Part shown: positions 1-64,000 of the stretch, one piece after another | Layout: every line of letters starts with the position of its first letter | Position numbering within the stretch: position 1 is the stretch's first letter | Assembly: GCF_024464655.1 (NCBI RefSeq) | Contig: NZ_JANHAV010000001.1 | Location: forward strand, 434,001 to 498,000 | DNA length: 64,000 nt | DNA from: Halobellus inordinatus | GTDB lineage: Archaea > Halobacteriota > Halobacteria > Halobacteriales > Haloferacaceae | Reading direction: 5' to 3' | Position numbers and translations under genes: made by a program | Notes under the pieces: model-generated | The model's database searches: none | What the model saw: the letters and a program-made list of their open reading frames with translations, nothing else | What the model was told of the DNA's origin: nothing

Positions 1-117
1 CGCATAACGAGTGTCGCGTCGGGTATCGCGGCGACGCCGCTGTACTCTCTCAGATCTCTCAAACACTCCTTTGATCCTCCACAAGGCCCTTTCTGCCCAC
101 TGCCGTGTTCCCACGTG

Positions 118-573
118 ATGGACCTCACACGAGCCGCCTCCGTGGTGGTCGCCGTCTTACTGCTCTCCGCCGGTTGCCTCGGCGTCCCGAACGGCGACGC
201 TCCCTCGACCTCGACGTCGCCGACGGCGTCGACGCCGGCCAGAACGGCTCACGCGTCGGACCAGCCGGATCCGAACAAGGAGGTGCGACTGGAGAACGCC
301 TGGAACCGGAGCGTCGAGATCCACGTGCGCGTCGTCCGCGAGACGACGAACGAGACGGTTCACGAGGCGACCTACACTCTCGAACCGGGTGCAGAACGCG
401 ACGTCTACAACCTCTCGGCGGCTGACCCGGCGGGGATCGAACCGTTCCGCGTCGTGGCGGCCGCCCGCAACACGACAGAGAGCGTCACGATCGAGACGAG
501 CGCGTGCTACGGGAACGCCTACGTGGAGATCACAGACGAGGGGGAACTCTATTCCTACTACGCCATCTGCTGA
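118..573 (+). CDS. Secreted lipoprotein, haloarchaeal, function unknown
   Basis: The 151-residue protein starts with a short hydrophobic signal segment ending in the lipobox LLSAGC (Cys at about residue 20). It should therefore be exported and lipid-anchored on the outer face of the membrane. The mature part begins with a Ser/Thr/Pro linker typical of haloarchaeal lipoproteins. A beta-rich domain follows with several Asn-X-Thr/Ser sequons and two late cysteines (SACYG and the C-terminal YAIC). I chose the ATG at 118; a GTG one codon upstream is also possible. It is a single gene ahead of thrS. I do not recognise the domain. Confidence 0.75.
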   Translation: MDLTRAASVVVAVLLLSAGCLGVPNGDAPSTSTSPTASTPARTAHASDQPDPNKEVRLENAWNRSVEIHVRVVRETTNETVHEATYTLEPGAERDVYNLSAADPAGIEPFRVVAAARNTTESVTIETSACYGNAYVEITDEGELYSYYAIC

Positions 574-674
574 CCGCGGATCGGTGTCGGTACCGAGCGT
601 GCGCCCAGCGCTGACGTACCAGCCCGTTCGGCGACTCGAAAACACTTATTCGTACGCTCGCACTCCCAACGCGT

Positions 675-2600
675 ATGAGCGAAATCGTTGTCAGCCTCCC
701 CGACGGCTCTGAACTCTCTGTTTCGGAGGACGCGACGGTCGAGGACGTCGCCTACGAGATCGGACCCGGACTCGGCCGCGACACCGTCGCGGGCGTCGTC
801 GACGGGGAACTCGTCGACAAGGCGGCACCCGTTCACGACGGTGCCGAGATCGTCATCGTCACCGACCAGAGCGACGAGTATCTCCGCGTGCTGCGCCACT
901 CGGCCGCGCACGTCTTCGCCCAGGCGCTCCAGCGGCTCCACCCCGAAGCGAAACTCGCCATCGGGCCGCCGACCGACGAGGGCTTCTACTACGACGTCGC
1001 GAACGTCGACCTCGATCAGGACGACCTCGAAGCGATCGAAGACGAGATGGAGGCCATCATCGAAGAGGACCTCCCCATCGAGCGTGAACTCCGGCCGCGC
1101 GAGGAGGCACTCGACACCTACGACGACAACCCATACAAACAGGAGATTCTCCAGGACGAGGCTGCCGGCGAGGATCCCATCTCCTTCTACGTCCAGGGCG
1201 ACTTCGAGGATCTCTGTAAGGGTCCCCACGTCGAGTCCACGGGCGAGATCGGTGCAGTGACGCTTCTCAACATCTCCTCGGCGTACTGGCGTGGCGACGA
1301 GGACAACGACACGCTGACGCGCGTCTACGGGACGGCCTTCGAGTCCGAATCCGACCTCGAAGACTACCTCACCCTTCGCGAAGAGGCCCAAGAGCGCGAC
1401 CACCGAAAGCTCGGACAGGAACTCGATCTGTTCTCCATACCGGAGGTCACGGGTCCCGGCCTGCCGCTGTATCACCCCAACGGGAAGAAGATCCTCGACG
1501 AACTCGCCGACTACGCCCGCTCGCTCAACCTCGACGCCGGCTACGACCCCGTCGAGACGCCCCATCTGTTCCGGACGGAACTGTGGAAGAAGTCGGGACA
1601 CTACGACAACTACGTCGACGATATGTTCCTGATGGACGTCAACGACGAGGAATACGGCCTGAAGCCGATGAACTGCCCGGGCCACGCGACCATCTTCGAT
1701 CAGAAGTCCTGGTCCTACCGCGACCTGCCAGTTCGCTACTTCGAGGACGGCAAAGTCTACCGGAAAGAGCAGCGCGGGGAGCTCTCGGGCCTCTCGCGCG
1801 TCTGGTCGTTCACTATCGACGACGGCCACCTGTTCTGCCGCCCCGAGCAGATCGAAGGAGAGGTCAATCAGGTGATGGACGCCATCTACGAGGTGCTCGA
1901 CACCTTCGACCTCGACGCCCACGTCGCGCTCGCGACCCGCCCGGAGAAGTCCGTCGGCGGCGACGAGATCTGGGAGCAAGCGGAGTCACAGCTCCGTTCG
2001 GTGCTCGAAAATCAGGGCATCGACTACGACCTCGAACCCGGCGACGGCGCCTTCTATGGTCCCAAAATCGATTTCGCCTTCGAGGACGCGCTCGGTCGGA
2101 AGTGGGACGGTCCGACCGTCCAACTCGACTTCAATATGCCCGAGCGCTTCGAGCTCTCCTACACGGGCGAGGACAACGAGGAGCACCGTCCGGTGATGAT
2201 CCACCGCGCGCTGTATGGCTCCTACGAGCGCTTCTTTATGGTGCTCATCGAGCACTTCGACGGCAAGTTCCCGTTCTGGCTCGCGCCCGAGCAGGTCCGC
2301 ATCCTCCCGATCAGCGACGACCAGCTCGGGTACGCCCACCGCGTGAAGAACGAACTGGGCGACTTTCGGACCTCGGTCGAGGACCGCTCGTGGACGCTCG
2401 GCCGCAAGATCCGCGAAGCACAGGAGGACCGCGTGCCGTATATGATCGTCGTCGGCGAGGACGAGGAGGAGAACGGGACGATTTCGGTGCGCGACCGGAA
2501 GGAGCAGGAGCGACAGGACGTCGACGTCGAGACGTTCCGCGCGCACCTCGAATCCGAGTACGACGAAAAGCGGATCGAGCCGGACTTCATCGAGGAGTAA
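675..2600 (+). CDS. thrS: Threonyl-tRNA synthetase
   Basis: Class II aminoacyl-tRNA synthetase that charges tRNA-Thr in the cytosol. The 641 residues have the full bacterial-type layout: an N-terminal TGS domain (1-62); a second additional (editing) domain with its HSAAH motif (75-79) and CKGPH motif (C181, H185), which removes mischarged Ser; a catalytic core; and a C-terminal anticodon-binding domain. The zinc ligands of the active site are visible as C335 (NCPGH), H386 (DDGHLF) and H511 (MIHRALYGS). The length is normal. A TATA-like TTATTC about 30 bp upstream of the ATG suggests a leaderless transcript. The editing domain is the bacterial/eukaryotic kind rather than the D-aminoacyl-deacylase type found in many archaea. 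Confidence 0.97.
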
Positions 2601-2693
2601 CGCGGTCTCTGGGATCTCTCACATCCTGCGGACGCGCGGACGGGCGGCGTATTCTTGCGAATACTTCGATAGAGAGACGAGTCGGTCGTCTCG

Positions 2694-3809
2694 TCAGTCG
2701 GCGTCGTGACCGTATCCCGTCGCGGGCGAGGACTGCTTCTCGCAGATCTGGGCTCGACCCGGAGAGAGGTCACACACGCGGGTACGCGCCCGCCGAAGGT
2801 GCCGATAGATTCGGTACTCCAGACTCGACCAGTGGACGACCCGCCGCTGCGGGAACACCCGGCTTCGGGCGACCCGCTGTCGGGGGACCAGCACGCCGCC
2901 GAACTGCTCGCGGACGAGTTCGTGCTGGACGAGGACGAACCCAGTGAAGATGCCGAGGAAGCCGAGGACGGTCGTCTGGCTCACCGTCTGCCCGAGCAGG
3001 AGCCAGCCGCCGAGCGCGGCGACGATCGGCTGGAAGTAGCCGACGAGGTTGCTCTCGGCGGGGCCGACCCGTTCGTGGAGCGCGAAGTAGACGAGAAAGC
3101 CGATCACGCCCGAGGCGACCGTCAGATACGCGAGTGACGCGAGCGCGGTCGTCGTCCACTCGACGGTCGCGACGGCTTCGCCGCGCGCGAGCGATCCGGC
3201 GAAGAGCACGCCAGCCCCGAGAAGCATCGCCCAGCCCTGCATCGAGACGTCCGCGAGCGTCGTCCGAAGCGGGGTCGAGAGCACAGAGCCGAGCGCGAAC
3301 GTCGCGGCACCGGCGAGCAAGAGACCGACTCCGAGGAGGTCCGACGCGAACAGGTTCGACGGATCGAGGTCGGCGACGATGGCGACGCCGAGGAGCCCCA
3401 CGACGAAGCCGCCGGCGGAGACCGCGTCGAGCGAGTCGTCGAGGAGCATCGCAGCGAAGACCGCCGTCAGGACCGGTGAGAGACTCACGACGACGGCGGC
3501 AACGGGGCCGGGGACGGACAGTTGTCCGACGTAGAGCAGTGCGTGGTAGCCACCGACGAGGAAGGTGCCGACGACGGCGACGTTCAGCCACTCGGTGCGA
3601 CCGCGCGGTCGGAGGCGGTCCGTCGTGACCGCGGCGTAGCCGAGGACGAGGACGCCAGCCAGCGCGTAGCGGACGGCCGCGAAGAACAGCGGCGGGACGT
3701 GGGCGAGTCCGGCCTCGATGGCGACGAAAGAGAGCCCCCAGACGGTCGCAAGTGTGACGAACAGCACCACCTCAGGTGGTAGAAACCGGGAACGAATTCC
3801 ATATCTCAT
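2694..3809 (-). CDS. EamA/DMT-family membrane exporter
   Basis: The first 300 or so residues form about ten transmembrane helices in two EamA repeats, as in drug/metabolite transporters. The opening helix contains the typical TVWGLSFVAIEAG stretch. The substrate cannot be told from sequence. Members often export amino acids or metabolites across the cytoplasmic membrane. It is transcribed leftward and converges with thrS. The divergent AT-rich region upstream holds a TATA box (3838-3844 on the complement) about 30 bp from the ATG, so the mRNA is probably leaderless. Oddly, the protein continues about 70 residues past the last helix in an Arg-rich tail with Cys residues, unlike ordinary EamA proteins. 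This tail may be out-of-family read-through. Confidence 0.85.
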   Translation of the reverse strand: MRYGIRSRFLPPEVVLFVTLATVWGLSFVAIEAGLAHVPPLFFAAVRYALAGVLVLGYAAVTTDRLRPRGRTEWLNVAVVGTFLVGGYHALLYVGQLSVPGPVAAVVVSLSPVLTAVFAAMLLDDSLDAVSAGGFVVGLLGVAIVADLDPSNLFASDLLGVGLLLAGAATFALGSVLSTPLRTTLADVSMQGWAMLLGAGVLFAGSLARGEAVATVEWTTTALASLAYLTVASGVIGFLVYFALHERVGPAESNLVGYFQPIVAALGGWLLLGQTVSQTTVLGFLGIFTGFVLVQHELVREQFGGVLVPRQRVARSRVFPQRRVVHWSSLEYRIYRHLRRARTRVCDLSPGRAQICEKQSSPATGYGHDAD

Positions 3810-4094
3810 AGAGATATCTTCACTCAGGCCTGGAGATGTTTATACTTATCTACAAAATAGAGCAATACAATCGTTTTAGATTCCATAATATTAGGAATAT
3901 GGGGAGATATTACGCAACGAGACCGTGCTACTTCGAATCACGGCGAGTCACAAGTGATGTCGGGGCCCTCTCTCGGGAACGACACGATCGGATCGGCGCT
4001 GGAATTCGGGTAGCGTTCAAGTGCTTCGACCGCCTACCTCCGCCTAGACAGTGCAGGTGAATCACCCCGAGACCGCCGCTGCTGCGGTGAAACG
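3810..4094. other. AT-rich divergent intergenic region
   Basis: This 285-bp gap separates the divergent EamA and hflX genes. The first 110 bp are far more AT-rich than the surroundings and hold the leftward TATA box. They also contain a small imperfect inverted repeat (CCATAATATT, then AATATGG, at about 3881-3902). The remainder has normal GC. I see no convincing reading frame and no tRNA. Confidence 0.5.
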
Positions 4095-5450
4095 ATGAGC
4101 GAAGACAGCCCCGTCGTCGTCGCGAAACGGGTCGACGGCGGCGATACTGCCGACTTGAGCGAGATTATGGACCTGGCCCGCGCGGCCGGCTACGACGTCG
4201 TCGGCCAACTCTCGCAGTCGCGCGAGGAGGACGCCGCCTACCACTTCGGCGAGGGGAAAGTCGAGGAACTCGCCGCGCTCGTCCGCGAGACGAACGCCCA
4301 GGCGGTCATCGTCGACAACCGCTTGGGGCCGTACCAGACGTACAACATCGGCGGGAAGCTTCCGGAGGGCGTCGAAGTGATCGACCGCTTCACGCTTATC
4401 CTCGAGATTTTCGGCCAGCGGGCCAACACCCGCAAGGCGCAGTTGCAAGTCGAACTCGCGGAACTGCGCTACGAACTCCCGCGCGCGGAGGCGAAAGCGT
4501 CGCTGGCAAAGCGCGACGAGCGCCCCGGGTTTATGGGCCTCGGCGAGTACGACGAGAGCCGCGAGCAGGACATCAAAGCGCAGATCTCCCGTATCAAGCA
4601 GGAACTCGACGCCATCGCCGACAAAGAGGAGACGCGTCGCGAGCAGCGCCGGGAGTCCGGCTTCGATCTCGTCGCGCTCGCTGGCTACACGAACGCCGGC
4701 AAGTCGACGCTGATGCGCCGGCTCGCAGACGACCTCGACGTGGGCGAGAACGAGGGGCTCCACCCGGATCTCGACCCGACCGCGGAGTCGGAAGACCGCC
4801 TGTTCACGACGCTCGGCACGACGACGCGCCGAGCCGACACGGGGACGAGAGACGTTCTCTTGACCGACACCGTCGGGTTCATCTCCAATCTTCCGCACTG
4901 GCTCGTCGAGTCCTTCGAGTCGACGCTGGATTCGGTCTACCGCGCCGACCTCGTGTTGCTCGTCGTCGACGCCTCCGAGTCGATCGAGGAGATGCGCGAG
5001 AAGCTCATCACCAGTCACGACACGCTCTACGAGCGGAACGAAGCGCCCATCGTCACGGTCCTCAACAAGATCGACCGCGTCGACGAAGACGAACTCGCGG
5101 AGAAGCGCGCGGCGCTGGACGCCCTCGCGCCGAACCCGGTCGTCGTCTCGGGACTCACCGGTGAGAACATCGACGAACTGACCGACCGCATCGAAGCCGA
5201 GCTTCCCGAGTGGCGCGAGGAGCGACTGCTCTTGCCGATGTCGGACGACGCGATGAGCCTCGTCTCGTGGCTCTACGACCACGGCCACGTCGAGCGCGAG
5301 GAGTACACCGGCGAGGAGGTCCTCGTCGAGTTCTCCGCGCGCCCCGCCATCGTCGAGAAAGCGCGATCGAAAGCGGCAGACGTCCGCGTTCCAGCCTCCA
5401 ACGCGGAACCCGAATCCGCCGAGTCCGAAGCGAGCGTCGACGGGCGGTAG
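4095..5450 (+). CDS. hflX: HflX-family ribosome-associated GTPase
   Basis: GTPase of the OBG/HflX class, known to bind the large ribosomal subunit and in bacteria to split stalled ribosomes. The protein is 451 residues. The N-terminal HflX domain (about 1-180) carries the characteristic glycine-rich DRFTLILEIFGQRA segment and a coiled-coil rich in Glu/Arg. The G domain follows, with G1 GYTNAGKST (197-205), G3 DTVGF and G4 NKID. A C-terminal extension ends in an acidic tail. The start is the ATG at 4095. It is a single-gene unit that converges with moaC. Confidence 0.95.
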   Translation: MSEDSPVVVAKRVDGGDTADLSEIMDLARAAGYDVVGQLSQSREEDAAYHFGEGKVEELAALVRETNAQAVIVDNRLGPYQTYNIGGKLPEGVEVIDRFTLILEIFGQRANTRKAQLQVELAELRYELPRAEAKASLAKRDERPGFMGLGEYDESREQDIKAQISRIKQELDAIADKEETRREQRRESGFDLVALAGYTNAGKSTLMRRLADDLDVGENEGLHPDLDPTAESEDRLFTTLGTTTRRADTGTRDVLLTDTVGFISNLPHWLVESFESTLDSVYRADLVLLVVDASESIEEMREKLITSHDTLYERNEAPIVTVLNKIDRVDEDELAEKRAALDALAPNPVVVSGLTGENIDELTDRIEAELPEWREERLLLPMSDDAMSLVSWLYDHGHVEREEYTGEEVLVEFSARPAIVEKARSKAADVRVPASNAEPESAESEASVDGR

Positions 5451-5498
5451 GACCCGGGGCCTACTGGGCTCGATGTCCGAATCGACGACGCGGCCCGA

Positions 5499-6044
5499 CT
5501 AGGCGTCGTCGACCCGCTGCTTCTCTTTTGTCAGGACTTCGACGTCGGTGATTCGCGTGTCGGGATACTGCCCGTCGGCCGTCTTCTCGGCGGCTTTGAC
5601 CATATCCCAGACGACGTTCAGCCCGGTCGTGACGCCTTCGAGAGCTTCCATCTCACAGCCGGTCTTCCCGGTCGTCTCGACGGTCACGGTGAGCGTCACG
5701 TGGTCGTCCCGGACGTCGAAGTCGGTGTCGACGTTCGTGATCGGGATCTGATGGCACATCGGGATCGTCTCCCAGGTGTGTTTCACCGCCTGGACCGCGC
5801 CGATGCGCGCGGTCGCGAGCACGTCGCCCTTGCCGATCTCGTCGTCGCGGATCGCGCCGATCGTCGACTCGGTGAGCTGAATCGTTCCGGCCGCGACGGC
5901 TCTCCGTTGTGTATCGGGCTTCGCGCCGACGTCGACCATCTGGACGTCGCCCGTCTCGTCGACGTGTGTGAGTTCCGCGTCGCTCCCGTCAGATCGAGCG
6001 TCGCCGTCGTCCCTCCGGTCGGCGTCGCGCTCTGCGTCGGTCAT
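5499..6044 (-). CDS. moaC: Cyclic pyranopterin monophosphate synthase
   Basis: Second step of molybdenum cofactor synthesis: converts the GTP-derived cyclic intermediate to cPMP together with MoaA. The 181-residue protein has the family signature PMCHQIPI (equivalent to the His-containing loop), the MEALEGVTTGLNVVWDM core and the catalytic lysine in MVKAAEK. The first 30 residues are a haloarchaeal acidic extension. Its ATG (6044-6042) overlaps the stop of the upstream NAD(P)HX repair gene as ATGA, so the two are translationally coupled in one leftward operon. Confidence 0.96.
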   Translation of the reverse strand: MTDAERDADRRDDGDARSDGSDAELTHVDETGDVQMVDVGAKPDTQRRAVAAGTIQLTESTIGAIRDDEIGKGDVLATARIGAVQAVKHTWETIPMCHQIPITNVDTDFDVRDDHVTLTVTVETTGKTGCEMEALEGVTTGLNVVWDMVKAAEKTADGQYPDTRITDVEVLTKEKQRVDDA

Positions 6045-7483
6045 TCGTCGCCCTCCCGAAGCGCCGCGGGCAGCCGATCGATCAGATCCGTTGCCAGGAG
6101 ACCGTACCCGTTCTCGTCGACGGCTGCGTCGCCGGCGCGTCCGTTTCCGTAGGCGGCGACGGCGGCCGCCTCCAGCGGTGTGAGGACGCACGCAAGCGCG
6201 CCGGTCGCACCCGCGAGAACGTCGCCGGTACCGCCGACGGTCATCCCCGGGTTCCCGGTGCGGTTGACGCGCGTCTCGTCGCCGTCGGTGATCACGTCGT
6301 AGGCTCCCTTCACGAGCAGCACGTGACCGACGTCTTCGGCGAACTCCGCGACCAGTTCCACGCGCGCCCGCCACTCGGTGTCGGTCTCGCCGCCCATCGC
6401 CTGCAACTCGCCCTGGTGGGGCGTGCAGATCAGGGTCGCGTCGGTGTCGACCGTCGGGACGACTTGGAGTGCGTCGGCGTCGACGACGGCGGTGCCGTCG
6501 TAGCGTTCGAGAAGGTCGCGAACGGCCGCGAGGGTCTCCTCGTGGCTCCCGAGGCCGGGGCCGAAGACGGCGACGTCGTGCTCGGCCGCGAGCGTCAGAA
6601 TTTCGCCCACGTGTGCCGGCTCCAGATGGTCGCCGTCGTAGGGACGGAGGATGAGGTTCTCGCTGTAGCCCTGGATCTCGCGCGCGACCGACGCGGGGCA
6701 GGCGACGCGGACGAGGTCCGCGCCGGCTCGGAGTGCCGCCTGTGCGGCGAGTGCGGGCGCGCCGGTGTACGGGCCGCCGCCGACGACCAGTACCTCGCCG
6801 AAGTCGCCCTTGTGGCTCTGGGCTGGACGCCCGAGTTGCTGGAGGTCGCCCGGTCCGGTGAACAGTTCCGCTGCCGACGGGATCCCGATGTCTTCGACGG
6901 TGACGTCGGCGTCGAGCGACGTCAGTCCCGGTTTTTCGTCGTGGAACGTCACCACGTGGTCGGCGTCGACGGCGACGCCCGCGGCTTCGCCGGTGTCGGC
7001 GTCGACTCCCGAGGGGACGTCGACCGAGAGAACCGTCGCGCCGAGGCGGTTGATCTGCCGGGCGGCCGTCGCCGCCGGTTCGCGCAGCGCCCCCGTCACG
7101 CCCGTGCCGAGCATCGCGTCGACGATCACGTCCGGGTCGCCGAGGTCGAAATCGAGATCGACGGAATCTGTGACTGTCCGCGCGTCGTACTCTGCGGCAC
7201 GCAGGGCCTCCCAGTTTTCCCGGGCCAGATCGGTCGTGATCGTCTCCGGCCGACCGAGGAGGTGGACGGTGACGTCGTAGGCGTCGAGAAAGCGGGCGGC
7301 GACGAGTGCGTCGCCGCCGTTGTTCCCGCGGCCGGCCACGATCGCGACCGCGTCTTCGGGGTCGGCCAGGCGGCGTACCGTACGGGCGACGGCGTTGCCG
7401 CTCGACTCCATCAACTGCTTCCGCGGGACGCCGAGCGCCTCGGCGTTGCGATCCACCGCGGCCATTCGCTCGCTCGTTATCAT
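6041..7483 (-). CDS. nnr: Bifunctional NAD(P)HX epimerase/dehydratase
   Basis: Metabolite-repair enzyme of about 480 residues fusing two activities. The N-terminal YjeF_N domain (about 1-210, with the NNGGDALVAARFL motif) epimerises R-NAD(P)HX. The C-terminal ribokinase-like domain (about 215-475) is the ADP/ATP-dependent dehydratase, with the GGTGDVLAGATGA signature. I placed the start at the ATG at 7483 (MITSERMAA), where the family alignment begins; the reading frame extends further upstream without similarity. The 3' end overlaps moaC by four bases. The two pathways are unrelated, but the coupling is common in haloarchaea. Confidence 0.95.
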   Translation of the reverse strand: MITSERMAAVDRNAEALGVPRKQLMESSGNAVARTVRRLADPEDAVAIVAGRGNNGGDALVAARFLDAYDVTVHLLGRPETITTDLARENWEALRAAEYDARTVTDSVDLDFDLGDPDVIVDAMLGTGVTGALREPAATAARQINRLGATVLSVDVPSGVDADTGEAAGVAVDADHVVTFHDEKPGLTSLDADVTVEDIGIPSAAELFTGPGDLQQLGRPAQSHKGDFGEVLVVGGGPYTGAPALAAQAALRAGADLVRVACPASVAREIQGYSENLILRPYDGDHLEPAHVGEILTLAAEHDVAVFGPGLGSHEETLAAVRDLLERYDGTAVVDADALQVVPTVDTDATLICTPHQGELQAMGGETDTEWRARVELVAEFAEDVGHVLLVKGAYDVITDGDETRVNRTGNPGMTVGGTGDVLAGATGALACVLTPLEAAAVAAYGNGRAGDAAVDENGYGLLATDLIDRLPAALREGDE

Positions 7484-7654
7484 ACTCCTCAGTTCGGTCC
7501 GACCTATCCTAAAATGCGAGGGATGCTGTAGCGCGCCCGACGCTGGCCTCGCCACTGGCCGTCCCCGGCAAAGCGTGACCGCTCCGGTCACGCGTGACGT
7601 GGTGTGTGTCGGATATCCGAAACGTTTAGGCAGACGTACGTGGAATACGGTGGT

Positions 7655-8026
7655 ATGTCGGGGCTCCTGCCGTCAGAGACAGAGACTCGTCCTCCCAATG
7701 GGGACGATAGCACTCTCCGCGTGCTTCCGCTCGACGACGATGACGCCGCCCAGCTCATAAACTGTCTCGCCTCCGACACTGCCCGCTCGACACTTGCGGC
7801 TCTCCAAGAGAACCCTGCCACCGCCTCCGAACTCGCAGACGACGTCGAAACCTCGCTGCAGAACGTTCGGCACCACCTCGACAATCTCCGCGACGCAGAG
7901 CTCGTCCGCGTCGTCGACACCCGCTACTCCGTGAAAGGACGCGAGATGAAGGTGTACGCGCCGGCCCGCGACTCGTTGGTCGTCTGCGTCGGCGACTCGG
8001 CAGACATCGATCACACGTTCGAATAG
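7655..8026 (+). CDS. Winged-helix (ArsR-like) transcriptional regulator
   Basis: A 123-residue DNA-binding protein. The helix-turn-helix spans about residues 35-95 (LASDTARSTLAALQ ... TASELADDVETSLQNVRHHLDNLRDAELV), the standard ArsR/HTH_20 layout in which the recognition helix is followed by a beta-wing (YSVKGREMKVYAP). No metal-binding cysteine motif is visible, so it is not a classical metal sensor. The start is the ATG at 7655; a TATA-like CGTTTAG lies 32 bp upstream (7623-7629), consistent with leaderless transcription. It is divergent from the nnr-moaC pair and is followed, after 92 bp, by the Fe-S helicase gene. Confidence 0.85.
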   Translation: MSGLLPSETETRPPNGDDSTLRVLPLDDDDAAQLINCLASDTARSTLAALQENPATASELADDVETSLQNVRHHLDNLRDAELVRVVDTRYSVKGREMKVYAPARDSLVVCVGDSADIDHTFE

Positions 8027-8118
8027 CTACGGGGGGCGGTCGACAGGAGTCGCCGTCTCGCCGTTTCGTCTCGGCCGAGCGTTCAAATACTGAGCCGCGG
8101 CCACTCACCGACACCAAT

Positions 8119-10515
8119 ATGAGCGCGGCGCAGCCACTGCAGCACGTGAGTTGGCAGGCGGTCTTCGGCCACGACGACCCGTATTCCGAGCAAGCCGACG
8201 GCATCGACGCCGCCGTCGAAGTCGCCGAGGAGAACGGTTTTCTCGTCGTCGAAGGGGCGTGCGGAACTGGAAAGACGATGCTCGCGCTTACGGCGGGCAT
8301 CGACCGCGTCCGCGACCCCGAGTCGGACTACGAGCGCGTGCTCGTCCTGACGAGCGTCAAGCAGCAACTGCGCCAGTTCGAGGCCGACCTCGAAACGATC
8401 AACGCGAACCTTCCGGACGAGTGGTCGCCCGTGTCGGGACTGACGCTCGTCGGGAAGGCCGACGTCTGCCCCTACAGCCGCGAAGGCGTCGCCGGCGTCG
8501 ACGACGAGACGGTCTACGATCGGTGTGAGGGCCTCCGCGAACGAACGCGAAACCTCGTCGGTGACGGCGGCGATACCTCGACGGGGACACTCGTTTCGGA
8601 GGCCCGCCAGACGCAGATCGGGCTGCTCGACTCGGGCTCAACACAGGGGCCCGAGTACCTCTCCACCGCCGGCGAACCGACGCCGTATCTCCCCGAGACC
8701 GCCGAGTACGGCGACACGGAGTACTGTCCGTTCTACGCGACGTTCCTCGACGACGTCCCCGAGGACGGCGACCCGATCGAGGCGGTCCCGTTCGATCTGA
8801 CCGACCGCGGCCACATCGACACTGAGGAACTCGTTCGCCTGAGCGCGGGCTACGGCACCTGTCCCCACTCGGTGATGGGCGCGGTCATCCCGCACGCGGA
8901 AGTCGTCCTCGGGAACTACTACCACGCGTTCGACCCCACGACGGTTGGCTCGTTCACGGGTGCGCTCGTCGACGAGGAGACCTTCGTCGTCTGCGACGAG
9001 GCGCATATGCTCGAACCGCGCGTTCGCGATCTGGTGAGCGACGGCGTCGCCGAATCGACGCTTCGCGACGCCGAGAACGAACTGACGCGGGTGATCCAGC
9101 CCATCGAGTTCGAGGATGCGGGGAAATCAAGTGCGGATGGCGACGCCGGAAGCGCCGACGCCGACCTCGTCCGCGGCGAACTCGCCGACGCGGACGTGAC
9201 TCTCCGCGAAGTGCGCGAGATCCGCGAGTTCGTCTCGGATCTTCGCTCGGAGATCGACCGCCGCGTGAACGCCCACCTAGACCGGACACTGCCGGACTGG
9301 CGCGCGGACCTCACGCGCCTCGACGACGACGAGATCCCGCTCCGCGACCCCGAAGATCCCGGCGTCGACGAACTCACGGCGTGGGCCGACGACGCCGGCT
9401 ACGATGACGCGACCTGGCTCCGCGCGGAGTCGGTCGGCGCCGTCGTCGCTCGCATCCTGAACGAGGCCGAAGACGACGACGTCCGACGGGCCGCCCCCGC
9501 CGTCGGGCGAACGCTCGCGAACTGGACTCGGACCGACCACGTCGCGTACTTCAGAGAACTCGAACTCGAACGCACCTGGGACGAGACCGCCCGCCAGAAC
9601 TCCTGGCGACGCGCCTACAACGCCCGTATCTCGCTGCACAACTGCGTCCCCGGCGAGGCGATTGCAGAGCGGCTCGGCGAGTTCGGCGGCGGCGTCCTGA
9701 TGTCGGCGACGCTCGAACCGATGGCTGTCTTTCGGGAAGTAACAGGGCTGGACGCGCTCGCGGACGACGGCCGGCCGATCGAGGAGCGGACCTACGGGCT
9801 CTCGTTCCCCGCGACGAACCGCGCGTCCTTCGCCGTCGACGTGCCGAAGTTCACCCACGAGAACCGCGGCCCGCGAGGCGAACTGAATCCGACCCGACGC
9901 GCCCACGTCGATGCCGTCTGTGAGATCGCGCGCTCGCCGGGGAACGTCCTCGTCGGGATGCCGAACTACGCAGAGGCCGCGTGGATGGCCGAGGCCCTCT
10001 CGGAGCGACTCGACCGCCCGGTGCTCCTCGACGAAGCGTCCGACGACGACGCGACCGAGGCCCTGAAGACGGAGTTCTTCGGCGGGGAGTCGAAAGTCCT
10101 CGTCACGAGCCTCCGCGGGACGCTCACCGAGGGCGTCGACTACCGGGGCGACCGCCTCGCTGCGGCGGTCGTCTGCGGCGTGCCGATCATCGATACGTCG
10201 AGTCCGCGGACGCGGGCGGTGAAGACGGCGTACGATCGCCGGTTCGGTTCCGAGGGCAAAGGGAGTCGGAGCGGGTTCGAGACGGCGCTCACCGTGCCGG
10301 CCGTGCGAAAAGCGCGGCAGGCGATCGGGCGCGTCATTCGCGGGCCCGACGAGGTCGGGATCCGTGCACTCGTGGACGCTCGCTACGCTCGCGAGTCCTG
10401 GGACAGCGTCCGGGAGTACCTCCCCGAGACCGAACGCGAGGAGTTCGATCCGGTCAGTCCGGATATGCTCGGCTACGGCGTCGACCGGTTCTGGTCGTCG
10501 CTCGAAGCGGACTGA
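8119..10515 (+). CDS. XPD/DinG-type Fe-S DNA helicase
   Basis: Superfamily 2 ATP-dependent 5'-3' DNA helicase of the Rad3/XPD/DinG group, implicated in repair and unwinding of DNA. In the 798 residues I see Walker A EGACGTGKT (45-53), the DEAH box (293-296), and a four-cysteine iron-sulphur domain between them (C117, C136, C203, C248). The C-terminal RecA-like half contains the LVTSLRGTLTEGVDY and QAIGRVIRGPDEVG motifs (motifs V/VI). It is long for an archaeal XPD because of acidic insertions around residues 330-420. It could be called Rad3-like; the exact substrate is not deducible. Confidence 0.92.
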   Translation: MSAAQPLQHVSWQAVFGHDDPYSEQADGIDAAVEVAEENGFLVVEGACGTGKTMLALTAGIDRVRDPESDYERVLVLTSVKQQLRQFEADLETINANLPDEWSPVSGLTLVGKADVCPYSREGVAGVDDETVYDRCEGLRERTRNLVGDGGDTSTGTLVSEARQTQIGLLDSGSTQGPEYLSTAGEPTPYLPETAEYGDTEYCPFYATFLDDVPEDGDPIEAVPFDLTDRGHIDTEELVRLSAGYGTCPHSVMGAVIPHAEVVLGNYYHAFDPTTVGSFTGALVDEETFVVCDEAHMLEPRVRDLVSDGVAESTLRDAENELTRVIQPIEFEDAGKSSADGDAGSADADLVRGELADADVTLREVREIREFVSDLRSEIDRRVNAHLDRTLPDWRADLTRLDDDEIPLRDPEDPGVDELTAWADDAGYDDATWLRAESVGAVVARILNEAEDDDVRRAAPAVGRTLANWTRTDHVAYFRELELERTWDETARQNSWRRAYNARISLHNCVPGEAIAERLGEFGGGVLMSATLEPMAVFREVTGLDALADDGRPIEERTYGLSFPATNRASFAVDVPKFTHENRGPRGELNPTRRAHVDAVCEIARSPGNVLVGMPNYAEAAWMAEALSERLDRPVLLDEASDDDATEALKTEFFGGESKVLVTSLRGTLTEGVDYRGDRLAAAVVCGVPIIDTSSPRTRAVKTAYDRRFGSEGKGSRSGFETALTVPAVRKARQAIGRVIRGPDEVGIRALVDARYARESWDSVREYLPETEREEFDPVSPDMLGYGVDRFWSSLEAD

Positions 10516-10528
10516 GAGAGAGAAGTCG

Positions 10529-10738
10529 CTATTCGTCGTAGGCGGCCTTACACTCGTCAGAACAGAAGTGTCGCTCTTGCACCTGGCTGTCCTCGATCCA
10601 CGTAACGACGCGGTGGGTCGGCGACTGCACGATCTTCTCTCCGCAGGTCGCACACGCGGGTGCGTTAGATTCGTCGATATCCTCTCCGAGATCGGAGGTC
10701 GGGTCTACCATCTCTTCGAGTGCTTGGCACTCGGGCAC
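10529..10738 (-). CDS. Small zinc-ribbon/TRASH-like protein
   Basis: A 69-residue protein with two cysteine pairs, CATCGEKI and HFCSDECKAAYD. Together they look like a TRASH/treble-clef zinc site (CxxC ... CxxxC). The N-terminal 30 residues are acidic. Such tiny zinc proteins are common in haloarchaea, usually without a known function. They may bind metal or nucleic acid. The gene converges on the helicase with only 13 bp between stops and is divergent from the next small gene. Confidence 0.75.
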   Translation of the reverse strand: MPECQALEEMVDPTSDLGEDIDESNAPACATCGEKIVQSPTHRVVTWIEDSQVQERHFCSDECKAAYDE

Positions 10739-10824
10739 ACTTGACTCCGTGTTACCCGGCGGAACTTGCCTGCCAACAGTAGTGGTTTAGTACGTCCGTA
10801 GCGATAGTCCGAGTGTGGACTGAG

Positions 10825-11052
10825 ATGTCCGACTTGCCCGGCGATCCCGAAAACCGCGCTCCAGAGCCGAGAGCCGAACGCACCGACGATGCGTCGCATC
10901 GACTGTTCGAACTCCGAAGCGTCGTCGTCCGCTACGAGGAACGGCCGGACCGCTGTACGATCTACCCGCGTCGGGAGAGTTGCTGTGAACACGTCGACGC
11001 CTGGCTATCCGCCGACGCGGACGCGTTCGTCCCCCTAGAAGAAATGCGGTAG
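10825..11052 (+). CDS. Small conserved haloarchaeal protein (DUF7511-like)
   Basis: A 75-residue protein with an acidic/disordered N-terminus and a compact C-terminal half containing RYEERPDRCTIYP and the tail WLSADADAFVPLEEMR. These resemble a family of small haloarchaeal proteins of unknown function that I recall as DUF7511. I use the ATG at 10825; an in-frame GTG at 10813 is less likely. No catalytic motif is visible. It converges on the archaellum operon end. Confidence 0.65.
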   Translation: MSDLPGDPENRAPEPRAERTDDASHRLFELRSVVVRYEERPDRCTIYPRRESCCEHVDAWLSADADAFVPLEEMR

Positions 11053-11137
11053 TGGCGCCGCAGGACGTCCGTCACTTTCCCGGTTGGCGTCTCCCGCCGC
11101 GCTTGCCGGTCTCGAACGGTTGTCCTGCCTCGCGCGC

Positions 11138-12226
11138 TCACACGTTTATGTCTTCGAACTCCTCGTTGACGATAAACCGACCCTGTGGCGTGAGATCGAC
11201 CGGTGGCTCCTCGTCAGTGATGAGGTCGTCTTCGTGGAGTGACTCCAGTCGGGCTTCGAGTTCGGCGTCGCCGATGTCAAGTAGCGATGCGAGATCGATG
11301 TCTTGGGCGGTCGAGTACAGCCCAACGAGCACTTCCAGTTCTGTCTCGGCCACCTCGACGTCGCGGACGTCGCTCTTGATCCAGTGGTAGATCAGCCGCA
11401 GGTAGCGGCCGAGGATGTTCATCTTCCGTCTCGACCGCATCGAAATCTCGGAGGTGACCGTCTGGCCGTTCTCGACGTGTTGCACTGAGAGGACGAGGAT
11501 GGAATCGCCGTCGTCGGCCGTCCGCTCTATCACCTCGAAGAAGACGACCGACGCGAGGTCGATCGAGAACGGCCCGTCTTCCTCGGATTGGACGTCGCTG
11601 CCGGGGAACGACACCGACTCGTAATCGAGATTGAGCCCAGTCTTCCGCTTCGGCGTATCCATCACACGCCCGCCGATCTTCGCCGGATGCTTCACGAGCG
11701 CCGTCGATCCGTTGAGCGTCGCCCGGAAGAGCAAGAGCGAGAACTTCTCGATCGTCTCTCGGTCGCCACCGATGACGGTCGTCCGTCGATAGTCGCCGTC
11801 GACGTACCCGACCATCACGGTGTAATCGAAGAACTCCTCGACTTCGGGCGGCACCTGCCCGACTGCGATGTCGAATATCGAGGTGATCGGAATCATCGTC
11901 TTCGTGTCCGAGGTCGCGAGGACGAGCCGTCGCTCGCTCATCAGCACGCGACCTTTCACCGGATCGAACGCGGCGTCGCCGCCGGCGACGAAGTTCGCGA
12001 CGAAGTCGACGATGATCGACTCGCCGCTCTGTGCCTTGCGAGATTTCGACTTCGACTTCGAGTCCGACTTCGACTTCGACTTCGACTTCGAGTCCGAGCC
12101 GCTGCCGGATTCCTCCCGATACGCTTCGAGGAGTTCCGAGCGTTGTTCGGCTGCTTCGCCGTGTTCAGAGTGTGACTCGGAGGCGTCGCGATCGCCGCCA
12201 TCACGGTCGGAATCTGCGGCCGTCAT
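11138..12226 (-). CDS. cheF: Archaellum-chemotaxis adaptor CheF
   Basis: CheF is the haloarchaeal adaptor that links phosphorylated CheY to the archaellum switch complex ArlCE/ArlD, allowing direction reversal. This 362-residue protein has the CheF core (about residues 75-362), with FDPVKGRVLMSERRLVLATS and MRSRRKMNILGRYLRLIYHW. A C-terminal winged-helix-like part follows (LLDIGDAELEARLESLHEDDLI). The first 70 residues are a low-complexity arm with an (SK)n/(DSKSK)n run. Its ATG overlaps the arlJ stop as ATGA, so it is the last gene of the arl operon. Halobacterium CheF is likewise encoded near fla genes. Confidence 0.92.
   Translation of the reverse strand: MTAADSDRDGGDRDASESHSEHGEAAEQRSELLEAYREESGSGSDSKSKSKSKSDSKSKSKSRKAQSGESIIVDFVANFVAGGDAAFDPVKGRVLMSERRLVLATSDTKTMIPITSIFDIAVGQVPPEVEEFFDYTVMVGYVDGDYRRTTVIGGDRETIEKFSLLLFRATLNGSTALVKHPAKIGGRVMDTPKRKTGLNLDYESVSFPGSDVQSEEDGPFSIDLASVVFFEVIERTADDGDSILVLSVQHVENGQTVTSEISMRSRRKMNILGRYLRLIYHWIKSDVRDVEVAETELEVLVGLYSTAQDIDLASLLDIGDAELEARLESLHEDDLITDEEPPVDLTPQGRFIVNEEFEDINV
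12040..12108 (-). repeat. Microsatellite-like Ser-Lys coding repeat in cheF
   Basis: Within the cheF 5' region a hexamer based on TCGAAG (with GAC/TCG variants) repeats about ten times and encodes alternating Ser-Lys and Asp-Ser-Lys units. A repetitive DNA tract of this kind can expand or contract in multiples of six and would keep the frame. Confidence 0.8.
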
Positions 12227-13980
12227 ACGCTGATCAGCCCCCCGGCGAGCCACGAGGTCAGCACCGCGCTGCCACTGCCGATCCAAACGAGAACGACGAA
12301 GTGGAGGTAGGCGTTCACCTTGTGCCCGCCGTCGACCATCCGGATCATCAGCGCCGAGAGGACGCCGTTGAACAGGATAATGAGCGACAGCAGGTACTCG
12401 ATCACCGGGATGTCGTAGACGCCCGCGTAGATGATCTTCCCGAACTCGAACTGCGCGAGGTTCAGATCCGAGGAGAACGTCGCGAGGATCTCGACGACTT
12501 CCAGGCCGATGAAGAACGCGAACGCCGCGGAGGCGGTGATCCCGTAGAGAACGCCGATGAGCGTCACGGTCGCCTGGTCGCGCTGCTGACGGAGCTTGAT
12601 CACTTCGTTCATATTCTGTGAGATGAGTTCGCCGAGCTGTTTCGGTGTCCCACCCATCTGTCGCCCGACGAGGTACATCTCCGAGAACTTCTGGATGAGG
12701 TACGAACTTGTCTCCGCGGTGAAGAAGAACCACGAGCGATCCGGTGCGACGCGCATATTCAATCGAGTGTAGAGCCGATCGATCTCTCGGGAGAGCACGC
12801 CGAAGTCCTTCTCGCGGAGCGTTTCCAACACCGCGCGCGTGGTCGATTGCTTCGCGCTCTCGGAGGCGCCGAGCGCCCGGATGAATCCCGGGAATTCGTT
12901 GTCGCGTTCCTTGACGCTGTTCTCGTGGTGCCGAGCAACGAGCCCCGGAATCGCAAGCGGCGTCAAGGGTGCCGCCATCATCACTGGAATCGGAATATCG
13001 AGCATCACGTACTGGATCGATTGTCCGATCGACGTCCACCCGGCGACGCCGAGTCCCAGAATGCCAATGAACACGAGACTTAGCGCGACCGATCCGTAAA
13101 GTGCGATGTCGATTTGCCGGTCCATCTTCGTCCGGTACTCGTCCTGCTGATACCACAGTGGGTCGTGCGGCGATATCGTCCTGATGACGAAGTAGAACCC
13201 CAACTGGACGAAGACGAACAGCACGATAACGGCCGCGATGGTCATCGTCGCGTCGGTGCCGGTGAGAATCGGCAAGACGATCGCGTTGATGATGGCGAAC
13301 GTCATCGAGAGAATCATCGAGAGATAGAGGTCCTTCATCACTTCTAGGTTGCCGAGCGCACCCTCGTAGACCGTGACGTACTTTTCGATCATCGTCTGCT
13401 GTTCGCCGAGCAGGAAGTCATCGAGGCTTTGGCCGGCGTTCAGCGAGTACGCAAGTCGGTCGAGGAAATCACCGAGTTCCTTCGAGGGAACGGCACGTGC
13501 ACGCCGACGCAGCGCGTCATCGAGCGACTGATTCCACGTATCGACCAGCTCCGTGATCCGCCGCATTTCGACCGCGAGCTCGCCGTACTCTTCTTCTTTC
13601 CCAAGCTGCCGGAAGACCGCAACTCGGTCGATATTCGTCGTCGAAAGCACCGTCAGGTGCGTGATGACGAGGTGCAGTTGGTTCTCCAGGCCGCGTCGCT
13701 GCTGTTCGACGAGCAAGCGGGGATAGAGAGCGCCCGCCACCAGCATCAGCGCGCCGAGGAGGAAGATCGGGATCCGGACCAGGATCGGCAGCGGGAGGAA
13801 GACGGCCCCGGCGACGCCGAGGACGAACAGGAGTACCGTCGGCGCCAGGACCGTGAGCGCGTACTTCCGATTTTCCATCGGCATCCGCTCGTAGGAGTCG
13901 AGGATCGACGACGCGAACTCCTGGAGTTGCTTCCGCTGTGCACTCCACCCTGGATCGACGTCGGGATTCGTCTCACTCAT
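12223..13980 (-). CDS. arlJ: Archaellum membrane platform protein ArlJ
   Basis: Polytopic membrane core of the archaellum, on which ArlI acts and through which the filament is assembled; homologous to type II secretion/type IV pilus GspF/PilC. The protein is 585 residues with an acidic cytoplasmic N-terminus, two hydrophobic blocks near residues 45-85, then two T2SF-type cytoplasmic domains separated by transmembrane helices. The second ends with RQMGGTPKQLGELISQNMNEVIKL, and several C-terminal helices follow. It lies in the operon between arlI (62 bp upstream) and cheF (ATGA overlap). The length is typical for haloarchaeal FlaJ. Confidence 0.96.
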   Translation of the reverse strand: MSETNPDVDPGWSAQRKQLQEFASSILDSYERMPMENRKYALTVLAPTVLLFVLGVAGAVFLPLPILVRIPIFLLGALMLVAGALYPRLLVEQQRRGLENQLHLVITHLTVLSTTNIDRVAVFRQLGKEEEYGELAVEMRRITELVDTWNQSLDDALRRRARAVPSKELGDFLDRLAYSLNAGQSLDDFLLGEQQTMIEKYVTVYEGALGNLEVMKDLYLSMILSMTFAIINAIVLPILTGTDATMTIAAVIVLFVFVQLGFYFVIRTISPHDPLWYQQDEYRTKMDRQIDIALYGSVALSLVFIGILGLGVAGWTSIGQSIQYVMLDIPIPVMMAAPLTPLAIPGLVARHHENSVKERDNEFPGFIRALGASESAKQSTTRAVLETLREKDFGVLSREIDRLYTRLNMRVAPDRSWFFFTAETSSYLIQKFSEMYLVGRQMGGTPKQLGELISQNMNEVIKLRQQRDQATVTLIGVLYGITASAAFAFFIGLEVVEILATFSSDLNLAQFEFGKIIYAGVYDIPVIEYLLSLIILFNGVLSALMIRMVDGGHKVNAYLHFVVLVWIGSGSAVLTSWLAGGLISV

Positions 13981-14042
13981 CGATTATCCTCCCTGTCGGT
14001 CATCGGCGGCACTCCGGTTCGGCCGTCGGTCAGCTTTACTCA

Positions 14043-15710
14043 TCAGTCGACCCTCGTCATATCGAACGGGATGCCTTCCGTACCGTCCCGCTGGAAGTCC
14101 TCGATGAACTCGTTCACCTCGTGATAGCCGACGATGTTCTCTTGGATTGCCCGTCGGATGAGTTCCGAGCGGAACTCGATGTCCTCGTAGATCTTCCGGG
14201 TGTCGTCGTACCCGAGCAGCGTCGCGATCTTCTCTTCCATAATGAAGGAGTTGTTCCGACCCTGGAACACGATCTCGTCTTCGACTGGGTCCCAGTAGAA
14301 CGCCTCCCGGGTGACGACACCGCCCATCTCTTTCGAGTACCCCTCAATCTCCTGCACCGACGTGACGCGACGGAGCGTGTCGTTGCCCCGCTTGACGCGG
14401 TTCTGGAACAGCGCGATGTCACAGTTCGACATAAACGTTTCCGGGACGTTGATCGGGTCCCCGGTGAACCGCTGGATCATCGAGACGATGTCGGACGCGT
14501 GGAACGTTAGCATCACTGGGTGACCGGTCTGGGCGGCCTGGAACGCCATCCGCCCCTCTTCGCCACGAACCTCCCCGACGATGATGTAGTCGGGGCGCGA
14601 ACGCAGCGCGGCCGCAACGAGGTCGAACATATCGACCTCAGAATCCGCGCCGCGTCCCTCGCGGGTGAGGAGCTGCTGCCACGTGTCGTGCGGCGGGAGC
14701 ACCTCGGCGGTGTCCTCTGCGGTGTAGATCTTCGAGTCTCGCGGGATGAACGACGTGACAGCGTTGAGCGTCGTGGTCTTCCCGGACGCCGTCTCGCCGA
14801 CGACGAACACCGTCCGCTCGTTCTCCAAGGCGATCCAGAGATACGCGGCCAGTTCCGGCGACAGCGTTCCCCACTTTGCGATCTGAAACACCGACAGTGG
14901 GACGTCGTCGCCCTGACGGATCGTGAGCGAGGAACCCTTCAGCGAGACGTCGTCAGAGTAGATGATGTTGATACGCGATCCGTCCGGGAGCGTCGAGTCC
15001 ACGATCGGGTGCGCGTCCGACACCGGGTCGCCGATGCGTTCACCCATATTCCGGAGCCAGTTGTCGTACTGCTCTTCGGAGTCGAATTCGACGGTCGTCT
15101 CCAGCAGTCCGAACTCGCCGTGATCGACGTCGACCTGGCGTGGCCCAATGACGTGAATGTCCTCGTTGGCCGGGTCGCGCATGATAGGCTCCAGCGGTCC
15201 GAGGCCGACGATGTCGCGGACGAGTCGGTACTGGACCTTCTCGTACGTCTCTTCGGACACTTCCAGCGCCCCGAGTTCGAGTCGCTGGATGATTTCCGCC
15301 AACCGCCCGTTGCGTTCGTCTTCGAGGACGACGATCTCTTCGAGTAGTTCCCGAATCCGATCTTCGTACTCGGTCTCCTCGGCAGGTGCCGGCTTCGTCA
15401 CCGACCGTTCGAGGAGTTTGTCTTTCACCTGCCCGAAGAGCTCGCGTTCGTCGTCGTCCAGTTCCGGCTCGATCGTGTAGTACTTCGTCGTCTCCCCGAA
15501 GTTCCCGTACACCTGACAGTAGATCGGGCCGCCCACGTGGTAGATGATGTTCGGCCGCCGCGACTCGTATCCGTCTGGCTCCTCGACGAGCATCGGGAAC
15601 TCGCCGGTGATCTGCCGAAACCGCTTGAGGTGCTCGCGGAGATGGCCCCACCGCTGGGCGTGCCGCCGCAGTTCGTTGTCGATCTTCGCTGAGCCGTGTT
15701 CGGTAGCCAT
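14043..15710 (-). CDS. arlI: Archaellum motor ATPase ArlI
   Basis: Secretion-type ATPase (GspE/PilB superfamily) that powers both assembly and rotation of the archaellum. In the 555 residues I see the N-terminal domain, Walker A GETASGKT (305-312), an Asp/His box region (YTAEDTAEVLPP) and Walker B PDYIIVGEVRGEE (373-385). The ATG (15710) overlaps the arlH stop codon by one base (TAATG), which indicates coupling. It is the most conserved gene of the operon and anchors the identification of the cluster. Confidence 0.98.
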   Translation of the reverse strand: MATEHGSAKIDNELRRHAQRWGHLREHLKRFRQITGEFPMLVEEPDGYESRRPNIIYHVGGPIYCQVYGNFGETTKYYTIEPELDDDERELFGQVKDKLLERSVTKPAPAEETEYEDRIRELLEEIVVLEDERNGRLAEIIQRLELGALEVSEETYEKVQYRLVRDIVGLGPLEPIMRDPANEDIHVIGPRQVDVDHGEFGLLETTVEFDSEEQYDNWLRNMGERIGDPVSDAHPIVDSTLPDGSRINIIYSDDVSLKGSSLTIRQGDDVPLSVFQIAKWGTLSPELAAYLWIALENERTVFVVGETASGKTTTLNAVTSFIPRDSKIYTAEDTAEVLPPHDTWQQLLTREGRGADSEVDMFDLVAAALRSRPDYIIVGEVRGEEGRMAFQAAQTGHPVMLTFHASDIVSMIQRFTGDPINVPETFMSNCDIALFQNRVKRGNDTLRRVTSVQEIEGYSKEMGGVVTREAFYWDPVEDEIVFQGRNNSFIMEEKIATLLGYDDTRKIYEDIEFRSELIRRAIQENIVGYHEVNEFIEDFQRDGTEGIPFDMTRVD

Positions 15711-16462
15711 TATGCGACACTCCTCGACTCGATGACGATCCCGATCCCCGAGCGGACCGAGAAGCCGACGCGGTCGCCGACCTGCTGGCCCATCCCGGCG
15801 AATCGCTTCACGAAGATGTTTCGCCGGACGTCGTTCCCGACCTCGACCATCTCTAATTCGAGGTAGACGTCCGCGATCGATCGGAAGGGACCGATCGCCT
15901 CGTCGTCGACCGTCGAGGGATCGACCGTGAGAACGATCGTCTTGCCCTTCGTGGTCAGGTCACGGAAGAACGAGATGATTTCCAGCGCCGCCTGCCGCTC
16001 CTCATTTTGCCGGACGAGCGCCTCGAACTTGGGATCGTTCCGGAGAATGGCGTCGAACGTATCGACGATGATGACGTCGGCATCCCACATCGTGTCCGCC
16101 TCCATCATTCGCTTGAGGAGTTGCTTCCGCTCGTCGTCCCCACCGCTGCCGGTCAGCGTCCCCGACGCGTCGATCTCGGCGGGGATGAAGAGAATCTCCT
16201 CGTCGAGCAGGGGCTTGACGACGTCGTACGTCAGCGAGTGCATCTGGTCGAGAAAGCCTCGGACACCTAGTTCTGTCGAGACAAGCGTCGTCACAATGTC
16301 TTCCTGCGTAAACCCGTAGGTGAGTCGCTGGGAGAGGACGCTCTTTCCGGCCCCGTAATCGCCTTCGATGAGGACGATCGAGCCCTTCGGAATACCGCCG
16401 CCGAGTTCCTTCTCGAGGCGGTCGTGGTCTTTGAGTCCAAGCGAGAACTGATTCGATCCCAT
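15710..16462 (-). CDS. arlH: Archaellum RecA-fold ATPase homologue ArlH
   Basis: KaiC-like RecA-fold protein that forms a ring beneath ArlJ and interacts with ArlI. Its nucleotide state is thought to regulate motor assembly or switching. The 250-residue protein has a Walker A loop GDYGAGKS (34-41) and Walker B DVIIVDTF (129-136). The catalytic glutamate typical of KaiC is not obvious, as known for the family. It starts at the ATG at 16462, two bases after the arlG stop. Confidence 0.96.
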
Positions 16463-16464
16463 AG

Positions 16465-16923
16465 TTAGTAGTTGAAGCGGAAGTTCTCTTCGTCGCCGTC
16501 GACGGTCAGCGTGACGTCGTGGTCGCCGCTACCCTCAGCCAGATCGATATTCTGTATCGTGACGTTGACGACACCGTGAGGCGTCCACTCTCCGTTGTTG
16601 CCGTCGACCACGGAGACACTGACGTCCGCGCGATACTGCGCGTCGACGATGACGTCAAACGTTTGGCCCGTCGCTGGTAACGTTCGTTGTCCCGTGTTCT
16701 TGACGTACAGACTTATGCTGTTTGAGCTGTCGTTGTAAACGTTACTGTCGGAACTGCTGATAATTTCGATGTCGGTCCGGATGTTCTCTGCGACGTCTGC
16801 GCCCCGATCGTCGAGCGCCCCGCTGATTCCGGTGACCGTGTCGATGAGGACGCCCGCGACTCCTGCTGCGATGACGATGCTCGCGATGAACAGGATCAGA
16901 CTCGGAACGGAGACGTCGGCCAT
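16465..16923 (-). CDS. arlG: Archaellum stator component ArlG
   Basis: A 152-residue protein with one N-terminal transmembrane helix (about residues 8-28, [20 protein letters not shown]) and an extracytoplasmic beta-sandwich containing several sequons. ArlG caps ArlF to form the stator bridge between the motor and the S-layer. It resembles an archaellin-like fold without the class III signal peptide. It directly abuts arlF (stop TGA followed at once by ATG), which supports equimolar expression. Confidence 0.93.
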
Positions 16924-17370
16924 TCAGTTCACCACCTCGACCGTCGTGTTACTCGCCGCGATGCCGTTTTCGGCGACGACTTTGACGTGGTCGGGTTCCT
17001 GATCCATCGTCGTATTTAGTACGAGCGTCTGGTCGGCTCCCCATACGTCCGTCGTCTCGTCGCTCTCGACACTCGTTTGGGTCACGGACTCGAATGTATT
17101 ATCGACGAGAAGACTCGTTCCGTTGACCGATAGCGTCGTCGTGCCCGCGTTCTCGACACTGACCTGTAGGGTAGGAGTACTGTCGTCATAGTACACGACC
17201 CGCGTCACGTCGATCGCCGTATTCCGGCGTTCGAGTAGGTCTTCCTGATCGTCATCGCGCGCTTCGGAGATCTGCTCTGCGCTACCCGCTGCTGCGGTGT
17301 AGAGCGTCCCGGAGGCGATGAGGACGCCGAGAAAGATGACTGCCGTCGAGCCGCTAACGCCGAATCCCAC
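16924..17370 (-). CDS. arlF: Archaellum stator component ArlF
   Basis: A 148-residue protein with one N-terminal transmembrane segment (about residues 8-30) and an extracellular beta-domain. ArlF binds the S-layer and with ArlG anchors the motor. It starts at a GTG (17370-17368), and the first 17 bases lie inside the 3' end of arlCE, so translation is probably coupled. GTG rather than ATG is unusual within this operon. Confidence 0.93.
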   Translation of the reverse strand: MGFGVSGSTAVIFLGVLIASGTLYTAAAGSAEQISEARDDDQEDLLERRNTAIDVTRVVYYDDSTPTLQVSVENAGTTTLSVNGTSLLVDNTFESVTQTSVESDETTDVWGADQTLVLNTTMDQEPDHVKVVAENGIAASNTTVEVVN

Positions 17371-18763
17371 GGGAACCCCCTCCGAGCGCCGATAGTTCTT
17401 CGAGGAGTCGCGCCTCGTCGACGTCGCCGGCGAGCCGACTGATGTACGTCAGGCTCTCGCGGTGGTGTTCCACGCGCAGGTCCCGCGGCTGCTCCGTCGT
17501 CCCCGCGGTGGCGGCGTTGCGAACGTGTTCGCTCATCGTCCGCTCGACGTCGCGGGTGATCCAGCCCTGCGAGCGGTACTGCCGGAGCGCTCGCGCGGCA
17601 CCGATCGCCCCGCCGACGTCGACGAGGAAGCGCGTCCATTCTAGGACGACGGATTCGGCCGTGTACCGGGCCGGAAGTTCGGCGAGATACACGTCGGGAT
17701 CGTGGGTCGGTTCGGAATCCGCCGTTGGCGACTGCGCAGTGGTTGTGGCCGGGTCCGGGCTGGCGGCTGGCTCTGGTGACGTCTCCTTGGAGCCACTCTC
17801 GGCTGAGTCGGCAGCATCGTTCGCCGGTTCAGACGTTTCGTCGGCCTCGAAAAGCGTCTCGTCGGGTTCGACCTCTTCAGCCTGGTCGAGTGCCTCCTCG
17901 TCGCCAATATCCTCCGCCGCTTCCTCGAAGTGGTCTCCATCGAGCGCCTCGTCGAGCGCATCCTGTGCGGCGGCCGTCTCGTCGTCGAGGTCGTCGGGCT
18001 CGGGTTCGTCTTCCGTGTCGTCCTCGACGTCGTCCCAGCCGTCGTTCTCCTCGTATTCGGCTTTCAGGTCGTCGAAGCTGGATCCGCCAGCCGCTTCGTC
18101 GCCGGCTTCCTCGTCCTCACCATCGTCGAGTGCCTCACTGGGGTCCTCGCGCTCTTCCTCGGCGAGTTCGTCCTCTGCTGCGAGTTCGGCTTCGTCCTGT
18201 TCGGCGTCGAGGTCGCCGAAGTCCTCGTCGAAGAAGTCCTCGGCGTCCGCGTTCGCGACATCTGAATCGAGATTCTCCTCTTCCTCTTCTTCCATATCGA
18301 AGAGGCCGAACGCACCGTCACCTTCCAGCCCGCCCATCTCGCGAGCGTCGTCGACGAACGGGTTGATTCCCCGTGTCACCATCTCGTAGATGTCGAGCAG
18401 CTTTCGGATGGTTTCGTCGAGTTCTTCGACGGTCTCGCCGATCTGTTTGTTCTCCTCGCGAACGGTGTTCATACTCGACGAGACCGAACTGACCTCGTTT
18501 TCCAACTCGGAGATTCGGTCTTCCATCTCCGCGATGGTGTCGGCGTCGATGTCGGGTCCTCCGAGGTCGTCGCCGTCGTCGAACCCACCCATATCGTCAC
18601 CGAAGTCGTCCATCTCGTCGTCGAGGTCACCCATTCCGCCCCCGTCGAGATCGTCCACCTCGCCGTCGAGGTCGTCGAAGTCCTCGTCGAACCCGAGCCC
18701 ATCCGTGGCGACGGTATCGGAATCTTCGCCCTCGTCACCGTCCATCCAGTCCATCACGCCCAT
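17354..18763 (-). CDS. arlCE: Archaellum cytosolic switch protein ArlCE
   Basis: Euryarchaeal fusion of ArlC and ArlE that forms the cytosolic ring around the motor and receives the CheF/CheY signal. The 469 residues begin with an extremely acidic Asp/Gly/Met-rich arm. An ArlC-type coiled-coil follows (about 65-120, AEMEDRISELENEVSSV). Next comes a long Glu/Asp linker (about 130-365), and the conserved ArlD/E domain ends the protein (about 365-469, YLAELPARYTAESVVLEWTRFL). I chose the ATG at 18763 because a GGAGG Shine-Dalgarno lies eight bases upstream; other in-frame ATGs follow within 18 bases. First gene of the arl operon. Confidence 0.94.
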   Translation of the reverse strand: MGVMDWMDGDEGEDSDTVATDGLGFDEDFDDLDGEVDDLDGGGMGDLDDEMDDFGDDMGGFDDGDDLGGPDIDADTIAEMEDRISELENEVSSVSSSMNTVREENKQIGETVEELDETIRKLLDIYEMVTRGINPFVDDAREMGGLEGDGAFGLFDMEEEEEENLDSDVANADAEDFFDEDFGDLDAEQDEAELAAEDELAEEEREDPSEALDDGEDEEAGDEAAGGSSFDDLKAEYEENDGWDDVEDDTEDEPEPDDLDDETAAAQDALDEALDGDHFEEAAEDIGDEEALDQAEEVEPDETLFEADETSEPANDAADSAESGSKETSPEPAASPDPATTTAQSPTADSEPTHDPDVYLAELPARYTAESVVLEWTRFLVDVGGAIGAARALRQYRSQGWITRDVERTMSEHVRNAATAGTTEQPRDLRVEHHRESLTYISRLAGDVDEARLLEELSALGGGSRGIRR

Positions 18764-19095
18764 CCGCACCGCCTCCTGTGGAAACGACCGCAACGGCCGG
18801 TCGTCACCCGGCTCGACCGCTGTGGCGCACCACTGCGCCCCACGAACCGTACCGAACGGGTGGTCCGACCGGTCCGGTCGTCCGGTCTCGGTGGAACAGG
18901 TAACATTGGTACAGATGTCCAGTCATCGGTACAAGAAGGTTCGCTCCAAATTATCGCTCGTGATAGAACCGGAATACGTTTGTAGCGGCGGATAATCGAC
19001 CTGTACTACGATCCGAAGGACTCGTTCGGGGTGCGAAGAATTATCCGCATCCGGGACCGATTCTACAGCTACCTTTCAAGGACGTGACCACACGT
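18764..19095. promoter_or_regulatory. Divergent control region, arlCE operon / KaiC-like gene
   Basis: This 332-bp gap lies between the start of the archaellum operon (leftward) and the KaiC-like ATPase gene (rightward). It contains no gene. It holds a TATC-N6-GATA element at 18952-18965, described separately, GC-rich repeats of the CCGGT type at 18868-18890, and a Shine-Dalgarno for arlCE. Both transcripts would have leaders of roughly 90-150 nt, so they are not leaderless. Confidence 0.6.
18952..18983 (+). promoter_or_regulatory. Motility box (11-bp spacer variant) and TATA box, KaiC-like gene
   Basis: TATCGCTCGTGATA (18952-18965) is followed by an 11-bp spacer and CGTTTGT (18977-18983). 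It matches the TATC-N6-GATA plus TATA pattern seen at the cheY, arlD and archaellin promoters, but with one base less spacing and a weaker inner core. Because the arms are symmetric it might also serve the leftward arl operon. A TATA on that side is poor. Confidence 0.5.
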
Positions 19096-19845
19096 ATGCC
19101 AGAATTCGTCAAAACCGGGATCGAGGGACTCGACTCCATACTCAACGGAGGAATCGTCAGGAACGCGGCGGTACTTGTCAGTGGCAACCCTGGGACTGGC
19201 AAGAGCATTCTCGGCCTCCAGTACCTCTACAACGGCGTTGATATGTACGATGAAGGCGGGATCTACCTCACATTCGAGGAGTCTGCAGACGACATCAGCC
19301 AGGCGGCAGAATCGATCGGCTTCGAGAAGTGGGACGAGTTCGTCGACGCCGGCCGAATCAAAATCTACGACAAGCGGACACTCCTCCGCAGCGGTGACTT
19401 CTCTTCGACGCTCGATACGATTCTCGACGATCTGCAGGATACGCAGTACGACCGGCTCGTCCTCGACTCGCTGACGATGTTCCAGCTCTTCTTCGAGAGC
19501 GAACAAGAGAAGCGCCAGTATCTGCTCAAGTTCATCGACATTCTGAAAGACAGCGGATTGACGTCGATTCTGACTATGGAGCAGTCGGCGGTGTTCCCTG
19601 ATACCGAAATCGGTCTGGAGAACTTCCTGACCGATGGGAATATCTATCTGATCCAATCGCCCGCCGGTTCGACGTCGAATCGGTATATCTGGGTCGCGAA
19701 GATGCGTAAGCAGGCGATCAAAAATTCGATGTTCCCGTTAGAGATCGACGAGGGTGGGATCAAAATCTACGAGCAGGCTGCTGGTTTTTCGATGGTGGGT
19801 GATTCGCCGCCGTGGTTCGGTGAGGAAGAGGGGAATTTGGAATAG
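19096..19845 (+). CDS. KaiC/RAD55-like RecA-fold ATPase
   Basis: A 249-residue single-domain KaiC-type ATPase, with Walker A GNPGTGKS (30-37) and Walker B YDRLVLDS (118-125). The hallmark GIxGLD start is present at residues 8-13. An acidic pair in YLTFEESADD matches the catalytic-Glu region of KaiC-like proteins, so it may be an active ATPase, unlike ArlH. I use the ATG at 19096; an in-frame GTG lies four codons upstream. It sits between the archaellum operon and the archaellins and carries a motility-box-like promoter. A role in motility control or in assembly is therefore plausible, but it is only an inference. Confidence 0.85.
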   Translation: MPEFVKTGIEGLDSILNGGIVRNAAVLVSGNPGTGKSILGLQYLYNGVDMYDEGGIYLTFEESADDISQAAESIGFEKWDEFVDAGRIKIYDKRTLLRSGDFSSTLDTILDDLQDTQYDRLVLDSLTMFQLFFESEQEKRQYLLKFIDILKDSGLTSILTMEQSAVFPDTEIGLENFLTDGNIYLIQSPAGSTSNRYIWVAKMRKQAIKNSMFPLEIDEGGIKIYEQAAGFSMVGDSPPWFGEEEGNLE

Positions 19846-19978
19846 ACCTGCTGGTCTCTACCTTATTGTGTCTTCTGTGGGTTATCTACATCTGATAGCT
19901 ATCGCTGAATAGTCTATCTTTCCGCAGTCAATCCCAAATAGTAAAGAAATCAGCTACAGTCGAGGGTATACGCGAGAT
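19846..19978. terminator. Convergent AT-rich terminator region
   Basis: The 133 bp between the convergent KaiC-like gene and the second archaellin are AT-rich, with several T-tracts and A-tracts (CTATCTTTCC, AAATAGTAAAGAAA). This fits bidirectional archaeal termination at the ends of two strongly expressed units. No hairpin is obvious. Confidence 0.45.
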
Positions 19979-20587
19979 TTAGAGCTCGACCGGATCGCCG
20001 TTGCTCTTACCTGCAAGCTGCTGCGGCATCGTCAACATGACTTGCGTCGTACCGCCAGTCCGACTGGTGATCTCGAGATTGAGCGATTCACCGGTGCTGA
20101 GACCGTTACCATCCGTCTCGACGTCGGTCGTATTAATGGTCACTGTGTACCGGTCGGTGTTACTATTGAGAACTCCGAACGACCCGTCGTCGTCAGTGAT
20201 TTCGTCCAAGCCGAATTCGGTAGAGCTAGTACCGTCCCTACCAATTGCAGTACCGTTTGTCAACGTCTGGACGCTTTCATCGCTCAAGTACTTTATCGAC
20301 GTTTCGTTCATATCGACGGCACCTGATCCAGCCGCCAGACGAACCGTCATATTGATTCGCGAAATTTCGTCATCTAGGACGACACCGTGCGTGTTCACAA
20401 CTTCCACACGGTTCGTCACCTTGTTGACGCTCTCTTGACCCGCATCCTCTGCGGTCGCTTGGAGGAAGCCGGCCGTGTTCACGAGGACGCCCGCCGCGAT
20501 CGCTGCGACTAGCACCATCGCGATGAACACGATGAGCGTACCGATACCAACCTGACCGCGTTCGTCTTTGTTGAATATTTCAAACAT
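19979..20587 (-). CDS. Archaellin (second copy)
   Basis: Major filament subunit of the archaellum. The 202-residue precursor has the class III signal peptide [11 protein letters not shown] cut by the prepilin peptidase ArlK/PibD before [10 protein letters not shown] (after residue 11). The conserved hydrophobic assembly helix follows (about residues 12-45), then a variable, exposed beta-domain with N-glycosylation sequons. It lies 11 bp downstream of the first archaellin and is presumably cotranscribed. The first 60 codons are almost identical to those of its neighbour, but the rest is clearly diverged. Confidence 0.97.
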
Positions 20588-20598
20588 TAGTAATCACT

Positions 20599-21234
20599 TT
20601 AGAGGGGGACCGGGTCGCCGTCCTCGTTGCCCGCGAGCTGTTGGGGCATCGTCAGGATGACCTGTGAGGTCCCGCCACTCTGCGTAGTTATGTCCAGCTT
20701 AACCGTATCGCCCGTCTGCGTCCCGTTGGCAGTGGTTCCCTCAACTATCGAAGTGTTGATCCGAATCTCGTATCGATCGGACTGCTCGTCGAGTACCGGG
20801 AACGAATTGTCGGTGCCGTCGAGCGAGGTCGCTATGAACTCGTCATCTGTGGTGTTGTCGAAGCTCGCGCTTCCGGCACTACTTGCAGTGTCGTTCAGAG
20901 TGAGCGTTTCTGCCGTCGTTCCGCTGAGGTACTTGATCGTCGTCGTATTGAGATTAACACTCCCCGAACCCGCCGCCATCCGGACGGTGAGGTTCAGATT
21001 GTCGATGGTCTTCGGGTCACTGTCGTTGACCATCCCGTGCGTACTCACCACGTCGAGCCTATTCGTCACCTTGTCGACGCTCTCTTGGCCCGCATCCTCC
21101 GCGGTCGCTTGGAGGAAGCCGGCCGTGTTCACGAGGACGCCCGCCGCGATCGCTGCGACCAGCACCATCGCGATGAACACGATGAGCGTACCGATACCGA
21201 CCTGACCACGGTCGGCGTCGTCTTGTTCGAACAT
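20599..21234 (-). CDS. Archaellin (first copy)
   Basis: The 211-residue archaellin precursor has the signal peptide [10 protein letters not shown], with cleavage predicted after Gly10 before [10 protein letters not shown]. The hydrophobic N-terminal helix (11-45) packs in the filament core. The C-terminal domain carries at least five sequons (NLT, NTT, NDT, NTS, NGT), so heavy N-glycosylation is expected. It is promoter-proximal and preceded by a leader of about 60 nt with a stable hairpin and by a motility-box promoter. Tandem archaellins allow filament variants; which is the major one is not visible. Confidence 0.97.
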
Positions 21235-21259
21235 ATGTATGTTGTCTCCAGTCTGGCCC

Positions 21260-21284
21260 CCTCGCCTCCCCGCCGGAGGTGAGG
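21260..21284 (-). promoter_or_regulatory. Stem-loop in archaellin mRNA 5' leader
   Basis: The arms CCTCGCCTCC (21260-21269) and GGAGGTGAGG (21275-21284) pair over ten positions with one G-U wobble around a five-base loop. In the mRNA the downstream arm contains GGAGG, a Shine-Dalgarno-like sequence, which would be hidden in the stem 25-30 nt before the ATG. It may protect the abundant transcript or tune translation. Confidence 0.6.
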
Positions 21285-21315
21285 ACCGTCAAATCAAGCA
21301 ATCAGCGGTCTGCAC

Positions 21316-21348
21316 ATAATGGTATGGACCCAGATATCAGAGATGATA
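21316..21348 (-). promoter_or_regulatory. Motility box and TATA box, archaellin operon
   Basis: Read on the minus strand: TATCATCTCTGATA (21348-21335), exactly 12 bp, then CCATTAT (21322-21316). The expected transcription start is near 21292, giving a leader of about 58 nt. Spacing is identical to that at cheY and arlD. Confidence 0.7.
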
Positions 21349-21572
21349 TTGTATCTTGAAGCCGAATTTCGGTAGTTTCAGGCCGCATACGAAAACTTCT
21401 GTCTCACGATTGGAAAAATCAAGAGTGAGAATCCCTACCTCCGAGTCCGACAGCGATCCCCAATAACGAGTCAGCGAACTAGAAAAATTGTGTCTGCGAT
21501 TCGGACTTCGCGCTCCGGTTGTGAGCGTTGGGGCCTACGCTGGCCCCGACTCGCTACACGCCGCCAGCCAGC

Positions 21573-21911
21573 TTACTCCTGAGAAATCTTCCGCCAGACG
21601 TCGTCGAGTTTGTTCTTCACTTCGGGGCGCTCGGTCACCTGCACGTTGAGTTCGTTCTCGTCGAAACTGATGACTATCTCGTCGACGTCGCGGCGATAGA
21701 CGTTGGTCCGGCGGTGTTCGTCCGAGAGGACGCGGTCGTGTAGTTCGAGCAGCCCGGCACCCGTGAGCTCCTCGATGCGGCGATAACACGTCGCGATCGG
21801 GATGTCGAGCATTTCACTGAATTCCTGTGCGGAGTGAGCTTCGTCGGCAGCACGTAAGATGTCCGGGTTGTACTCGTTTCCGAGCGCTGCGAGCGTCCTG
21901 TCGGACTCCAT
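21573..21911 (-). CDS. Winged-helix transcriptional regulator at archaellin locus
   Basis: A 112-residue protein with an ArsR-like winged helix at about residues 8-75. The recognition helix is in DIPIATCYRRIEELTGAGLLELHDR, and a wing and a C-terminal dimerisation helix follow. I chose the ATG at 21911 over a GTG four codons upstream. It is transcribed toward the archaellins, 338 bp upstream of them. Its position makes it a candidate regulator of the motility genes, but no direct evidence links it to the box described here. A TATA-like GGTTAGAAC lies upstream. Confidence 0.82.
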   Translation of the reverse strand: MESDRTLAALGNEYNPDILRAADEAHSAQEFSEMLDIPIATCYRRIEELTGAGLLELHDRVLSDEHRRTNVYRRDVDEIVISFDENELNVQVTERPEVKNKLDDVWRKISQE

Positions 21912-22069
21912 AGATAGCGCCACGTTCTAACCGGACTTACCTGAATGTGACGGTCCGCGCGATTTCGAATTCGATACTGAATATCAGATTTGAGGACCGC
22001 CCGCCTCGTGGCTGTCGACTGACTTTCGCCTGCGATGGGCTTATTATCGCGCCGACGGCACCACGAGGT

Positions 22070-22621
22070 ATGGCTCCCGACCCTCCGAACGACGCGCGGC
22101 GACCCGTGCGCGACGAGGAGGGCGTCGTCAGACCCGACGAACTCGACTACACCGCCTCCGAACGGGTCGCAGAGATCTCAGACGGTCGATACGTGGTCGC
22201 GACCGACAACGACAATTCGCCGTCAGTGGACGAGAACGACGGTGAAGACGCGTCTGCGGACCTCGGAGCGCTCGCCCGCCAGCAGATGGCTCGGTACCTC
22301 TCCGAGCAGGATTCGGAGTACGGGTTCGCGCTCACCGCGGCATTCGAAGGCGAGGTCGACCACCACGAGCACTTCTCGGACGACGTCGTCGACGCCTTCG
22401 GCGAGCTAGCGTCGTGGTACGTCGAACAGATCGACACCACAGCCTCCGAAAAGCGAGCGCTCGGCATTCTCCTTCTCGCCTCCGAGACGCGCGTCTCGTA
22501 TCCGAAGAAGGCGCTCGCGTCGCTCCTGAAAGAGCACGACCTCACGCTCGATGACTCGATCGGAGACCTCGTCGGTTCACTCCCCGACGATGGCCTTCAG
22601 ATCCCGCCGGACGAAGAGTGA
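22070..22621 (+). CDS. Acidic haloarchaeal protein of unknown function, motility locus
   Basis: A 183-residue acidic protein. An N-terminal segment (EEGVVRPDELDYTASERVAEISDGRYVVAT) is separated by an Asp/Glu-rich linker from a helical C-terminal domain of about 110 residues containing EHFSDDVVDAFGELASWYVEQID. I recall similar proteins as a DUF (DUF7500-like) found beside archaellum genes, with no known activity. The start at 22070 is supported by a TATA-like TTATTATC about 28 bp upstream; the open frame begins earlier without conservation. It precedes cheY by 72 bp but does not carry the motility box itself. Confidence 0.7.
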   Translation: MAPDPPNDARRPVRDEEGVVRPDELDYTASERVAEISDGRYVVATDNDNSPSVDENDGEDASADLGALARQQMARYLSEQDSEYGFALTAAFEGEVDHHEHFSDDVVDAFGELASWYVEQIDTTASEKRALGILLLASETRVSYPKKALASLLKEHDLTLDDSIGDLVGSLPDDGLQIPPDEE

Positions 22622-22636
22622 GCGTGGCAAGAGCCG

Positions 22637-22669
22637 TATCAGCGCTGATAATGGGGACGATGCGTTTAT
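22637..22669 (+). promoter_or_regulatory. Motility box and TATA box, cheY-cheC
   Basis: A perfect 14-bp palindrome TATCAGCGCTGATA (22637-22650) is followed by exactly 12 bp and CGTTTAT (22663-22669). The cheY ATG is 25 bp beyond the TATA, so the mRNA should be leaderless. This is the best-formed copy of the element. Confidence 0.75.
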
Positions 22670-22693
22670 ACAGCGTTTCTCGGAAGTGAAGAT

Positions 22694-23062
22694 ATGGCAC
22701 GCACCGTACTGGTTGTGGACGATTCGGCGTTTATGCGGAATCTGCTGAAGCAGTTGCTCGAAGACGATCACGAGGTCGTCGGCGAAGCCGAAAACGGGGT
22801 TGAAGCGGTCGAACTGTACCGCGAACTCGATCCCGACGTGGTCACGATGGACGTCGTGATGCCGATCCGAAACGGCATCGAGGCGACGTCGGAGATCAAA
22901 TCGATCGACCCCGACTCGTCGGTGATTATGTGCACGTCCGTCGGACAGGAGGAGAAAATGCGTGAAGCCGTCGAAGCCGGCGCGGACGGTTACATCACGA
23001 AGCCCTTCCAGAAGCCGAACGTGCTCCAGGCTATCGACGACGTGGTGGGCGTCGAAGCATGA
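22694..23062 (+). CDS. cheY: Chemotaxis response regulator CheY
   Basis: Single receiver domain of 122 residues. The acidic pocket (D9, D10), phospho-acceptor D53 (TMDVVMP), T81/S82 and K103 (ITKPF) are all present, so it should be phosphorylated by CheA. In haloarchaea phospho-CheY binds CheF to act on the archaellum switch. Leaderless promoter with a motility box. The stop overlaps the cheC start by ATGA (23059-23062). The CheA kinase is not in this window. Confidence 0.97.
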   Translation: MARTVLVVDDSAFMRNLLKQLLEDDHEVVGEAENGVEAVELYRELDPDVVTMDVVMPIRNGIEATSEIKSIDPDSSVIMCTSVGQEEKMREAVEAGADGYITKPFQKPNVLQAIDDVVGVEA

Positions 23063-24300
23063 ACCTCGACGTCCAGTCGCTTCGGACGTTCAGTCGTCTC
23101 GCCCACTCCGGGGCGGAAGAAGCGGCCGGATCGCTCACGACGCTGACTGGCTTCGACGCCCGCGTGGCCGTCACAAAAGTCGAAATGGCGACGCGAGCGG
23201 ACGTCGAACGCGAGTTTCGGGAGCGCGACCTCGTCACCGTCCACATCGGGTTTTCGGGGGCGATCGAGGGCCAGACGGTTCTCGCGTTCGACCGCGACCG
23301 TGCCATCTCCCTCGTCGACGCACTCGTTCCTGGTGCTTCTGACGACCCGGACAGTGACCTGGCGACGAGCGGCCTGAAGGAACTCGGGAACATTATGCTC
23401 GGGGGGTTCATCGACGGCTGGGCTGACTTCCTCGGCGACGGCATCGACATCACGACGCCGACGTACGTCGAGTTGGACGCCGGCCAGTCGCTGCAGGACG
23501 TCGTCGACGACTCCGAGTTCGACACCGACGGCCAATTCGGCGCGGAAGTCCACGACGACGCCGATTTTGGCGCCGAAATCGACTCCAATCACGTGCTCGC
23601 GTTCCGGAACCACCTCGAAACGGTCGACGAGGAGGCGGGCTTTTACATCTATATGCTGCCGACGCAGGACTCCGTCGAGACGATCGTCGACGCCGCGGGT
23701 GACGCCGACGACGCGATCCCCGTCGAGACGTTCACCTCGTTCTCCCAGATGATCTCCGAAGGCGCGGGACAAGCCTCGGAGGACCTGACGGCGATGACCG
23801 GGATCGACACCAACGTCGACGTGAGTCGACTGAGCTTCGTTCCGGTCGAGGGGGTGCCGATGGAACTCACAGACGAGGCCAGACGAGGTGTCGTCCTCGA
23901 GTTCTCGGGCACGCCATCGGGATACATCGCGATTCTGTTCGACCCGGAATCGGCCGAAAGCGTCGCAGACGCGCTGATGCCTGGGATGGACGCGGACCCA
24001 GAGATGCGAAAGAGCGCGCTGCAAGAGATCGGCAACATAGTCACGTCCGGATTCCTCGACGGCTGGGCCAACTCCTTGGAGACGACGATCGAAATCTCCC
24101 CGCCGACCTACGTCGACGACATCGCCTCGGCGATCGTGGACCCGCTGGTGACAGAGCTCGCGCGGACGCAAGATTATGCGTTCCTCATCGATTCGGCGAT
24201 CGCCACGCCGGACGAGACGTTCACCTGCGACATCTACGCGCTCCCCGACGAACGAGAACTGCGCGCAGCCTTCGACCAGCTCGCGCCCGAAGCGAACTGA
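23059..24300 (+). CDS. cheC: Double-domain CheC phosphatase-family protein
   Basis: CheC-type proteins dephosphorylate CheY-P. This 413-residue protein has two CheC/FliY-like modules (about 1-205 and 215-413). Each contains the phosphatase helix motif: SGLKELGNIMLGGFIDGW at about 105-122 and SALQEIGNIVTSGFLDGW near 315-332. Both show the E-x2-N pair expected for an active site, so both halves may be catalytic. An acidic insert (Asp/Glu) separates them. It is coupled to cheY by ATGA overlap; the pairing supports a role in signal termination. Confidence 0.94.
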   Translation: MNLDVQSLRTFSRLAHSGAEEAAGSLTTLTGFDARVAVTKVEMATRADVEREFRERDLVTVHIGFSGAIEGQTVLAFDRDRAISLVDALVPGASDDPDSDLATSGLKELGNIMLGGFIDGWADFLGDGIDITTPTYVELDAGQSLQDVVDDSEFDTDGQFGAEVHDDADFGAEIDSNHVLAFRNHLETVDEEAGFYIYMLPTQDSVETIVDAAGDADDAIPVETFTSFSQMISEGAGQASEDLTAMTGIDTNVDVSRLSFVPVEGVPMELTDEARRGVVLEFSGTPSGYIAILFDPESAESVADALMPGMDADPEMRKSALQEIGNIVTSGFLDGWANSLETTIEISPPTYVDDIASAIVDPLVTELARTQDYAFLIDSAIATPDETFTCDIYALPDERELRAAFDQLAPEAN

Positions 24301-24400
24301 CAGCCGGCGAATGACCGTGTCACGACCACGTGCGCCGAAATGATCACCTCAGCTGACGAACGTGCCTTCGGCGCTGCTTCGTCACGCCCCGAACGAACCA

Positions 24401-24967
24401 ATGAAAGTATACTCGAGTGACCGATCGACCGACCAATCGTCGTCCAAGCGAATCAAAGTCGGCGTCGCCGACTACGCCGTCGCCGAGGCCGGATCGACGC
24501 TCGTGACGAGCGGGCTCGGCTCCTGTGTCGGGATCGCGCTGGCTGACGTCGACGCCGGCGTCGCTGGCCTCGCGCACGCGATGTTACCGTATGCTAGCGA
24601 CGAGCAGGACGGCGATGGCGGGGCAGGCGATGCGACCGGAGACGAGCCCACAGACGACCGGCCAGCCGGGGCCAAGTACGTCAACACCGCTATTCCGGGG
24701 CTCCTGCATTCGATGGAGGAGACGGGTGCTGACCGCTCACGTATCGAAGCACGTCTCGCCGGGGGGAGTGCGATGTTCGAGTTCAGTTCCGGAGACGGCG
24801 GCGTCGGTGAGCGCAACGTCGTCGCCGCGAAGACAACGCTCGAAACGTACGACGTTCCCCTCGTCGCGACAGATGTGGGTGGCGACTACGGTCGTTCGCT
24901 GTCGTTCGATGCCACGACTGGCGAACTCTCCATCCGGCGGGCACACGGCGAAAATCACGTCATCTGA
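24401..24967 (+). CDS. cheD: Chemoreceptor glutamine deamidase CheD
   Basis: CheD deamidates transducers and, when bound by CheC, is regulated by CheY-P. The 188-residue protein shows the catalytic Cys in GLGSCVGIAL (C42) and His in GLAHAML (H59). The conserved tail has GERNVVAAK and a final GGDYGRSLSFD. An acidic, Gly-rich insertion (about 66-92) follows the His motif and is specific to this protein or to halophiles. The ATG at 24401 is 100 bp after cheC. The stop codon TGA shares its last base with an 80-bp palindromic element. Confidence 0.95.
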   Translation: MKVYSSDRSTDQSSSKRIKVGVADYAVAEAGSTLVTSGLGSCVGIALADVDAGVAGLAHAMLPYASDEQDGDGGAGDATGDEPTDDRPAGAKYVNTAIPGLLHSMEETGADRSRIEARLAGGSAMFEFSSGDGGVGERNVVAAKTTLETYDVPLVATDVGGDYGRSLSFDATTGELSIRRAHGENHVI

Positions 24968-25046
24968 TAGAGATTATCGTAAGTCCTCATAGATGTCTCG
25001 CCGGACGGTACGGCGAGAATCTCCGAACAGTTACGATAATCCCTAT
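24967..25046 (+). mobile_element. 80-bp palindromic MITE-like element, copy 1
   Basis: Terminal inverted repeats ATAGAGATTATCGTAA (24967-24982) and TTACGATAATCCCTAT (25031-25046) match at 15 of 16 positions when reversed. Inside is a second hairpin, TCTCGCCG ... CGGCGAGA, with a 7-bp loop. Copy 2 at 40186-40265 has the same length and about 85% identity over the core. No transposase is encoded, which is what MITEs look like. The first base is also the last base of the cheD stop codon. Confidence 0.75.
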
Positions 25047-25101
25047 GACCCGCCGGGTCCCAGTCTCCCAGTACGTACTGGTTCGTCACACATAGTCGCA
25101 G

Positions 25102-25134
25102 TATCTTCGCTGATAATTTCGGGGGCACGTTTAT
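25102..25134 (+). promoter_or_regulatory. Motility box and TATA box, arlD
   Basis: TATCTTCGCTGATA (25102-25115), exactly 12 bp, then CGTTTAT (25128-25134). The transcription start should be near 25155, about 45 bp before the arlD ATG. An upstream in-frame ATG at 25133 falls inside the TATA box, so it cannot be the start of the protein. Confidence 0.72.
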
Positions 25135-25201
25135 GCACGCGCCTGCAGACCGTCGAGGTACGACCGACGCGGCGATTTCGCCGCGGGACGAGAGACAGGC
25201 A

Positions 25202-26302
25202 ATGACCATCGATCCCGACGATTACGACCTCCGAGAACTCAGACGAATCGCGGACGAACGGCGGGGCGCGCGCCGTTCGGAGGACGAACAGCCCACCGAG
25301 GAATCGGACCACGACGACGACCGAATGCCGTCGGAGCGACGCCGCCGCAGTCGTACGGACCGGCGTCGGTCGGGGAAGCGCCGGAGTGACGACCGGTCGA
25401 GTCGCGACGATCGGGCGAATCGCGACGACCGGCGGCAGAACGAACGCATCTCCGACCGCGCAGCGCGTGAGCGTAGCGACGAGCGACGACTGAACGGTCG
25501 AACTGAGAGCCGCCGAGACCGCGATACCGACCGTCGCGGGGCACGGGAAAACGACATCCGCCGGCGCGACGAGGAACGGAACGCTGGCAGTCGTGACCAC
25601 GAGGGTACTCGCCGGCGCGACGCCACCGAGCAGACGGACGACCGAGACGCAGACGGCGAGCGCGGTGAGGTCTCTGTGCGTCCGCGCGAGGACGTCACGC
25701 CGCCGCGACGTGGCGACTCGGATCACGCGGAGGGTCACGACGAGGTCGTCCTCGCGGATCAGATCGCTCGCGACCTCGGCTTCGGTGTCGGCGCGCAGGA
25801 CGGTTCGCGTCGCGGGCGCGACCCCGACCGTCGCCGCGACGACCGGCGGCGCACGGATTCGCGTTCACGAGTCGCCACAGAACCCGAGTTCGGTGCCGAC
25901 GACGTCGGACGGTTCCAGTTCGACACCGAGATCCGCGAACGGCCCCGGGGGCGGGCTGGCGAGGCCCTCCGACAGAACCAACTCGAACAACTGCTCGTCC
26001 ACGAGACCGCCGCGGCAGAAGGGCTCTCGAAGCCCTATCTCGGCTCGCTCCCCGACGCGTACGCCGCGGAGCGACTCGTCTTCGACTGGCTCGAGTTCCT
26101 CGTCCTCAAAGGCGGCTTCAAGCGGACAATGGACGCGCTCCGGTACTACCACACCGTGGAGTGGCTGACCGAAGACGTCGAATCCGAACTGCAAGACTAT
26201 CTGGTCGGGTTCTCCGGTGAGGTCACCAATACGACCGAATACGACGTCGACGACCATCATCTGAGCCTGGTCTACATCGCACGACTGGCGTCGATGACGT
26301 AG
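25202..26302 (+). CDS. arlD: Archaellum switch protein ArlD
   Basis: Second cytosolic switch-ring protein, partner of ArlCE and CheF. The C-terminal ArlD/E domain of this 366-residue protein (about 260-366: KPYLGSLPDAYAAERLVFDWLEFLV) clearly matches the end of ArlCE, where YLAELPARYTAESVVLEWTRFL occupies the same position. A central region of about 170 residues (40-210) is made almost only of Arg, Asp, Glu and Ser and must be disordered; its high Arg content is unusual for a halophile. The gene is separate from the arl operon and on the opposite strand. Start at 25202 follows the promoter position. Confidence 0.9.
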   Translation: MTIDPDDYDLRELRRIADERRGARRSEDEQPTEESDHDDDRMPSERRRRSRTDRRRSGKRRSDDRSSRDDRANRDDRRQNERISDRAARERSDERRLNGRTESRRDRDTDRRGARENDIRRRDEERNAGSRDHEGTRRRDATEQTDDRDADGERGEVSVRPREDVTPPRRGDSDHAEGHDEVVLADQIARDLGFGVGAQDGSRRGRDPDRRRDDRRRTDSRSRVATEPEFGADDVGRFQFDTEIRERPRGRAGEALRQNQLEQLLVHETAAAEGLSKPYLGSLPDAYAAERLVFDWLEFLVLKGGFKRTMDALRYYHTVEWLTEDVESELQDYLVGFSGEVTNTTEYDVDDHHLSLVYIARLASMT

Positions 26303-26376
26303 AGCCGTATTCTGCCGCGGCTCGTGTCAACCCATATACCAACAGTACTTTCTGCTCGTTCTGTTTCCACTTGCCT

Positions 26377-27441
26377 ATGGCAGACAGTGAAGACGCCTCC
26401 TTCGACGAGGCTGGGGCAGCCGAATCGGGACCGACGCCGGTCGGCGTCAAACTCGGAAGCACGCGGACCGTCCTCCAGTACGTCCGCGACGACGAAGTGG
26501 AAACGATCCGGACGTTGACGTGTCTCGCGACGTACGAGGACGCGCTCACCGGTGAGGAGCGCGTGCTCTTCGGCGAACAGGCCGCACAGGAGTACCCCGA
26601 CGAGGTGCAGTATATGCTCCGCTCGGGGCTTCCGGAAGACGAGGACCGCGCGGAACTCGCCTCGAAGTTCTTCGCCGAAGTCGTCGCATCCGAAGGACTC
26701 GACGCCGACAGCGCCGTCGTCTACGCGATTCCGACGATCGACAACGAACCGGGGCTGGCGAACCTCAACAGTGTCATCGAGGAGAGCCCAGTCGGCGACG
26801 CCTTGGTCCGAAGTTTCCCCGAGTCGCTCTGCGGAGCGATTCCGGCCTTCGGCGAGGACCTCCGCGCTATCGACGAGGTGTTCGTCGCCGTGAATATGGG
26901 CTCGACGAACCTCGAAGCCTCCGCGTACCGCCACGGCGAACAGCTCTCGCCGTTCGTCTCCGGGGCCGTCACCGGTAACGAGGTCGACCGGCGGATCGCC
27001 AACGCCGTTGAGGAGGAGACCCAAGGTCGCGTCAACGTCGATCTGACGACCGCCCGCGAGTACAAAGAGGAGCACGGTGACTTCGAGGAGTTCGAGCCGT
27101 TCACGGATGTCATCCAGCAGCCCGGTGGTGGCGCCCACGAGTTTACCATCGAGCGCTCGGTGATGGAGCCGCTGGACGACTACGTCGACAACGCCGTCGA
27201 TGAGGTCGCGAACAACTTCCTCGCGCAGTTGGCGAACGACCATATGAAGCCGTACCAGCTCGCGCTCTCGAAGCCGATCGTTCTCACCGGTGGGATGGCC
27301 TGCATCCCCGGCATCGTCGACGTCTTCGAGAAGCGCCTCTCGGCTGAACTCGACCGCGACGTCGAATGTATCTCCGCCGACCGACCCGACCTCGCCCCGG
27401 CCGAAGGCGCGCGCCGGATCGCCGAGCGACTGATCGAGTAA
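26377..27441 (+). CDS. Actin-fold (MreB/salactin-like) protein
   Basis: A 354-residue protein of the actin/MreB/Hsp70 ATPase superfamily. Phosphate-1 loop GVKLGSTRT (23-31), the phosphate-2 loop VAVNMGSTNLEAS (170-182) and the adenosine motif PIVLTGGMACIPG (300-312) are all in order. In typical members phosphate 1 and 2 each have an Asp (DLGT, DIGGG); here they are Lys25 and Asn173, so hydrolysis may be altered. Haloarchaeal actins (salactin, volactin) act in cell shape, but I cannot say whether this is their orthologue. It lies 74 bp after arlD in the same direction. No motility box upstream. Confidence 0.82.
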   Translation: MADSEDASFDEAGAAESGPTPVGVKLGSTRTVLQYVRDDEVETIRTLTCLATYEDALTGEERVLFGEQAAQEYPDEVQYMLRSGLPEDEDRAELASKFFAEVVASEGLDADSAVVYAIPTIDNEPGLANLNSVIEESPVGDALVRSFPESLCGAIPAFGEDLRAIDEVFVAVNMGSTNLEASAYRHGEQLSPFVSGAVTGNEVDRRIANAVEEETQGRVNVDLTTAREYKEEHGDFEEFEPFTDVIQQPGGGAHEFTIERSVMEPLDDYVDNAVDEVANNFLAQLANDHMKPYQLALSKPIVLTGGMACIPGIVDVFEKRLSAELDRDVECISADRPDLAPAEGARRIAERLIE

Positions 27442-27528
27442 CGGCGTCGCCGTCCGGACGCTCCCACACATTCTCACGCGGTGGCAGCCATCCAAAACGT
27501 CTAATTGTCACTCCGAGTACGACAACGT

Positions 27529-27978
27529 ATGTACGACCGTATCCTTGTCCCGACCGACGGCAGCGACTGTGCCGACCTCGCAGTCGAGCACGCGATCAAC
27601 CTCGCCGACCAGTACGACGCCGAGCTGCACGTCCTCTCGGTCGTCGATGCCAGAGACGTAAGCCACAGCGCGCCGGCCATCAGCCCGCAACAGGTGGAAC
27701 AGACGCTCCGCGAGCGAGCGGAATCAGTGGTCTCCGACGTCGCCGACCGTGCGAAGGACGCCGGCGTCGCCGATGTCGTCACCGCAATCGAACCCGGCGT
27801 ACCCGACGACGTCGTCGTCGACTACGCATCCGAAAACGACTGCGACCTCATCGTGATGGGGACGCACGGCCGCACCGGCCTCGAACGCTACCTGCTCGGT
27901 AGCGTGACCGAGCGGACCGTTCGTCGCTCCGACGTCCCCGTGTTGACCGTCCGCTCACACGAGGAAGAAGAGGAATAG
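27529..27978 (+). CDS. UspA-family universal stress protein
   Basis: Single Usp domain of 149 residues. It begins with the typical MYDRILVPTDGS strand and ends with the ATP-binding G-2x-G-9x-G(S/T) motif seen in MGTHGRTGLERYLLGSVTERTV. It therefore probably binds ATP. Role in this organism unknown. I took the ATG at 27529, where conservation starts. A short acidic tail (EEEEE) closes the protein. It is a single-gene unit. Confidence 0.93.
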   Translation: MYDRILVPTDGSDCADLAVEHAINLADQYDAELHVLSVVDARDVSHSAPAISPQQVEQTLRERAESVVSDVADRAKDAGVADVVTAIEPGVPDDVVVDYASENDCDLIVMGTHGRTGLERYLLGSVTERTVRRSDVPVLTVRSHEEEEE

Positions 27979-28151
27979 CGGAGAGCAAACTACCCGCGCG
28001 TCGCCTCCGACCGCGCCGGCTCCGACCACGCCGCGCTCCCGACGCGTGATCACGTCCAGCAGACCACTGTCCGCTAATGATACGCCCGACCGGGCCGCCG
28101 TCCGCTCACGATATGTCCGGCGGGGTATCCGCCGCGTGACGCGAAGGCGAC

Positions 28152-28159
28152 TTTATATA
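28152..28159 (+). promoter_or_regulatory. TATA box of the RIO-like kinase gene
   Basis: TTTATATA at 28152-28159 lies 24 bp before the ATG at 28184, the standard spacing for a leaderless haloarchaeal transcript. This decides the start codon, because the frame is open for another 46 codons upstream. Confidence 0.7.
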
Positions 28160-28183
28160 CGCCCGGAGACCGACTGGAAGCAT

Positions 28184-28987
28184 ATGGAACTCCGCCGCCT
28201 CCTTCGCGGGCGTATCGAGTGGTCTCGACTGGAGGCCGTCGCCCGCGAAATCCGCGATCGCTACGATCGTGAGGAGGTCCACGTGCGGTTTCTAGACGCC
28301 GACAACTGGCTCTCGACGCCGATGGTCGTCGACGATCAGTGGTTCGTGAAGGTCATCTCGCGACAGAACTCGATCGTCCACGCGCTCTTTACGACCGGGC
28401 GAAACCTGGGTGCCTTCTCGTCGGGTACCGAAGGGTTCTTCGAGCACTTCGCGACGCCGGTCGAGATGGCACAACACGAACTCGACGCGACGCGGCGGAT
28501 GCGCGACATCGGCCTCAACGCGCCCGAACCGGTCGAGGCCTTCGAGGTCGACGGCCTCGGCGTGCTCGTCTTGGAGTACCTCCCCGACTTCCGGACGCTC
28601 GACGAGTTGGACGAGGACGCAGAGGCCGACCTCGCCCCGACGCTGTTCGAGGCGTTGCACGCGATGCACGAACACGAACTCCTCCACGGCGACCTCCGCG
28701 CGGAGAACGTCCTCATCCGCGACGGTGAGATCTACTTCATCGACGCGACGAACGTCAGCGAGGAGGGCGCGCGGGACGCGAAGGCCTACGACGTCGCCTG
28801 CGCGCTCGGCGCGCTCGAACCGCTGATCGGGGCGAAACGCGCGGTCGACGCCGCGCTCGAAGCGTTTTCGACGGACGAACTACTCGACGCGGCGCGCTTT
28901 CTCGACTTCGTCAACATCCGTCCGGATCACGACTTCGACGCCGCGGTGCTGAAAGGCGAGATCGAAAAGCGCGCCTCCTCCCCGTAG
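28184..28987 (+). CDS. RIO/ABC1-like protein kinase-fold protein
   Basis: A 267-residue protein with a small kinase fold. The catalytic loop HGDLRAENVL and the metal loop YFIDATN (in place of DFG) are typical of RIO-type atypical kinases. An N-terminal segment resembles the winged helix of RIO2 only weakly. An EYLP hinge (about residue 125) is recognisable. Substrate unknown; RIO kinases mostly act in small-subunit maturation. Preceded by a good TATA box. It is the last gene before a 359-bp gap. Confidence 0.85.
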   Translation: MELRRLLRGRIEWSRLEAVAREIRDRYDREEVHVRFLDADNWLSTPMVVDDQWFVKVISRQNSIVHALFTTGRNLGAFSSGTEGFFEHFATPVEMAQHELDATRRMRDIGLNAPEPVEAFEVDGLGVLVLEYLPDFRTLDELDEDAEADLAPTLFEALHAMHEHELLHGDLRAENVLIRDGEIYFIDATNVSEEGARDAKAYDVACALGALEPLIGAKRAVDAALEAFSTDELLDAARFLDFVNIRPDHDFDAAVLKGEIEKRASSP

Positions 28988-29346
28988 CGAGGTACGGGAG
29001 GCGGTGCTCCGAGCGAGGTCACGGCTCAGGAGCGTCGAGGCTCGACCGACAGGATGGGGCAGTAGGGCGACAGGAAGTGGAACGGTAGGAAGTGAAGCGG
29101 TGGGTGAGAGCGAGAGGTGAGTGGATGCGAAGGCGGAGGCGGGAGCGGAGCGAACAGCTACCCCCTCTCCGGGAAGAGGGAGCGCTGGACGCGGTGGGCC
29201 GCAGCGGACCCCGAACACTGCGGCGGCGTGCGGCGGATCTGTGCCGACTGCGACGAGAAAAGCGTCGTTCGTCGGCGAAAGAGCGTAGCAGCGGGACGTG
29301 AATAAACCCACCGGCTCCGGGGCGACTCTCCTGTAGTCTGTCGGTT
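28988..29346. other. Gap with purine-rich direct repeats, no gene
   Basis: I see no coding sequence in these 359 bp. There is a purine-rich stretch with loosely repeated GGAAGTGGAACGG / GGAAGTGAAGCGG units at about 29071-29100. A GC hairpin CCCTCT-CCGGGA-AGAGGG sits at about 29164-29181 and might end the kinase transcript. Short open frames here are Arg-rich and show no conservation or promoter. Confidence 0.4.
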
Positions 29347-29778
29347 TCAGGATTCGGATTCGACCGCGCGACTGAGCGCGCGTTCGAGGTTCTCTAACTC
29401 CTCGTCGAGGTTCCGCTTGAAGAACCGTTCGACGCCCGGCACGCGGCCGTCGACGACGAACTCGTTCACGAGTCGCGTGTGGCTGTCCGTGGACTCGACG
29501 GTGTGTTCGCCCGTGACGCGCAGCACCGAGGACTTCCCGACGAACTTGACGTATCGCGGCGGGTCGCGCTCGACGTCTTCGGTCTCGACGCGGGCGGTCG
29601 ACTTCACGAGCGGAATCGGCAGCCGAACGTGCCACGTCGCTGCGCCGGTCCCCTCGTCGACCTCGTAGCGCTCGACGACGCTGATCGCGTCGGCTCGCTT
29701 GGAGGGGTCAGCGATGAAGTCCCACACGGCCTCGGGCGGGGCGTCGAACTCGAACACCCGCCGGACACGAACCGTCAT
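29347..29778 (-). CDS. SRPBCC/START-like ligand-binding protein
   Basis: A 143-residue protein of the polyketide-cyclase/START-like (SRPBCC) fold. It opens with RVRRVFEFDAPPEAVWDFIADPSKRA and has an acidic loop and a C-terminal amphipathic helix (NLDEELENLERALSRAV). Such proteins bind hydrophobic ligands or help as cyclases/chaperones; no substrate can be named. Convergent with the RIO-like gene. A short acidic tail. Confidence 0.85.
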   Translation of the reverse strand: MTVRVRRVFEFDAPPEAVWDFIADPSKRADAISVVERYEVDEGTGAATWHVRLPIPLVKSTARVETEDVERDPPRYVKFVGKSSVLRVTGEHTVESTDSHTRLVNEFVVDGRVPGVERFFKRNLDEELENLERALSRAVESES

Positions 29779-29859
29779 ACCGTCACGTAGGGTGGAGAGA
29801 CAAAAAAGGCCCTGAAATGCGCGTTCGCGCGGACGGCGACGGGCTGTGCCGGGCAGTGT

Positions 29860-30084
29860 TCAGCTACGGGTGACGCGCCAGGTCGTCGAGCGGGCCCGAC
29901 CCCACTTTTCGATCTCGACGTCGTCGGACTTCTCCGCGAGGCGCGGCAGTCGAACCCCGACCTGCTTGGCCGAGAGCCCGATGGCGTCGGCGATGTTCTT
30001 CGCCCGGAAGTACCGCTCGCCGGCGGACACGCTCTCGCGGAGGTACGAGACGATCCGTTTTTCCTCCTCGGTGAAGTCACTCAT
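29860..30084 (-). CDS. Small winged-helix protein (DUF7123-like)
   Basis: The 74-residue protein begins MSDFTEEEKRIVSYLRES and looks like a short winged helix: three helices (about 8-20, 28-36, 40-52), a recognition helix in NIADAIGLSAKQVGVRLPRL and a wing. I recall a haloarchaeal family of this type with no assigned function (DUF7123). DNA binding is likely on this basis but not shown. Confidence 0.7.
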   Translation of the reverse strand: MSDFTEEEKRIVSYLRESVSAGERYFRAKNIADAIGLSAKQVGVRLPRLAEKSDDVEIEKWGRARSTTWRVTRS

Positions 30085-30152
30085 TTGACTCCGTGTACGG
30101 ACGGTTCGGTCTTAACGGTTTCTCGTCAGCGGGCTATCGTAGCGTCCGGAAG

Positions 30153-30344
30153 TCACCCGAACAGGTGCGTCGCAGACACCGCGAGCGAGGCGGCGATCGT
30201 GGCGACGGCGAAGCCCACGGCGGCGACGAGCTGATCCCCGGTCAGTCCCGCGGCGAACATCCCGACGACTCCGAGAATCGCGACGATCGAAAAGAGGACG
30301 GTCAGGCCGATTCCCTTGTCAGAACTGGCGGATGCGGTCTCCAT
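30153..30344 (-). CDS. Small two-helix membrane protein
   Basis: The 63-residue protein has two transmembrane segments (about 12-32 and 38-58) joined by a short Gly/Asp loop. The N-terminus, with a Ser/Asp/Lys stretch, should face the cytoplasm. Length and pattern recall small haloarchaeal membrane DUFs (DUF7525-like); no function. It lies between the winged-helix gene and the PhoU-like gene, in the same direction. Confidence 0.7.
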   Translation of the reverse strand: METASASSDKGIGLTVLFSIVAILGVVGMFAAGLTGDQLVAAVGFAVATIAASLAVSATHLFG

Positions 30345-30420
30345 ACCCGAACGTTTCCCGGTCTCGACTTAGTTCATACGAATTGGGAGGCGGCGTCGCA
30401 TACTCACCGGTCGGCTTCGA

Positions 30421-31452
30421 CTACCCAATCGTCACGTGTTCGGACTCCTCGTTCAGCGCGAGGTTCGCTGAGATCTCCGCATTCCGCATCGCGTACTGCG
30501 CGGTCTGCTGGAGGCTGACGAGGACCTCCCGGATCTGGAGTAGTTCCTCGTTGTCCATCTCGGGGAGGTCGTCGAGTATCTCCTGTTCGCGGTCTCGAAG
30601 TTGACGGAACAGGGTGCGGCACTCGACGGTCTTGTCGTAGTCGCGCTCGACGACTGACTGCACTGCCGTCCGCGTGAGTTCGTCGACCTGGTCGGTGAAC
30701 TCGCGGATCCGCCGCATCGTCTTCGAGTCGACGTCGAGCGTGTGGCCCTCGGCGTCCATCGCGATGTTGGCGATGTCCTCGGCGTTGTCCGCAGTCAGTT
30801 CGAGGTTCTTCGCCACCGAGCGATAACCGATCAGGGGGAAGCCCGACTCCAGTCCGACGGCCCGCGCGAGGTTCGGGTTCTGGTAGGCCGTGAAGATGAG
30901 ACGTAGCAGGAGGACGAAGATCTTGTTCGCCTGTCGCTCGCGGTTTAACGCGCGCTGGGCGAGGTCCGTGTTGCCGTGTGCCAGCGCTTTGACCGCCTCA
31001 CCGCGCATCGTGCTGCCGGTGTTTTCGAGGCGTTCGAGCAGATTGTCGAGCGTGAAGTCCTCGGGATCGACCGAACAGCGGATCGCGATGCGGTCCGGCG
31101 TCTCCTCGATGACGCCTAGACCCATCAGCTGCGTCTCCGCCTTGTAGACGGCGTTGATGTGTTCGGAGTCGAGTGCGCCGTCGCTCTTTTCGATGTGGAT
31201 CACGCGCCGTCCGAGCACGTACTGCGCGACGATTGCCCGTTCGAGCGAGTCGGCGTCGAGATTGTCCGCGCGAATCGTCGCCGAGGAATCTTCCTGACTC
31301 GCAGACTCCGGCAGTACCGTCAGCGTTCCTTTCCCACCCATCCGTAGAGAAACCTCATCACCCTTGTCGACGTTGTGTTCTTTCGCCCACTCCGCCGGTA
31401 ACGTCATTGCCAGCGTGGAGGGACCGAGCCGCTGAACCTTACGCGTCTCCAT
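30421..31452 (-). CDS. phoU: AbrB-PhoU phosphate uptake regulator
   Basis: A 343-residue protein with an N-terminal SpoVT/AbrB swapped-hairpin domain (about 1-45, METRKVQRLGPSTLAMTLPAEWAKE). Two PhoU-type helical bundles follow (about 110-215 and 220-325, with the E/D-x3-D metal motifs). Family members modulate phosphate transport and two-component signalling. AbrB-PhoU fusions are typical for haloarchaea and suggest direct DNA binding. It is not next to pst genes here. An AT-rich 120-bp gap (31453-31574) lies upstream. Confidence 0.9.
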   Translation of the reverse strand: METRKVQRLGPSTLAMTLPAEWAKEHNVDKGDEVSLRMGGKGTLTVLPESASQEDSSATIRADNLDADSLERAIVAQYVLGRRVIHIEKSDGALDSEHINAVYKAETQLMGLGVIEETPDRIAIRCSVDPEDFTLDNLLERLENTGSTMRGEAVKALAHGNTDLAQRALNRERQANKIFVLLLRLIFTAYQNPNLARAVGLESGFPLIGYRSVAKNLELTADNAEDIANIAMDAEGHTLDVDSKTMRRIREFTDQVDELTRTAVQSVVERDYDKTVECRTLFRQLRDREQEILDDLPEMDNEELLQIREVLVSLQQTAQYAMRNAEISANLALNEESEHVTIG

Positions 31453-31574
31453 ACCATACCCTGGTCTCCAGCGGCCTTAATCTTCACTATATGCCACTTA
31501 TACAGATATGTATTTGTTAGGATGTGTTGAAATGGCTGGCTCCCCACCACCAGGGGTGTACGGACAGCCCCGCT

Positions 31575-32645
31575 CTAGGCGATCCGCATCATCCGCCGTT
31601 CGACACGTCCGACCCGGACCTTCGTCCACCCGCGGAGTTCCTCGTCGAGTTCCGGATCGTCGGTGTCGACGCGGAGTTCGCCGATCGTATCCAGTTTCGC
31701 GCGCGAGGCCACGACCTCGACGTCGCACTGTCGGATCACGTCGGGTGAGAGCTGTGGGTTGCCCCGGCCGAAGACGAACCCTTGGCCGCCGATAGGCGAG
31801 ACGACGACGACGTTTTCGCCGTCGGGATCGAGCGCAGCCAGGATCTCCGATTCGGTCGCGTCGAGGGCGAGCACTTCGCCGTCCCGCCAGACGTCGACGC
31901 CCAGCGGCGAGCCCTCGAAGCCGAGTGCCTCTTTGATCGCGCCGACGGTGCTCCCCGGTCCCAGCACGAACGTCTTCTCGCTCGCCTCGATGTCGTCGAC
32001 GATGCCCGCCACGAGCGCTTCGACGTTGCCGCCGCCGAGCTGTTTCGACGACTGGAGTTCCTCGGCGACGGGGACGTACGGCACCGCGCGGAGTTCGGGA
32101 TGCACCTCGCCCTCGCGGTACTCGTCTTCGTCGATGTCCATCACCTCGCGGCGCTCGGTCCGCTCGAACGTCCGCACGACGTGTGCGGCGTCTTCGGGCG
32201 AGACGGCGAACACAGAGGAGTACACCTTCACGCCGGCGGGCACGCCCAGGATCGGCGTGTCAGTCCCTTCGACGGCGTCGGCGACGTCCGCGGCGGTCCC
32301 GTCACCGCCGACGAAGAGGACGAGATCCACGTCGGCGTCGAGGAACGCCGCCACGGCCCGAGCCGTGTCGTCGGCGCCGGTTTCCGTGTCCGCAGGAGAG
32401 CCCAGGACTTCCGGCTCGAAGCCGGCCGCACGGGCGACGTCGGCCCCCATTTCCCCGCCCCACGTGAGCAGTTCGACGTCGTCGCCACCCTGCTCGTGGA
32501 GCGCGACGAGCGCCCGACGGGCGCGGTCGGGAGCGCGAGGCTCGGCCCCCAACTGGCGCGCTTCTTCGACTTTGCCGTCGGTACCCTTGAGACCGACGCG
32601 ACCGCCCATTCCCGCGATGGGGTTGACGACGAAACCGAGACGCAT
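31575..32645 (-). CDS. ATP-NAD kinase-like protein (COG3199)
   Basis: A 356-residue protein with an NAD/diacylglycerol-kinase fold. The signature GGDGTAADVADAV (about residues 105-120), with the GGDGT nucleotide loop, is present. The first strand MRLGFVVNPIAGMGGR fits the COG3199/AcoX-like subgroup. It is distinct from the main NAD kinase. Function of that subgroup is unclear; NAD or an acetoin-related substrate has been discussed. The start is the ATG at 32645. Divergent from a tiny membrane protein gene. Confidence 0.85.
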   Translation of the reverse strand: MRLGFVVNPIAGMGGRVGLKGTDGKVEEARQLGAEPRAPDRARRALVALHEQGGDDVELLTWGGEMGADVARAAGFEPEVLGSPADTETGADDTARAVAAFLDADVDLVLFVGGDGTAADVADAVEGTDTPILGVPAGVKVYSSVFAVSPEDAAHVVRTFERTERREVMDIDEDEYREGEVHPELRAVPYVPVAEELQSSKQLGGGNVEALVAGIVDDIEASEKTFVLGPGSTVGAIKEALGFEGSPLGVDVWRDGEVLALDATESEILAALDPDGENVVVVSPIGGQGFVFGRGNPQLSPDVIRQCDVEVVASRAKLDTIGELRVDTDDPELDEELRGWTKVRVGRVERRMMRIA

Positions 32646-32757
32646 ACGCGAACCGAACGGCGTTGCGAGCAAAAGTCCGCCGGTGCTCGGACGTGGCTGG
32701 CGAGGGGACGAGCCGGATTACTGAACGTTTAAGAAGTGCGCCTCGGAACTGAGGCGT

Positions 32758-32871
32758 ATGCTCCCACTCGAAGTCACTGGCGAACCCTTCCCGATCGCGG
32801 AGACCGGCGCGGTCATTCTCCTGTTGAGTGTCGCGATGGTTGTCGGCTGGCTCTACTACCTCTACCGGTAG
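32758..32871 (+). CDS. 37-residue single-pass membrane microprotein
   Basis: This small open frame encodes MLPLEVTGEPFPIAETG followed by a clear transmembrane helix (about residues 18-34) and the tail YYLYR. A TATA-like GTTTAAGAA at 32727-32735 lies about 26 bp before the ATG, a textbook position for a leaderless transcript, and codon use in third positions is GC-rich. Function unknown. It is divergent from the NAD-kinase-like gene and converges on the CinA gene. Confidence 0.65.
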   Translation: MLPLEVTGEPFPIAETGAVILLLSVAMVVGWLYYLYR

Positions 32872-32886
32872 CGTTCGCGCCGACGC

Positions 32887-33600
32887 CTACGCCTGTTCTC
32901 GGTCCACTGCTCCGTCGACGAGTTCGACGCGCTCGCTGAGCCAGTGGCGCGCTTCGTCGGCGACAGCTTCGTCCGTCGCGGTGAGTTTCACACGGACCGA
33001 GTCGCCAGGGTAACTCCCGACAGTGACGTCGAAGCGTTCTCGGATCGCCTCGAATCGGTCGATCAGTTCACTCTCGGGTTCGTCGACGTCGACGACCGTC
33101 GTGTAGGTGGCCTCGCCGGAGAACTCGTCGGCGACGGCCTCGAACATCGATTTCATCTCGGTGGGCACGCCCGGGAAGACGTAGATGCCCTCGACGACCG
33201 CGCCGGGCGCGACGCCCGCCTCGTTCGGCAGCATTCGCGCCCCCGCTGGCAGGTCGGTGGTCCCGCCGACGAGGTCCTCCGCGGCGTACCCGCCGTGCTC
33301 GGTCAACCACTCGTGGGCGGTCTCGTGCGGTTCGACGCTGCGTCCGACGGCGGCGGCGACGCCGTCGACTGTCACGTCGTCGTGTGTGGGACCGAGGCCG
33401 CCGGTGACGATGACGGCGTCGTACTCGGCGCGGTACTCGTTGACGACGCGGGCGATGTCGGCGACGACGTCCGGAACGGTCGTGATACGCCCGACGTCGA
33501 CGCCGCGGTCGTTCAACTGTTCGCACAGCCACGCGGCGTTCGTGTTTACTGTGTCACCGGAGAGGATCTCGTCTCCGACGGTGACGATTGCGACTCGCAT
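32887..33600 (-). CDS. CinA-type molybdopterin-binding-fold protein
   Basis: A 237-residue CinA N-terminal (COG1058) domain protein with the MoCF fold: starts MRVAIVTVGDEILSGDTVNTN and carries the GGLGPTHDDVTVDG motif (about 67-80). Bacterial relatives are ADP-ribose or NMN pyrophosphatase/deamidase proteins; the archaeal stand-alone domain is less clear. The C-terminal NMN deamidase domain is absent. Stops 15 bp after the microprotein stop. Confidence 0.9.
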   Translation of the reverse strand: MRVAIVTVGDEILSGDTVNTNAAWLCEQLNDRGVDVGRITTVPDVVADIARVVNEYRAEYDAVIVTGGLGPTHDDVTVDGVAAAVGRSVEPHETAHEWLTEHGGYAAEDLVGGTTDLPAGARMLPNEAGVAPGAVVEGIYVFPGVPTEMKSMFEAVADEFSGEATYTTVVDVDEPESELIDRFEAIRERFDVTVGSYPGDSVRVKLTATDEAVADEARHWLSERVELVDGAVDREQA

Positions 33601-33653
33601 ACCCGTGATATGCCTGAGATGGACAAAAGCGACTCGGCAGCGGGCCGTCGGTC

Positions 33654-34454
33654 TCAGCGCATTCCCGGCGGCGGCCCGTCGTCGAACTCGTCGTCGTCGG
33701 TCTCGACGTCGACGCCCATCTCCATCCGTCGGCGTCGCAAGCGCTCGATCTGTCGCCGGTAGTAGAGCAGCCCGCCGATGCCGATGGCACCGACCAAGGC
33801 GACGATCCCGCCGAAGACGTACAAGTCACGCTGGAGGTAGTACTGCACCGAGATGGTCTCGACCGTCACCGCTTCCTGCCAGACGATGTGGACGCGGCTG
33901 CTGTCGTCGATGGTCGCGTCGTAATTGCCGGGCGAGACTTTCCCGAAGACGGGGAAGTCGATCCGGCGGTCCGGCGGCAACACCACCTCGTAGGTACCGT
34001 CCACGTAGGTGGGCAGCGTGAACCGCTTCGGCGTTCCGCTGCTGGTGTACGCGAGCTTACCGCCGCTAGCCGGTGCGTCTTCCGGCAGTGAGACGATCAT
34101 TTCGTCCCGCGTGCGGCGGATCTCCCCGCCGTTTTCGCGGATCTCTGTGCCGTTCACGACTGTTCCGTTCGGATAGCGATAGCGTACCGATTGGACGGAT
34201 AGCGGATTCGTTCCGCCGAAGCCGTCGCGTCTGAACAGTTCGATAGTCGAACTGTTCGTCTCCATCACGGCCCGGAACTGGGTGTTTGCCTGCACCGTGA
34301 CGTGCACTGTCCGGTTCGTCTCCCACTCGTAGGCGGCGGCCGGTTCGCTGTCGAGTCGTTCGGCGGGCACTGGTCCGGTTCCGAAGCCGAGACAGCCGCT
34401 CATCACTGCGAGCAAGGCGAGACTGCCGGCCGCGAGGAGGAGTCGACGGTTCAT
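33654..34454 (-). CDS. Membrane-anchored lipoprotein (DUF5803-like)
   Basis: The 266-residue protein has a lipoprotein signal with MSGCLGF (Cys at about 21). A beta-rich extracellular domain with several sequons follows, then a transmembrane helix at about 214-233 (FGGIVALVGAIGIGGLLYY) and a charged cytoplasmic tail of Arg and Asp. It therefore has both a lipid anchor and a helix. I recall a haloarchaeal DUF5803 with this architecture; function unknown. It follows the DUF2110 gene in the same direction. Confidence 0.75.
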   Translation of the reverse strand: MNRRLLLAAGSLALLAVMSGCLGFGTGPVPAERLDSEPAAAYEWETNRTVHVTVQANTQFRAVMETNSSTIELFRRDGFGGTNPLSVQSVRYRYPNGTVVNGTEIRENGGEIRRTRDEMIVSLPEDAPASGGKLAYTSSGTPKRFTLPTYVDGTYEVVLPPDRRIDFPVFGKVSPGNYDATIDDSSRVHIVWQEAVTVETISVQYYLQRDLYVFGGIVALVGAIGIGGLLYYRRQIERLRRRRMEMGVDVETDDDEFDDGPPPGMR

Positions 34455-34496
34455 ATGGTGCGAAAGTGGGTCATAGCGTTCGGAGAGGAGTCGACC

Positions 34497-35174
34497 TCAC
34501 GTCAGAACGCACTTCAGCTCCGACGGGAGGTACGAGCCGATGCTGGCGAGCAGCCCTGGCGGGTCGGTGCTCTCGGGGCAGACGATGCTCTGTTCGAGGA
34601 GGCCGAGGCGCTCGACAGTAACGATGTCGGCCGCGTGGCCGGCGCGGTTGACCGTCGCGCGGACTTCGCCGCGCGTCGCGCTGTTGACGTTCACTCGCCC
34701 GCTGCCGTCCTCGCGAGTCCAGTCGTACAGCCGGTCGCGCTCGGCGTCCGCGAGCCGTGGCGTCTCGCCGTAGACGAACCGCAGCGGCGTGTGCTGGACG
34801 ACGCCGAATCGATCCCGGATCTGCGAAGGCGACCCGGTTCCAAGGCCGAGTTCGTCGGCCGGAATCCGGACGCTGTTTCCGTTGCCGACATCGAGCACCC
34901 AGCCGTCTTCGTCCCACGATTCGAGCGTTCCGACGTAGGTCTCTCCGTCCTCGTGGTCGGGAGCGATCTCGCCCCACGACTCGGCGAGGAGGTTGGCGGC
35001 GACAGTCGCGTCCTCGCCGTCGAGGTCGACGTCGAGGAAGTCGTCTTCGCGCACGTCGACCGTCCACTCGACCGATAGCTCGCCGATCTCGTTGCCGACG
35101 AGCGAATTGAAACTGTCGAGGGCTCGCTCGCGGGCGTCGCCATCGACGTAGCATTTGGTTGCGAGCGCGACCAT
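34497..35174 (-). CDS. DUF2110 family protein
   Basis: A 225-residue protein I recognise as DUF2110, often found directly next to tfe in archaea. Two parts are visible: an N-terminal acidic alpha/beta part and a beta-rich central part (VGTLESWDEDGWVLDVGNGNSVRIP). It is translationally coupled to tfe through a one-base TGATG overlap. Conservation of that linkage suggests a link with transcription or RNA handling, but no activity is known. Confidence 0.8.
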   Translation of the reverse strand: MVALATKCYVDGDARERALDSFNSLVGNEIGELSVEWTVDVREDDFLDVDLDGEDATVAANLLAESWGEIAPDHEDGETYVGTLESWDEDGWVLDVGNGNSVRIPADELGLGTGSPSQIRDRFGVVQHTPLRFVYGETPRLADAERDRLYDWTREDGSGRVNVNSATRGEVRATVNRAGHAADIVTVERLGLLEQSIVCPESTDPPGLLASIGSYLPSELKCVLT

Positions 35175-35704
35175 CAGTCGTCTCGACCTACGTCGACGTT
35201 GAGTTCGTCGCGAAGCTCCTCGATCCGTCGCTCCATCGAGTCGACCATCTCGTCGTTCTCCATCGGTTCCAGCGGTGCGCCGGTCTCGGGGCACTGAAAG
35301 CCCTGCTCCATCGCCTCGGAGAACTCGAAGCGGATCCCCGCCGGTTCCGAGAGGTAGAACTCGTGGGTCCGTTCGTACTCCAGGCGTTCTTCGAGGGCGT
35401 CGAGAAGGCGGTGCATCTCCTCTTGGAGGTTTTCCGGAATGTTCTCGTAGTGGAACGTCCAGAGATAGGTGAGCCACCCGGAGTCCTCGTCGCGGACCCG
35501 GCGATAGGACGCCAGATCGTTCTCATAGAGGATGAAGAGCGCCCGTCGAACGTCGTTGAGCTCGAGGCCCAGTTCCTCGGCGAGTTCCTCGTCGGTTACC
35601 TCGCCGTCAGGCGGGGCCGCGGCCACCGGCATCCCCGTCGGTCCCACCAGCTCGTGGAGGTATTTCTGGATGACAGGGTCGTTCAGCAGCTCCTCAAAAG
35701 CCAT
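35174..35704 (-). CDS. tfe: Transcription factor E, alpha subunit
   Basis: The 176-residue TFE assists open-complex formation by archaeal RNA polymerase. An N-terminal winged helix (about 5-85) matches the TFE family, with LYENDLASYRRVRDEDSGW in the wing. A helix and a degenerate zinc ribbon follow at about 115-148. Of the four usual cysteines only C138 is visible: the first CxxC pair is S119 and A122, and the last Cys is T141. Translationally coupled to the DUF2110 gene. Confidence 0.94.
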   Translation of the reverse strand: MAFEELLNDPVIQKYLHELVGPTGMPVAAAPPDGEVTDEELAEELGLELNDVRRALFILYENDLASYRRVRDEDSGWLTYLWTFHYENIPENLQEEMHRLLDALEERLEYERTHEFYLSEPAGIRFEFSEAMEQGFQCPETGAPLEPMENDEMVDSMERRIEELRDELNVDVGRDD

Positions 35705-36284
35705 TGTACACAGTTGCGCCGCTCAGTCGTTTTAAAGTTGCGGAAGCCGGGACGCTCGTCTGCTCCGGTATGTTTCCATACAGCCACTACTTAGAATTAT
35801 GACAACACCTCGAAAACTATTCAGAATGATTTATTATTATGTACCTCGTAAGTATAATTCCCGCGAGAAGGCGGGGACACACTGGACGACTCGTTTCAGA
35901 TCGCCTGGACGCTGGTGAGACGAAACGAGCTAGGAGCCACAACCGAAGAGTCCGTCACAAGACGACGAGGTTTCGGTTCCGAAGGAGGACCGCACCGTCC
36001 CGAACGCTCGACCGCCCGGGCGGCCGAGGGACAAGGCCAACTATCGGAGTACGCGCAAGCGGACTTCGTGAAATTCGGCGACGGCACGTCGACAATGCCG
36101 GTGGGAACCCGGCTAACGCTTCGGCAAGCGCCGGTGAGATTCCGGATAAAGTCGGCGTGTCGAAGCTAGATGGCCGTGTGGGTCGGGGAAAACGTCTCCC
36201 GTCCGGGTCTACACCGCCGTTCTCGCGCATTTCTCTTCGACGCCGTTGTATCCCGCTTAGCGAGTCGTCGCCGACCGCTGCCGT
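35705..36284. other. 580-bp gap with potential RNA structure, no clear gene
   Basis: Between tfe and trm56. The first 150 bp are AT-rich (35785-35860). From about 35860 to 36170 the sequence is GC-rich and full of inverted repeats: CTCGTTTC / GAAACGAG (35896-35934), a stem around CCGCCCGGGCGG at about 36010-36021, and GCTTCG / CGAAGC at about 36118-36166. Open frames in both strands lack haloarchaeal codon bias. It could be a structured RNA or an eroded gene. I find no RNase P or SRP signature. Confidence 0.35.
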
Positions 36285-36839
36285 TCACGATCTCTCTTCG
36301 AGTTCCTCGGCGTCGACGACGCGCTTGCCGCGCTCCTGTGGGAGCACCCGACGGTCTGCGTCGGGCCACTCCTGTTCGAGTTCGCGACCCTCGAAGAGCC
36401 GGTCGAGGAAGACGGCCAGTCCCGCGACTTCCGAGTGCGGTTGGTTGGTGACGCCGACGTTCCAGTCGGCGTGTTCGTACACCTCGAAGGGGACCTTCTC
36501 GCCACCGACGACGATCAGGAGTGGCGCTTCCCGGTGCGCCTCTCGGATGTCTCCTTCGACGTCCTGGACGCGCTCGCCGTACATCGTGAGGTGGACGACG
36601 TGCCCGTCCCACTCGCGGATCGTCGCGTCCAGCTGATCCGTCAGTTCGACGTCGAAGGGGCCGCCGAACCGCCCGGTGATGTCTTGGACGGTCTCCTCCG
36701 ATTGGCCGGCGTTGCCGGGGAAGATCACTCGGTCCGCGCCGAGCGCTCGCGCCGTGAGGCCAACGTGCGTCGTCATCCGGTCGTCTCGACCGGGCCGGTG
36801 GCCGTAGCGGAGCACGGCCACTTCGGATTCGTCTTGCAT
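36285..36839 (-). CDS. trm56: tRNA (cytidine-56-2'-O)-methyltransferase
   Basis: Archaea-specific SPOUT enzyme that 2'-O-methylates C56 in the T-loop of tRNAs. The 184-residue protein shows the characteristic VLRYGHRPGRDDRMTTHVGL beginning, and the deep-knot SAM site in IVVGGEKVPFEVYE and NVGVTNQPHSEVAGLAVFLDR. Length is as expected. Divergent from the epimerase gene. Confidence 0.93.
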   Translation of the reverse strand: MQDESEVAVLRYGHRPGRDDRMTTHVGLTARALGADRVIFPGNAGQSEETVQDITGRFGGPFDVELTDQLDATIREWDGHVVHLTMYGERVQDVEGDIREAHREAPLLIVVGGEKVPFEVYEHADWNVGVTNQPHSEVAGLAVFLDRLFEGRELEQEWPDADRRVLPQERGKRVVDAEELEERS

Positions 36840-36969
36840 AGCCGAATCGAGACGGTGCGGGCGCTAAGGCGCTTCGGATGGCGTACGCGCTCGTCGACGC
36901 CATACGATCGCCGGTGTCCGCGACCCCGAAAAGGAGAACGCACTTACCGCTGTCTACTGCATCACGAGT

Positions 36970-37914
36970 ATGGACCTCTCCGAGAAGCGAATCGTCGTCA
37001 CCGGCGGCGCAGGCCTCGTCGGCTCGCACCTCGCGAACCGACTCCGCGACGACAACGACGTCGTCGTCGCCGACGACCTCTCGAAAGGCACGCGAGACCG
37101 CGTCCCTGCGGGCGTCGAGTTCGTCGAGGCGGATATGACGTCCCCAGACGACGTCGCGGACGTCATCACCGCCGACGTCGACCTCGTCTTCCACCTGGCA
37201 GCCTACACGGACACGAACTTCGCCGACCCGCGGAAGCTCTTCGAGGAGAACACCGAGATGACCTACAACGTCCTCGAACGGATGGCGGAGGTCGGCGTCT
37301 CGGACATTGCCTTTACCTCCTCGTCGACCGTGTACGGCGAAGCGCCGCGGCCGACGCCCGAGGACTTCGCACCCCTCGAACCGATCAGCGTCTACGGCGC
37401 GTCGAAACTCGCCGACGAGGGGCTGCTCTCGACGTACGCTCACGCGAAAGACTTCACCGTGTGGTGCTTCCGCTTCGCGAACATCGTCGGGCCGCACCAG
37501 CGCGGCAACGTCGTCCCGGACTTCATCGAGAAACTGCTTGCGGACCCCGAGACGCTCGAAATTCTCGGGGACGGTCGCCAGGAGAAGTCCTACCTCCACG
37601 TCACCGAGTGCGTCGACGCCATCTGCCACGTCGTCGAGCACGCCGACGCCGCGATGAACACCTACAATCTGGGAACGCGAACCACGACCTCCGTGAACCG
37701 CATCGCAGACATCGTCGCCGACGTGATGGATCTCGACCCCGACTACGCGTACACCGGCGGCGACCGCGGTTGGGAGGGCGACGTCCCGCGGATGCGGCTC
37801 TCCGTCGAGAAGCTCTCGGGGCTCGGCTGGGAAGCCGACGCCTCCAGCGACGACGCCGTCCGCCGCGCCGCCGAGGAACTCTACGAGGAACTGCGCGCCG
37901 AATCCGAGGCGTAG
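36970..37914 (+). CDS. NAD-dependent sugar-nucleotide epimerase/dehydratase
   Basis: A 314-residue extended short-chain dehydrogenase. NAD motif TGGAGLVG (11-18), Thr/Ser in FTSSSTVYG, and the catalytic Y142-x3-K146 pair in SVYGASK are all visible. It is similar to GalE/UDP-glucuronate-type epimerases of haloarchaeal surface glycan pathways; the sugar is unknown. It is not surrounded by glycosyltransferases here. Single gene. Confidence 0.92.
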   Translation: MDLSEKRIVVTGGAGLVGSHLANRLRDDNDVVVADDLSKGTRDRVPAGVEFVEADMTSPDDVADVITADVDLVFHLAAYTDTNFADPRKLFEENTEMTYNVLERMAEVGVSDIAFTSSSTVYGEAPRPTPEDFAPLEPISVYGASKLADEGLLSTYAHAKDFTVWCFRFANIVGPHQRGNVVPDFIEKLLADPETLEILGDGRQEKSYLHVTECVDAICHVVEHADAAMNTYNLGTRTTTSVNRIADIVADVMDLDPDYAYTGGDRGWEGDVPRMRLSVEKLSGLGWEADASSDDAVRRAAEELYEELRAESEA

Positions 37915-38004
37915 CGAGCGCGAGAGAAAGCGGCGACCCGGCGACTCACAGAGCCCCCACCCTGGAACGGCACCACTTTCACCCCGCATCGATTACGTCG
38001 CCCC

Positions 38005-38781
38005 GTGCAGTTCGTCGGCTACGACACGGACCAGCCAGGACTCTTCGTGAGCCACGCGACCGGCACGGACGCCGACGCTCCATACGACGTCGAATTCGTC
38101 TCGCTCGATCCTGGCACCGAACTCGCGTACACCCTCGGCGAGCGTCACTGCGCTGGCACCCTCACCGACGAGGGTCACATCCCCTGTTCGAATCCGACGG
38201 CGCCGTACTGCCCGCAGCACCGCTCGACGTGGGTCTGTGCGAAGTGCACCGGGACGTGCCTGAAAGACGAGATGGACTGCGTCGAGGAACACGCGATCTA
38301 CCTCGCGGCCTTCGCGCCGGACGTGTTCAAGGTCGGCGTGACGAAGGCGTGGCGGCTGGAGACGCGACTCCGCGAGCAGGGCGCAGATCGCGGCGCGCTC
38401 CTCCAGACAGTCCCGGACGGTCGGATCGCGCGAGAGCGCGAGGCCGAGATCGCCGCCGAAATCCCGGATCGGGTCCGCGTGCCGACGAAGCGCGCGGGAC
38501 TCCACCGCGATGTCGATGGCGACGCCTGGGACGCACTGCTCGCGGAGTACGACGTCGACGACGCCGACCGCTTCGACTTCGCGTACGGACTCGACCTTCG
38601 CGATCGCCCCGTCGCCGAGACGATCGCCACCGGAACTGTCCGCGGCGTTCAGGGCCGCCTCCTCGTGCTCGATCACGCCGGGAGCACGTACGCAGTCGAC
38701 CTCCGCGACCTCGTCGGCTACGAGGCGACGGCGGAGGCGACGACGCGCGATGTCCAAGCGAGTCTCGGCGCGTGGGGGTGA
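38005..38781 (+). CDS. DUF2797 zinc and GIY-YIG-like protein
   Basis: A 258-residue protein with a cysteine-rich N-terminal half: CAGTL, IPCSN, YCPQH, and VCAKCTGTC plus DC. This is followed by a segment that reads like the first strands and helix of a GIY-YIG nuclease fold (IYLAAF ... FKVGVTKAWRLETRLREQGA). Start at GTG 38005. The family is DUF2797. Catalytic function is not known. A C-terminal beta-domain (about 200-258) follows. It is a single-gene unit. Confidence 0.82.
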   Translation: MQFVGYDTDQPGLFVSHATGTDADAPYDVEFVSLDPGTELAYTLGERHCAGTLTDEGHIPCSNPTAPYCPQHRSTWVCAKCTGTCLKDEMDCVEEHAIYLAAFAPDVFKVGVTKAWRLETRLREQGADRGALLQTVPDGRIAREREAEIAAEIPDRVRVPTKRAGLHRDVDGDAWDALLAEYDVDDADRFDFAYGLDLRDRPVAETIATGTVRGVQGRLLVLDHAGSTYAVDLRDLVGYEATAEATTRDVQASLGAWG

Positions 38782-38912
38782 CCCGTGCCACCGGCCGATT
38801 CGGTTCGGAAAACCCCCCGACGCCGTACCCGAATTAAACGGATCAAATTCGGGTGAATCCGGGATCAGTACCTGCAGTATAAATGGTCGTTCGGGGTCTC
38901 GAACCGGGTGCA

Positions 38913-40106
38913 ATGAACCGAACCACAATCGCGAGCGTCCTCGTCGCGGCGCTGGTGCTCCTCGCCGGCTGTTCCGGCGGGATCACCGGCTCGCAAGACG
39001 GGACTGCAACTGACGGATCGACGACGACCGCGGCACAGTCGACGACCGGCGCGACAGACAGCGGCACGCTGAATCTCTACGTCAGCGACGAACAGAACGC
39101 GATCAGTGACTTCGAACACCTCAACGTCACGATTACCAGAGTCGGCCTGAACCCGGCCGACGACGATGGCGACGATACTGACGATGCTGACGATGAGGAT
39201 TCGGACGACACCAAGGAGAGCGGTGACGAGACGAACGAGAGCGACGACACCGCGACCGGCGCCGAGAACGTCACTGAGACGACGACCGAAACCCAGACCG
39301 AATCGCCCGAGACAGAGACTGAATCGGACGACGACGTCGAGAGTGACGCCGAGGACGGCGAGGGCGAGTGGGTCGAATACGAAGTCGACAGCCGGACCGT
39401 CGATCTGACGCGCCTGCAGGGCGCAAACGCGACGAAGCTCTCGTCGTTCGACGTCCAGAACGGCACCTACGAGAAGGTCTTCGTCTACGTCTCCGAAGTG
39501 AACGGGACGCTGAAAGACGGCAGCGACCAGCGCGTGAAACTCCCGAGCGGGAAGCTTCAGTTGAACTCGGAGTTCACCGTCGGTAACGGCGAGTCGGTCG
39601 ACTTCGTCTTCGACATCACGGCAGTGAAGGCCGGCCAGAGCGGGAAGTACATCCTCAAGCCGGTCATCTCCGAGTCCGGGACGGATGTCGAGATCGACCC
39701 GGTCGATGAGGATAAAGACGACGAGGACGGCGAGAAGGGCGAGAACGATGCTGACGACGAACGAGGCGACGCGAGCGAACAGTCCGCGGAAGCGACTGCC
39801 GCGTTGAACGCTAGTTTCGTCGGCAACGTCACGCAGGGAGAGAACGCGACGGTCAGCGTCACGCAGAACGGCTCCGCCGTCGCGAACGCGACGGTCGCCG
39901 TCGACGACGACCGAGTCGGGGAGACTGACGCCGACGGTACGGCCACGGTTTCGGTTCCCGGCGATGCCGAGGAACTCGAAGTGACGATCACCCGCGGCGA
40001 CGCCGAAACCGAACTGACAGTCGAGTTCGAGACGGAGTCGTCCCGAGAGACGCAGTCGACGACGCAATCGAGTAGCGACGGCGGAACGTCGACCGCGACG
40101 AGCTAA
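38913..40106 (+). CDS. DUF4382 lipoprotein
   Basis: A 397-residue secreted lipoprotein (LLAGCSG lipobox at about 20-26). A DUF4382 domain is split by a 70-residue Asp/Glu/Thr run: TLNLYVSDEQNAISDFEHLN lies before it and RTVDLTRLQGANATKLSSF after it. After the domain come an acidic linker and a small Ig-like domain (about 310-375, ATVSVTQNGSAVANATVAV). Thr/Ser-rich tail. A TATA box TATAAAT at 38878-38884 is about 30 bp upstream of the ATG. Role at the cell surface unknown. Confidence 0.87.
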   Translation: MNRTTIASVLVAALVLLAGCSGGITGSQDGTATDGSTTTAAQSTTGATDSGTLNLYVSDEQNAISDFEHLNVTITRVGLNPADDDGDDTDDADDEDSDDTKESGDETNESDDTATGAENVTETTTETQTESPETETESDDDVESDAEDGEGEWVEYEVDSRTVDLTRLQGANATKLSSFDVQNGTYEKVFVYVSEVNGTLKDGSDQRVKLPSGKLQLNSEFTVGNGESVDFVFDITAVKAGQSGKYILKPVISESGTDVEIDPVDEDKDDEDGEKGENDADDERGDASEQSAEATAALNASFVGNVTQGENATVSVTQNGSAVANATVAVDDDRVGETDADGTATVSVPGDAEELEVTITRGDAETELTVEFETESSRETQSTTQSSSDGGTSTATS

Positions 40107-40185
40107 CGCCGCGACGATCACAGAGCGGCACCCACACAGCGGCATCTCCCGCGTTCTGCTTCTTCACACCTATTTTCTCGTGCTC

Positions 40186-40265
40186 ATAGGGATTAACGTA
40201 CGTCTCCATAGATTTCTCGCCGGACGGTACAGCGAGAATCTCCGAACAGTTACGACACTCCCTAT
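40186..40265 (+). mobile_element. 80-bp palindromic MITE-like element, copy 2
   Basis: Same length as the copy at 24967-25046 and in the same orientation. Ends are ATAGGGATTAACGTAC (40186-40201) and TTACGACACTCCCTAT (40250-40265). The core TCTCGCCGGACGGTAC is identical apart from one base. The last base coincides with the final base of the TGA stop of the MFS gene on the minus strand, mirroring the situation at cheD. Confidence 0.75.
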
Positions 40266-41560
40266 CAGTCTCCAGCCGCGGGCGTCGCGACCGGCGTCTC
40301 CCGCGTCCGCAGGTAGGTAATGACGAAGATGCCCGTCGCGACGCCGATGAACGCCGCGGCGGTGAGAAACGCCGCAGTCGTCGAGACGGCGTCCTTGATC
40401 CCGCCGACGAGGACCGGCCCCGTGACCTGGCCGACCTTCCAGGCGATCGACCGGAGCGACATACTCGACGCCACCGAATCGAGCGTCTCACCCTCTTCGA
40501 CGAACAGCGCCATACTCGCAGGTAGCCGGACACTGTCGGCGATACCGAGAATGCCGTAGGCAGCGAAGAGCGCGAAGAACGCCCCACCGAGCACCTGCGT
40601 CCGGCCGAACGCGTCGAAGCGAACCGGCTGGATCGCCCCCTCGAACACGAGTGCGAACGGGATGAGTGCCGTCCCGAGTCCGTACAGGAGCGCGCCGACG
40701 GCGACGAACCAGTATCGCCGGCCGATCCGGTCGGTCAGATCGCCCATATACCCCTGGAAGATCGACTTCGTTAGCTTCCCGCCGGCGAGGATCCACCCGA
40801 TGGCGAAGGCGTTGATCCCGAACTCGGTTCGCGCGAAGATCGGCAGGAAGATGATGACGGCCATCTTGCCGACCGAGAAGCCGACCCGGAAAATCACGAG
40901 CGCGCGGATCATCGGCCGGCTCAGCAGGGATCGGAACGTCTCCATGCCGGTCGCCTCGTCGGGGTCTTTCTGTCCGCCAGGGTTGTCGCGGAGGTAGCGC
41001 CACACGAGGACGAGCGCGAGGAACGTGATCGCCGTCAGCGCCGCGTACGCCCAGACGAAATCGTAGGTGTAGAGCAGATAGCCACCGATGACGTCGCCGG
41101 CGAGACTGGAGAAGGCACCGACCTGATTGTACGCGCCGAGCCAGCGACCGCTGCCGTCCTCGGGGCTGATCTCGCCGACGACGGCCGAGCCGGTGATCCA
41201 AAGCAGGCTGGCGCCGAGCCCCTGGAGGATTCGGATCAGGATCACGTGCACCGAGTTCTCGACTAGCGCGAAGCCGACGAAGACGGCGACGTTGATCGCC
41301 AGGCCGGCGAGCAGGAAGTGCTTGGCGTTGCCCGTGTCGACTTTCCGGCCGAGCGGGAGGACGACGAGCAACTGCGCGATAGCGAAGGCCGTGCCGAACA
41401 GCCCCTCGACGATGCCGGTCGTCCCGAACTGGTCGGCGTAGAGCGCCAGCGCGATCAGGATCGTCGAGTAGGCCTGACTCCGGGCGAAGGCGACCCCGGA
41501 CAGCGCGGCGAACTCCCGGTCGCGCAGGAGTCCGAGCGCTCCGCTGGCGTGTCCTGTCAT
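40265..41560 (-). CDS. MFS transporter
   Basis: A 431-residue major facilitator with about 12 transmembrane helices. The cytoplasmic loop motif between helices 2 and 3 is GRKVDTGNAKH, and a charged central loop lies near residues 195-215. The second-half motif GDLTDRIGRRYW matches the MFS signature. Substrate unknown. The stop codon lies at the border of the palindromic element. Start: ATG at 41560. Confidence 0.9.
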   Translation of the reverse strand: MTGHASGALGLLRDREFAALSGVAFARSQAYSTILIALALYADQFGTTGIVEGLFGTAFAIAQLLVVLPLGRKVDTGNAKHFLLAGLAINVAVFVGFALVENSVHVILIRILQGLGASLLWITGSAVVGEISPEDGSGRWLGAYNQVGAFSSLAGDVIGGYLLYTYDFVWAYAALTAITFLALVLVWRYLRDNPGGQKDPDEATGMETFRSLLSRPMIRALVIFRVGFSVGKMAVIIFLPIFARTEFGINAFAIGWILAGGKLTKSIFQGYMGDLTDRIGRRYWFVAVGALLYGLGTALIPFALVFEGAIQPVRFDAFGRTQVLGGAFFALFAAYGILGIADSVRLPASMALFVEEGETLDSVASSMSLRSIAWKVGQVTGPVLVGGIKDAVSTTAAFLTAAAFIGVATGIFVITYLRTRETPVATPAAGD

Positions 41561-41716
41561 TGCGTGTTCGAATCGCCGCCGTCGACGGAATTAAACGGCA
41601 CTATTCGGGGAGCCACAGGGGTGTGTTGCCGGGTGACGTAGTCGAGGCCGAGGGGGTCGCGCGTCGTCTACTCACCGGACACAGCGCCGTCGCTCGCGAA
41701 CGTGAAAACGGTATGA

Positions 41717-42020
41717 ATGGTGGACAGCGAGATTGCCCGGCGTTCCGGCACGGGGAATCCCGGTTGCCTCCTCCACCCCGCGATCCTCCGAGCGACGAAC
41801 GTTCACTGGTTCGCTGCTCGCTTCCGCGCCTGACGGGGTGCCAGCGACGAATCGTGGCAGACCGACCCTGCGGCCGGCGTTCACGAACCGCCGTCCCCGA
41901 AGGACGAGGTTTCTACGTTGGCTTCCGGGGCCCGTGTCGGTCTGACCGGACGCCCCCGGGTTCGGTCCCCGCTAAAGGCCAAAGTTGCGGGTGGAGAGCA
42001 GGGCCTAGCTGCCCGACCTA
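41717..42020 (-). ncRNA. SRP RNA (7S RNA)
   Basis: Read on the minus strand, the RNA would start near 42020 (UAGGUCGGGC) and end near 41717, about 304 nt, the known haloarchaeal length. Helix 8 carries the universal SRP motif GUCAGGCGCGGAAGCGAGCAGC with its GGAA tetraloop and AGCAGC (about 41802-41823), closed by CGCUGG / CCAGUG. The arms of helix 5 pair (GGCGUCCGG with CCGGAACGCC). The 5' and 3' ends pair (GGGCAGC with GCUGUCC), as in archaeal helix 1. A TATA-like CTTATG lies about 30 bp upstream (near 42048). Ends are approximate to a few bases. Confidence 0.9.
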
Positions 42021-42130
42021 GTCCATCGACACGTAGACCGGGGCCACATAAGGGGCTTTCGACTCACAGAGTCGCCGATCGCCGGACGCCGTCGGGGGCA
42101 ATCCCGCCCCGCCCGTATCGCCGTGCCCGC

Positions 42131-42547
42131 TCAACGGAGTACGGCTCGGGCGTAGCTTCCCGCAGTGACGGCGACGACGGAGGTTCCCGTGACGACGATC
42201 CACCGGTGGTTCTCGATCCAGGCGTACTCCGCAGGGAAACTGAAGAGCAGCGTCGAATCGATCGACAGCGCCCACAGCAACGAGAACAGCACCATCGCCA
42301 GCGCGGAGACGAGCGCGACGCCGCCGAGCGTTTGCGGGTCCGAGCGCTCCTGTGCGCCGGCCAGAAAGACGACGATATTGAGGAGCGCGAGGACGCCGAC
42401 GATCGAGACGCCGAGGGGGCCGGCGGCGTAGTACTCGGCGACGCCCACGTCAGGTGCTGTGATCAACAGGGCGGGCGCGAAGACGACGCCCGCGAGGAGG
42501 AGACACACGACCGCACCGATCGTCGGGGCGACGGATCTGAGATTCAT
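42131..42547 (-). CDS. Four-helix membrane protein, haloarchaeal
   Basis: The 138-residue protein has about four transmembrane segments (about 7-30, 42-64, 75-95, 112-132). I do not recognise a catalytic motif. It is similar in shape to haloarchaeal membrane DUFs (DUF7548-like, recalled, not checked). It lies upstream of the SRP RNA in the same direction, with 110 bp between. Divergent from the thiolase gene. Confidence 0.7.
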   Translation of the reverse strand: MNLRSVAPTIGAVVCLLLAGVVFAPALLITAPDVGVAEYYAAGPLGVSIVGVLALLNIVVFLAGAQERSDPQTLGGVALVSALAMVLFSLLWALSIDSTLLFSFPAEYAWIENHRWIVVTGTSVVAVTAGSYARAVLR

Positions 42548-42671
42548 ACTCGTCTCACGTGTCGGTTGGCTCGCGTGTAAGCGCTTCGAGACCTACCGGA
42601 AGTCGAGACTCCCCGGCCCGCTCGTCTCCCGGAAGGGAAACCGGTAAGCCACCACCCCCTCGTTCTCGACT

Positions 42672-43826
42672 ATGGAGCGCGTAGCGATCATCGGCGCGTC
42701 GATGACCCAGTTCGGGCAGCGCGAGGAGTGGATCCGCGGGCTGCTCGCCGAGGCGGGCAGCGCCTGCCTCGAGGACGCTGGCGTCTCGGCGGACGCCGTC
42801 GATCACCTGTACGTCTCGAATATGGCGAGCGGAGAGTTCGAAGGGCAGACTGGCGTCCCGAATGCCCTCGCACACGACCTCTCGGCGGTCCCCGCCTACA
42901 CCGCCCGGATCGATCAGACGTCGTCGTCCGGCGGCGCGGGCGTGTACGCGGCCTGGCAGTCGGTCGCCTCCGGCGCCTCGGAGATGACGCTTCTCGTCGG
43001 CGGCGAGAAGATGACGCATCGATCGACCGCGGAGGCGACGGACGTCATCGCGTCGCTGACGCACCCCGTCGAGTACAAACACGGCGTCACGCTCCCCTCC
43101 TTTGCGGGACTGACGGCACGCCACTACCTCGACAAGTACGACGCGCCGCGGGAGTCGCTCGGCAAGGTCGCAGTGAAGAACCACAAGAACGGCGTCGACA
43201 ACCCCCACGCGCAGTTCCAGAAGGAAGTCGACCTCGACACCGTCTTGGAGTCGCCGATCGTCGCCGACCCGCTTCGGCTCTACGACTTCTGTCCGATCAC
43301 TGATGGTTCGGCGGGATTGCTGTTCTGCCCCGAGTCGGTCGCCCGCGAGTACGCCGACGAGTATGCGGTCGTCTCCGGGATCGGCGGCGCGACGGACACC
43401 CACGTCGTTCACGAGCGCGCGGATCCGACGACGATGGGCGGCGTCGTCAACTCCGCAGAACAGGCCTACGAGATGGCCGACGCCGACCCCGACGACGTCG
43501 ACGTCGCGGAACTCCACGATATGTTCACCATCCTGGAGTTCCTCCAGTCGGAGGACCTCGGCTTCTTCGAGAAGGGCGAAGGGTGGAAGGCCGTCGAAGA
43601 GGGCGTCACCGACCGCGACGGCGAGCTCCCGATCAACACCTCGGGCGGACTGAAGTCGAAGGGCCATCCCCTCGGCGCATCCGGGGTGGCACAGGTGTAC
43701 GAGATCTACCAGCAAGTCATCGGTGACGCCGGCGCCCGGCAGGTCGACGCCGAGACCGGCCTCGCCTGCAACGTCGGTGGGTTCGGAAACTGCGTGACGA
43801 CGACGATCCTGGAGGGACAGCTATGA
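42672..43826 (+). CDS. Thiolase-family acyl-CoA acyltransferase
   Basis: A 384-residue SCP-x/archaeal type thiolase. H282 (ELHDMF), H332 (SKGHPLGASG) and C366 (ACNVGGFGN) are the expected later catalytic residues. At the place of the nucleophilic cysteine (usually CASGG) this protein reads SSSGG, with S84 there. It is cotranscribed and ATGA-overlapped with a DUF35 OB-fold protein. This pairing is typical of archaeal acetoacetyl-CoA thiolase complexes in the mevalonate route. Whether it is the mevalonate enzyme is an inference. Confidence 0.88.
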   Translation: MERVAIIGASMTQFGQREEWIRGLLAEAGSACLEDAGVSADAVDHLYVSNMASGEFEGQTGVPNALAHDLSAVPAYTARIDQTSSSGGAGVYAAWQSVASGASEMTLLVGGEKMTHRSTAEATDVIASLTHPVEYKHGVTLPSFAGLTARHYLDKYDAPRESLGKVAVKNHKNGVDNPHAQFQKEVDLDTVLESPIVADPLRLYDFCPITDGSAGLLFCPESVAREYADEYAVVSGIGGATDTHVVHERADPTTMGGVVNSAEQAYEMADADPDDVDVAELHDMFTILEFLQSEDLGFFEKGEGWKAVEEGVTDRDGELPINTSGGLKSKGHPLGASGVAQVYEIYQQVIGDAGARQVDAETGLACNVGGFGNCVTTTILEGQL

Positions 43827-44218
43827 GCGACGAGTCAGACACCGGCGACGACGAACAGACGATGGAAGCGTACCGCTACCCCGATGGGAGCATCACGTAC
43901 CCCGGACACCCGTTCGGGCCCGGCGGCGAGGAACCGACCGGAACGGTCGACCTGAGCGAGTACGTCGCCGAGGTCGTCACGTGGACGACGTCGACGGCGA
44001 CGCCACCCGGCGTCCGACAGCCGAACACGCTCGCGATCGTCGAGTTCGACGTCGACGGCGAGCCCGTTCGTGCCATCGGTCAGGTGACGACCGAGGAGGT
44101 CGAGATCGGCGACGAGGTCCGTCCGGTCTACTGCGCGGAACTCCGCGATCCCGAGAAGGGCATCCGCGAACCGGCGAGCCAGGAGTGGGACGGATTTCGG
44201 TTCGAGCCCACAGAGTAA
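43823..44218 (+). CDS. DUF35 OB-fold acyl-CoA-associated protein
   Basis: A 131-residue protein ending in a DUF35 OB-fold (about 40-125: VTWTTSTATPPGVRQPN ... EIGDEVRPVYCAELRDPE). The rubredoxin-like zinc ribbon with four Cys found in many DUF35 proteins is missing; the N-terminus instead is acidic. In archaea this protein bridges thiolase and HMG-CoA synthase. Overlap ATGA with the thiolase supports complex formation. Confidence 0.85.
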   Translation: MSDESDTGDDEQTMEAYRYPDGSITYPGHPFGPGGEEPTGTVDLSEYVAEVVTWTTSTATPPGVRQPNTLAIVEFDVDGEPVRAIGQVTTEEVEIGDEVRPVYCAELRDPEKGIREPASQEWDGFRFEPTE

Positions 44219-44219
44219 C

Positions 44220-44450
44220 TTATATCGCGTCGCGGACGCGACGGGTGATCTCGTCGACGTCGTAGTCGTCTTCGGCTTTATCCCAGACGATCTCGTCGTC
44301 GACCGCAACAGTAAGAACGCCGTGGTCTCCGGTCACCAGTGCCACGCGATCGAGCCGGTCGCCGAACTGTTCGAGTAGCGCGTGCTGGATCTTCTCGGCG
44401 CGTTCGAGGAATCCACAGGGAACGCAGTATTCGATTTCGATAGCGGACAT
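44220..44450 (-). CDS. SelT/SelW/SelH (Rdx) family protein
   Basis: The 76-residue thioredoxin-like protein has the CxxC motif (CVPC at about residues 9-12, in EIEYCVPCGFLERAEK) near its N-terminus and a C-terminal helix. The family is Rdx; in selenium users one Cys is Sec. Probably a small redox protein. Convergent with the DUF35 gene, one base between stops. Confidence 0.88.
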   Translation of the reverse strand: MSAIEIEYCVPCGFLERAEKIQHALLEQFGDRLDRVALVTGDHGVLTVAVDDEIVWDKAEDDYDVDEITRRVRDAI

Positions 44451-44553
44451 CTGTCTTCGGAGCGTTGGCTCTGTGCCGTGTTAAGCGCGTCGTGACCGAC
44501 GTTCCGTCTCGGAGTCAGACTTTTGTCCGCTGACGCCGTACTCGGGTATTGGT

Positions 44554-44727
44554 ATGTGTTACCATACATACCAACTGAAGGCGCTAGCGGAGGAGCGACG
44601 AGCGCAAGCCGCACGGCGTGAAGAGGAGACGGAGGACGAAATCCGCACCGACGATGTCGAGGACGGCGTCACCGAGGAGCACAGCCCCGAGAAACGAACC
44701 AAGCCACAGCCAGTCGGGTTCGCCTGA
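44554..44727 (+). CDS. Small conserved-looking protein, 57 residues
   Basis: The frame starts MCYHTYQLKALAEERRA and continues as a charged helix (Glu/Arg rich) ending KPQPVGFA. MCYHxYQLKALAEERRAxA resembles a small protein I associate with several haloarchaea, but I cannot verify this. The start is preceded by a TATA-like GGTATTGGTA directly upstream, so the promoter would have to be further up. An inverted repeat GGTATGTGT / ATACATACC surrounds the ATG. Confidence 0.5.
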   Translation: MCYHTYQLKALAEERRAQAARREEETEDEIRTDDVEDGVTEEHSPEKRTKPQPVGFA

Positions 44728-44803
44728 GCACCCGGAACCGCACTATTTAGACCCCGAACGGCGTGGTCGGTCCGGTCGTCGCAGCGACCGACCACGTCGA
44801 CGT

Positions 44804-45475
44804 TCACCCGAGCCGATTCCCGAGCAGCGGCCGCCAGTACAGCAGCGCGACCGTCAGTAAGAAGACGACTGTCGACACGTCGTAGGAGAAATCGAACGTC
44901 GCTGCAACGACGGCGGAACTGCCGCCGAGCACCCCCGAAAGAATCGACGCTAGAATCGGCCACGAACAGGAGACACACGAGAGCAAGCCGACGATCCCCG
45001 AGACTGCTGCGCCGGCGGCGTCGATCACTGTCGCGTACACCAGATACGCCAAGGCGACGTAGCCGACCATACGGGCAGGCATCAACACGAGCGCCGCCCA
45101 CGGCGTCGAGACGACCGGCGCTGGCCCCCACCCCGGAGCGAGCGTCGCCAGCCGGACGCCGAACTCACCAGCCCCGGGACGCATCGCCGTGACGAGAACG
45201 CCGCCGGCGGCCGCCAACGCGACGAAATAGAGGACCGCGATCGCGGCCGCCCGGCGTCGCGTCCGCTCGTCGGCCGGTGCCGGGTCGGTCTTCCAGACGG
45301 CGACGACACCGACGAAGATCCACGCGAGGCCGTAGACCGCATAGCGTGGCTGCGTGATCGTAATTCCGGACAGGAGAACGTACGCGACCGAGAGCACCGC
45401 GAGGGAGTTACCGATCAGCGCGGCGTAGAGAAGATCGCGCGTGTCGACGCTGACCGCGCGTGCGACGGACATCAT
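44804..45475 (-). CDS. Cytochrome-oxidase-locus membrane protein (DUF7546-like)
   Basis: A 223-residue protein with about six transmembrane helices and a conserved-looking SCVSCSWPIL segment at about 171-180, whose two Cys could bind metal or a haem/copper intermediate. Its ATG (45475) overlaps the heme-synthase stop by ATGA. Its position after the CtaA-CtaB fusion suggests a role in oxidase biogenesis; that is an inference. Confidence 0.75.
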   Translation of the reverse strand: MMSVARAVSVDTRDLLYAALIGNSLAVLSVAYVLLSGITITQPRYAVYGLAWIFVGVVAVWKTDPAPADERTRRRAAAIAVLYFVALAAAGGVLVTAMRPGAGEFGVRLATLAPGWGPAPVVSTPWAALVLMPARMVGYVALAYLVYATVIDAAGAAVSGIVGLLSCVSCSWPILASILSGVLGGSSAVVAATFDFSYDVSTVVFLLTVALLYWRPLLGNRLG

Positions 45476-46887
45476 ACCGCCAACGCGTCGACGACGACGG
45501 CGAGCAGCAGCGCCCCGAGATACGCGTTCGACGCGTGGAACGACCGGAACGCCGCGGCTTCGGTCTGTTCGTAGTGCAGGCGGATCGCGAAGTAGAGGAA
45601 GATCGCGCCGAAGACGACGGTCGTGAGCGCGTACGCCAGTCCGAGCGCCTGCATCGAAGCCATCGCACCCGCGGCGACGAGCGTCGCCGCCAGATACCAG
45701 AGGATGTGTTTGCGGGTCGTCGTCTCACCGCGGACGACCGGCATCATCGGGAAGCCGCCGCGCTCGTAGTCGTCCTTGTACGCGAGCGCGAGGTTGTAGA
45801 AGTGCGCCGGCGTCCACAAGAAGATGATCGTCGCGAGTGCGATCCCGCCGAGACCGATCTGTCCGTCGACGGCGACCCAGCCGATCAGCGCCGGGAGCGC
45901 GCCCGCCGCGCCACCGATGACGGTGTTCTGGACGGTGTTCGGCTTCAGCAAGAGCGTGTAGACGACGCTGTAAAACAGGATCGCTGCGACGCCGAGCACG
46001 GCCGCGAGCACGTTCACCCACGCGAACAGCGCAATCGACCCCGCGGCCAGGAGAACGCCGAACGCGAGGGCGTTGCGGACGGGAACGAGGTCGGTCGCAA
46101 GGGGCCGGTCGCTCGTCCGCTGCATCCGACGGTCGATGTCGCGCTCGAAGACGTGGTTGAACGTCCCGGACGCGCCGATCGACAGAACGCCGCCACCGAG
46201 CGTCGCGAGCACGACGCCGATCGTCAGGCCGCCGTTCGTCGTCGCCGCCAGCGCCATCCCGGCGGCCGCGACGAGACAGAGCAGCCACATCAGCCGGGGT
46301 TTCGTCAGCCGGACGTACGCCTTCGCGGTCGCGACCAGCCGTTCCCGGCGGTCGGTCGGAATGTCCGGTTCGTACGCGTTGTCGACCGGCGGGTCGAGAT
46401 CGATGCTATCGACGGGCTCTTCGGAGGGGTCACCCGTCTCCCGTTCGAGGCTCCACGCGAGCGCGGCCACCAGCGAAACGAAGATTCCCATCCCGACGGT
46501 CAAGTGCGCCGCCGAGAGCGTTGCGTCGGCACCACCGACGGCGACGAACGCGCCGAGGGCGGCCTGGACGGGATAGAGGAGTCCTGCCAGGAGCGTCGCA
46601 CCGAGGACGCGTCGCCCCGCACTAGCGCGCACGGCCGAGACGACAGTTACGACGCCGAGGACACCGACGGCGACGGCCAGCAGCCGATGTCCGACTGCGA
46701 GCCACCCCGCGGCCGACGTCGGCGACGTCCAGCCGTCACCACAGATCGGCCAGGCCGTACACGACGCGGCCGCGTCTGTGAGAGCCGTGGTTGCACCGAC
46801 GAGCAAGAGGAGATAGACGCCGATGGCGGTCGCTGCGAGTAGATTGTGGAACCGATTGTGTGTTGCAGTCGACGCCACGAAAGTCAC
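45472..46887 (-). CDS. ctaB: Heme O synthase fused to CtaA-like domain
   Basis: The 471-residue protein combines two modules. Residues 1-155 form four helices with His in GHRLLAV and AHLTVGM, like half of a CtaA/heme A synthase. A charged linker follows. Residues about 180-471 are a UbiA-type prenyltransferase with NHVFERDIDRRMQRT and YKDDYERGGFPMM. This would farnesylate haem b to haem o, and the N-terminal part might help hydroxylate it or bind haem. The leftward gene is divergent from coxB. Confidence 0.92.
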   Translation of the reverse strand: MTFVASTATHNRFHNLLAATAIGVYLLLLVGATTALTDAAASCTAWPICGDGWTSPTSAAGWLAVGHRLLAVAVGVLGVVTVVSAVRASAGRRVLGATLLAGLLYPVQAALGAFVAVGGADATLSAAHLTVGMGIFVSLVAALAWSLERETGDPSEEPVDSIDLDPPVDNAYEPDIPTDRRERLVATAKAYVRLTKPRLMWLLCLVAAAGMALAATTNGGLTIGVVLATLGGGVLSIGASGTFNHVFERDIDRRMQRTSDRPLATDLVPVRNALAFGVLLAAGSIALFAWVNVLAAVLGVAAILFYSVVYTLLLKPNTVQNTVIGGAAGALPALIGWVAVDGQIGLGGIALATIIFLWTPAHFYNLALAYKDDYERGGFPMMPVVRGETTTRKHILWYLAATLVAAGAMASMQALGLAYALTTVVFGAIFLYFAIRLHYEQTEAAAFRSFHASNAYLGALLLAVVVDALAV

Positions 46888-47098
46888 CTATACGCCGTTA
46901 GGAATCACCGTACTTAGGGTCCCCGCTTTCCTGACCGCAGTCGGTCCGTGAGACAGCAAAGTATCGGACAATATGTGGACTACTGCACTCACCACCCGGT
47001 CGCAGTCGATCGATCGCGACGAGCAGTCTGTTGCAGACGGTACGATAGAGTGACCGAAGTCAGCAACTATTTACGTGGTACTTCCTAACTCCGCACCG
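46888..47098. promoter_or_regulatory. Divergent promoter region ctaB / coxB
   Basis: 211 bp between divergent haem synthase and oxidase genes. A TATA-like CTATTTAC at about 47067-47074 lies about 28 bp before the coxB ATG, so the transcript is leaderless. I see no further gene. Confidence 0.5.
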
Positions 47099-47809
47099 AT
47101 GCGAAAGACGCGTTTGGCACTCGTTTCACTGCTCGCGGTGGTGGTGGCGGGCCTCGTCGCGGATCCGGTCGCCGCACAAGCGTCCGCCAGCGCAGAACTC
47201 ATCAATGGGTTGAACGGGAAGCTTCTGTACATCGCTGTCCCGATCACCATCCTGGTAGAGGTAATCCTCCTCTACACGGTGGTGAAGTTCAGGAACAACG
47301 ACGATCCGTCACCGACCCAGGAGAACCGTCGCCTGGAGATCACGTGGACGATCGCGACGGCGATCATCCTCCTCTTCGTCGGTGTGGCCTCCTACGGCGT
47401 TCTCGCGAACGAGAACGTCACTGCGGGCCCCGAGATCGAGAGTACCCAGGGCGAACCCGTCGTCGTCCACGCCGAGGCGTACCAGTGGGGCTGGGAGATG
47501 TCGTACCCCGAATCGGGTAACTTCTCGACCGGCACCGAGATCGTAGTCCCGAAGGACCGTCCGGTCCAAATCCAGGTGACATCACGTGACGTGATCCATG
47601 GATTCCACGTTCCGAAGTTAGCACTCAAGACGGACGCGATGCCTGGACAGGTGAACACGATCAAGACGGTCGCCTACGAGGAAGGGACGTACCAGGGCTA
47701 CTGTACTGAGTACTGTGGCGTCGCTCACTCGCAGATGTACTTCACCGTCGAGGTCGTCTCCCAGGACGAGTACCAGCAGTGGCTCGACGAACAGCAGAGT
47801 AGCGAGTAA
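47099..47809 (+). CDS. coxB: Cytochrome c oxidase subunit II
   Basis: A 236-residue protein with a signal-like N-terminus, then two transmembrane helices (about 42-64 and 83-103) and the CuA domain. All CuA ligands are visible: H167 (VIHGFHVP), C202, E204, C206, H210 and M213 in the YCTEYCGVAHSQM motif. It receives electrons on the outer face (from halocyanin or cytochrome c). coxA does not follow; the catalytic subunit is elsewhere or outside the window. Confidence 0.96.
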   Translation: MRKTRLALVSLLAVVVAGLVADPVAAQASASAELINGLNGKLLYIAVPITILVEVILLYTVVKFRNNDDPSPTQENRRLEITWTIATAIILLFVGVASYGVLANENVTAGPEIESTQGEPVVVHAEAYQWGWEMSYPESGNFSTGTEIVVPKDRPVQIQVTSRDVIHGFHVPKLALKTDAMPGQVNTIKTVAYEEGTYQGYCTEYCGVAHSQMYFTVEVVSQDEYQQWLDEQQSSE

Positions 47810-47919
47810 TCGCGCGCCCGCTTTTCGGGTTTCTTCGGTCTGTGAGCAGCCGCTACGCGCTGCTTTCTACTTCTCCTGTCCAGCTGGTCGGCGAGTGCCG
47901 GCGATACCGGAAAAAGCGG

Positions 47920-48405
47920 CTACGCGTTCCGATCTGCGTCCGAGATTGCTTCTTCTGCCGGCGCCTCGTGGTCCGGTCCACGCTCTTCGAGAATCCGGTC
48001 GATGATCCGTCCGGTCGAGAGCAGTTCATCGTCGTACCGTGGTTCCCGAGCTGACGCGCGATCGACCTCACAGTCGATCCCACGTCCTGCGAGCGCGTCG
48101 CGGAGCGCGTCTGCGTCGTGGTGCTGATCGTGCCCGAGAACGATGACGTCGGGATCGATCCGCTCGATGGGGACGAAGATGTCTTCGCGGTGCCCGAGGT
48201 GCGCATCGGTCACCATCTCGAGCGCGCCGACGACATCCCGTCGCTGTCGATCGGGCAACACAGGACGTTCCTTGTGTGTGACGTTCTCCCGTCGGGCGAC
48301 GATGACGTGTAGTTCGTCGCCCATCGCGGCCGCTTCCGAGAAGTAGTGGATGTGGCCGGGATGAATGAGATCGAACGTCCCCTGCGCGACGATCCGGCGG
48401 GTCAC
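47920..48405 (-). CDS. ribL: FAD synthetase RibL
   Basis: Archaeal cytidylyltransferase-like protein that adenylates FMN to FAD. The 161 residues contain the HPGH motif (15-18, [13 protein letters not shown]) and a C-terminal LLSTGRII segment (the ISSTR-like loop). Start at GTG 48405, overlapping the stop of the JAMM gene by four bases (GTGA). The C-terminal tail is acidic. Confidence 0.92.
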
Positions 48406-48926
48406 CGGTAAGACCCTCCGGACTCCCGATAGCTCCCGCCGAGGTTGCCGTAGTCGAGGTCGAGGTCGTCCTCGGTGAAGTCGAAGAAGTCCTCGGGATC
48501 GGGCAGGTCGACGTCGAGGACGGGAAGGTCGCGAACCTCCCCGCTCTGGTCGAACGCCTGCCAGTCAGTCGGGCCGTACGGATGACCGAGGATGATGTGG
48601 ACCTGGCCTTGGCCGAAGGTGTCCAGATCGGCGTCGCTCGGCCGGAGGACGCCGTTCGGGTGAGAGTGGATCGACCCCACCGCGTGGCGGTCGTTCGGGA
48701 TCATATTGCTGTCGACGGTGGCGCTCGTCGGATCCGATCGCGTCCCCGGGACGATCAACACCTCCGTGATGACGGTGCCCGAGCGATCGAGATCGAAGTG
48801 GCTGGCGTCTTCGCCGCGGAGAAAGCCCATATACTCGTTCGGATGTGTCTCGCGGGATGCCTCCCGTGCGAAGTCGAGCGCGTCGGCGGCGATGCCGATC
48901 ACCTCACTCGACCGGAAGAGTCGCAT
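48402..48926 (-). CDS. JAMM/MPN+ metalloprotease (desampylase-like)
   Basis: A 174-residue JAB1/MPN+ protein. The zinc site is complete: E31, H87-S-H89 (IHSHPNG), S97 and D100 ([10 protein letters not shown]). Haloarchaeal JAMM proteins remove SAMP ubiquitin-like modifiers (desampylation). A Glu/Asp-rich C-terminal arm of about 35 residues follows the domain. Coupled with ribL. Divergent from the RecJ-like gene, 150 bp away. SAMP substrate is inferred from family. Confidence 0.9.
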
Positions 48927-49076
48927 ATTCGATTCTCCGGTTCGTCGCCTTCTAAGCGTTCCGGTCGGATTCAGGCGAGACCAGCCGACCGCACCGTCGG
49001 GAGACGGCGTCGGCGGTACCCGCCCCGTGCGCGCGGATTGTAAAGTCTTAACCGCGACGCACCACTTCTCGCCAGT

Positions 49077-51002
49077 ATGACCGCCGATAACGCCGGGGAT
49101 TCCGGCGGCGCGTCCGCTCCGGATTCGGAGACGGACTCGCGACCTATCGTCTACGATCTCGCACCGAACTGCACGCTCGAAGACGTCGAAGAAGGCGAAC
49201 GGTACCACGCCGTCGTCAACGGCGTCGTCGAATACGGCATCTTCGTCGACATCTCCGACGAGGTGTCCGGACTCGTCCACGAGTCGAACCTCGATCGCTC
49301 CTACGAGGTCGGCGACCGCCTGACCGTCACGCTCGAAGAGATCAAAGAGAACGGCGACCTCGCGTTCGACGTCTTCACCGAGTCGACGTACCAGACCGTC
49401 GTCGTCGATCACGAACCCGACATCGCGCCGATCGCAGGATTGAGCGCCGGCGACGAAGTCCACATCGAAGGACAGGTCGCCCAGATCAAACAGACCGGCG
49501 GCCCGACCGTCTTCCGCATCGCCGACGAGACGGGAATCGTCTCTGCGGCGGCGTTCCGCGAGGCGGGCGTTCGCGCCTTCCCGGCCGTCGACCTCGACGA
49601 CGTCGTCCGGATCGGCGGCAGCGTCGAGTCCCACGACGGCTCGCTCCAGCTCGAAGTCGACTCGATGACTCGACTCGACGGCGAGGCGATGGCCGAGGCC
49701 CGCGAACGCCTCGACGCCGCGTTCGAGGAACGCGCAGCGCCCGAGGACGTCGAGTCACTCGTCGAGTGGCCGGCGTTCGAGAAACTCCGCGACGACCTGC
49801 GCGAGGTCGCTCGCCTGCTGCGACGGACGGTGCTGGAAGGGCGTCCGATCCGCGTTCGACACCACGCCGACGGCGACGGGATGTGCGCCTCCGTGCCGGT
49901 TCAGCTGGCGCTGGAGAACTTCATCGAGGCCGTCCACGACGACGACGACGCCTCGCGGCACCTCGTCAAGCGACTTCCCTCGAAAGCGCCGTTCTACGAG
50001 ATGGAGGACGTCACGCGCGACCTGAATTTCGCGCTCGAAGGCCGTGCGCGGCACGGCCAGCGGCTCCCGCTCCTCCTGATGCTCGACAACGGCTCCACCG
50101 AGGAGGACGTCCCCGCCTACGAGAACCTCGCACACTACGACGTGCCGATCGCGGTCGTCGACCACCACCACCCCGACCCGGAGGCGGTCGACGACCTCCT
50201 CGACGCCCACGTCAACCCCTACCTCTACGACGAGGACTACCGCATCACGACGGGGATGATGTGCGTCGAACTCGCGCGGATGATCGACCCCGACGTGACC
50301 GAGGAACTCCGCCACGTCCCGGCCGTCGCGGGCCTGGCCGACCGCTCGAAGGCCGAGGCGATGGAAGACTTCGTCTCGCTCGCCGAGTCTGAGGGCTACG
50401 ACCGCGAGCGCCTGCTCGACGTCGGTGAGGCGCTCGACTACGCGGCTCACTGGCTGCGATACAACGACGGCCAGTCGCTCGTCAACGACGTGCTGAACGT
50501 CGGCTGCGACGACGAGGACCGCCACCAGGAACTCGTCGACTTCCTCGCGAGCCGCGCCGAGCGCGACGTCGAACGGCAGATGGACGCCGCCGCTTCTCAC
50601 CTCGAACACGAGCGGCTGGAGTCCGACGCCCACCTCTACACTGTCGACCTCGACGAGTGGGCCCACCGCTTCACCTACCCCGCGCCGGGGAAGACCACCG
50701 GAAAGCTCCACGACCGAAAGGTCCGCGAACACGGCGAGCCGGTCATCACGATCGGCTACGGCCCCGACTTCGCCGTCCTTCGGTCCGACGGAGTCCGCCT
50801 CGACATCCCGCGGATGGTCGCGGAACTGAACGAGGAAGTCGTCGGCGGCGGCGTCTCCGGTGGCGGCCACCTCGTCGTCGGGTCGATCAAGTTCGTCAAG
50901 GGGATGCGCACCGAGGTCATCGAGAGCCTCGTCGACAAGATGGCCGACGCCGAACTCGACGAGGAACTCTCCTCGCAGGCCGTCGTCGACACCGAGGCCT
51001 AA
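49077..51002 (+). CDS. RecJ-like DHH phosphoesterase with S1 and OB domains
   Basis: A 641-residue protein with an N-terminal S1 domain (about 40-105), an OB-fold (about 125-195), and a DHH-DHHA1 module (about 245-600). The first acidic cluster reads HHADGDGMC. The second motif is LLMLDNGSTEED. The third is VDHHHPDPEA, the DHH motif itself. DHHA1 ends with GGGVSGGGHLVVG. Haloarchaeal relatives are the RecJ/GAN-type proteins of the replisome/repair. Which nuclease polarity is not deducible. Confidence 0.9.
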   Translation: MTADNAGDSGGASAPDSETDSRPIVYDLAPNCTLEDVEEGERYHAVVNGVVEYGIFVDISDEVSGLVHESNLDRSYEVGDRLTVTLEEIKENGDLAFDVFTESTYQTVVVDHEPDIAPIAGLSAGDEVHIEGQVAQIKQTGGPTVFRIADETGIVSAAAFREAGVRAFPAVDLDDVVRIGGSVESHDGSLQLEVDSMTRLDGEAMAEARERLDAAFEERAAPEDVESLVEWPAFEKLRDDLREVARLLRRTVLEGRPIRVRHHADGDGMCASVPVQLALENFIEAVHDDDDASRHLVKRLPSKAPFYEMEDVTRDLNFALEGRARHGQRLPLLLMLDNGSTEEDVPAYENLAHYDVPIAVVDHHHPDPEAVDDLLDAHVNPYLYDEDYRITTGMMCVELARMIDPDVTEELRHVPAVAGLADRSKAEAMEDFVSLAESEGYDRERLLDVGEALDYAAHWLRYNDGQSLVNDVLNVGCDDEDRHQELVDFLASRAERDVERQMDAAASHLEHERLESDAHLYTVDLDEWAHRFTYPAPGKTTGKLHDRKVREHGEPVITIGYGPDFAVLRSDGVRLDIPRMVAELNEEVVGGGVSGGGHLVVGSIKFVKGMRTEVIESLVDKMADAELDEELSSQAVVDTEA

Positions 51003-51038
51003 GGGCGCCGCCGACAGCGCAGACGCGGGCCGCACTTC

Positions 51039-52787
51039 TCACTCGAAGTCCACCGTTCGGCGAAGGACGAAGCCGGCGAGCGACGCCGCCGAAAGCGCAC
51101 CCAGTGCCATCGTGAGCGTCCGCTTTCCGTTCTGCATCCCCTCTCGACTACTCGTTCGTTCGCCGCTCGACCCGCCGGCTCCGGCGGCGTCCCAATCCGC
51201 TGTGAAGACCCGTCCGTAGTACGCCGCCGCCGCCTCGCCGTCGAGCGCGAGGGTGACTTCCCTGTTCTCGGTCGCCGCGTGTTCGTTCCAGTTGAGACTG
51301 CCGACGATGACCGTCTCCCCGTCGATCACCGCGCCTTTCGCGTGGACTTTCCCGAACCGTCCGGCCGGGCGAGCGATCCGCGCCTCGATCGGGAGGCCAC
51401 GTTCGCGGAGGCGCATCGTCCGCTCGACGACCGCCTGGTTCGACTCCTCGTCGTACCACGCGTTCGAGAGGAGGATGCGGACGTCGACGCCGCGCTCGGC
51501 GGCGGCGACGAGCGACGCGAAGTAGGGGCCGTCCGGGTCGAGCCGTGGTGACAGGACGGCGATGCGGGCCTCTGCGCCGGCGATTTCGCTCCTGACGGCG
51601 GCCCCCGCGTTTCCGGGGGCCGTCAGCACTCGCACGTGTTCGATAGTGACCGTTTCGGGGGCGAATCCAGCATCGTACGACCCCGAAGCAGGGTCCTCTT
51701 CGACGAACGAGGCGTTCCGGCGGTGTTCGCGCCACGGCACGGCGTCGATGCCGTCGGCGTCGTGAGCGAAGACAGCGGCGAGTTCGTCGGCCGTCCGCTC
51801 GGAGTGAACGCGGACCCCCCACCCACGGCTGTCCCGACCCCCGGTCCCCGCCGGCTTCCAGTTCTCCGTCAACACGAGCGCGTCGTCGTCGCTGACGGCG
51901 TACTTGGGGTGGTGATACGAAAAGCGCGCGTGCGGGCCGTCGATCACGCGGACGTCGACGCCGCCCGCGACGAGGCGGTCGAGTTGTTCGCGCTGATTAG
52001 TCGTCGTCCCGCCGACTGGGCCGCCTTCCAGGAGCACGCGCACGCGGACGCCGCGGTCGGCCGCGGCGAGGAGCGCGTCGGCGACCCGGGGCGAGGCGAA
52101 CGTGTAGCCGGCGAGCAGGACCCGCGTCTCGGCGCGCTGGAGCGTTTCGAGCGGCACATCGGGCGAATCTGGGAGGACGAAAGCCGTCGCGGTCGCCGGC
52201 CCCGTCGCGACGACCGGCCGTGGAGATAACCCACGCGGCGTCCACTGGCCGGTCGTCGCGTTCAACCGCTCGCCTTCGCGAGCGCGGTCGTAGATGACGC
52301 GATCGACGGCGACGCCGTCTCGACGAAGGACGAGTCGTTCACCGGCGTTCGCCAGCGAGAGCGAGGCTCGGACGACCGGCACGTCGACGAGCGCTCGCGT
52401 CGCGTTCGGCGCCGCGGACAACGCGACGGTGCCGGTCGAGGGGACGCTGATATTCGACTCGCCGTCCGAGAGCGTCAGGTTCGACGCACTCGCGGCGTCG
52501 ACGACGACAAATTCGCCGACGTCGCCGTTTGCGACCGGATCCGGAAACGTGGCGACGATGTGCGGCCCTGCGGGTTGTCCATCGGTGGTGTTGGTCGCGG
52601 GCGAGCTGGGACCGGCTCCCGAAGACGCGGCCGCAACGGGCGCGACAGCTCCAGCGATCCCGGCAGCAACGAGGAGGAGCACGCAGACGAGCCGATACGC
52701 TTCACGAGAGGCGGGTCGCTGGACAGTCGTCCGATTCGCTGCGACATAGCGGCCCGCGATCCCCGTACGACGCGCTCGTGATACCAC
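51039..52787 (-). CDS. Secreted PLD-family nuclease/phosphatase, membrane-anchored
   Basis: A 582-residue protein with an N-terminal hydrophobic helix (about 30-50) and two phospholipase-D modules. HKD motif 1 is HHPKYAVSDDDALVL (about residue 290). Motif 2 is VHAKGAVIDGETVIVGS (about 480). A lamin-tail-like region precedes them (about 80-165). A C-terminal transmembrane helix (TMALGALSAASLAGFV) fixes it to the membrane with catalysis outside. Start GTG 52787. Converges with the RecJ-like gene. Confidence 0.88.
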   Translation of the reverse strand: MVSRARRTGIAGRYVAANRTTVQRPASREAYRLVCVLLLVAAGIAGAVAPVAAASSGAGPSSPATNTTDGQPAGPHIVATFPDPVANGDVGEFVVVDAASASNLTLSDGESNISVPSTGTVALSAAPNATRALVDVPVVRASLSLANAGERLVLRRDGVAVDRVIYDRAREGERLNATTGQWTPRGLSPRPVVATGPATATAFVLPDSPDVPLETLQRAETRVLLAGYTFASPRVADALLAAADRGVRVRVLLEGGPVGGTTTNQREQLDRLVAGGVDVRVIDGPHARFSYHHPKYAVSDDDALVLTENWKPAGTGGRDSRGWGVRVHSERTADELAAVFAHDADGIDAVPWREHRRNASFVEEDPASGSYDAGFAPETVTIEHVRVLTAPGNAGAAVRSEIAGAEARIAVLSPRLDPDGPYFASLVAAAERGVDVRILLSNAWYDEESNQAVVERTMRLRERGLPIEARIARPAGRFGKVHAKGAVIDGETVIVGSLNWNEHAATENREVTLALDGEAAAAYYGRVFTADWDAAGAGGSSGERTSSREGMQNGKRTLTMALGALSAASLAGFVLRRTVDFE

Positions 52788-52856
52788 GGCGCGTCTGGCC
52801 CGGCGATCCTATTTGAACGTACGCAGTCGCCGCCCAGTTACGTGGTCGCCGTCCGG

Positions 52857-54173
52857 TTACGCCGTCGGCGCTTCCGCGTCGGCGTCGTCATCCCCGAGTG
52901 CGTCAGTCGCGAGGTCGGCCTCGTGCTGGACGAGGAAGGAGCGTTCGTCGGTGTACTCGGCGACGGTTTCGAGAGCTTCCTCGGTGCCGATCTGCCGGAG
53001 CGCCCACGCCGCGGCGGCGCGGACGGTGTCGCTCTCGTCGTCGGCCAGCGTGTCCGCGAGGGGCGCGACCGCGCGCGTGTCGCCAATGAGACCGAGCGCG
53101 CGTGCGGCGTACGGCCGAACGTTGTCGTTGTCCATCTCCAGTTTGTCCGCGATCGCCTGCGTCGCCTCCGTCGACCCGATCTCGCCGAGCGCGCGGAGCG
53201 TCACCTTCTGGAGCGCCGGATCGGAGTCTGCGTCGACGTACTCGACGAGCGTCTCGACGGCCTCCGCTGCTCCATCACCCATCCGGCCGAGCGCCTTGAT
53301 CGCCGCCTTGTCGCGGCGCTGGGCGAGTTGGTGCATCTCCTCGAAGGCTTCGGGGTTCGCCATCCGGACGAGCGCATCCATACAGTGCTCCTGCATAAAC
53401 TCCGACTGGAGGCTATCCTTCGCGAGCAGCACCATATCGACGCGGCCGCGCTTCTCCCACTCTTTGAGCGCCGACAGCTCCGGTGGGTAGTCCTTGTAGT
53501 GACCCAGGACGTCGTAGAAGCCTTGCGCCATCAGTTGCTCGTTCGTCTCCAGGTCGTCCCACTCTTGGGCGTCTTCGAGACCGGCTTCGAGGTCGTCGGT
53601 CGCCTCCAGGAGCGACGCGATCGTCTCGGTGTCCTCGTCGGCGTCGAGGTCCGCGGCTTCGACGGCCGCGATCGCGTCGTCGAGTGCCGCCACGAGGGCG
53701 TCCTCGTCGTCACCGTCGAGCGCGACGTCGGCGTCCAGTTCACCGGCGACGGCGTCGGCGAAGGCCGAGACGACGTCGACGATCTCGGATTCGCCCTGTT
53801 CGGTCCACTGGGTGTCGGTCACCTTCGACTGCGCGGCCTCGATCTCGTCGACGACGTCGCTCGCGTACGGGCCGCGCTGGGACTCCAGGTCGTCGCGGAG
53901 GTCGGAGACGCGCGATTCGAGCTCCGCGCGCGGATCCTCGGCGTCTTCGTCGTCCTCGTCGGGTTCGGGCAGATCCGCGGCTTCGAGGTCCGACTCGATC
54001 CCGTCGAGGTCGGACTCGACGTCGTCTAAGTCTGCCTCCGTCTCCGCGCCCTCGAGGGCGGATTCGACGTCGTCGAGGCGTTCGTTCAGGGTTTCGGGCG
54101 TCGCGTCTGTCGACTCGTCCGACGCCGCCGTCTCCTCCGCATCGGCAGCCGTCTCGTCGTCCCCGTCGCTCAT
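52857..54173 (-). CDS. HEAT-repeat protein with acidic coiled N-terminus
   Basis: The 438-residue protein has a strongly acidic, helical N-terminal half (about 1-215) with heptad-like DDVESDLDG repeats. A HEAT/PBS-lyase-like repeat domain follows (about 270-420, repeating ALRALGEIGS / ARALGLIGDTRAV / AWALRQIGTEEAL units). Likely a protein-protein scaffold. No catalytic residue visible. Divergent from the methylase gene. Confidence 0.85.
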   Translation of the reverse strand: MSDGDDETAADAEETAASDESTDATPETLNERLDDVESALEGAETEADLDDVESDLDGIESDLEAADLPEPDEDDEDAEDPRAELESRVSDLRDDLESQRGPYASDVVDEIEAAQSKVTDTQWTEQGESEIVDVVSAFADAVAGELDADVALDGDDEDALVAALDDAIAAVEAADLDADEDTETIASLLEATDDLEAGLEDAQEWDDLETNEQLMAQGFYDVLGHYKDYPPELSALKEWEKRGRVDMVLLAKDSLQSEFMQEHCMDALVRMANPEAFEEMHQLAQRRDKAAIKALGRMGDGAAEAVETLVEYVDADSDPALQKVTLRALGEIGSTEATQAIADKLEMDNDNVRPYAARALGLIGDTRAVAPLADTLADDESDTVRAAAAWALRQIGTEEALETVAEYTDERSFLVQHEADLATDALGDDDADAEAPTA

Positions 54174-54270
54174 ATGCTCGATATCCGTCCGTACCCGAAA
54201 AGAGCGTTTCCCTTCTGTCGCCGCGGCGTCCCGAACGCTCTTTATAGGCTCGCAGGTGCAACTGGGGCCA

Positions 54271-55128
54271 ATGACCGCTCCGAGCGAGGACACGGCCGGT
54301 GACGTGAACGACACTACAGACGCGGACGACACTACAGACACGGACGACACCACAGACGCCGATGGCTCCGAAGACACGAACGACTGGGACACGACGGCCT
54401 ACGACGGGTCGCACTCGTTCGTCTACGAGTACGGCTCCGACGTCGTGGAACTACTCGACCCGCAACCGGACGAGCGGATCCTCGATCTCGGCTGCGGCAC
54501 GGGACATCTGACCGACCGTATCGCGGATGCTTGCGCGGGGGTCGTCGGCATCGATCAGTCGGCCGAGATGATCGAGACCGCACGCGAGGCCCACCCAGAC
54601 CGGCAGTTCGTCCGGGCCGACGCCCGCGACTTCGACGTCGAGGAACCGTTCGACGCCGTGTTCTCGAACGCCGCCCTCCACTGGATCCACGAGCAGGACG
54701 CCGTCATCGACGCGGTGGCGGAGGCGCTCGAACCCGGCGGGCGGTTCGTCGCCGAACTGGGCGGTACGGGGAACGTCGGCACCATCGTCGGCGCGATTCA
54801 GGCCGAACTGGACGCGCGCGGGTACGAACCGCCGACGGAGCCCTGGTACTTCCCGACCGTCGGCGAACACGCCACACGCCTCGAAGATCACGGGTTCGAG
54901 GTCCGCTACGCGCGCCTGTTCGATCGCCCGACCGAACTCGAGGAGGGCGAAAACGGCCTGGCGGCGTGGATCGAGATGTTTGGTGACCGGCTCCTCGGCC
55001 CGGTGCCGGAATCAGAACGTGGTGCCGTCGTCTCGGCGGTCGAAGACCGACTCCGAGAGGATCTCTACGACGACGGGACGTGGACCGCCGACTACCGGCG
55101 GTTGCGGTTCGTCGCCGTCCTCGAATGA
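54271..55128 (+). CDS. Class I SAM-dependent methyltransferase
   Basis: A 285-residue protein. After an N-terminal Asp/Thr arm (about 10-35, DDTTD repeats encoded by an imperfect 18-bp repeat), the SAM motif LDLGCGTGHLTDRIA (about 67-82) and motif II FDAVFSNAALHWIHE follow. Substrate unknown; resembles Tam/UbiE-like small-molecule methylases. A TATA-like CTTTATAGG about 28 bp upstream of the ATG (54239-54247) supports the start at 54271. Confidence 0.88.
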   Translation: MTAPSEDTAGDVNDTTDADDTTDTDDTTDADGSEDTNDWDTTAYDGSHSFVYEYGSDVVELLDPQPDERILDLGCGTGHLTDRIADACAGVVGIDQSAEMIETAREAHPDRQFVRADARDFDVEEPFDAVFSNAALHWIHEQDAVIDAVAEALEPGGRFVAELGGTGNVGTIVGAIQAELDARGYEPPTEPWYFPTVGEHATRLEDHGFEVRYARLFDRPTELEEGENGLAAWIEMFGDRLLGPVPESERGAVVSAVEDRLREDLYDDGTWTADYRRLRFVAVLE

Positions 55129-55168
55129 GCCACGGCGTGCGCGTGCTGGCGTTCTCCCGGTCTCGTCG

Positions 55169-55972
55169 TTAGGTCGCGTCGAGATACGTCTCGGCGAGTC
55201 CGTCCAGCGCTTCGTGATGCTCGGTCGTGTGCGGCGCGGTCAGCGGCGAGACCGACACCTTGCCCTCGACGACTGCGCGGCGGTCGGTGCCTTCCGGATC
55301 CGGGATGTCGCCCGCGCGCATCATCTCCCATATGCCGTCGTGGAGTGTGATCCGGCCGTTACCGTCGTGCTCGGCCGTCATCTCGTATAGGGTCGACGGG
55401 CGCGTGATTTCGAGCGGTGCGGGGCCGCTCTCCGGGTCGACGATGGGCGCGTTGATGTTCAGATACTCCGCCTGTTCGAACACGCCCGCGCCGAGCGCGT
55501 GTTCGAGCAGGTACGTCGTCGCGCGCGTCGCGTTCGCGAAGTCTGCGGGGTCGGTGGCCTGCTCGCGCCACGGCGTGTCGCCGTCGCCGGGGACGTACAG
55601 CGAGACAGCGATCGCCGGGACGTCGAAGAACGCCGATTCGACGGCCGCGCTGACGGTTCCCGACCGACCGAGGACGTACGCCCCGAGATTCGCGCCCTTG
55701 TTACAGCCGGCGACGACGACGTCGACCTCCGGACACAGCGATTCGAGGCCGGCGACGACGCAGTCGGCGGGGGTGCCGTCGATCGCGTACCCCAGGTCGT
55801 GCTCGCGGACGGCGACGTCGTTCGAGAGTTGGCGTCCGACGGCGCTCTGGTCGTTTGCGGGCGCGACAGCAGTCACGTCTGTGAACGCCGAGAGCTCCTC
55901 GTATAGCGCCTGGAATCCGACGGCGTCGATGCCGTCGTCGTTCGTCAAAAGTACAGAGAGCGAATCGCTCAT
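55169..55972 (-). CDS. surE: 5'/3'-nucleotidase SurE
   Basis: A 267-residue SurE phosphatase acting on nucleoside monophosphates. The N-terminal metal site LLTNDDGIDAVG (D-D pair), Ser in NDQSAVGRQLS and Asn in AGCNKGANLG are visible. The start is the ATG at 55972. Convergent with the methylase gene. Confidence 0.95.
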   Translation of the reverse strand: MSDSLSVLLTNDDGIDAVGFQALYEELSAFTDVTAVAPANDQSAVGRQLSNDVAVREHDLGYAIDGTPADCVVAGLESLCPEVDVVVAGCNKGANLGAYVLGRSGTVSAAVESAFFDVPAIAVSLYVPGDGDTPWREQATDPADFANATRATTYLLEHALGAGVFEQAEYLNINAPIVDPESGPAPLEITRPSTLYEMTAEHDGNGRITLHDGIWEMMRAGDIPDPEGTDRRAVVEGKVSVSPLTAPHTTEHHEALDGLAETYLDAT

Positions 55973-56082
55973 ATCGGTATCTTCGCGGGACGGCGGAAAG
56001 GTGTACCGCCCGTGGCGGTCTTCAGAGGCGGTTTCCCAGATGGGATCGGTCAAGGGGACGGATCAGCCTGGGACGATCCGGC

Positions 56083-57579
56083 TCACGCGACGCCCTCGAC
56101 GAACGTCTCGTCGTCGACGACGAGGTTGTACGCGCCCTCGTCGCCGTTCCACAGACAGAGGACGTTCTCGAACGCCAGCACGTCGCCGTAGTCGGCTGTG
56201 AGAAGCGCCTCGTTCAGCGGGTCGCGCGTGGTCGAGACCGCGTAGTGTTCGACCGACTCGCTGCCGTCGCTGATCTTGAACAGGGGATTGGCGTCGTCGC
56301 TGTCGGTCAGGTCGCGGCTCAACTTCACCGCGAGGAGATCGATGCGGTTCGTGACGTGTCGCTCCATCTCGGCCATCTTCGCGTGCCGATCCGGGTCGGC
56401 AAGGACGTCCGCGCGGCGCGCTCCGTCAGGCCGCAGAATCGCGTAGGAGAACTGGACCGTCTCGTTTCTGAACGTGCCGTCCCCGGGCGTGCGCCCGCTG
56501 GACTCGGGGACTGTATCTGACTCCGAGTCGGCCGCAGACCCGGTTCCTGTCTCGGCCGTGGACTCCACGCCAGCGTCGGCCGTCCCGGCCTCGTCGAGGC
56601 GGTGCTGGAACGGCGGTGCAGCGACGTCGCGGCGGCGATCGAACGACCAGCCGCGATCGGAGGGGGCCTCCCCCGGCCACAGTCGGAGCGTCGGCGCGTA
56701 CACCGACACCGCAGACGCCGGCGGCGCGAGCGCGCGCTCGACGTCGCGGAGCCCCGTGCTGGTGTTGCGGTCGGCGGGTGCGATGGCGACGAACGAGCCG
56801 TCGTCTGCGACGGCGTCGAGATACCGCGACGCGACGGCTTCGGGGTCGTCGAGTTCGCTCAGCACGTTCGCGAAGAGGACGAGATCGAACTCGCTCCCGG
56901 GCTCGAACGCCTCGGCGGTCTCGCGGTGGATCGTCGTCCGGAAGTTCCGTCCCGTCTCTTTCAACATCCGTTCGAGCACGTCGGCCGACGCGGACGGTTC
57001 GACGGCGTGGTAGTCGACGACGGCGTCCGCCGGAAGATAGTCGTGCAGCCCGAGCGCCGGCCCGCCGGTTCCCGCGCCGATGTCGAGGACGCGAAGCGTT
57101 CGGGGGAGGTGCTCGCGCTCTGCGAGGTCGTCGAGCACGTAGCCGATCGCCGCGTAGTAGTCAGAGAGGTGATAGACCGCGTACCCGAGCGCCGCCACCG
57201 CGTCGTATTCGACGGGGTTCTGCCGGTAGTAGTCCTCTTTGAGTCGGCGGATCGTCTCCCGTAACTGGTCGCCGGTCTCGCCGCGATGCCAGTTCGCCCC
57301 GTAGCGCTCGACGAGCAGGTCTTCCAGCGCGAACGCGTACGGTTCGGGAAACGTGTCGGGTTCCCATCCCGGTTGCGGCGCGGGGTCCTCGCTCACCGGA
57401 ACGAACGTGCCGTCTTCGCGCTCTCTGAGGCCGAGGTCGTACGCCTCCTCGCGGAGTGTTTCTCGGACGACGGCCGGGTGCGGCGTCCCGTCGATGTACT
57501 CGTGGATCTCTTCGGGATCGATCGGGCGGACGTTTCGCAGGTACTTCGCGTTCGCGCGCACGGCCTCGCGGTCGATCAT
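56083..57579 (-). CDS. Rsm22-like SAM-dependent methyltransferase
   Basis: A 498-residue protein with an N-terminal helical domain (about 1-150), a SAM-binding site LRVLDIGAGTGGPALGLHDYL (about 162-182), a low-complexity Ser/Thr/Glu insertion (about 320-375), and a C-terminal beta-domain with PLN(E) and LCLWNGDEGAYN. Layout fits the Rsm22 family (small-subunit rRNA methylase-like). The zinc cysteines of that family are absent. Coupled by ATGA to tyrA. Confidence 0.78.
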   Translation of the reverse strand: MIDREAVRANAKYLRNVRPIDPEEIHEYIDGTPHPAVVRETLREEAYDLGLREREDGTFVPVSEDPAPQPGWEPDTFPEPYAFALEDLLVERYGANWHRGETGDQLRETIRRLKEDYYRQNPVEYDAVAALGYAVYHLSDYYAAIGYVLDDLAEREHLPRTLRVLDIGAGTGGPALGLHDYLPADAVVDYHAVEPSASADVLERMLKETGRNFRTTIHRETAEAFEPGSEFDLVLFANVLSELDDPEAVASRYLDAVADDGSFVAIAPADRNTSTGLRDVERALAPPASAVSVYAPTLRLWPGEAPSDRGWSFDRRRDVAAPPFQHRLDEAGTADAGVESTAETGTGSAADSESDTVPESSGRTPGDGTFRNETVQFSYAILRPDGARRADVLADPDRHAKMAEMERHVTNRIDLLAVKLSRDLTDSDDANPLFKISDGSESVEHYAVSTTRDPLNEALLTADYGDVLAFENVLCLWNGDEGAYNLVVDDETFVEGVA

Positions 57580-58358
57580 TCTGTGTCCCCGTGACCGTCT
57601 TCGGTCCTATCGGCGTGCTTCCGCTGTCGCTGTCTGGCCTCTTCGTACAACTGCTCGAAGGCGTCGCCCTCGGCGTCGGCGACGCGGCGTGCGGCCTCCG
57701 CGACGGCGTCGGCACCCTCGAACGACTCTTGAATCTCCCGGTAGACGCGTGGGGTCCCCTCGGTCACGGTGTCGACGAGGTCCGACAGGACGCTGGAAAT
57801 CGGCGTCGCAAACTCCTCGCGGACGTCCTCGGCCGCCAGCGCGTACGCGAGGACCGCCGTGTGCGCCCCCGCTTGCACGGTCTCCATCGCCGAATCGTGT
57901 TCGGCGGGGTCCGTCTCGAAGACGTGGTTGTCGGCGTCGGCGATGGCGTCGAGCGCGGCGTCCGTGAGGGGACCGGCGGCGTCGACGACTGCCGCGACGT
58001 TCCCTGGGGCGTTTTCCGGGGCGAAAAGCGGGTGCAGACTGACGCGCTCGCGGTCCGGCAGGTGTTCCCGCATCGCTTCCACGGGGTCGGCCATCACGCC
58101 GGTAACGTCGAGCATCGCGCGCTCGGCACGCTCGGCGTGGGCCGCAACCGCGTCCCGGACCGCACTGATCGGCACGGCGAGACAGACCACGTCGAACGTT
58201 TCCGTCGTATCGAGCGCGACGGCACGACCCTCCACTACGTCCGCAGCGGCGCTCGCGACAGCCCAGTCCCGGTCGGCGAACGCCACGTCGAACTCCGCCG
58301 CGAGCGTCTCGCCGGCCCAGCGACCCATCGCGCCGGCTCCGACGACGAGTACCTCCAT
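57576..58358 (-). CDS. tyrA: Prephenate dehydrogenase
   Basis: A 260-residue NAD(P)-dependent dehydrogenase for tyrosine synthesis. Starts with the Rossmann motif VVGAGAMGRWAG (5-16). The prephenate dehydrogenase segment includes ERVSLHPLFAPE (His) and a helical C-terminal dimerisation domain. No chorismate mutase or ACT fusion. The ATGA overlap with the Rsm22-like gene indicates one transcript. Confidence 0.92.
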   Translation of the reverse strand: MEVLVVGAGAMGRWAGETLAAEFDVAFADRDWAVASAAADVVEGRAVALDTTETFDVVCLAVPISAVRDAVAAHAERAERAMLDVTGVMADPVEAMREHLPDRERVSLHPLFAPENAPGNVAAVVDAAGPLTDAALDAIADADNHVFETDPAEHDSAMETVQAGAHTAVLAYALAAEDVREEFATPISSVLSDLVDTVTEGTPRVYREIQESFEGADAVAEAARRVADAEGDAFEQLYEEARQRQRKHADRTEDGHGDTE

Positions 58359-58655
58359 CGCCGCCGACTACGCGCCGCCCCAATCAAAAGGGGTTCGGTG
58401 ACGGTTTCGGGACCGACTCCGGGCGAGTTGTGAGCTACTTCCGGAATCAGCGCTGATATTTAGAGGAATACGTTTAACCGAGTGGTTACCCGTGTCTAGG
58501 TGGGGGAAAAGAGTCTGTACCGTCGCAAAACTGGCCGGTCGGCCAGACCGACAGCGTATGCTGACGGCACAGCGACTGCTATCGCCGTACAGTATGGGGA
58601 TGAACACGCGCGTAATCGCTCTATAACAATAGGGGAATAGAGAAAGTAACCACCG
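58359..58655. other. 297-bp gap with a motility-box promoter and palindromes
   Basis: Divergent space upstream of the thioredoxin-like gene. It contains the box and TATA-like CGTTTAA at 58445-58477, a hairpin CTGGCC-GGTC-GGCCAG at 58531-58546, and a short open frame from 58492 that starts before the expected transcription start. A leader of about 155 nt would precede the downstream ATG. Confidence 0.5.
58445..58477 (+). promoter_or_regulatory. Motility-box-like element and TATA box
   Basis: AATCAGCGCTGATA (58445-58458), then 12 bp and CGTTTAA (58471-58477). The core ATCAGCGCTGAT is identical to that at cheY, and the spacing is the same. The expected transcript starts near 58500, before the gene at 58656. 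Confidence 0.6.
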
Positions 58656-59159
58656 ATGAAGTTTCCTACGGTCTCCGGGAGAGACACACAGGGGCGTCGA
58701 CTGACGCTTCCCGACGACTTGCACGGCGAGCAGACGCTCGTCGTCGTTAGCTTTCATCAACGACAACGGTCGCTCGTCAACTCGTGGCGACAGTTCGCAT
58801 CCGAGCTGTGCGAGCGGTTCGACCACTTCGGGTATTACGAGCTTACCGTCTGCGGCAAGGGCGGAATGCTCCCGCCACAATCGATGGGCGGAATGTCGCC
58901 CGCCAGCGCCCGCCAGCGCACACACGACAATACGGTCTTCCTCTCGGTCGACAAGCAGGCGTTCCGACGCCGCCTCGGGATCCTCGGCGAACAGACGATC
59001 TACGCGTTTCTGCTCGAAGACGACGACGTGGTTCGCCAGGCCGCCGGCGTACTCACGCCGAAGACCGGCGAGGCGCTGGAGTCGCTTCTTCAGTCGTATC
59101 GCGACGAGAAGCACCGCCAGCCGAACGGATCCGAGAGCGCCGGCGAGTCGTCGAGCTGA
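58656..59159 (+). CDS. Thioredoxin-fold-like protein without CxxC
   Basis: The 167-residue protein begins MKFPTVSGRDTQGRRLTLPDDLHGEQTLVVVSFHQRQRS, like AhpC/TSA-family or ATP10-like proteins, but no active-site Cys pair follows (the only early Cys residues are in ELCERF and TVCGKG). Role unknown. A Ser/Glu/Gly tail. A motility-box-like promoter lies about 180 bp upstream, so it may be coregulated with motility; that is an inference. Confidence 0.65.
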   Translation: MKFPTVSGRDTQGRRLTLPDDLHGEQTLVVVSFHQRQRSLVNSWRQFASELCERFDHFGYYELTVCGKGGMLPPQSMGGMSPASARQRTHDNTVFLSVDKQAFRRRLGILGEQTIYAFLLEDDDVVRQAAGVLTPKTGEALESLLQSYRDEKHRQPNGSESAGESSS

Positions 59160-59193
59160 TCGTATTGTTTTTCTGGCTGACGGGCGCGCTCCG

Positions 59194-60405
59194 TCAGAGC
59201 TGTAGTTCGATCGGGTGTTCGGTCAGGTTCTCGTAGCCGTCCTCGGTGACGACGACGAGATCTTCGATCCGAACGCCGCCGACTGCTGGGTCGTACAGCC
59301 CTGGCTCGATCGTGATGACGTGGCCCGGCCGCAGTTCGCCGCCGTCGGGCGAGACCCGCGGCAGCTCGTGTACGTCGAGGCCGACGCCGTGTCCCGTCGA
59401 GTGGATGAAGCCCGTTTCGGTCGTCGGGTCCGAACGGAGCGTCGGCAGGCCCGCGTCCTCGTAGACGTCGCAGGCGGCGTCGTGGACGGCTGCGCCGGTC
59501 ACGCCCGCCTCGACGGCGTCGAGAGCGGCGTCGAGCGCCTCGTGAGTCAACTCGAACCACTCGCGGACGGTCTCGGTCGGTTCGCCCTTCACGAACGTCC
59601 GCGTCATATCGGCGTGGTACTTCGTCGCCTTCGAGCGGGGGAAGATGTCGACGATGATCGGCTCGTTCGGCCGCAGCGGACCGCTCCCGCGATCGTGCGG
59701 GTCTGCGGCGTCCACGCCGCAGGCGACGATAGTCTCGTCGAGCGCGCAGCCGTGGCGGAGCAGCGTGACCTCGATCTCCTCTTTGACACGCTCGCTGGTC
59801 AGGACCGCACCGTTGTAGCGGAGGATCTGGTGGTCGCCGTCGGTCGTGTCGGCGTCTACCTCGTCCGACTGGACGATCGAGGCGTCTTCGAGCAGATCTG
59901 CTGCCGCCCGCATCGCCGCTTCGTTGGCCTGCTGGGCCGTGCGGATGTGTTCGATCTCCTCGGGCGTCTTTCGCGCGCGGATATCCGTCACGACGTCCTC
60001 GGTTTCGGGCGCGACCGCGACGCCGCGCTCGCGGAGATGGTCGGCGGGGCCGAGTGGGAACCGCTCCGGGGTGGCGACGCTGTCGACGCCGAGGTCGTCG
60101 AGCCACGCGGCGACGACGCGCGCCTTCGCCTCGCCTGCACCGTGCTCGGCGGCGAGCGCGCGGTAGTCGTAGTCGGCGAGGCGCGACACGTCGTCGGCTC
60201 GGCTCTCTTTCTTGGCGCGACCGTACTCCAGCGCAGAGACGAGCAGCGCCGTCCTCTCGGGCGTGTAGACGGTCACGAACGGGTCGGGTGCGTCGAATCC
60301 CGAGAGGTAGCGCTGCGTCGAGTCCGAGCTGTCGGCGTCGACGAGGTAGCCGTCGTGTCCGTCGGCGTCGAGATAGGCGTCGAGTTGCGAGAGATCGGGG
60401 TCCAT
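59194..60405 (-). CDS. M24 family Xaa-Pro dipeptidase/aminopeptidase
   Basis: A 403-residue pita-bread metallopeptidase. The metal ligands of M24 are visible in order: two Asp in [20 protein letters not shown], His in [12 protein letters not shown], Glu in ITIEPGLY and Glu in VRIEDLV. Creatinase-like N-terminal domain (about 1-155). Start ATG 60405. Convergent with the thioredoxin-like gene. Confidence 0.92.
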
Positions 60406-60552
60406 AGCCGTTCGGTGGGACGCGGTCGGATAAAGAACCACGCTTCAGACGTCTTTCGGCGCCGACTCGATCCTCGACCGCCCTCCCTGATCGCCCTCGT
60501 GCGCCGGGTTCGGACCACAACCGTATTACGGGCGCGCCGCGGTCGTTCGACT

Positions 60553-60834
60553 ATGGCTGTCGAGAACGTCATCTGGCCGCGCTACCTCGACGCGTCCGTC
60601 TCTCGTGAGGACGGACGACGGGTTCCGCTCGACGACGCCGTCGAGGATCCGACGGTCGACGAGATCGCGCAGGCCGTCCAGCAGATCGGCTACGACGCCG
60701 TCATCGAACGCGACGTAACGCACCCCCGCGAGTGGGACGCCCGGGGGCGCGTGCTCGTGAAAGGCGCCGAGGATTCGACGAAGAACGACCTCGTGCAGGC
60801 GGTCGCCGCCTACGTCGGGATCCTCCGGGGCTGA
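60553..60834 (+). CDS. srp19: Signal recognition particle 19 kDa protein
   Basis: SRP19 binds the tips of helices 6 and 8 of 7S RNA so that SRP54 can join. The 93-residue protein starts [25 protein letters not shown] and has the [16 protein letters not shown] end. The partner RNA is encoded in the same window (41.7-42.0 kb). It runs into gar1 two bases later. Confidence 0.95.
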
Positions 60835-60835
60835 G

Positions 60836-61063
60836 ATGCAGCGCCTCGGCACCGTCTCTCGAATGGCACAGAACCTCCTCATCGTCCGCTGCGACGACGC
60901 CGACCACCCCGACATCGGCGCGGAGGCCGTCGACGAGTCGCTCTCGACGGTCGGCCGCGTCGTCGACGTCTTCGGCCCGGTCACTCGGCCCTACGTTGCC
61001 GTCACGCCCGCGAGCGACGTGTCTCCGGCGTCGGTCGTCGGCAAGCGGTTGTACGCGCGCTGA
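60836..61063 (+). CDS. gar1: H/ACA RNP subunit GAR1
   Basis: A 75-residue GAR1-like beta-barrel, part of the H/ACA pseudouridylation complex with Cbf5, Nop10 and L7Ae. The motif VGRVVDVFGPVTRPYVAVTP is typical. The ATG at 60836 is one base after the srp19 stop; a second in-frame ATG is nine codons further (60863). Paired with srp19, as in other haloarchaea as I recall. Confidence 0.9.
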   Translation: MQRLGTVSRMAQNLLIVRCDDADHPDIGAEAVDESLSTVGRVVDVFGPVTRPYVAVTPASDVSPASVVGKRLYAR

Positions 61064-61133
61064 GCGCGGTCGCGCCGCACCGCCGAAGCCCGAAACACAA
61101 TTCCCATAGTGCGTCGGCCGCAAATCAGAGCGT

Positions 61134-62198
61134 ATGCGAAGACGCGTCGCCGCCGGCGTCGGGTTCGCCGCCCTGCTGTTCTTGCTCGTGCAACTCGGCG
61201 CGCTGGCGCTCGTGCCGACGTTCTACGAACAGGGGTATCAGACCGTCGAGGACCCCTCTGATCCGACGAACAGTCTGCTCTACATCGGCGCGATCCTCGT
61301 CGCGACGGCGGCGATGCTCGCGGCGTTCAAATTCGACCTCGACTGGCTCGTCCAGGGGTTCGTCGTCCTCGCCGCCGCGTCGCTGGCGTGGTACGTCTTC
61401 TCGGTGTTCCTCTCGCCGCTGGCCGCGATCGGCGCGTCGCTCGTCCTCGCGGCGCTTCTGGTCGTCCACCCCGAGTGGTACGTCATCGACGCCGCGGGCG
61501 TCCTGATGGGGGCGGGCGCGGCGGGCCTGTTCGGGATCAGTTTCGGACTCTTGCCGGCTATCGTCTTGCTCTCGATCCTCGCCGTCTACGACGCCATCAG
61601 CGTCTACGGCACCGAACATATGCTCGATTTGGCGGAGGGCGTGATGGATCTAAACCTCCCGGTCGTCCTGGTCGTCCCCACGACGCTCTCGTACTCGCTT
61701 TTAGACGCGAAAACGGCGGTCGACGATGGTGACGAACAGTCGGCGACGTACACCGACGGGGCGGGCGCGGAGACTGCTGAGACGGCGTCCGAAGGCGATA
61801 CCGAGTCCGAGAGCGACGAGTCCGACGAAGCACCGATGGCTGCCGAGGAGACTCCTGCGGATGAAGACGTGGTCCCGGCAGATGAAGACGACGTCCGCGA
61901 TGCTTTCTTCATCGGCCTCGGGGACGCCGTGATGCCCACGGTGATCATCGCCAGCGCGGCGTTCTTCCTCCCGGCGTCGCTCGCACCGTCGCTCGGCGTC
62001 CCCGGACTGCCGGCGCTCAATCTCCCGGCACTGACGGCGATGGTCGGGACGTTCGCCGGCCTGTTCACGCTGCTGGGGATGGTGCTGAAAGGTCGCGCCC
62101 ACGCCGGACTCCCGCTGCTGAACGGCGGAGCTATCGGCGGCTACCTCGTCGGTGCGCTCGCTACCGGCGTCCCGCTCCTGACGGCGCTCGGGCTCTAA
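61134..62198 (+). CDS. Presenilin/SPP-type (A22) intramembrane protease
   Basis: A 354-residue membrane protein with about nine helices. YD motif at 152-153 (AVYDAISVYG) and GLGD at 261-264 (FIGLGDAVMP), the two catalytic Asp of A22 proteases, are both visible. The PAL motif appears as LPLLNGG near residue 336. A long acidic cytosolic loop (about 195-255) separates the helices with the two Asp, as in presenilins. Substrate unknown. Confidence 0.88.
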   Translation: MRRRVAAGVGFAALLFLLVQLGALALVPTFYEQGYQTVEDPSDPTNSLLYIGAILVATAAMLAAFKFDLDWLVQGFVVLAAASLAWYVFSVFLSPLAAIGASLVLAALLVVHPEWYVIDAAGVLMGAGAAGLFGISFGLLPAIVLLSILAVYDAISVYGTEHMLDLAEGVMDLNLPVVLVVPTTLSYSLLDAKTAVDDGDEQSATYTDGAGAETAETASEGDTESESDESDEAPMAAEETPADEDVVPADEDDVRDAFFIGLGDAVMPTVIIASAAFFLPASLAPSLGVPGLPALNLPALTAMVGTFAGLFTLLGMVLKGRAHAGLPLLNGGAIGGYLVGALATGVPLLTALGL

Positions 62199-62218
62199 AA
62201 CTCGCGTCGCCTCACGAC

Positions 62219-62719
62219 TCAGTCGCCGTCGGCTTCCGCTTCTGCTCCTTCGCGTACGTGCACCGCCATCCCTGTCTGGAAGTCCGCCATCGCGTCGGCG
62301 GAGAGTTCCGCGCGGCCGACCGCGATGACGGTGTCGTCGTCGAGGACGACAGCGACCTCGTCGCCCGGTCGGACCGCCGGATCGACGTCGCGGACGAACT
62401 TCGCGAAGGCGTTCTTGCCGTCGCGGACGAACGGCTCGCTCTCCTCGCCGACCACGACGCGGGCGGTCGGCCGGTCGAGCGCGTCGACGAGTCGTCGCCC
62501 GCCGGCGACGCCGAGAGTGAACCGACCGTCGGTTCCGTAGGAGACGACGCGGCCGTCCGCCGAGACGATCTGTCGCGGCCGGCCGCTCGTCGACCGGCGA
62601 ATCGTCAACGACTCGCTGCCGTCGTCCGGAAACAGCGCCCGGCCCGCGCCCGCACCGAACTGGTAGTCGGCGATCGTCCGCAGTTCCGCGAGCGTCTTCT
62701 CGCGGTTCGCGTCAGTCAT
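62219..62719 (-). CDS. PUA-domain protein
   Basis: The 166-residue protein ends with a PUA domain (about 75-155, including PAVRPGDEVAVVLDDDTVIAVGRAELSADAMADF) known to bind RNA. An N-terminal alpha/beta part precedes it (ELRTIADYQFGAGAGRALFPD). Similar to the stand-alone PUA proteins related to archaeosine transglycosylase, without its catalytic domain. Start ATG 62719. Converges with the A22 protease gene. Confidence 0.85.
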   Translation of the reverse strand: MTDANREKTLAELRTIADYQFGAGAGRALFPDDGSESLTIRRSTSGRPRQIVSADGRVVSYGTDGRFTLGVAGGRRLVDALDRPTARVVVGEESEPFVRDGKNAFAKFVRDVDPAVRPGDEVAVVLDDDTVIAVGRAELSADAMADFQTGMAVHVREGAEAEADGD

Positions 62720-63033
62720 ACCCGGTCGTTCCGGGCCGACCGTCAAGACACTCGCGGTCCACGTCCGAGGAGAAGACGTCCGGGTTCTGGTTCCGGCGAG
62801 TGGCCGCCCGGGGCCTGATACTGTCGGACAGAACGATGTGAAAAGTATCGGCACCCCGTGGGTGCCAGAATGATTCACGGACTGCTGTCCAACAGTATGA
62901 GCGCGGTTCTTCGCACACGGAACGATCTGCCGTTTTTCGCTCCTGTGTGCCGTTCCTCACACCTGTGCGTGACTCTCGCACACTCACTGCGACTCGAAAA
63001 CGTATATATACCGGTGGGAACTGGGATTGTGGT
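62720..63033. promoter_or_regulatory. 314-bp region: 81-bp palindrome, CACAC tracts and TATA box
   Basis: Divergent space between the PUA gene and a small membrane protein gene. It contains the long palindrome at 62818-62898, described separately, then several CACAC/GTGTG motifs (62910-62985) and a TATA box TATATATA near 63003-63010, about 25 bp before the ATG. No gene is apparent. Confidence 0.6.
62818..62898. repeat. 81-bp imperfect palindrome
   Basis: Three nested arm pairs share the same centre (62858): ATACTGTCGGACAG with CTGTCCAACAGTAT (62818-62831 / 62885-62898), GTGAA with TTCAC (62838-62842 / 62874-62878) and GGCACCC with GGGTGCC (62850-62856 / 62860-62866) around a 3-base loop. Could be a MITE, an operator or a transcribed hairpin. 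Confidence 0.75.
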
Positions 63034-63210
63034 ATGGCTGTCAACGTGCGACTGGTCGCGGTCGGGGCACTGCTCCTCGTCGCGAGCAGTGGCCTCCTCT
63101 TCGAGACGGGCGTCAGCAACCTCCTCGCTGCCGCCGTCGCCGCGATCGCCGTCGCTGGCTCGGCGCTCGCGTTCCTCCGTGCGGGTACGGGCGACGCTCG
63201 TGCCGCCTGA
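63034..63210 (+). CDS. Small two-helix membrane protein
   Basis: The 58-residue protein (MAVNVRLVAVGALLLVA...) has two hydrophobic stretches (about 5-20 and 26-47) and a short tail with Gly/Asp/Arg. A TATA box 25-30 bp upstream fixes this start; the upstream frame is not conserved-looking. Function unknown. Converges with the NYN gene. Confidence 0.7.
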   Translation: MAVNVRLVAVGALLLVASSGLLFETGVSNLLAAAVAAIAVAGSALAFLRAGTGDARAA

Positions 63211-63252
63211 AACGACGCCGCCACCCGACAGACGTCGCCTCCGATACCGCGC

Positions 63253-63750
63253 TTACAGCAGGAACGTCTCTTTTCGCTCCGAGAGGTCGAGGAACGTGTC
63301 CGCAGCCTCGATCAGTTCTTCGGCCGTCGACTCCTCGAAGGCCATCACCTCGACGCGGACGCCCTCGTGACGCAGGTGCGAACATAGCCTGGAGAAGTCG
63401 CCGTCGCCCGTACAGAGGACGACCGTGTCGACGTGGTTCGCGAGCGTGACGGCGTCGAGACTCATCCCGACGTCCCAGTCGGCCTTCTTCGAGCCGTCGC
63501 CGAACGTCTTGATCTCCTTGATCTTCGGCTCGAAGCCGATGTCGACGAGCGCGTCGAAGAAGCTCTCCTCTTCGGGCGCGTCCGCGCGGATGACGTACGC
63601 GATCGCGCGGGTGAGGTCGCGTCCGGCGACGCCCTTCTCCAACAGCGCGGAGTAATCGATGTTCCGCGAGTAGAGGCTCTGGGCCGTGTGATAGAGGTTC
63701 TGGGCGTCTGCGAGCATCGCCACCCGCTGACTCGGGTGAATTTCGGTCAT
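63253..63750 (-). CDS. NYN-domain (LabA/DUF88) protein
   Basis: A 165-residue PIN-like/NYN domain protein, probably a metal-dependent ribonuclease. The first Asp (D15 in AMLADAQNLY) and CTGDGDFSRL are the usual acidic sites; ADWDVGMSLDAV gives the third. Length is one bare domain. Role unknown, likely RNA handling. A 250-bp stretch to the window end (63751-64000) holds no gene I can support. Confidence 0.88.
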   Translation of the reverse strand: MTEIHPSQRVAMLADAQNLYHTAQSLYSRNIDYSALLEKGVAGRDLTRAIAYVIRADAPEEESFFDALVDIGFEPKIKEIKTFGDGSKKADWDVGMSLDAVTLANHVDTVVLCTGDGDFSRLCSHLRHEGVRVEVMAFEESTAEELIEAADTFLDLSERKETFLL

Positions 63751-64000
63751 ACAGTCTCTGGGGAGGCCACACTACATGAATGTCCGGTCCCGTCGGTCCC
63801 GGTAGTGCGGCGGATCTGCGCCCGACGGCGAAACGTATATTATGCGGGAGGGATGTCTGTGAACTGTGACGCGCGCCACGACGCCTGCGACGGATTCGCC
63901 CCGTTCGCCAGCGGTACGTGGCCTTCTTTTCACCGGTAAAAAACGCGCGCCTTGACGCTCTAGGCGGGAGTGGCATCCCCGTCTTTGGCGACCCCACGAC

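Follow-up and report, generated by a model that had tools for sequence, protein, structure and literature searches.

Why does a sequence element shared with a chemotaxis gene stand before a gene for a thioredoxin-like protein? The question is raised by a 64,000-nucleotide stretch of the Halobellus inordinatus genome (hereinafter the window; contig NZ_JANHAV010000001.1, positions 434,001 to 498,000), in which a 14-base palindrome, AATCAGCGCTGATA (58445..58458, + strand), adjoins a promoter 5′ of a gene (58656..59159, + strand) coding for a 167-residue protein to which AlphaFold2 modeling and PDB fold matches assign a thioredoxin fold without a CxxC motif. A 12-bp spacer (58459-58470) separates the palindrome from a TATA-like element, CGTTTAA (58471..58477, + strand); both elements are on the strand of the thioredoxin-fold gene, with the box directly upstream of the TATA element and facing the gene. 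Archaeal promoter geometry puts the predicted start of transcription from this distal promoter about 26 bp past the TATA element (58495..58503, + strand). A GGGGGAAA-type block (58499-58520) lies at the predicted transcript start; most Halobellus loci have retained it, and Halogeometricum shows an echo of it.

The box recurs at motility and chemotaxis genes

The original prediction described the element as a distant copy of a motility box upstream of cheY, with the same core and spacing. Our sequence comparisons confirmed AATCAGCGCTGATA-N12-CGTTTAA at 58445-58477, as well as the core and 12-bp spacing common to the cheY box; the distance between the two is 35.8 kb rather than the 31 kb given there, and 33.3 kb lie between the 58445 box and that of an ArlCE-type gene (25102). 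Across the whole 3.4-Mb Halobellus genome, the 12-bp core ATCAGCGCTGAT occurs exactly only at 22638-22649 and 58446-58457 (control pattern: 0), and ATC-N5-TGATA-N12-CGTTTA exactly at only three positions, namely cheY, the ArlCE-type gene (25133), and the 58445 site. The sites used for comparison within the window are the cheY box TATCAGCGCTGATA-N12-CGTTTA (22637..22668, + strand), the ArlCE box TATCTTCGCTGATA-N12-CGTTTA (25102..25133, + strand), and an archaellin box TATCATCTCTGATA-N12-CCATTA (21317..21348, − strand). Allowing up to two mismatches, box-N12-CGTTTA retrieved 12 matches genome-wide versus one for the reversed control pattern. Judged by the genes read downstream, the one-mismatch sites belong to a HAMP-containing transducer-like gene and cheW, and those with two mismatches include cheB, which is divergent from cheW, as well as the archaellin gene, a probable pilin, and a handful of unrelated genes. 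Hence, besides the 58445 site, every box in the genome with at most one mismatch is at a motility or chemotaxis gene. Two of the sites merit separate description: the interval between the divergent cheW and cheB (C11:607233-607282) holds an overlapping back-to-back pair of CsmR-type boxes, and a two-mismatch box (C17:347304) precedes a gene that probably codes for a type IV pilin, which agrees with the effects on pilins published for the csmR deletion.

The box matches the motif of the archaellum regulator CsmR

CsmR (HVO_1209) of Haloferax volcanii is described in a June 2026 paper (PMC13286277) as a 13-kDa winged-helix regulator of the archaellum and chemotaxis that is encoded beside the archaellin genes; its ChIP-seq motif, TATCA(N4)TGATA, adjoins the TATA box and is present in 50 of 65 peaks, and its direct targets include archaellum and chemotaxis genes. 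AATCAGCGCTGATA agrees with this motif at 9 of the 10 fixed bases. The window also codes for a predicted CsmR orthologue, a 116-residue winged-helix protein (21573..21923, − strand; HTH_20 match) located between the archaellin gene and cheY, which shares 87% identity with its positional counterpart in a Haloferax-type genome; a DUF7500 protein (21947-22621, + strand) is encoded between csmR and cheY. Since the box matches the ChIP-seq motif and the window carries the orthologue, we identify the motility box as a predicted CsmR-type site. The parallel with the H. volcanii regulon extends to the same palindrome beside the TATA element, to boxes at archaellum and chemotaxis genes in Halobellus too, and to a regulator encoded beside archaellin in both (PMC13286277). 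A point of difference is the 3′ half-site at the thioredoxin-fold gene of Haloferax, which reads TGAGA rather than TGATA, so that CsmR may bind more weakly at the Haloferax orthologue. Archaellum promoters of Methanococcus and Pyrococcus likewise have an archaellum regulator, EarA, bound upstream of the promoter elements, and the CsmR paper reports that haloarchaea have no EarA and that EarA and CsmR are unrelated (PMC13286277). In its main text, as far as searched, we did not find the thioredoxin-fold target gene named.

The box is conserved with the thioredoxin-fold gene in five genera

Of 17 Halobellus genomes, 12 proved to have an orthologue of the thioredoxin-fold gene, and the count for the family is 39 of 170 genomes, spread over 6 of 28 genera; among the named relatives are Halobellus, Halogeometricum, and Haloferax. 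(In genus g49, the genomes G190, G191, and G192 each encode a second homologue of the protein that is more distant.) All 38 orthologous loci that were scored, from Halobellus, Haloferax, Halogeometricum, and the genera g7 and g49, have a box with a TATA element upstream. At most of them the box score was reached by none of 100 shuffles, with Halogeometricum weaker (0-6 of 100), and the 12-bp spacing between box and TATA element is likewise kept at most loci, with some one-base shifts. In the alignment of the Halobellus loci, the bases of the box and its TATA element are conserved and those adjacent to them vary. The distance from box to start codon is 177-216 bp in Halobellus, about 160 bp in Haloferax, about 250 bp in Halogeometricum, 265 bp in g7, and 59 bp in g49. 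Thus, in four genera the box lies 160-265 bp from the start codon, many of the loci having a second promoter in between; in g49, the thioredoxin-fold gene has it on its own leaderless-type promoter, and we therefore take that gene, and not a hidden RNA, to be the target.

The second promoter in H. inordinatus is probably the proximal TATA-like element CTATAAC (58621..58627, + strand), which precedes the ATG of the thioredoxin-fold gene by about 34 bp. It is conserved in eight Halobellus loci (L001-L008) and absent in four (L009-L012), and an analogous conserved proximal element is seen in the Haloferax orthologues. Inspection by eye revealed no evident intrinsic terminator between the box and the gene; a hairpin-like CTGGCCGGTCGGCCAG is not followed by a T-run.

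The gene, the box, and the archaellum genes are lost together

Five of the 17 Halobellus genomes lack the thioredoxin-fold gene, and these five and no others are without an ArlCE match, a coincidence with a chance of 1 in 6188 if the absences were independent, which is only a guide as the genomes are related. The same five also lack a CsmR orthologue of at least 90% identity, which is present in all 12 archaellated Halobellus genomes and in them only. In all five, the genes for prephenate dehydrogenase and an M24 peptidase are still neighbors, 129-799 bp apart, and the interval between them contains no box above shuffle level; three of these genomes are less than 90% complete, but the kept neighbors show that the locus was sequenced. 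Matches to the pattern with no more than one mismatch number 55 in the 12 archaellated genomes versus 2 for the control, and 7 versus 3 in the five without ArlCE. In the family as a whole, all 39 carriers of the gene have ArlCE, a count to be read with the reservation, applying to all these co-occurrences, that the genomes of one genus are not independent of each other. The converse does not hold: only 6 of the 28 genera have the thioredoxin-fold gene versus 24 with ArlCE, and from its absence in most archaellated genera we conclude that it is not an essential part of the archaellum.

Other readings of the box

A short palindrome beside a generic haloarchaeal TATA element could be thought a chance likeness, the more so as short motifs recur and the window is expected to hold 1.7 core matches with two mismatches. 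That the core is unique in 3.4 Mb apart from cheY, that the reversed-pattern control is near zero, and, above all, that the box persists in five genera among diverged flanks leave this reading with a negligible share of our belief; the conservation in effect refutes it. A different regulator recognizing a similar palindrome, such as a CsmR paralogue or another winged-HTH or Lrp-type protein, might instead bind the box and keep the gene outside the motility programme, and CsmR paralogues of 33-54% identity do exist in Halobellus. Yet the gene, the box, ArlCE, and the CsmR orthologue vanish together, the paralogues persist in three of the genomes with these losses, and the other best boxes of the genome are at motility genes; we accordingly regard this second possibility as very improbable.

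Somewhat less improbable, though still unlikely, is that the box promoter drives a product of the leader, either a leaderless small protein (from a GTG near 58500 to a stop codon short of the gene) or a short regulatory RNA, and that the thioredoxin-fold gene is read from the proximal promoter only. The idea draws on three features of the leaders. In Haloferax, a 32-codon ORF with an ATG or GTG start begins at the predicted transcript start, ends three bases before the gene, and is present in 13 of 13 aligned sequences; in Halobellus L003-L008, one frame is open in six of six leaders with a pN/pS of 0.59, as low a value being reached by 7 of 1000 column shuffles for a frame that was chosen post hoc; and a GGGGGAA block is conserved at the leader start in most Halobellus loci. 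The Haloferax ORF, however, shows no coding constraint (pN/pS about 0.99 over codons 2-19), several Halobellus leaders have no in-frame start codon, L002 shifts the frame, and the leader peptides of the two genera are unrelated. Moreover, g49 has its box on the gene itself with no leader, and L009-L012 have no recognizable proximal promoter, so the box promoter should serve the gene there. A short RNA or small protein starting near 58500, which the original prediction had offered as its alternative, is thus neither needed nor established; its other proposal, that the thioredoxin-fold gene belongs to the motility regulon, gains support from the boxes elsewhere in the genome, the 38 of 38 loci in five genera, the own-promoter box of g49, the joint loss with ArlCE and CsmR, and the CsmR ChIP-seq motif.

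A predicted thioredoxin fold without conserved cysteines

The thioredoxin-fold protein belongs to no Pfam or NCBIfam family and gave no convincing sequence match in the PDB. Membership in the ATP10 family (PF05176) was considered and rejected, as a search of its own genome gave no profile match at the locus even at an E-value of 10. An earlier structure model built from 13 close sequences was poor (pLDDT 58.5); with a broader alignment of 26 sequences, the AlphaFold2 model reached a pLDDT of 81.8, and Foldseek recognized a thioredoxin fold in it. Structural alignment with VIA-align yielded a Z-score of 12.1 to 3gl3, with an rmsd of 2.8 over 127 residues; more generally, the model resembles TlpA/ResA/DsbE, Sco, and peroxiredoxin proteins (PDB: 3gl3, 4grf, 1xzo) with Z-scores of 10-12 over about 130 residues. 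Unlike these proteins, it has neither a CxxC motif nor a conserved cysteine, shares only 12-17% identity with them, and matches none of the family models. The description of the protein as a Cys-less thioredoxin-like one holds for the predicted fold and the missing CxxC motif, and fails in that two cysteines, Cys52 and Cys66, are present, neither of them conserved; among the 26 aligned members, there is no conserved CxxC or peroxidatic cysteine. Given this lack of conserved cysteines and of a CxxC motif, the protein is unlikely to act as an oxidoreductase by the usual mechanism. Purifying selection acts on the gene (pN/pS 0.21).

In Haloferax mucosum, the thioredoxin-fold gene is convergent with one for an M24 peptidase. 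HVO_1309 is the M24 peptidase of H. volcanii whose 5′ UTR is spliced and bears a bulge-helix-bulge intron (PMC7714728), and by this arrangement the H. volcanii orthologue of the thioredoxin-fold gene is probably HVO_1310 or HVO_1308. In the window, an M24 peptidase (59194-60441, − strand) is probably the orthologue of HVO_1309. A literature search by the gene numbers HVO_1310 and HVO_1308 found nothing relevant, and the portion of a transposon screen covered here (PMC5198076) has no entry recognizable as the thioredoxin-fold gene.

A predicted addition to the haloarchaeal motility regulon

Taken together, these observations point to a conserved CsmR-type operator and, with it, a gene newly predicted to belong to the haloarchaeal motility regulon: we put at about 0.88 the probability that the box is the site of a CsmR-type regulator that places the thioredoxin-fold gene under the control common to motility genes, and the motility programme very probably includes the gene. 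Under this proposal, the winged-helix regulator encoded at 21573-21923 would bind the box immediately 5′ of the TATA element of a promoter starting near 58,500, and the bound CsmR would subject the thioredoxin-fold gene to the control common to the archaellin, ArlCE, cheY, cheW/cheB, and transducer genes, with the second, box-less proximal promoter probably supplying a basal level in many species. We infer binding of CsmR at this particular site from the sequence. The position of the box suggests activation, but the published csmR deletion raised arl and che transcripts even as it abolished motility, and that paper leaves unsettled whether CsmR is an activator or a repressor (PMC13286277).

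The predicted regulation and the co-loss would be consistent with a non-redox accessory role of the protein in motility or chemotaxis. More tentatively, and at slightly less than even odds, the family could constitute an undescribed, cysteine-independent thioredoxin-fold accessory of the archaellum or of chemotaxis, confined to some archaellated Haloferacaceae and controlled by CsmR, whose deletion would change swimming. What is new here is the candidate target gene with its candidate role, the system itself being of a known kind. The proposal would connect archaeal swimming with an uncharacterized protein family by way of a regulatory site kept with the gene in five genera, 59-265 bp away from it; it would extend the CsmR regulon beyond Haloferax and offer a candidate gene that can be tested directly in H. 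volcanii, a genetically tractable species.
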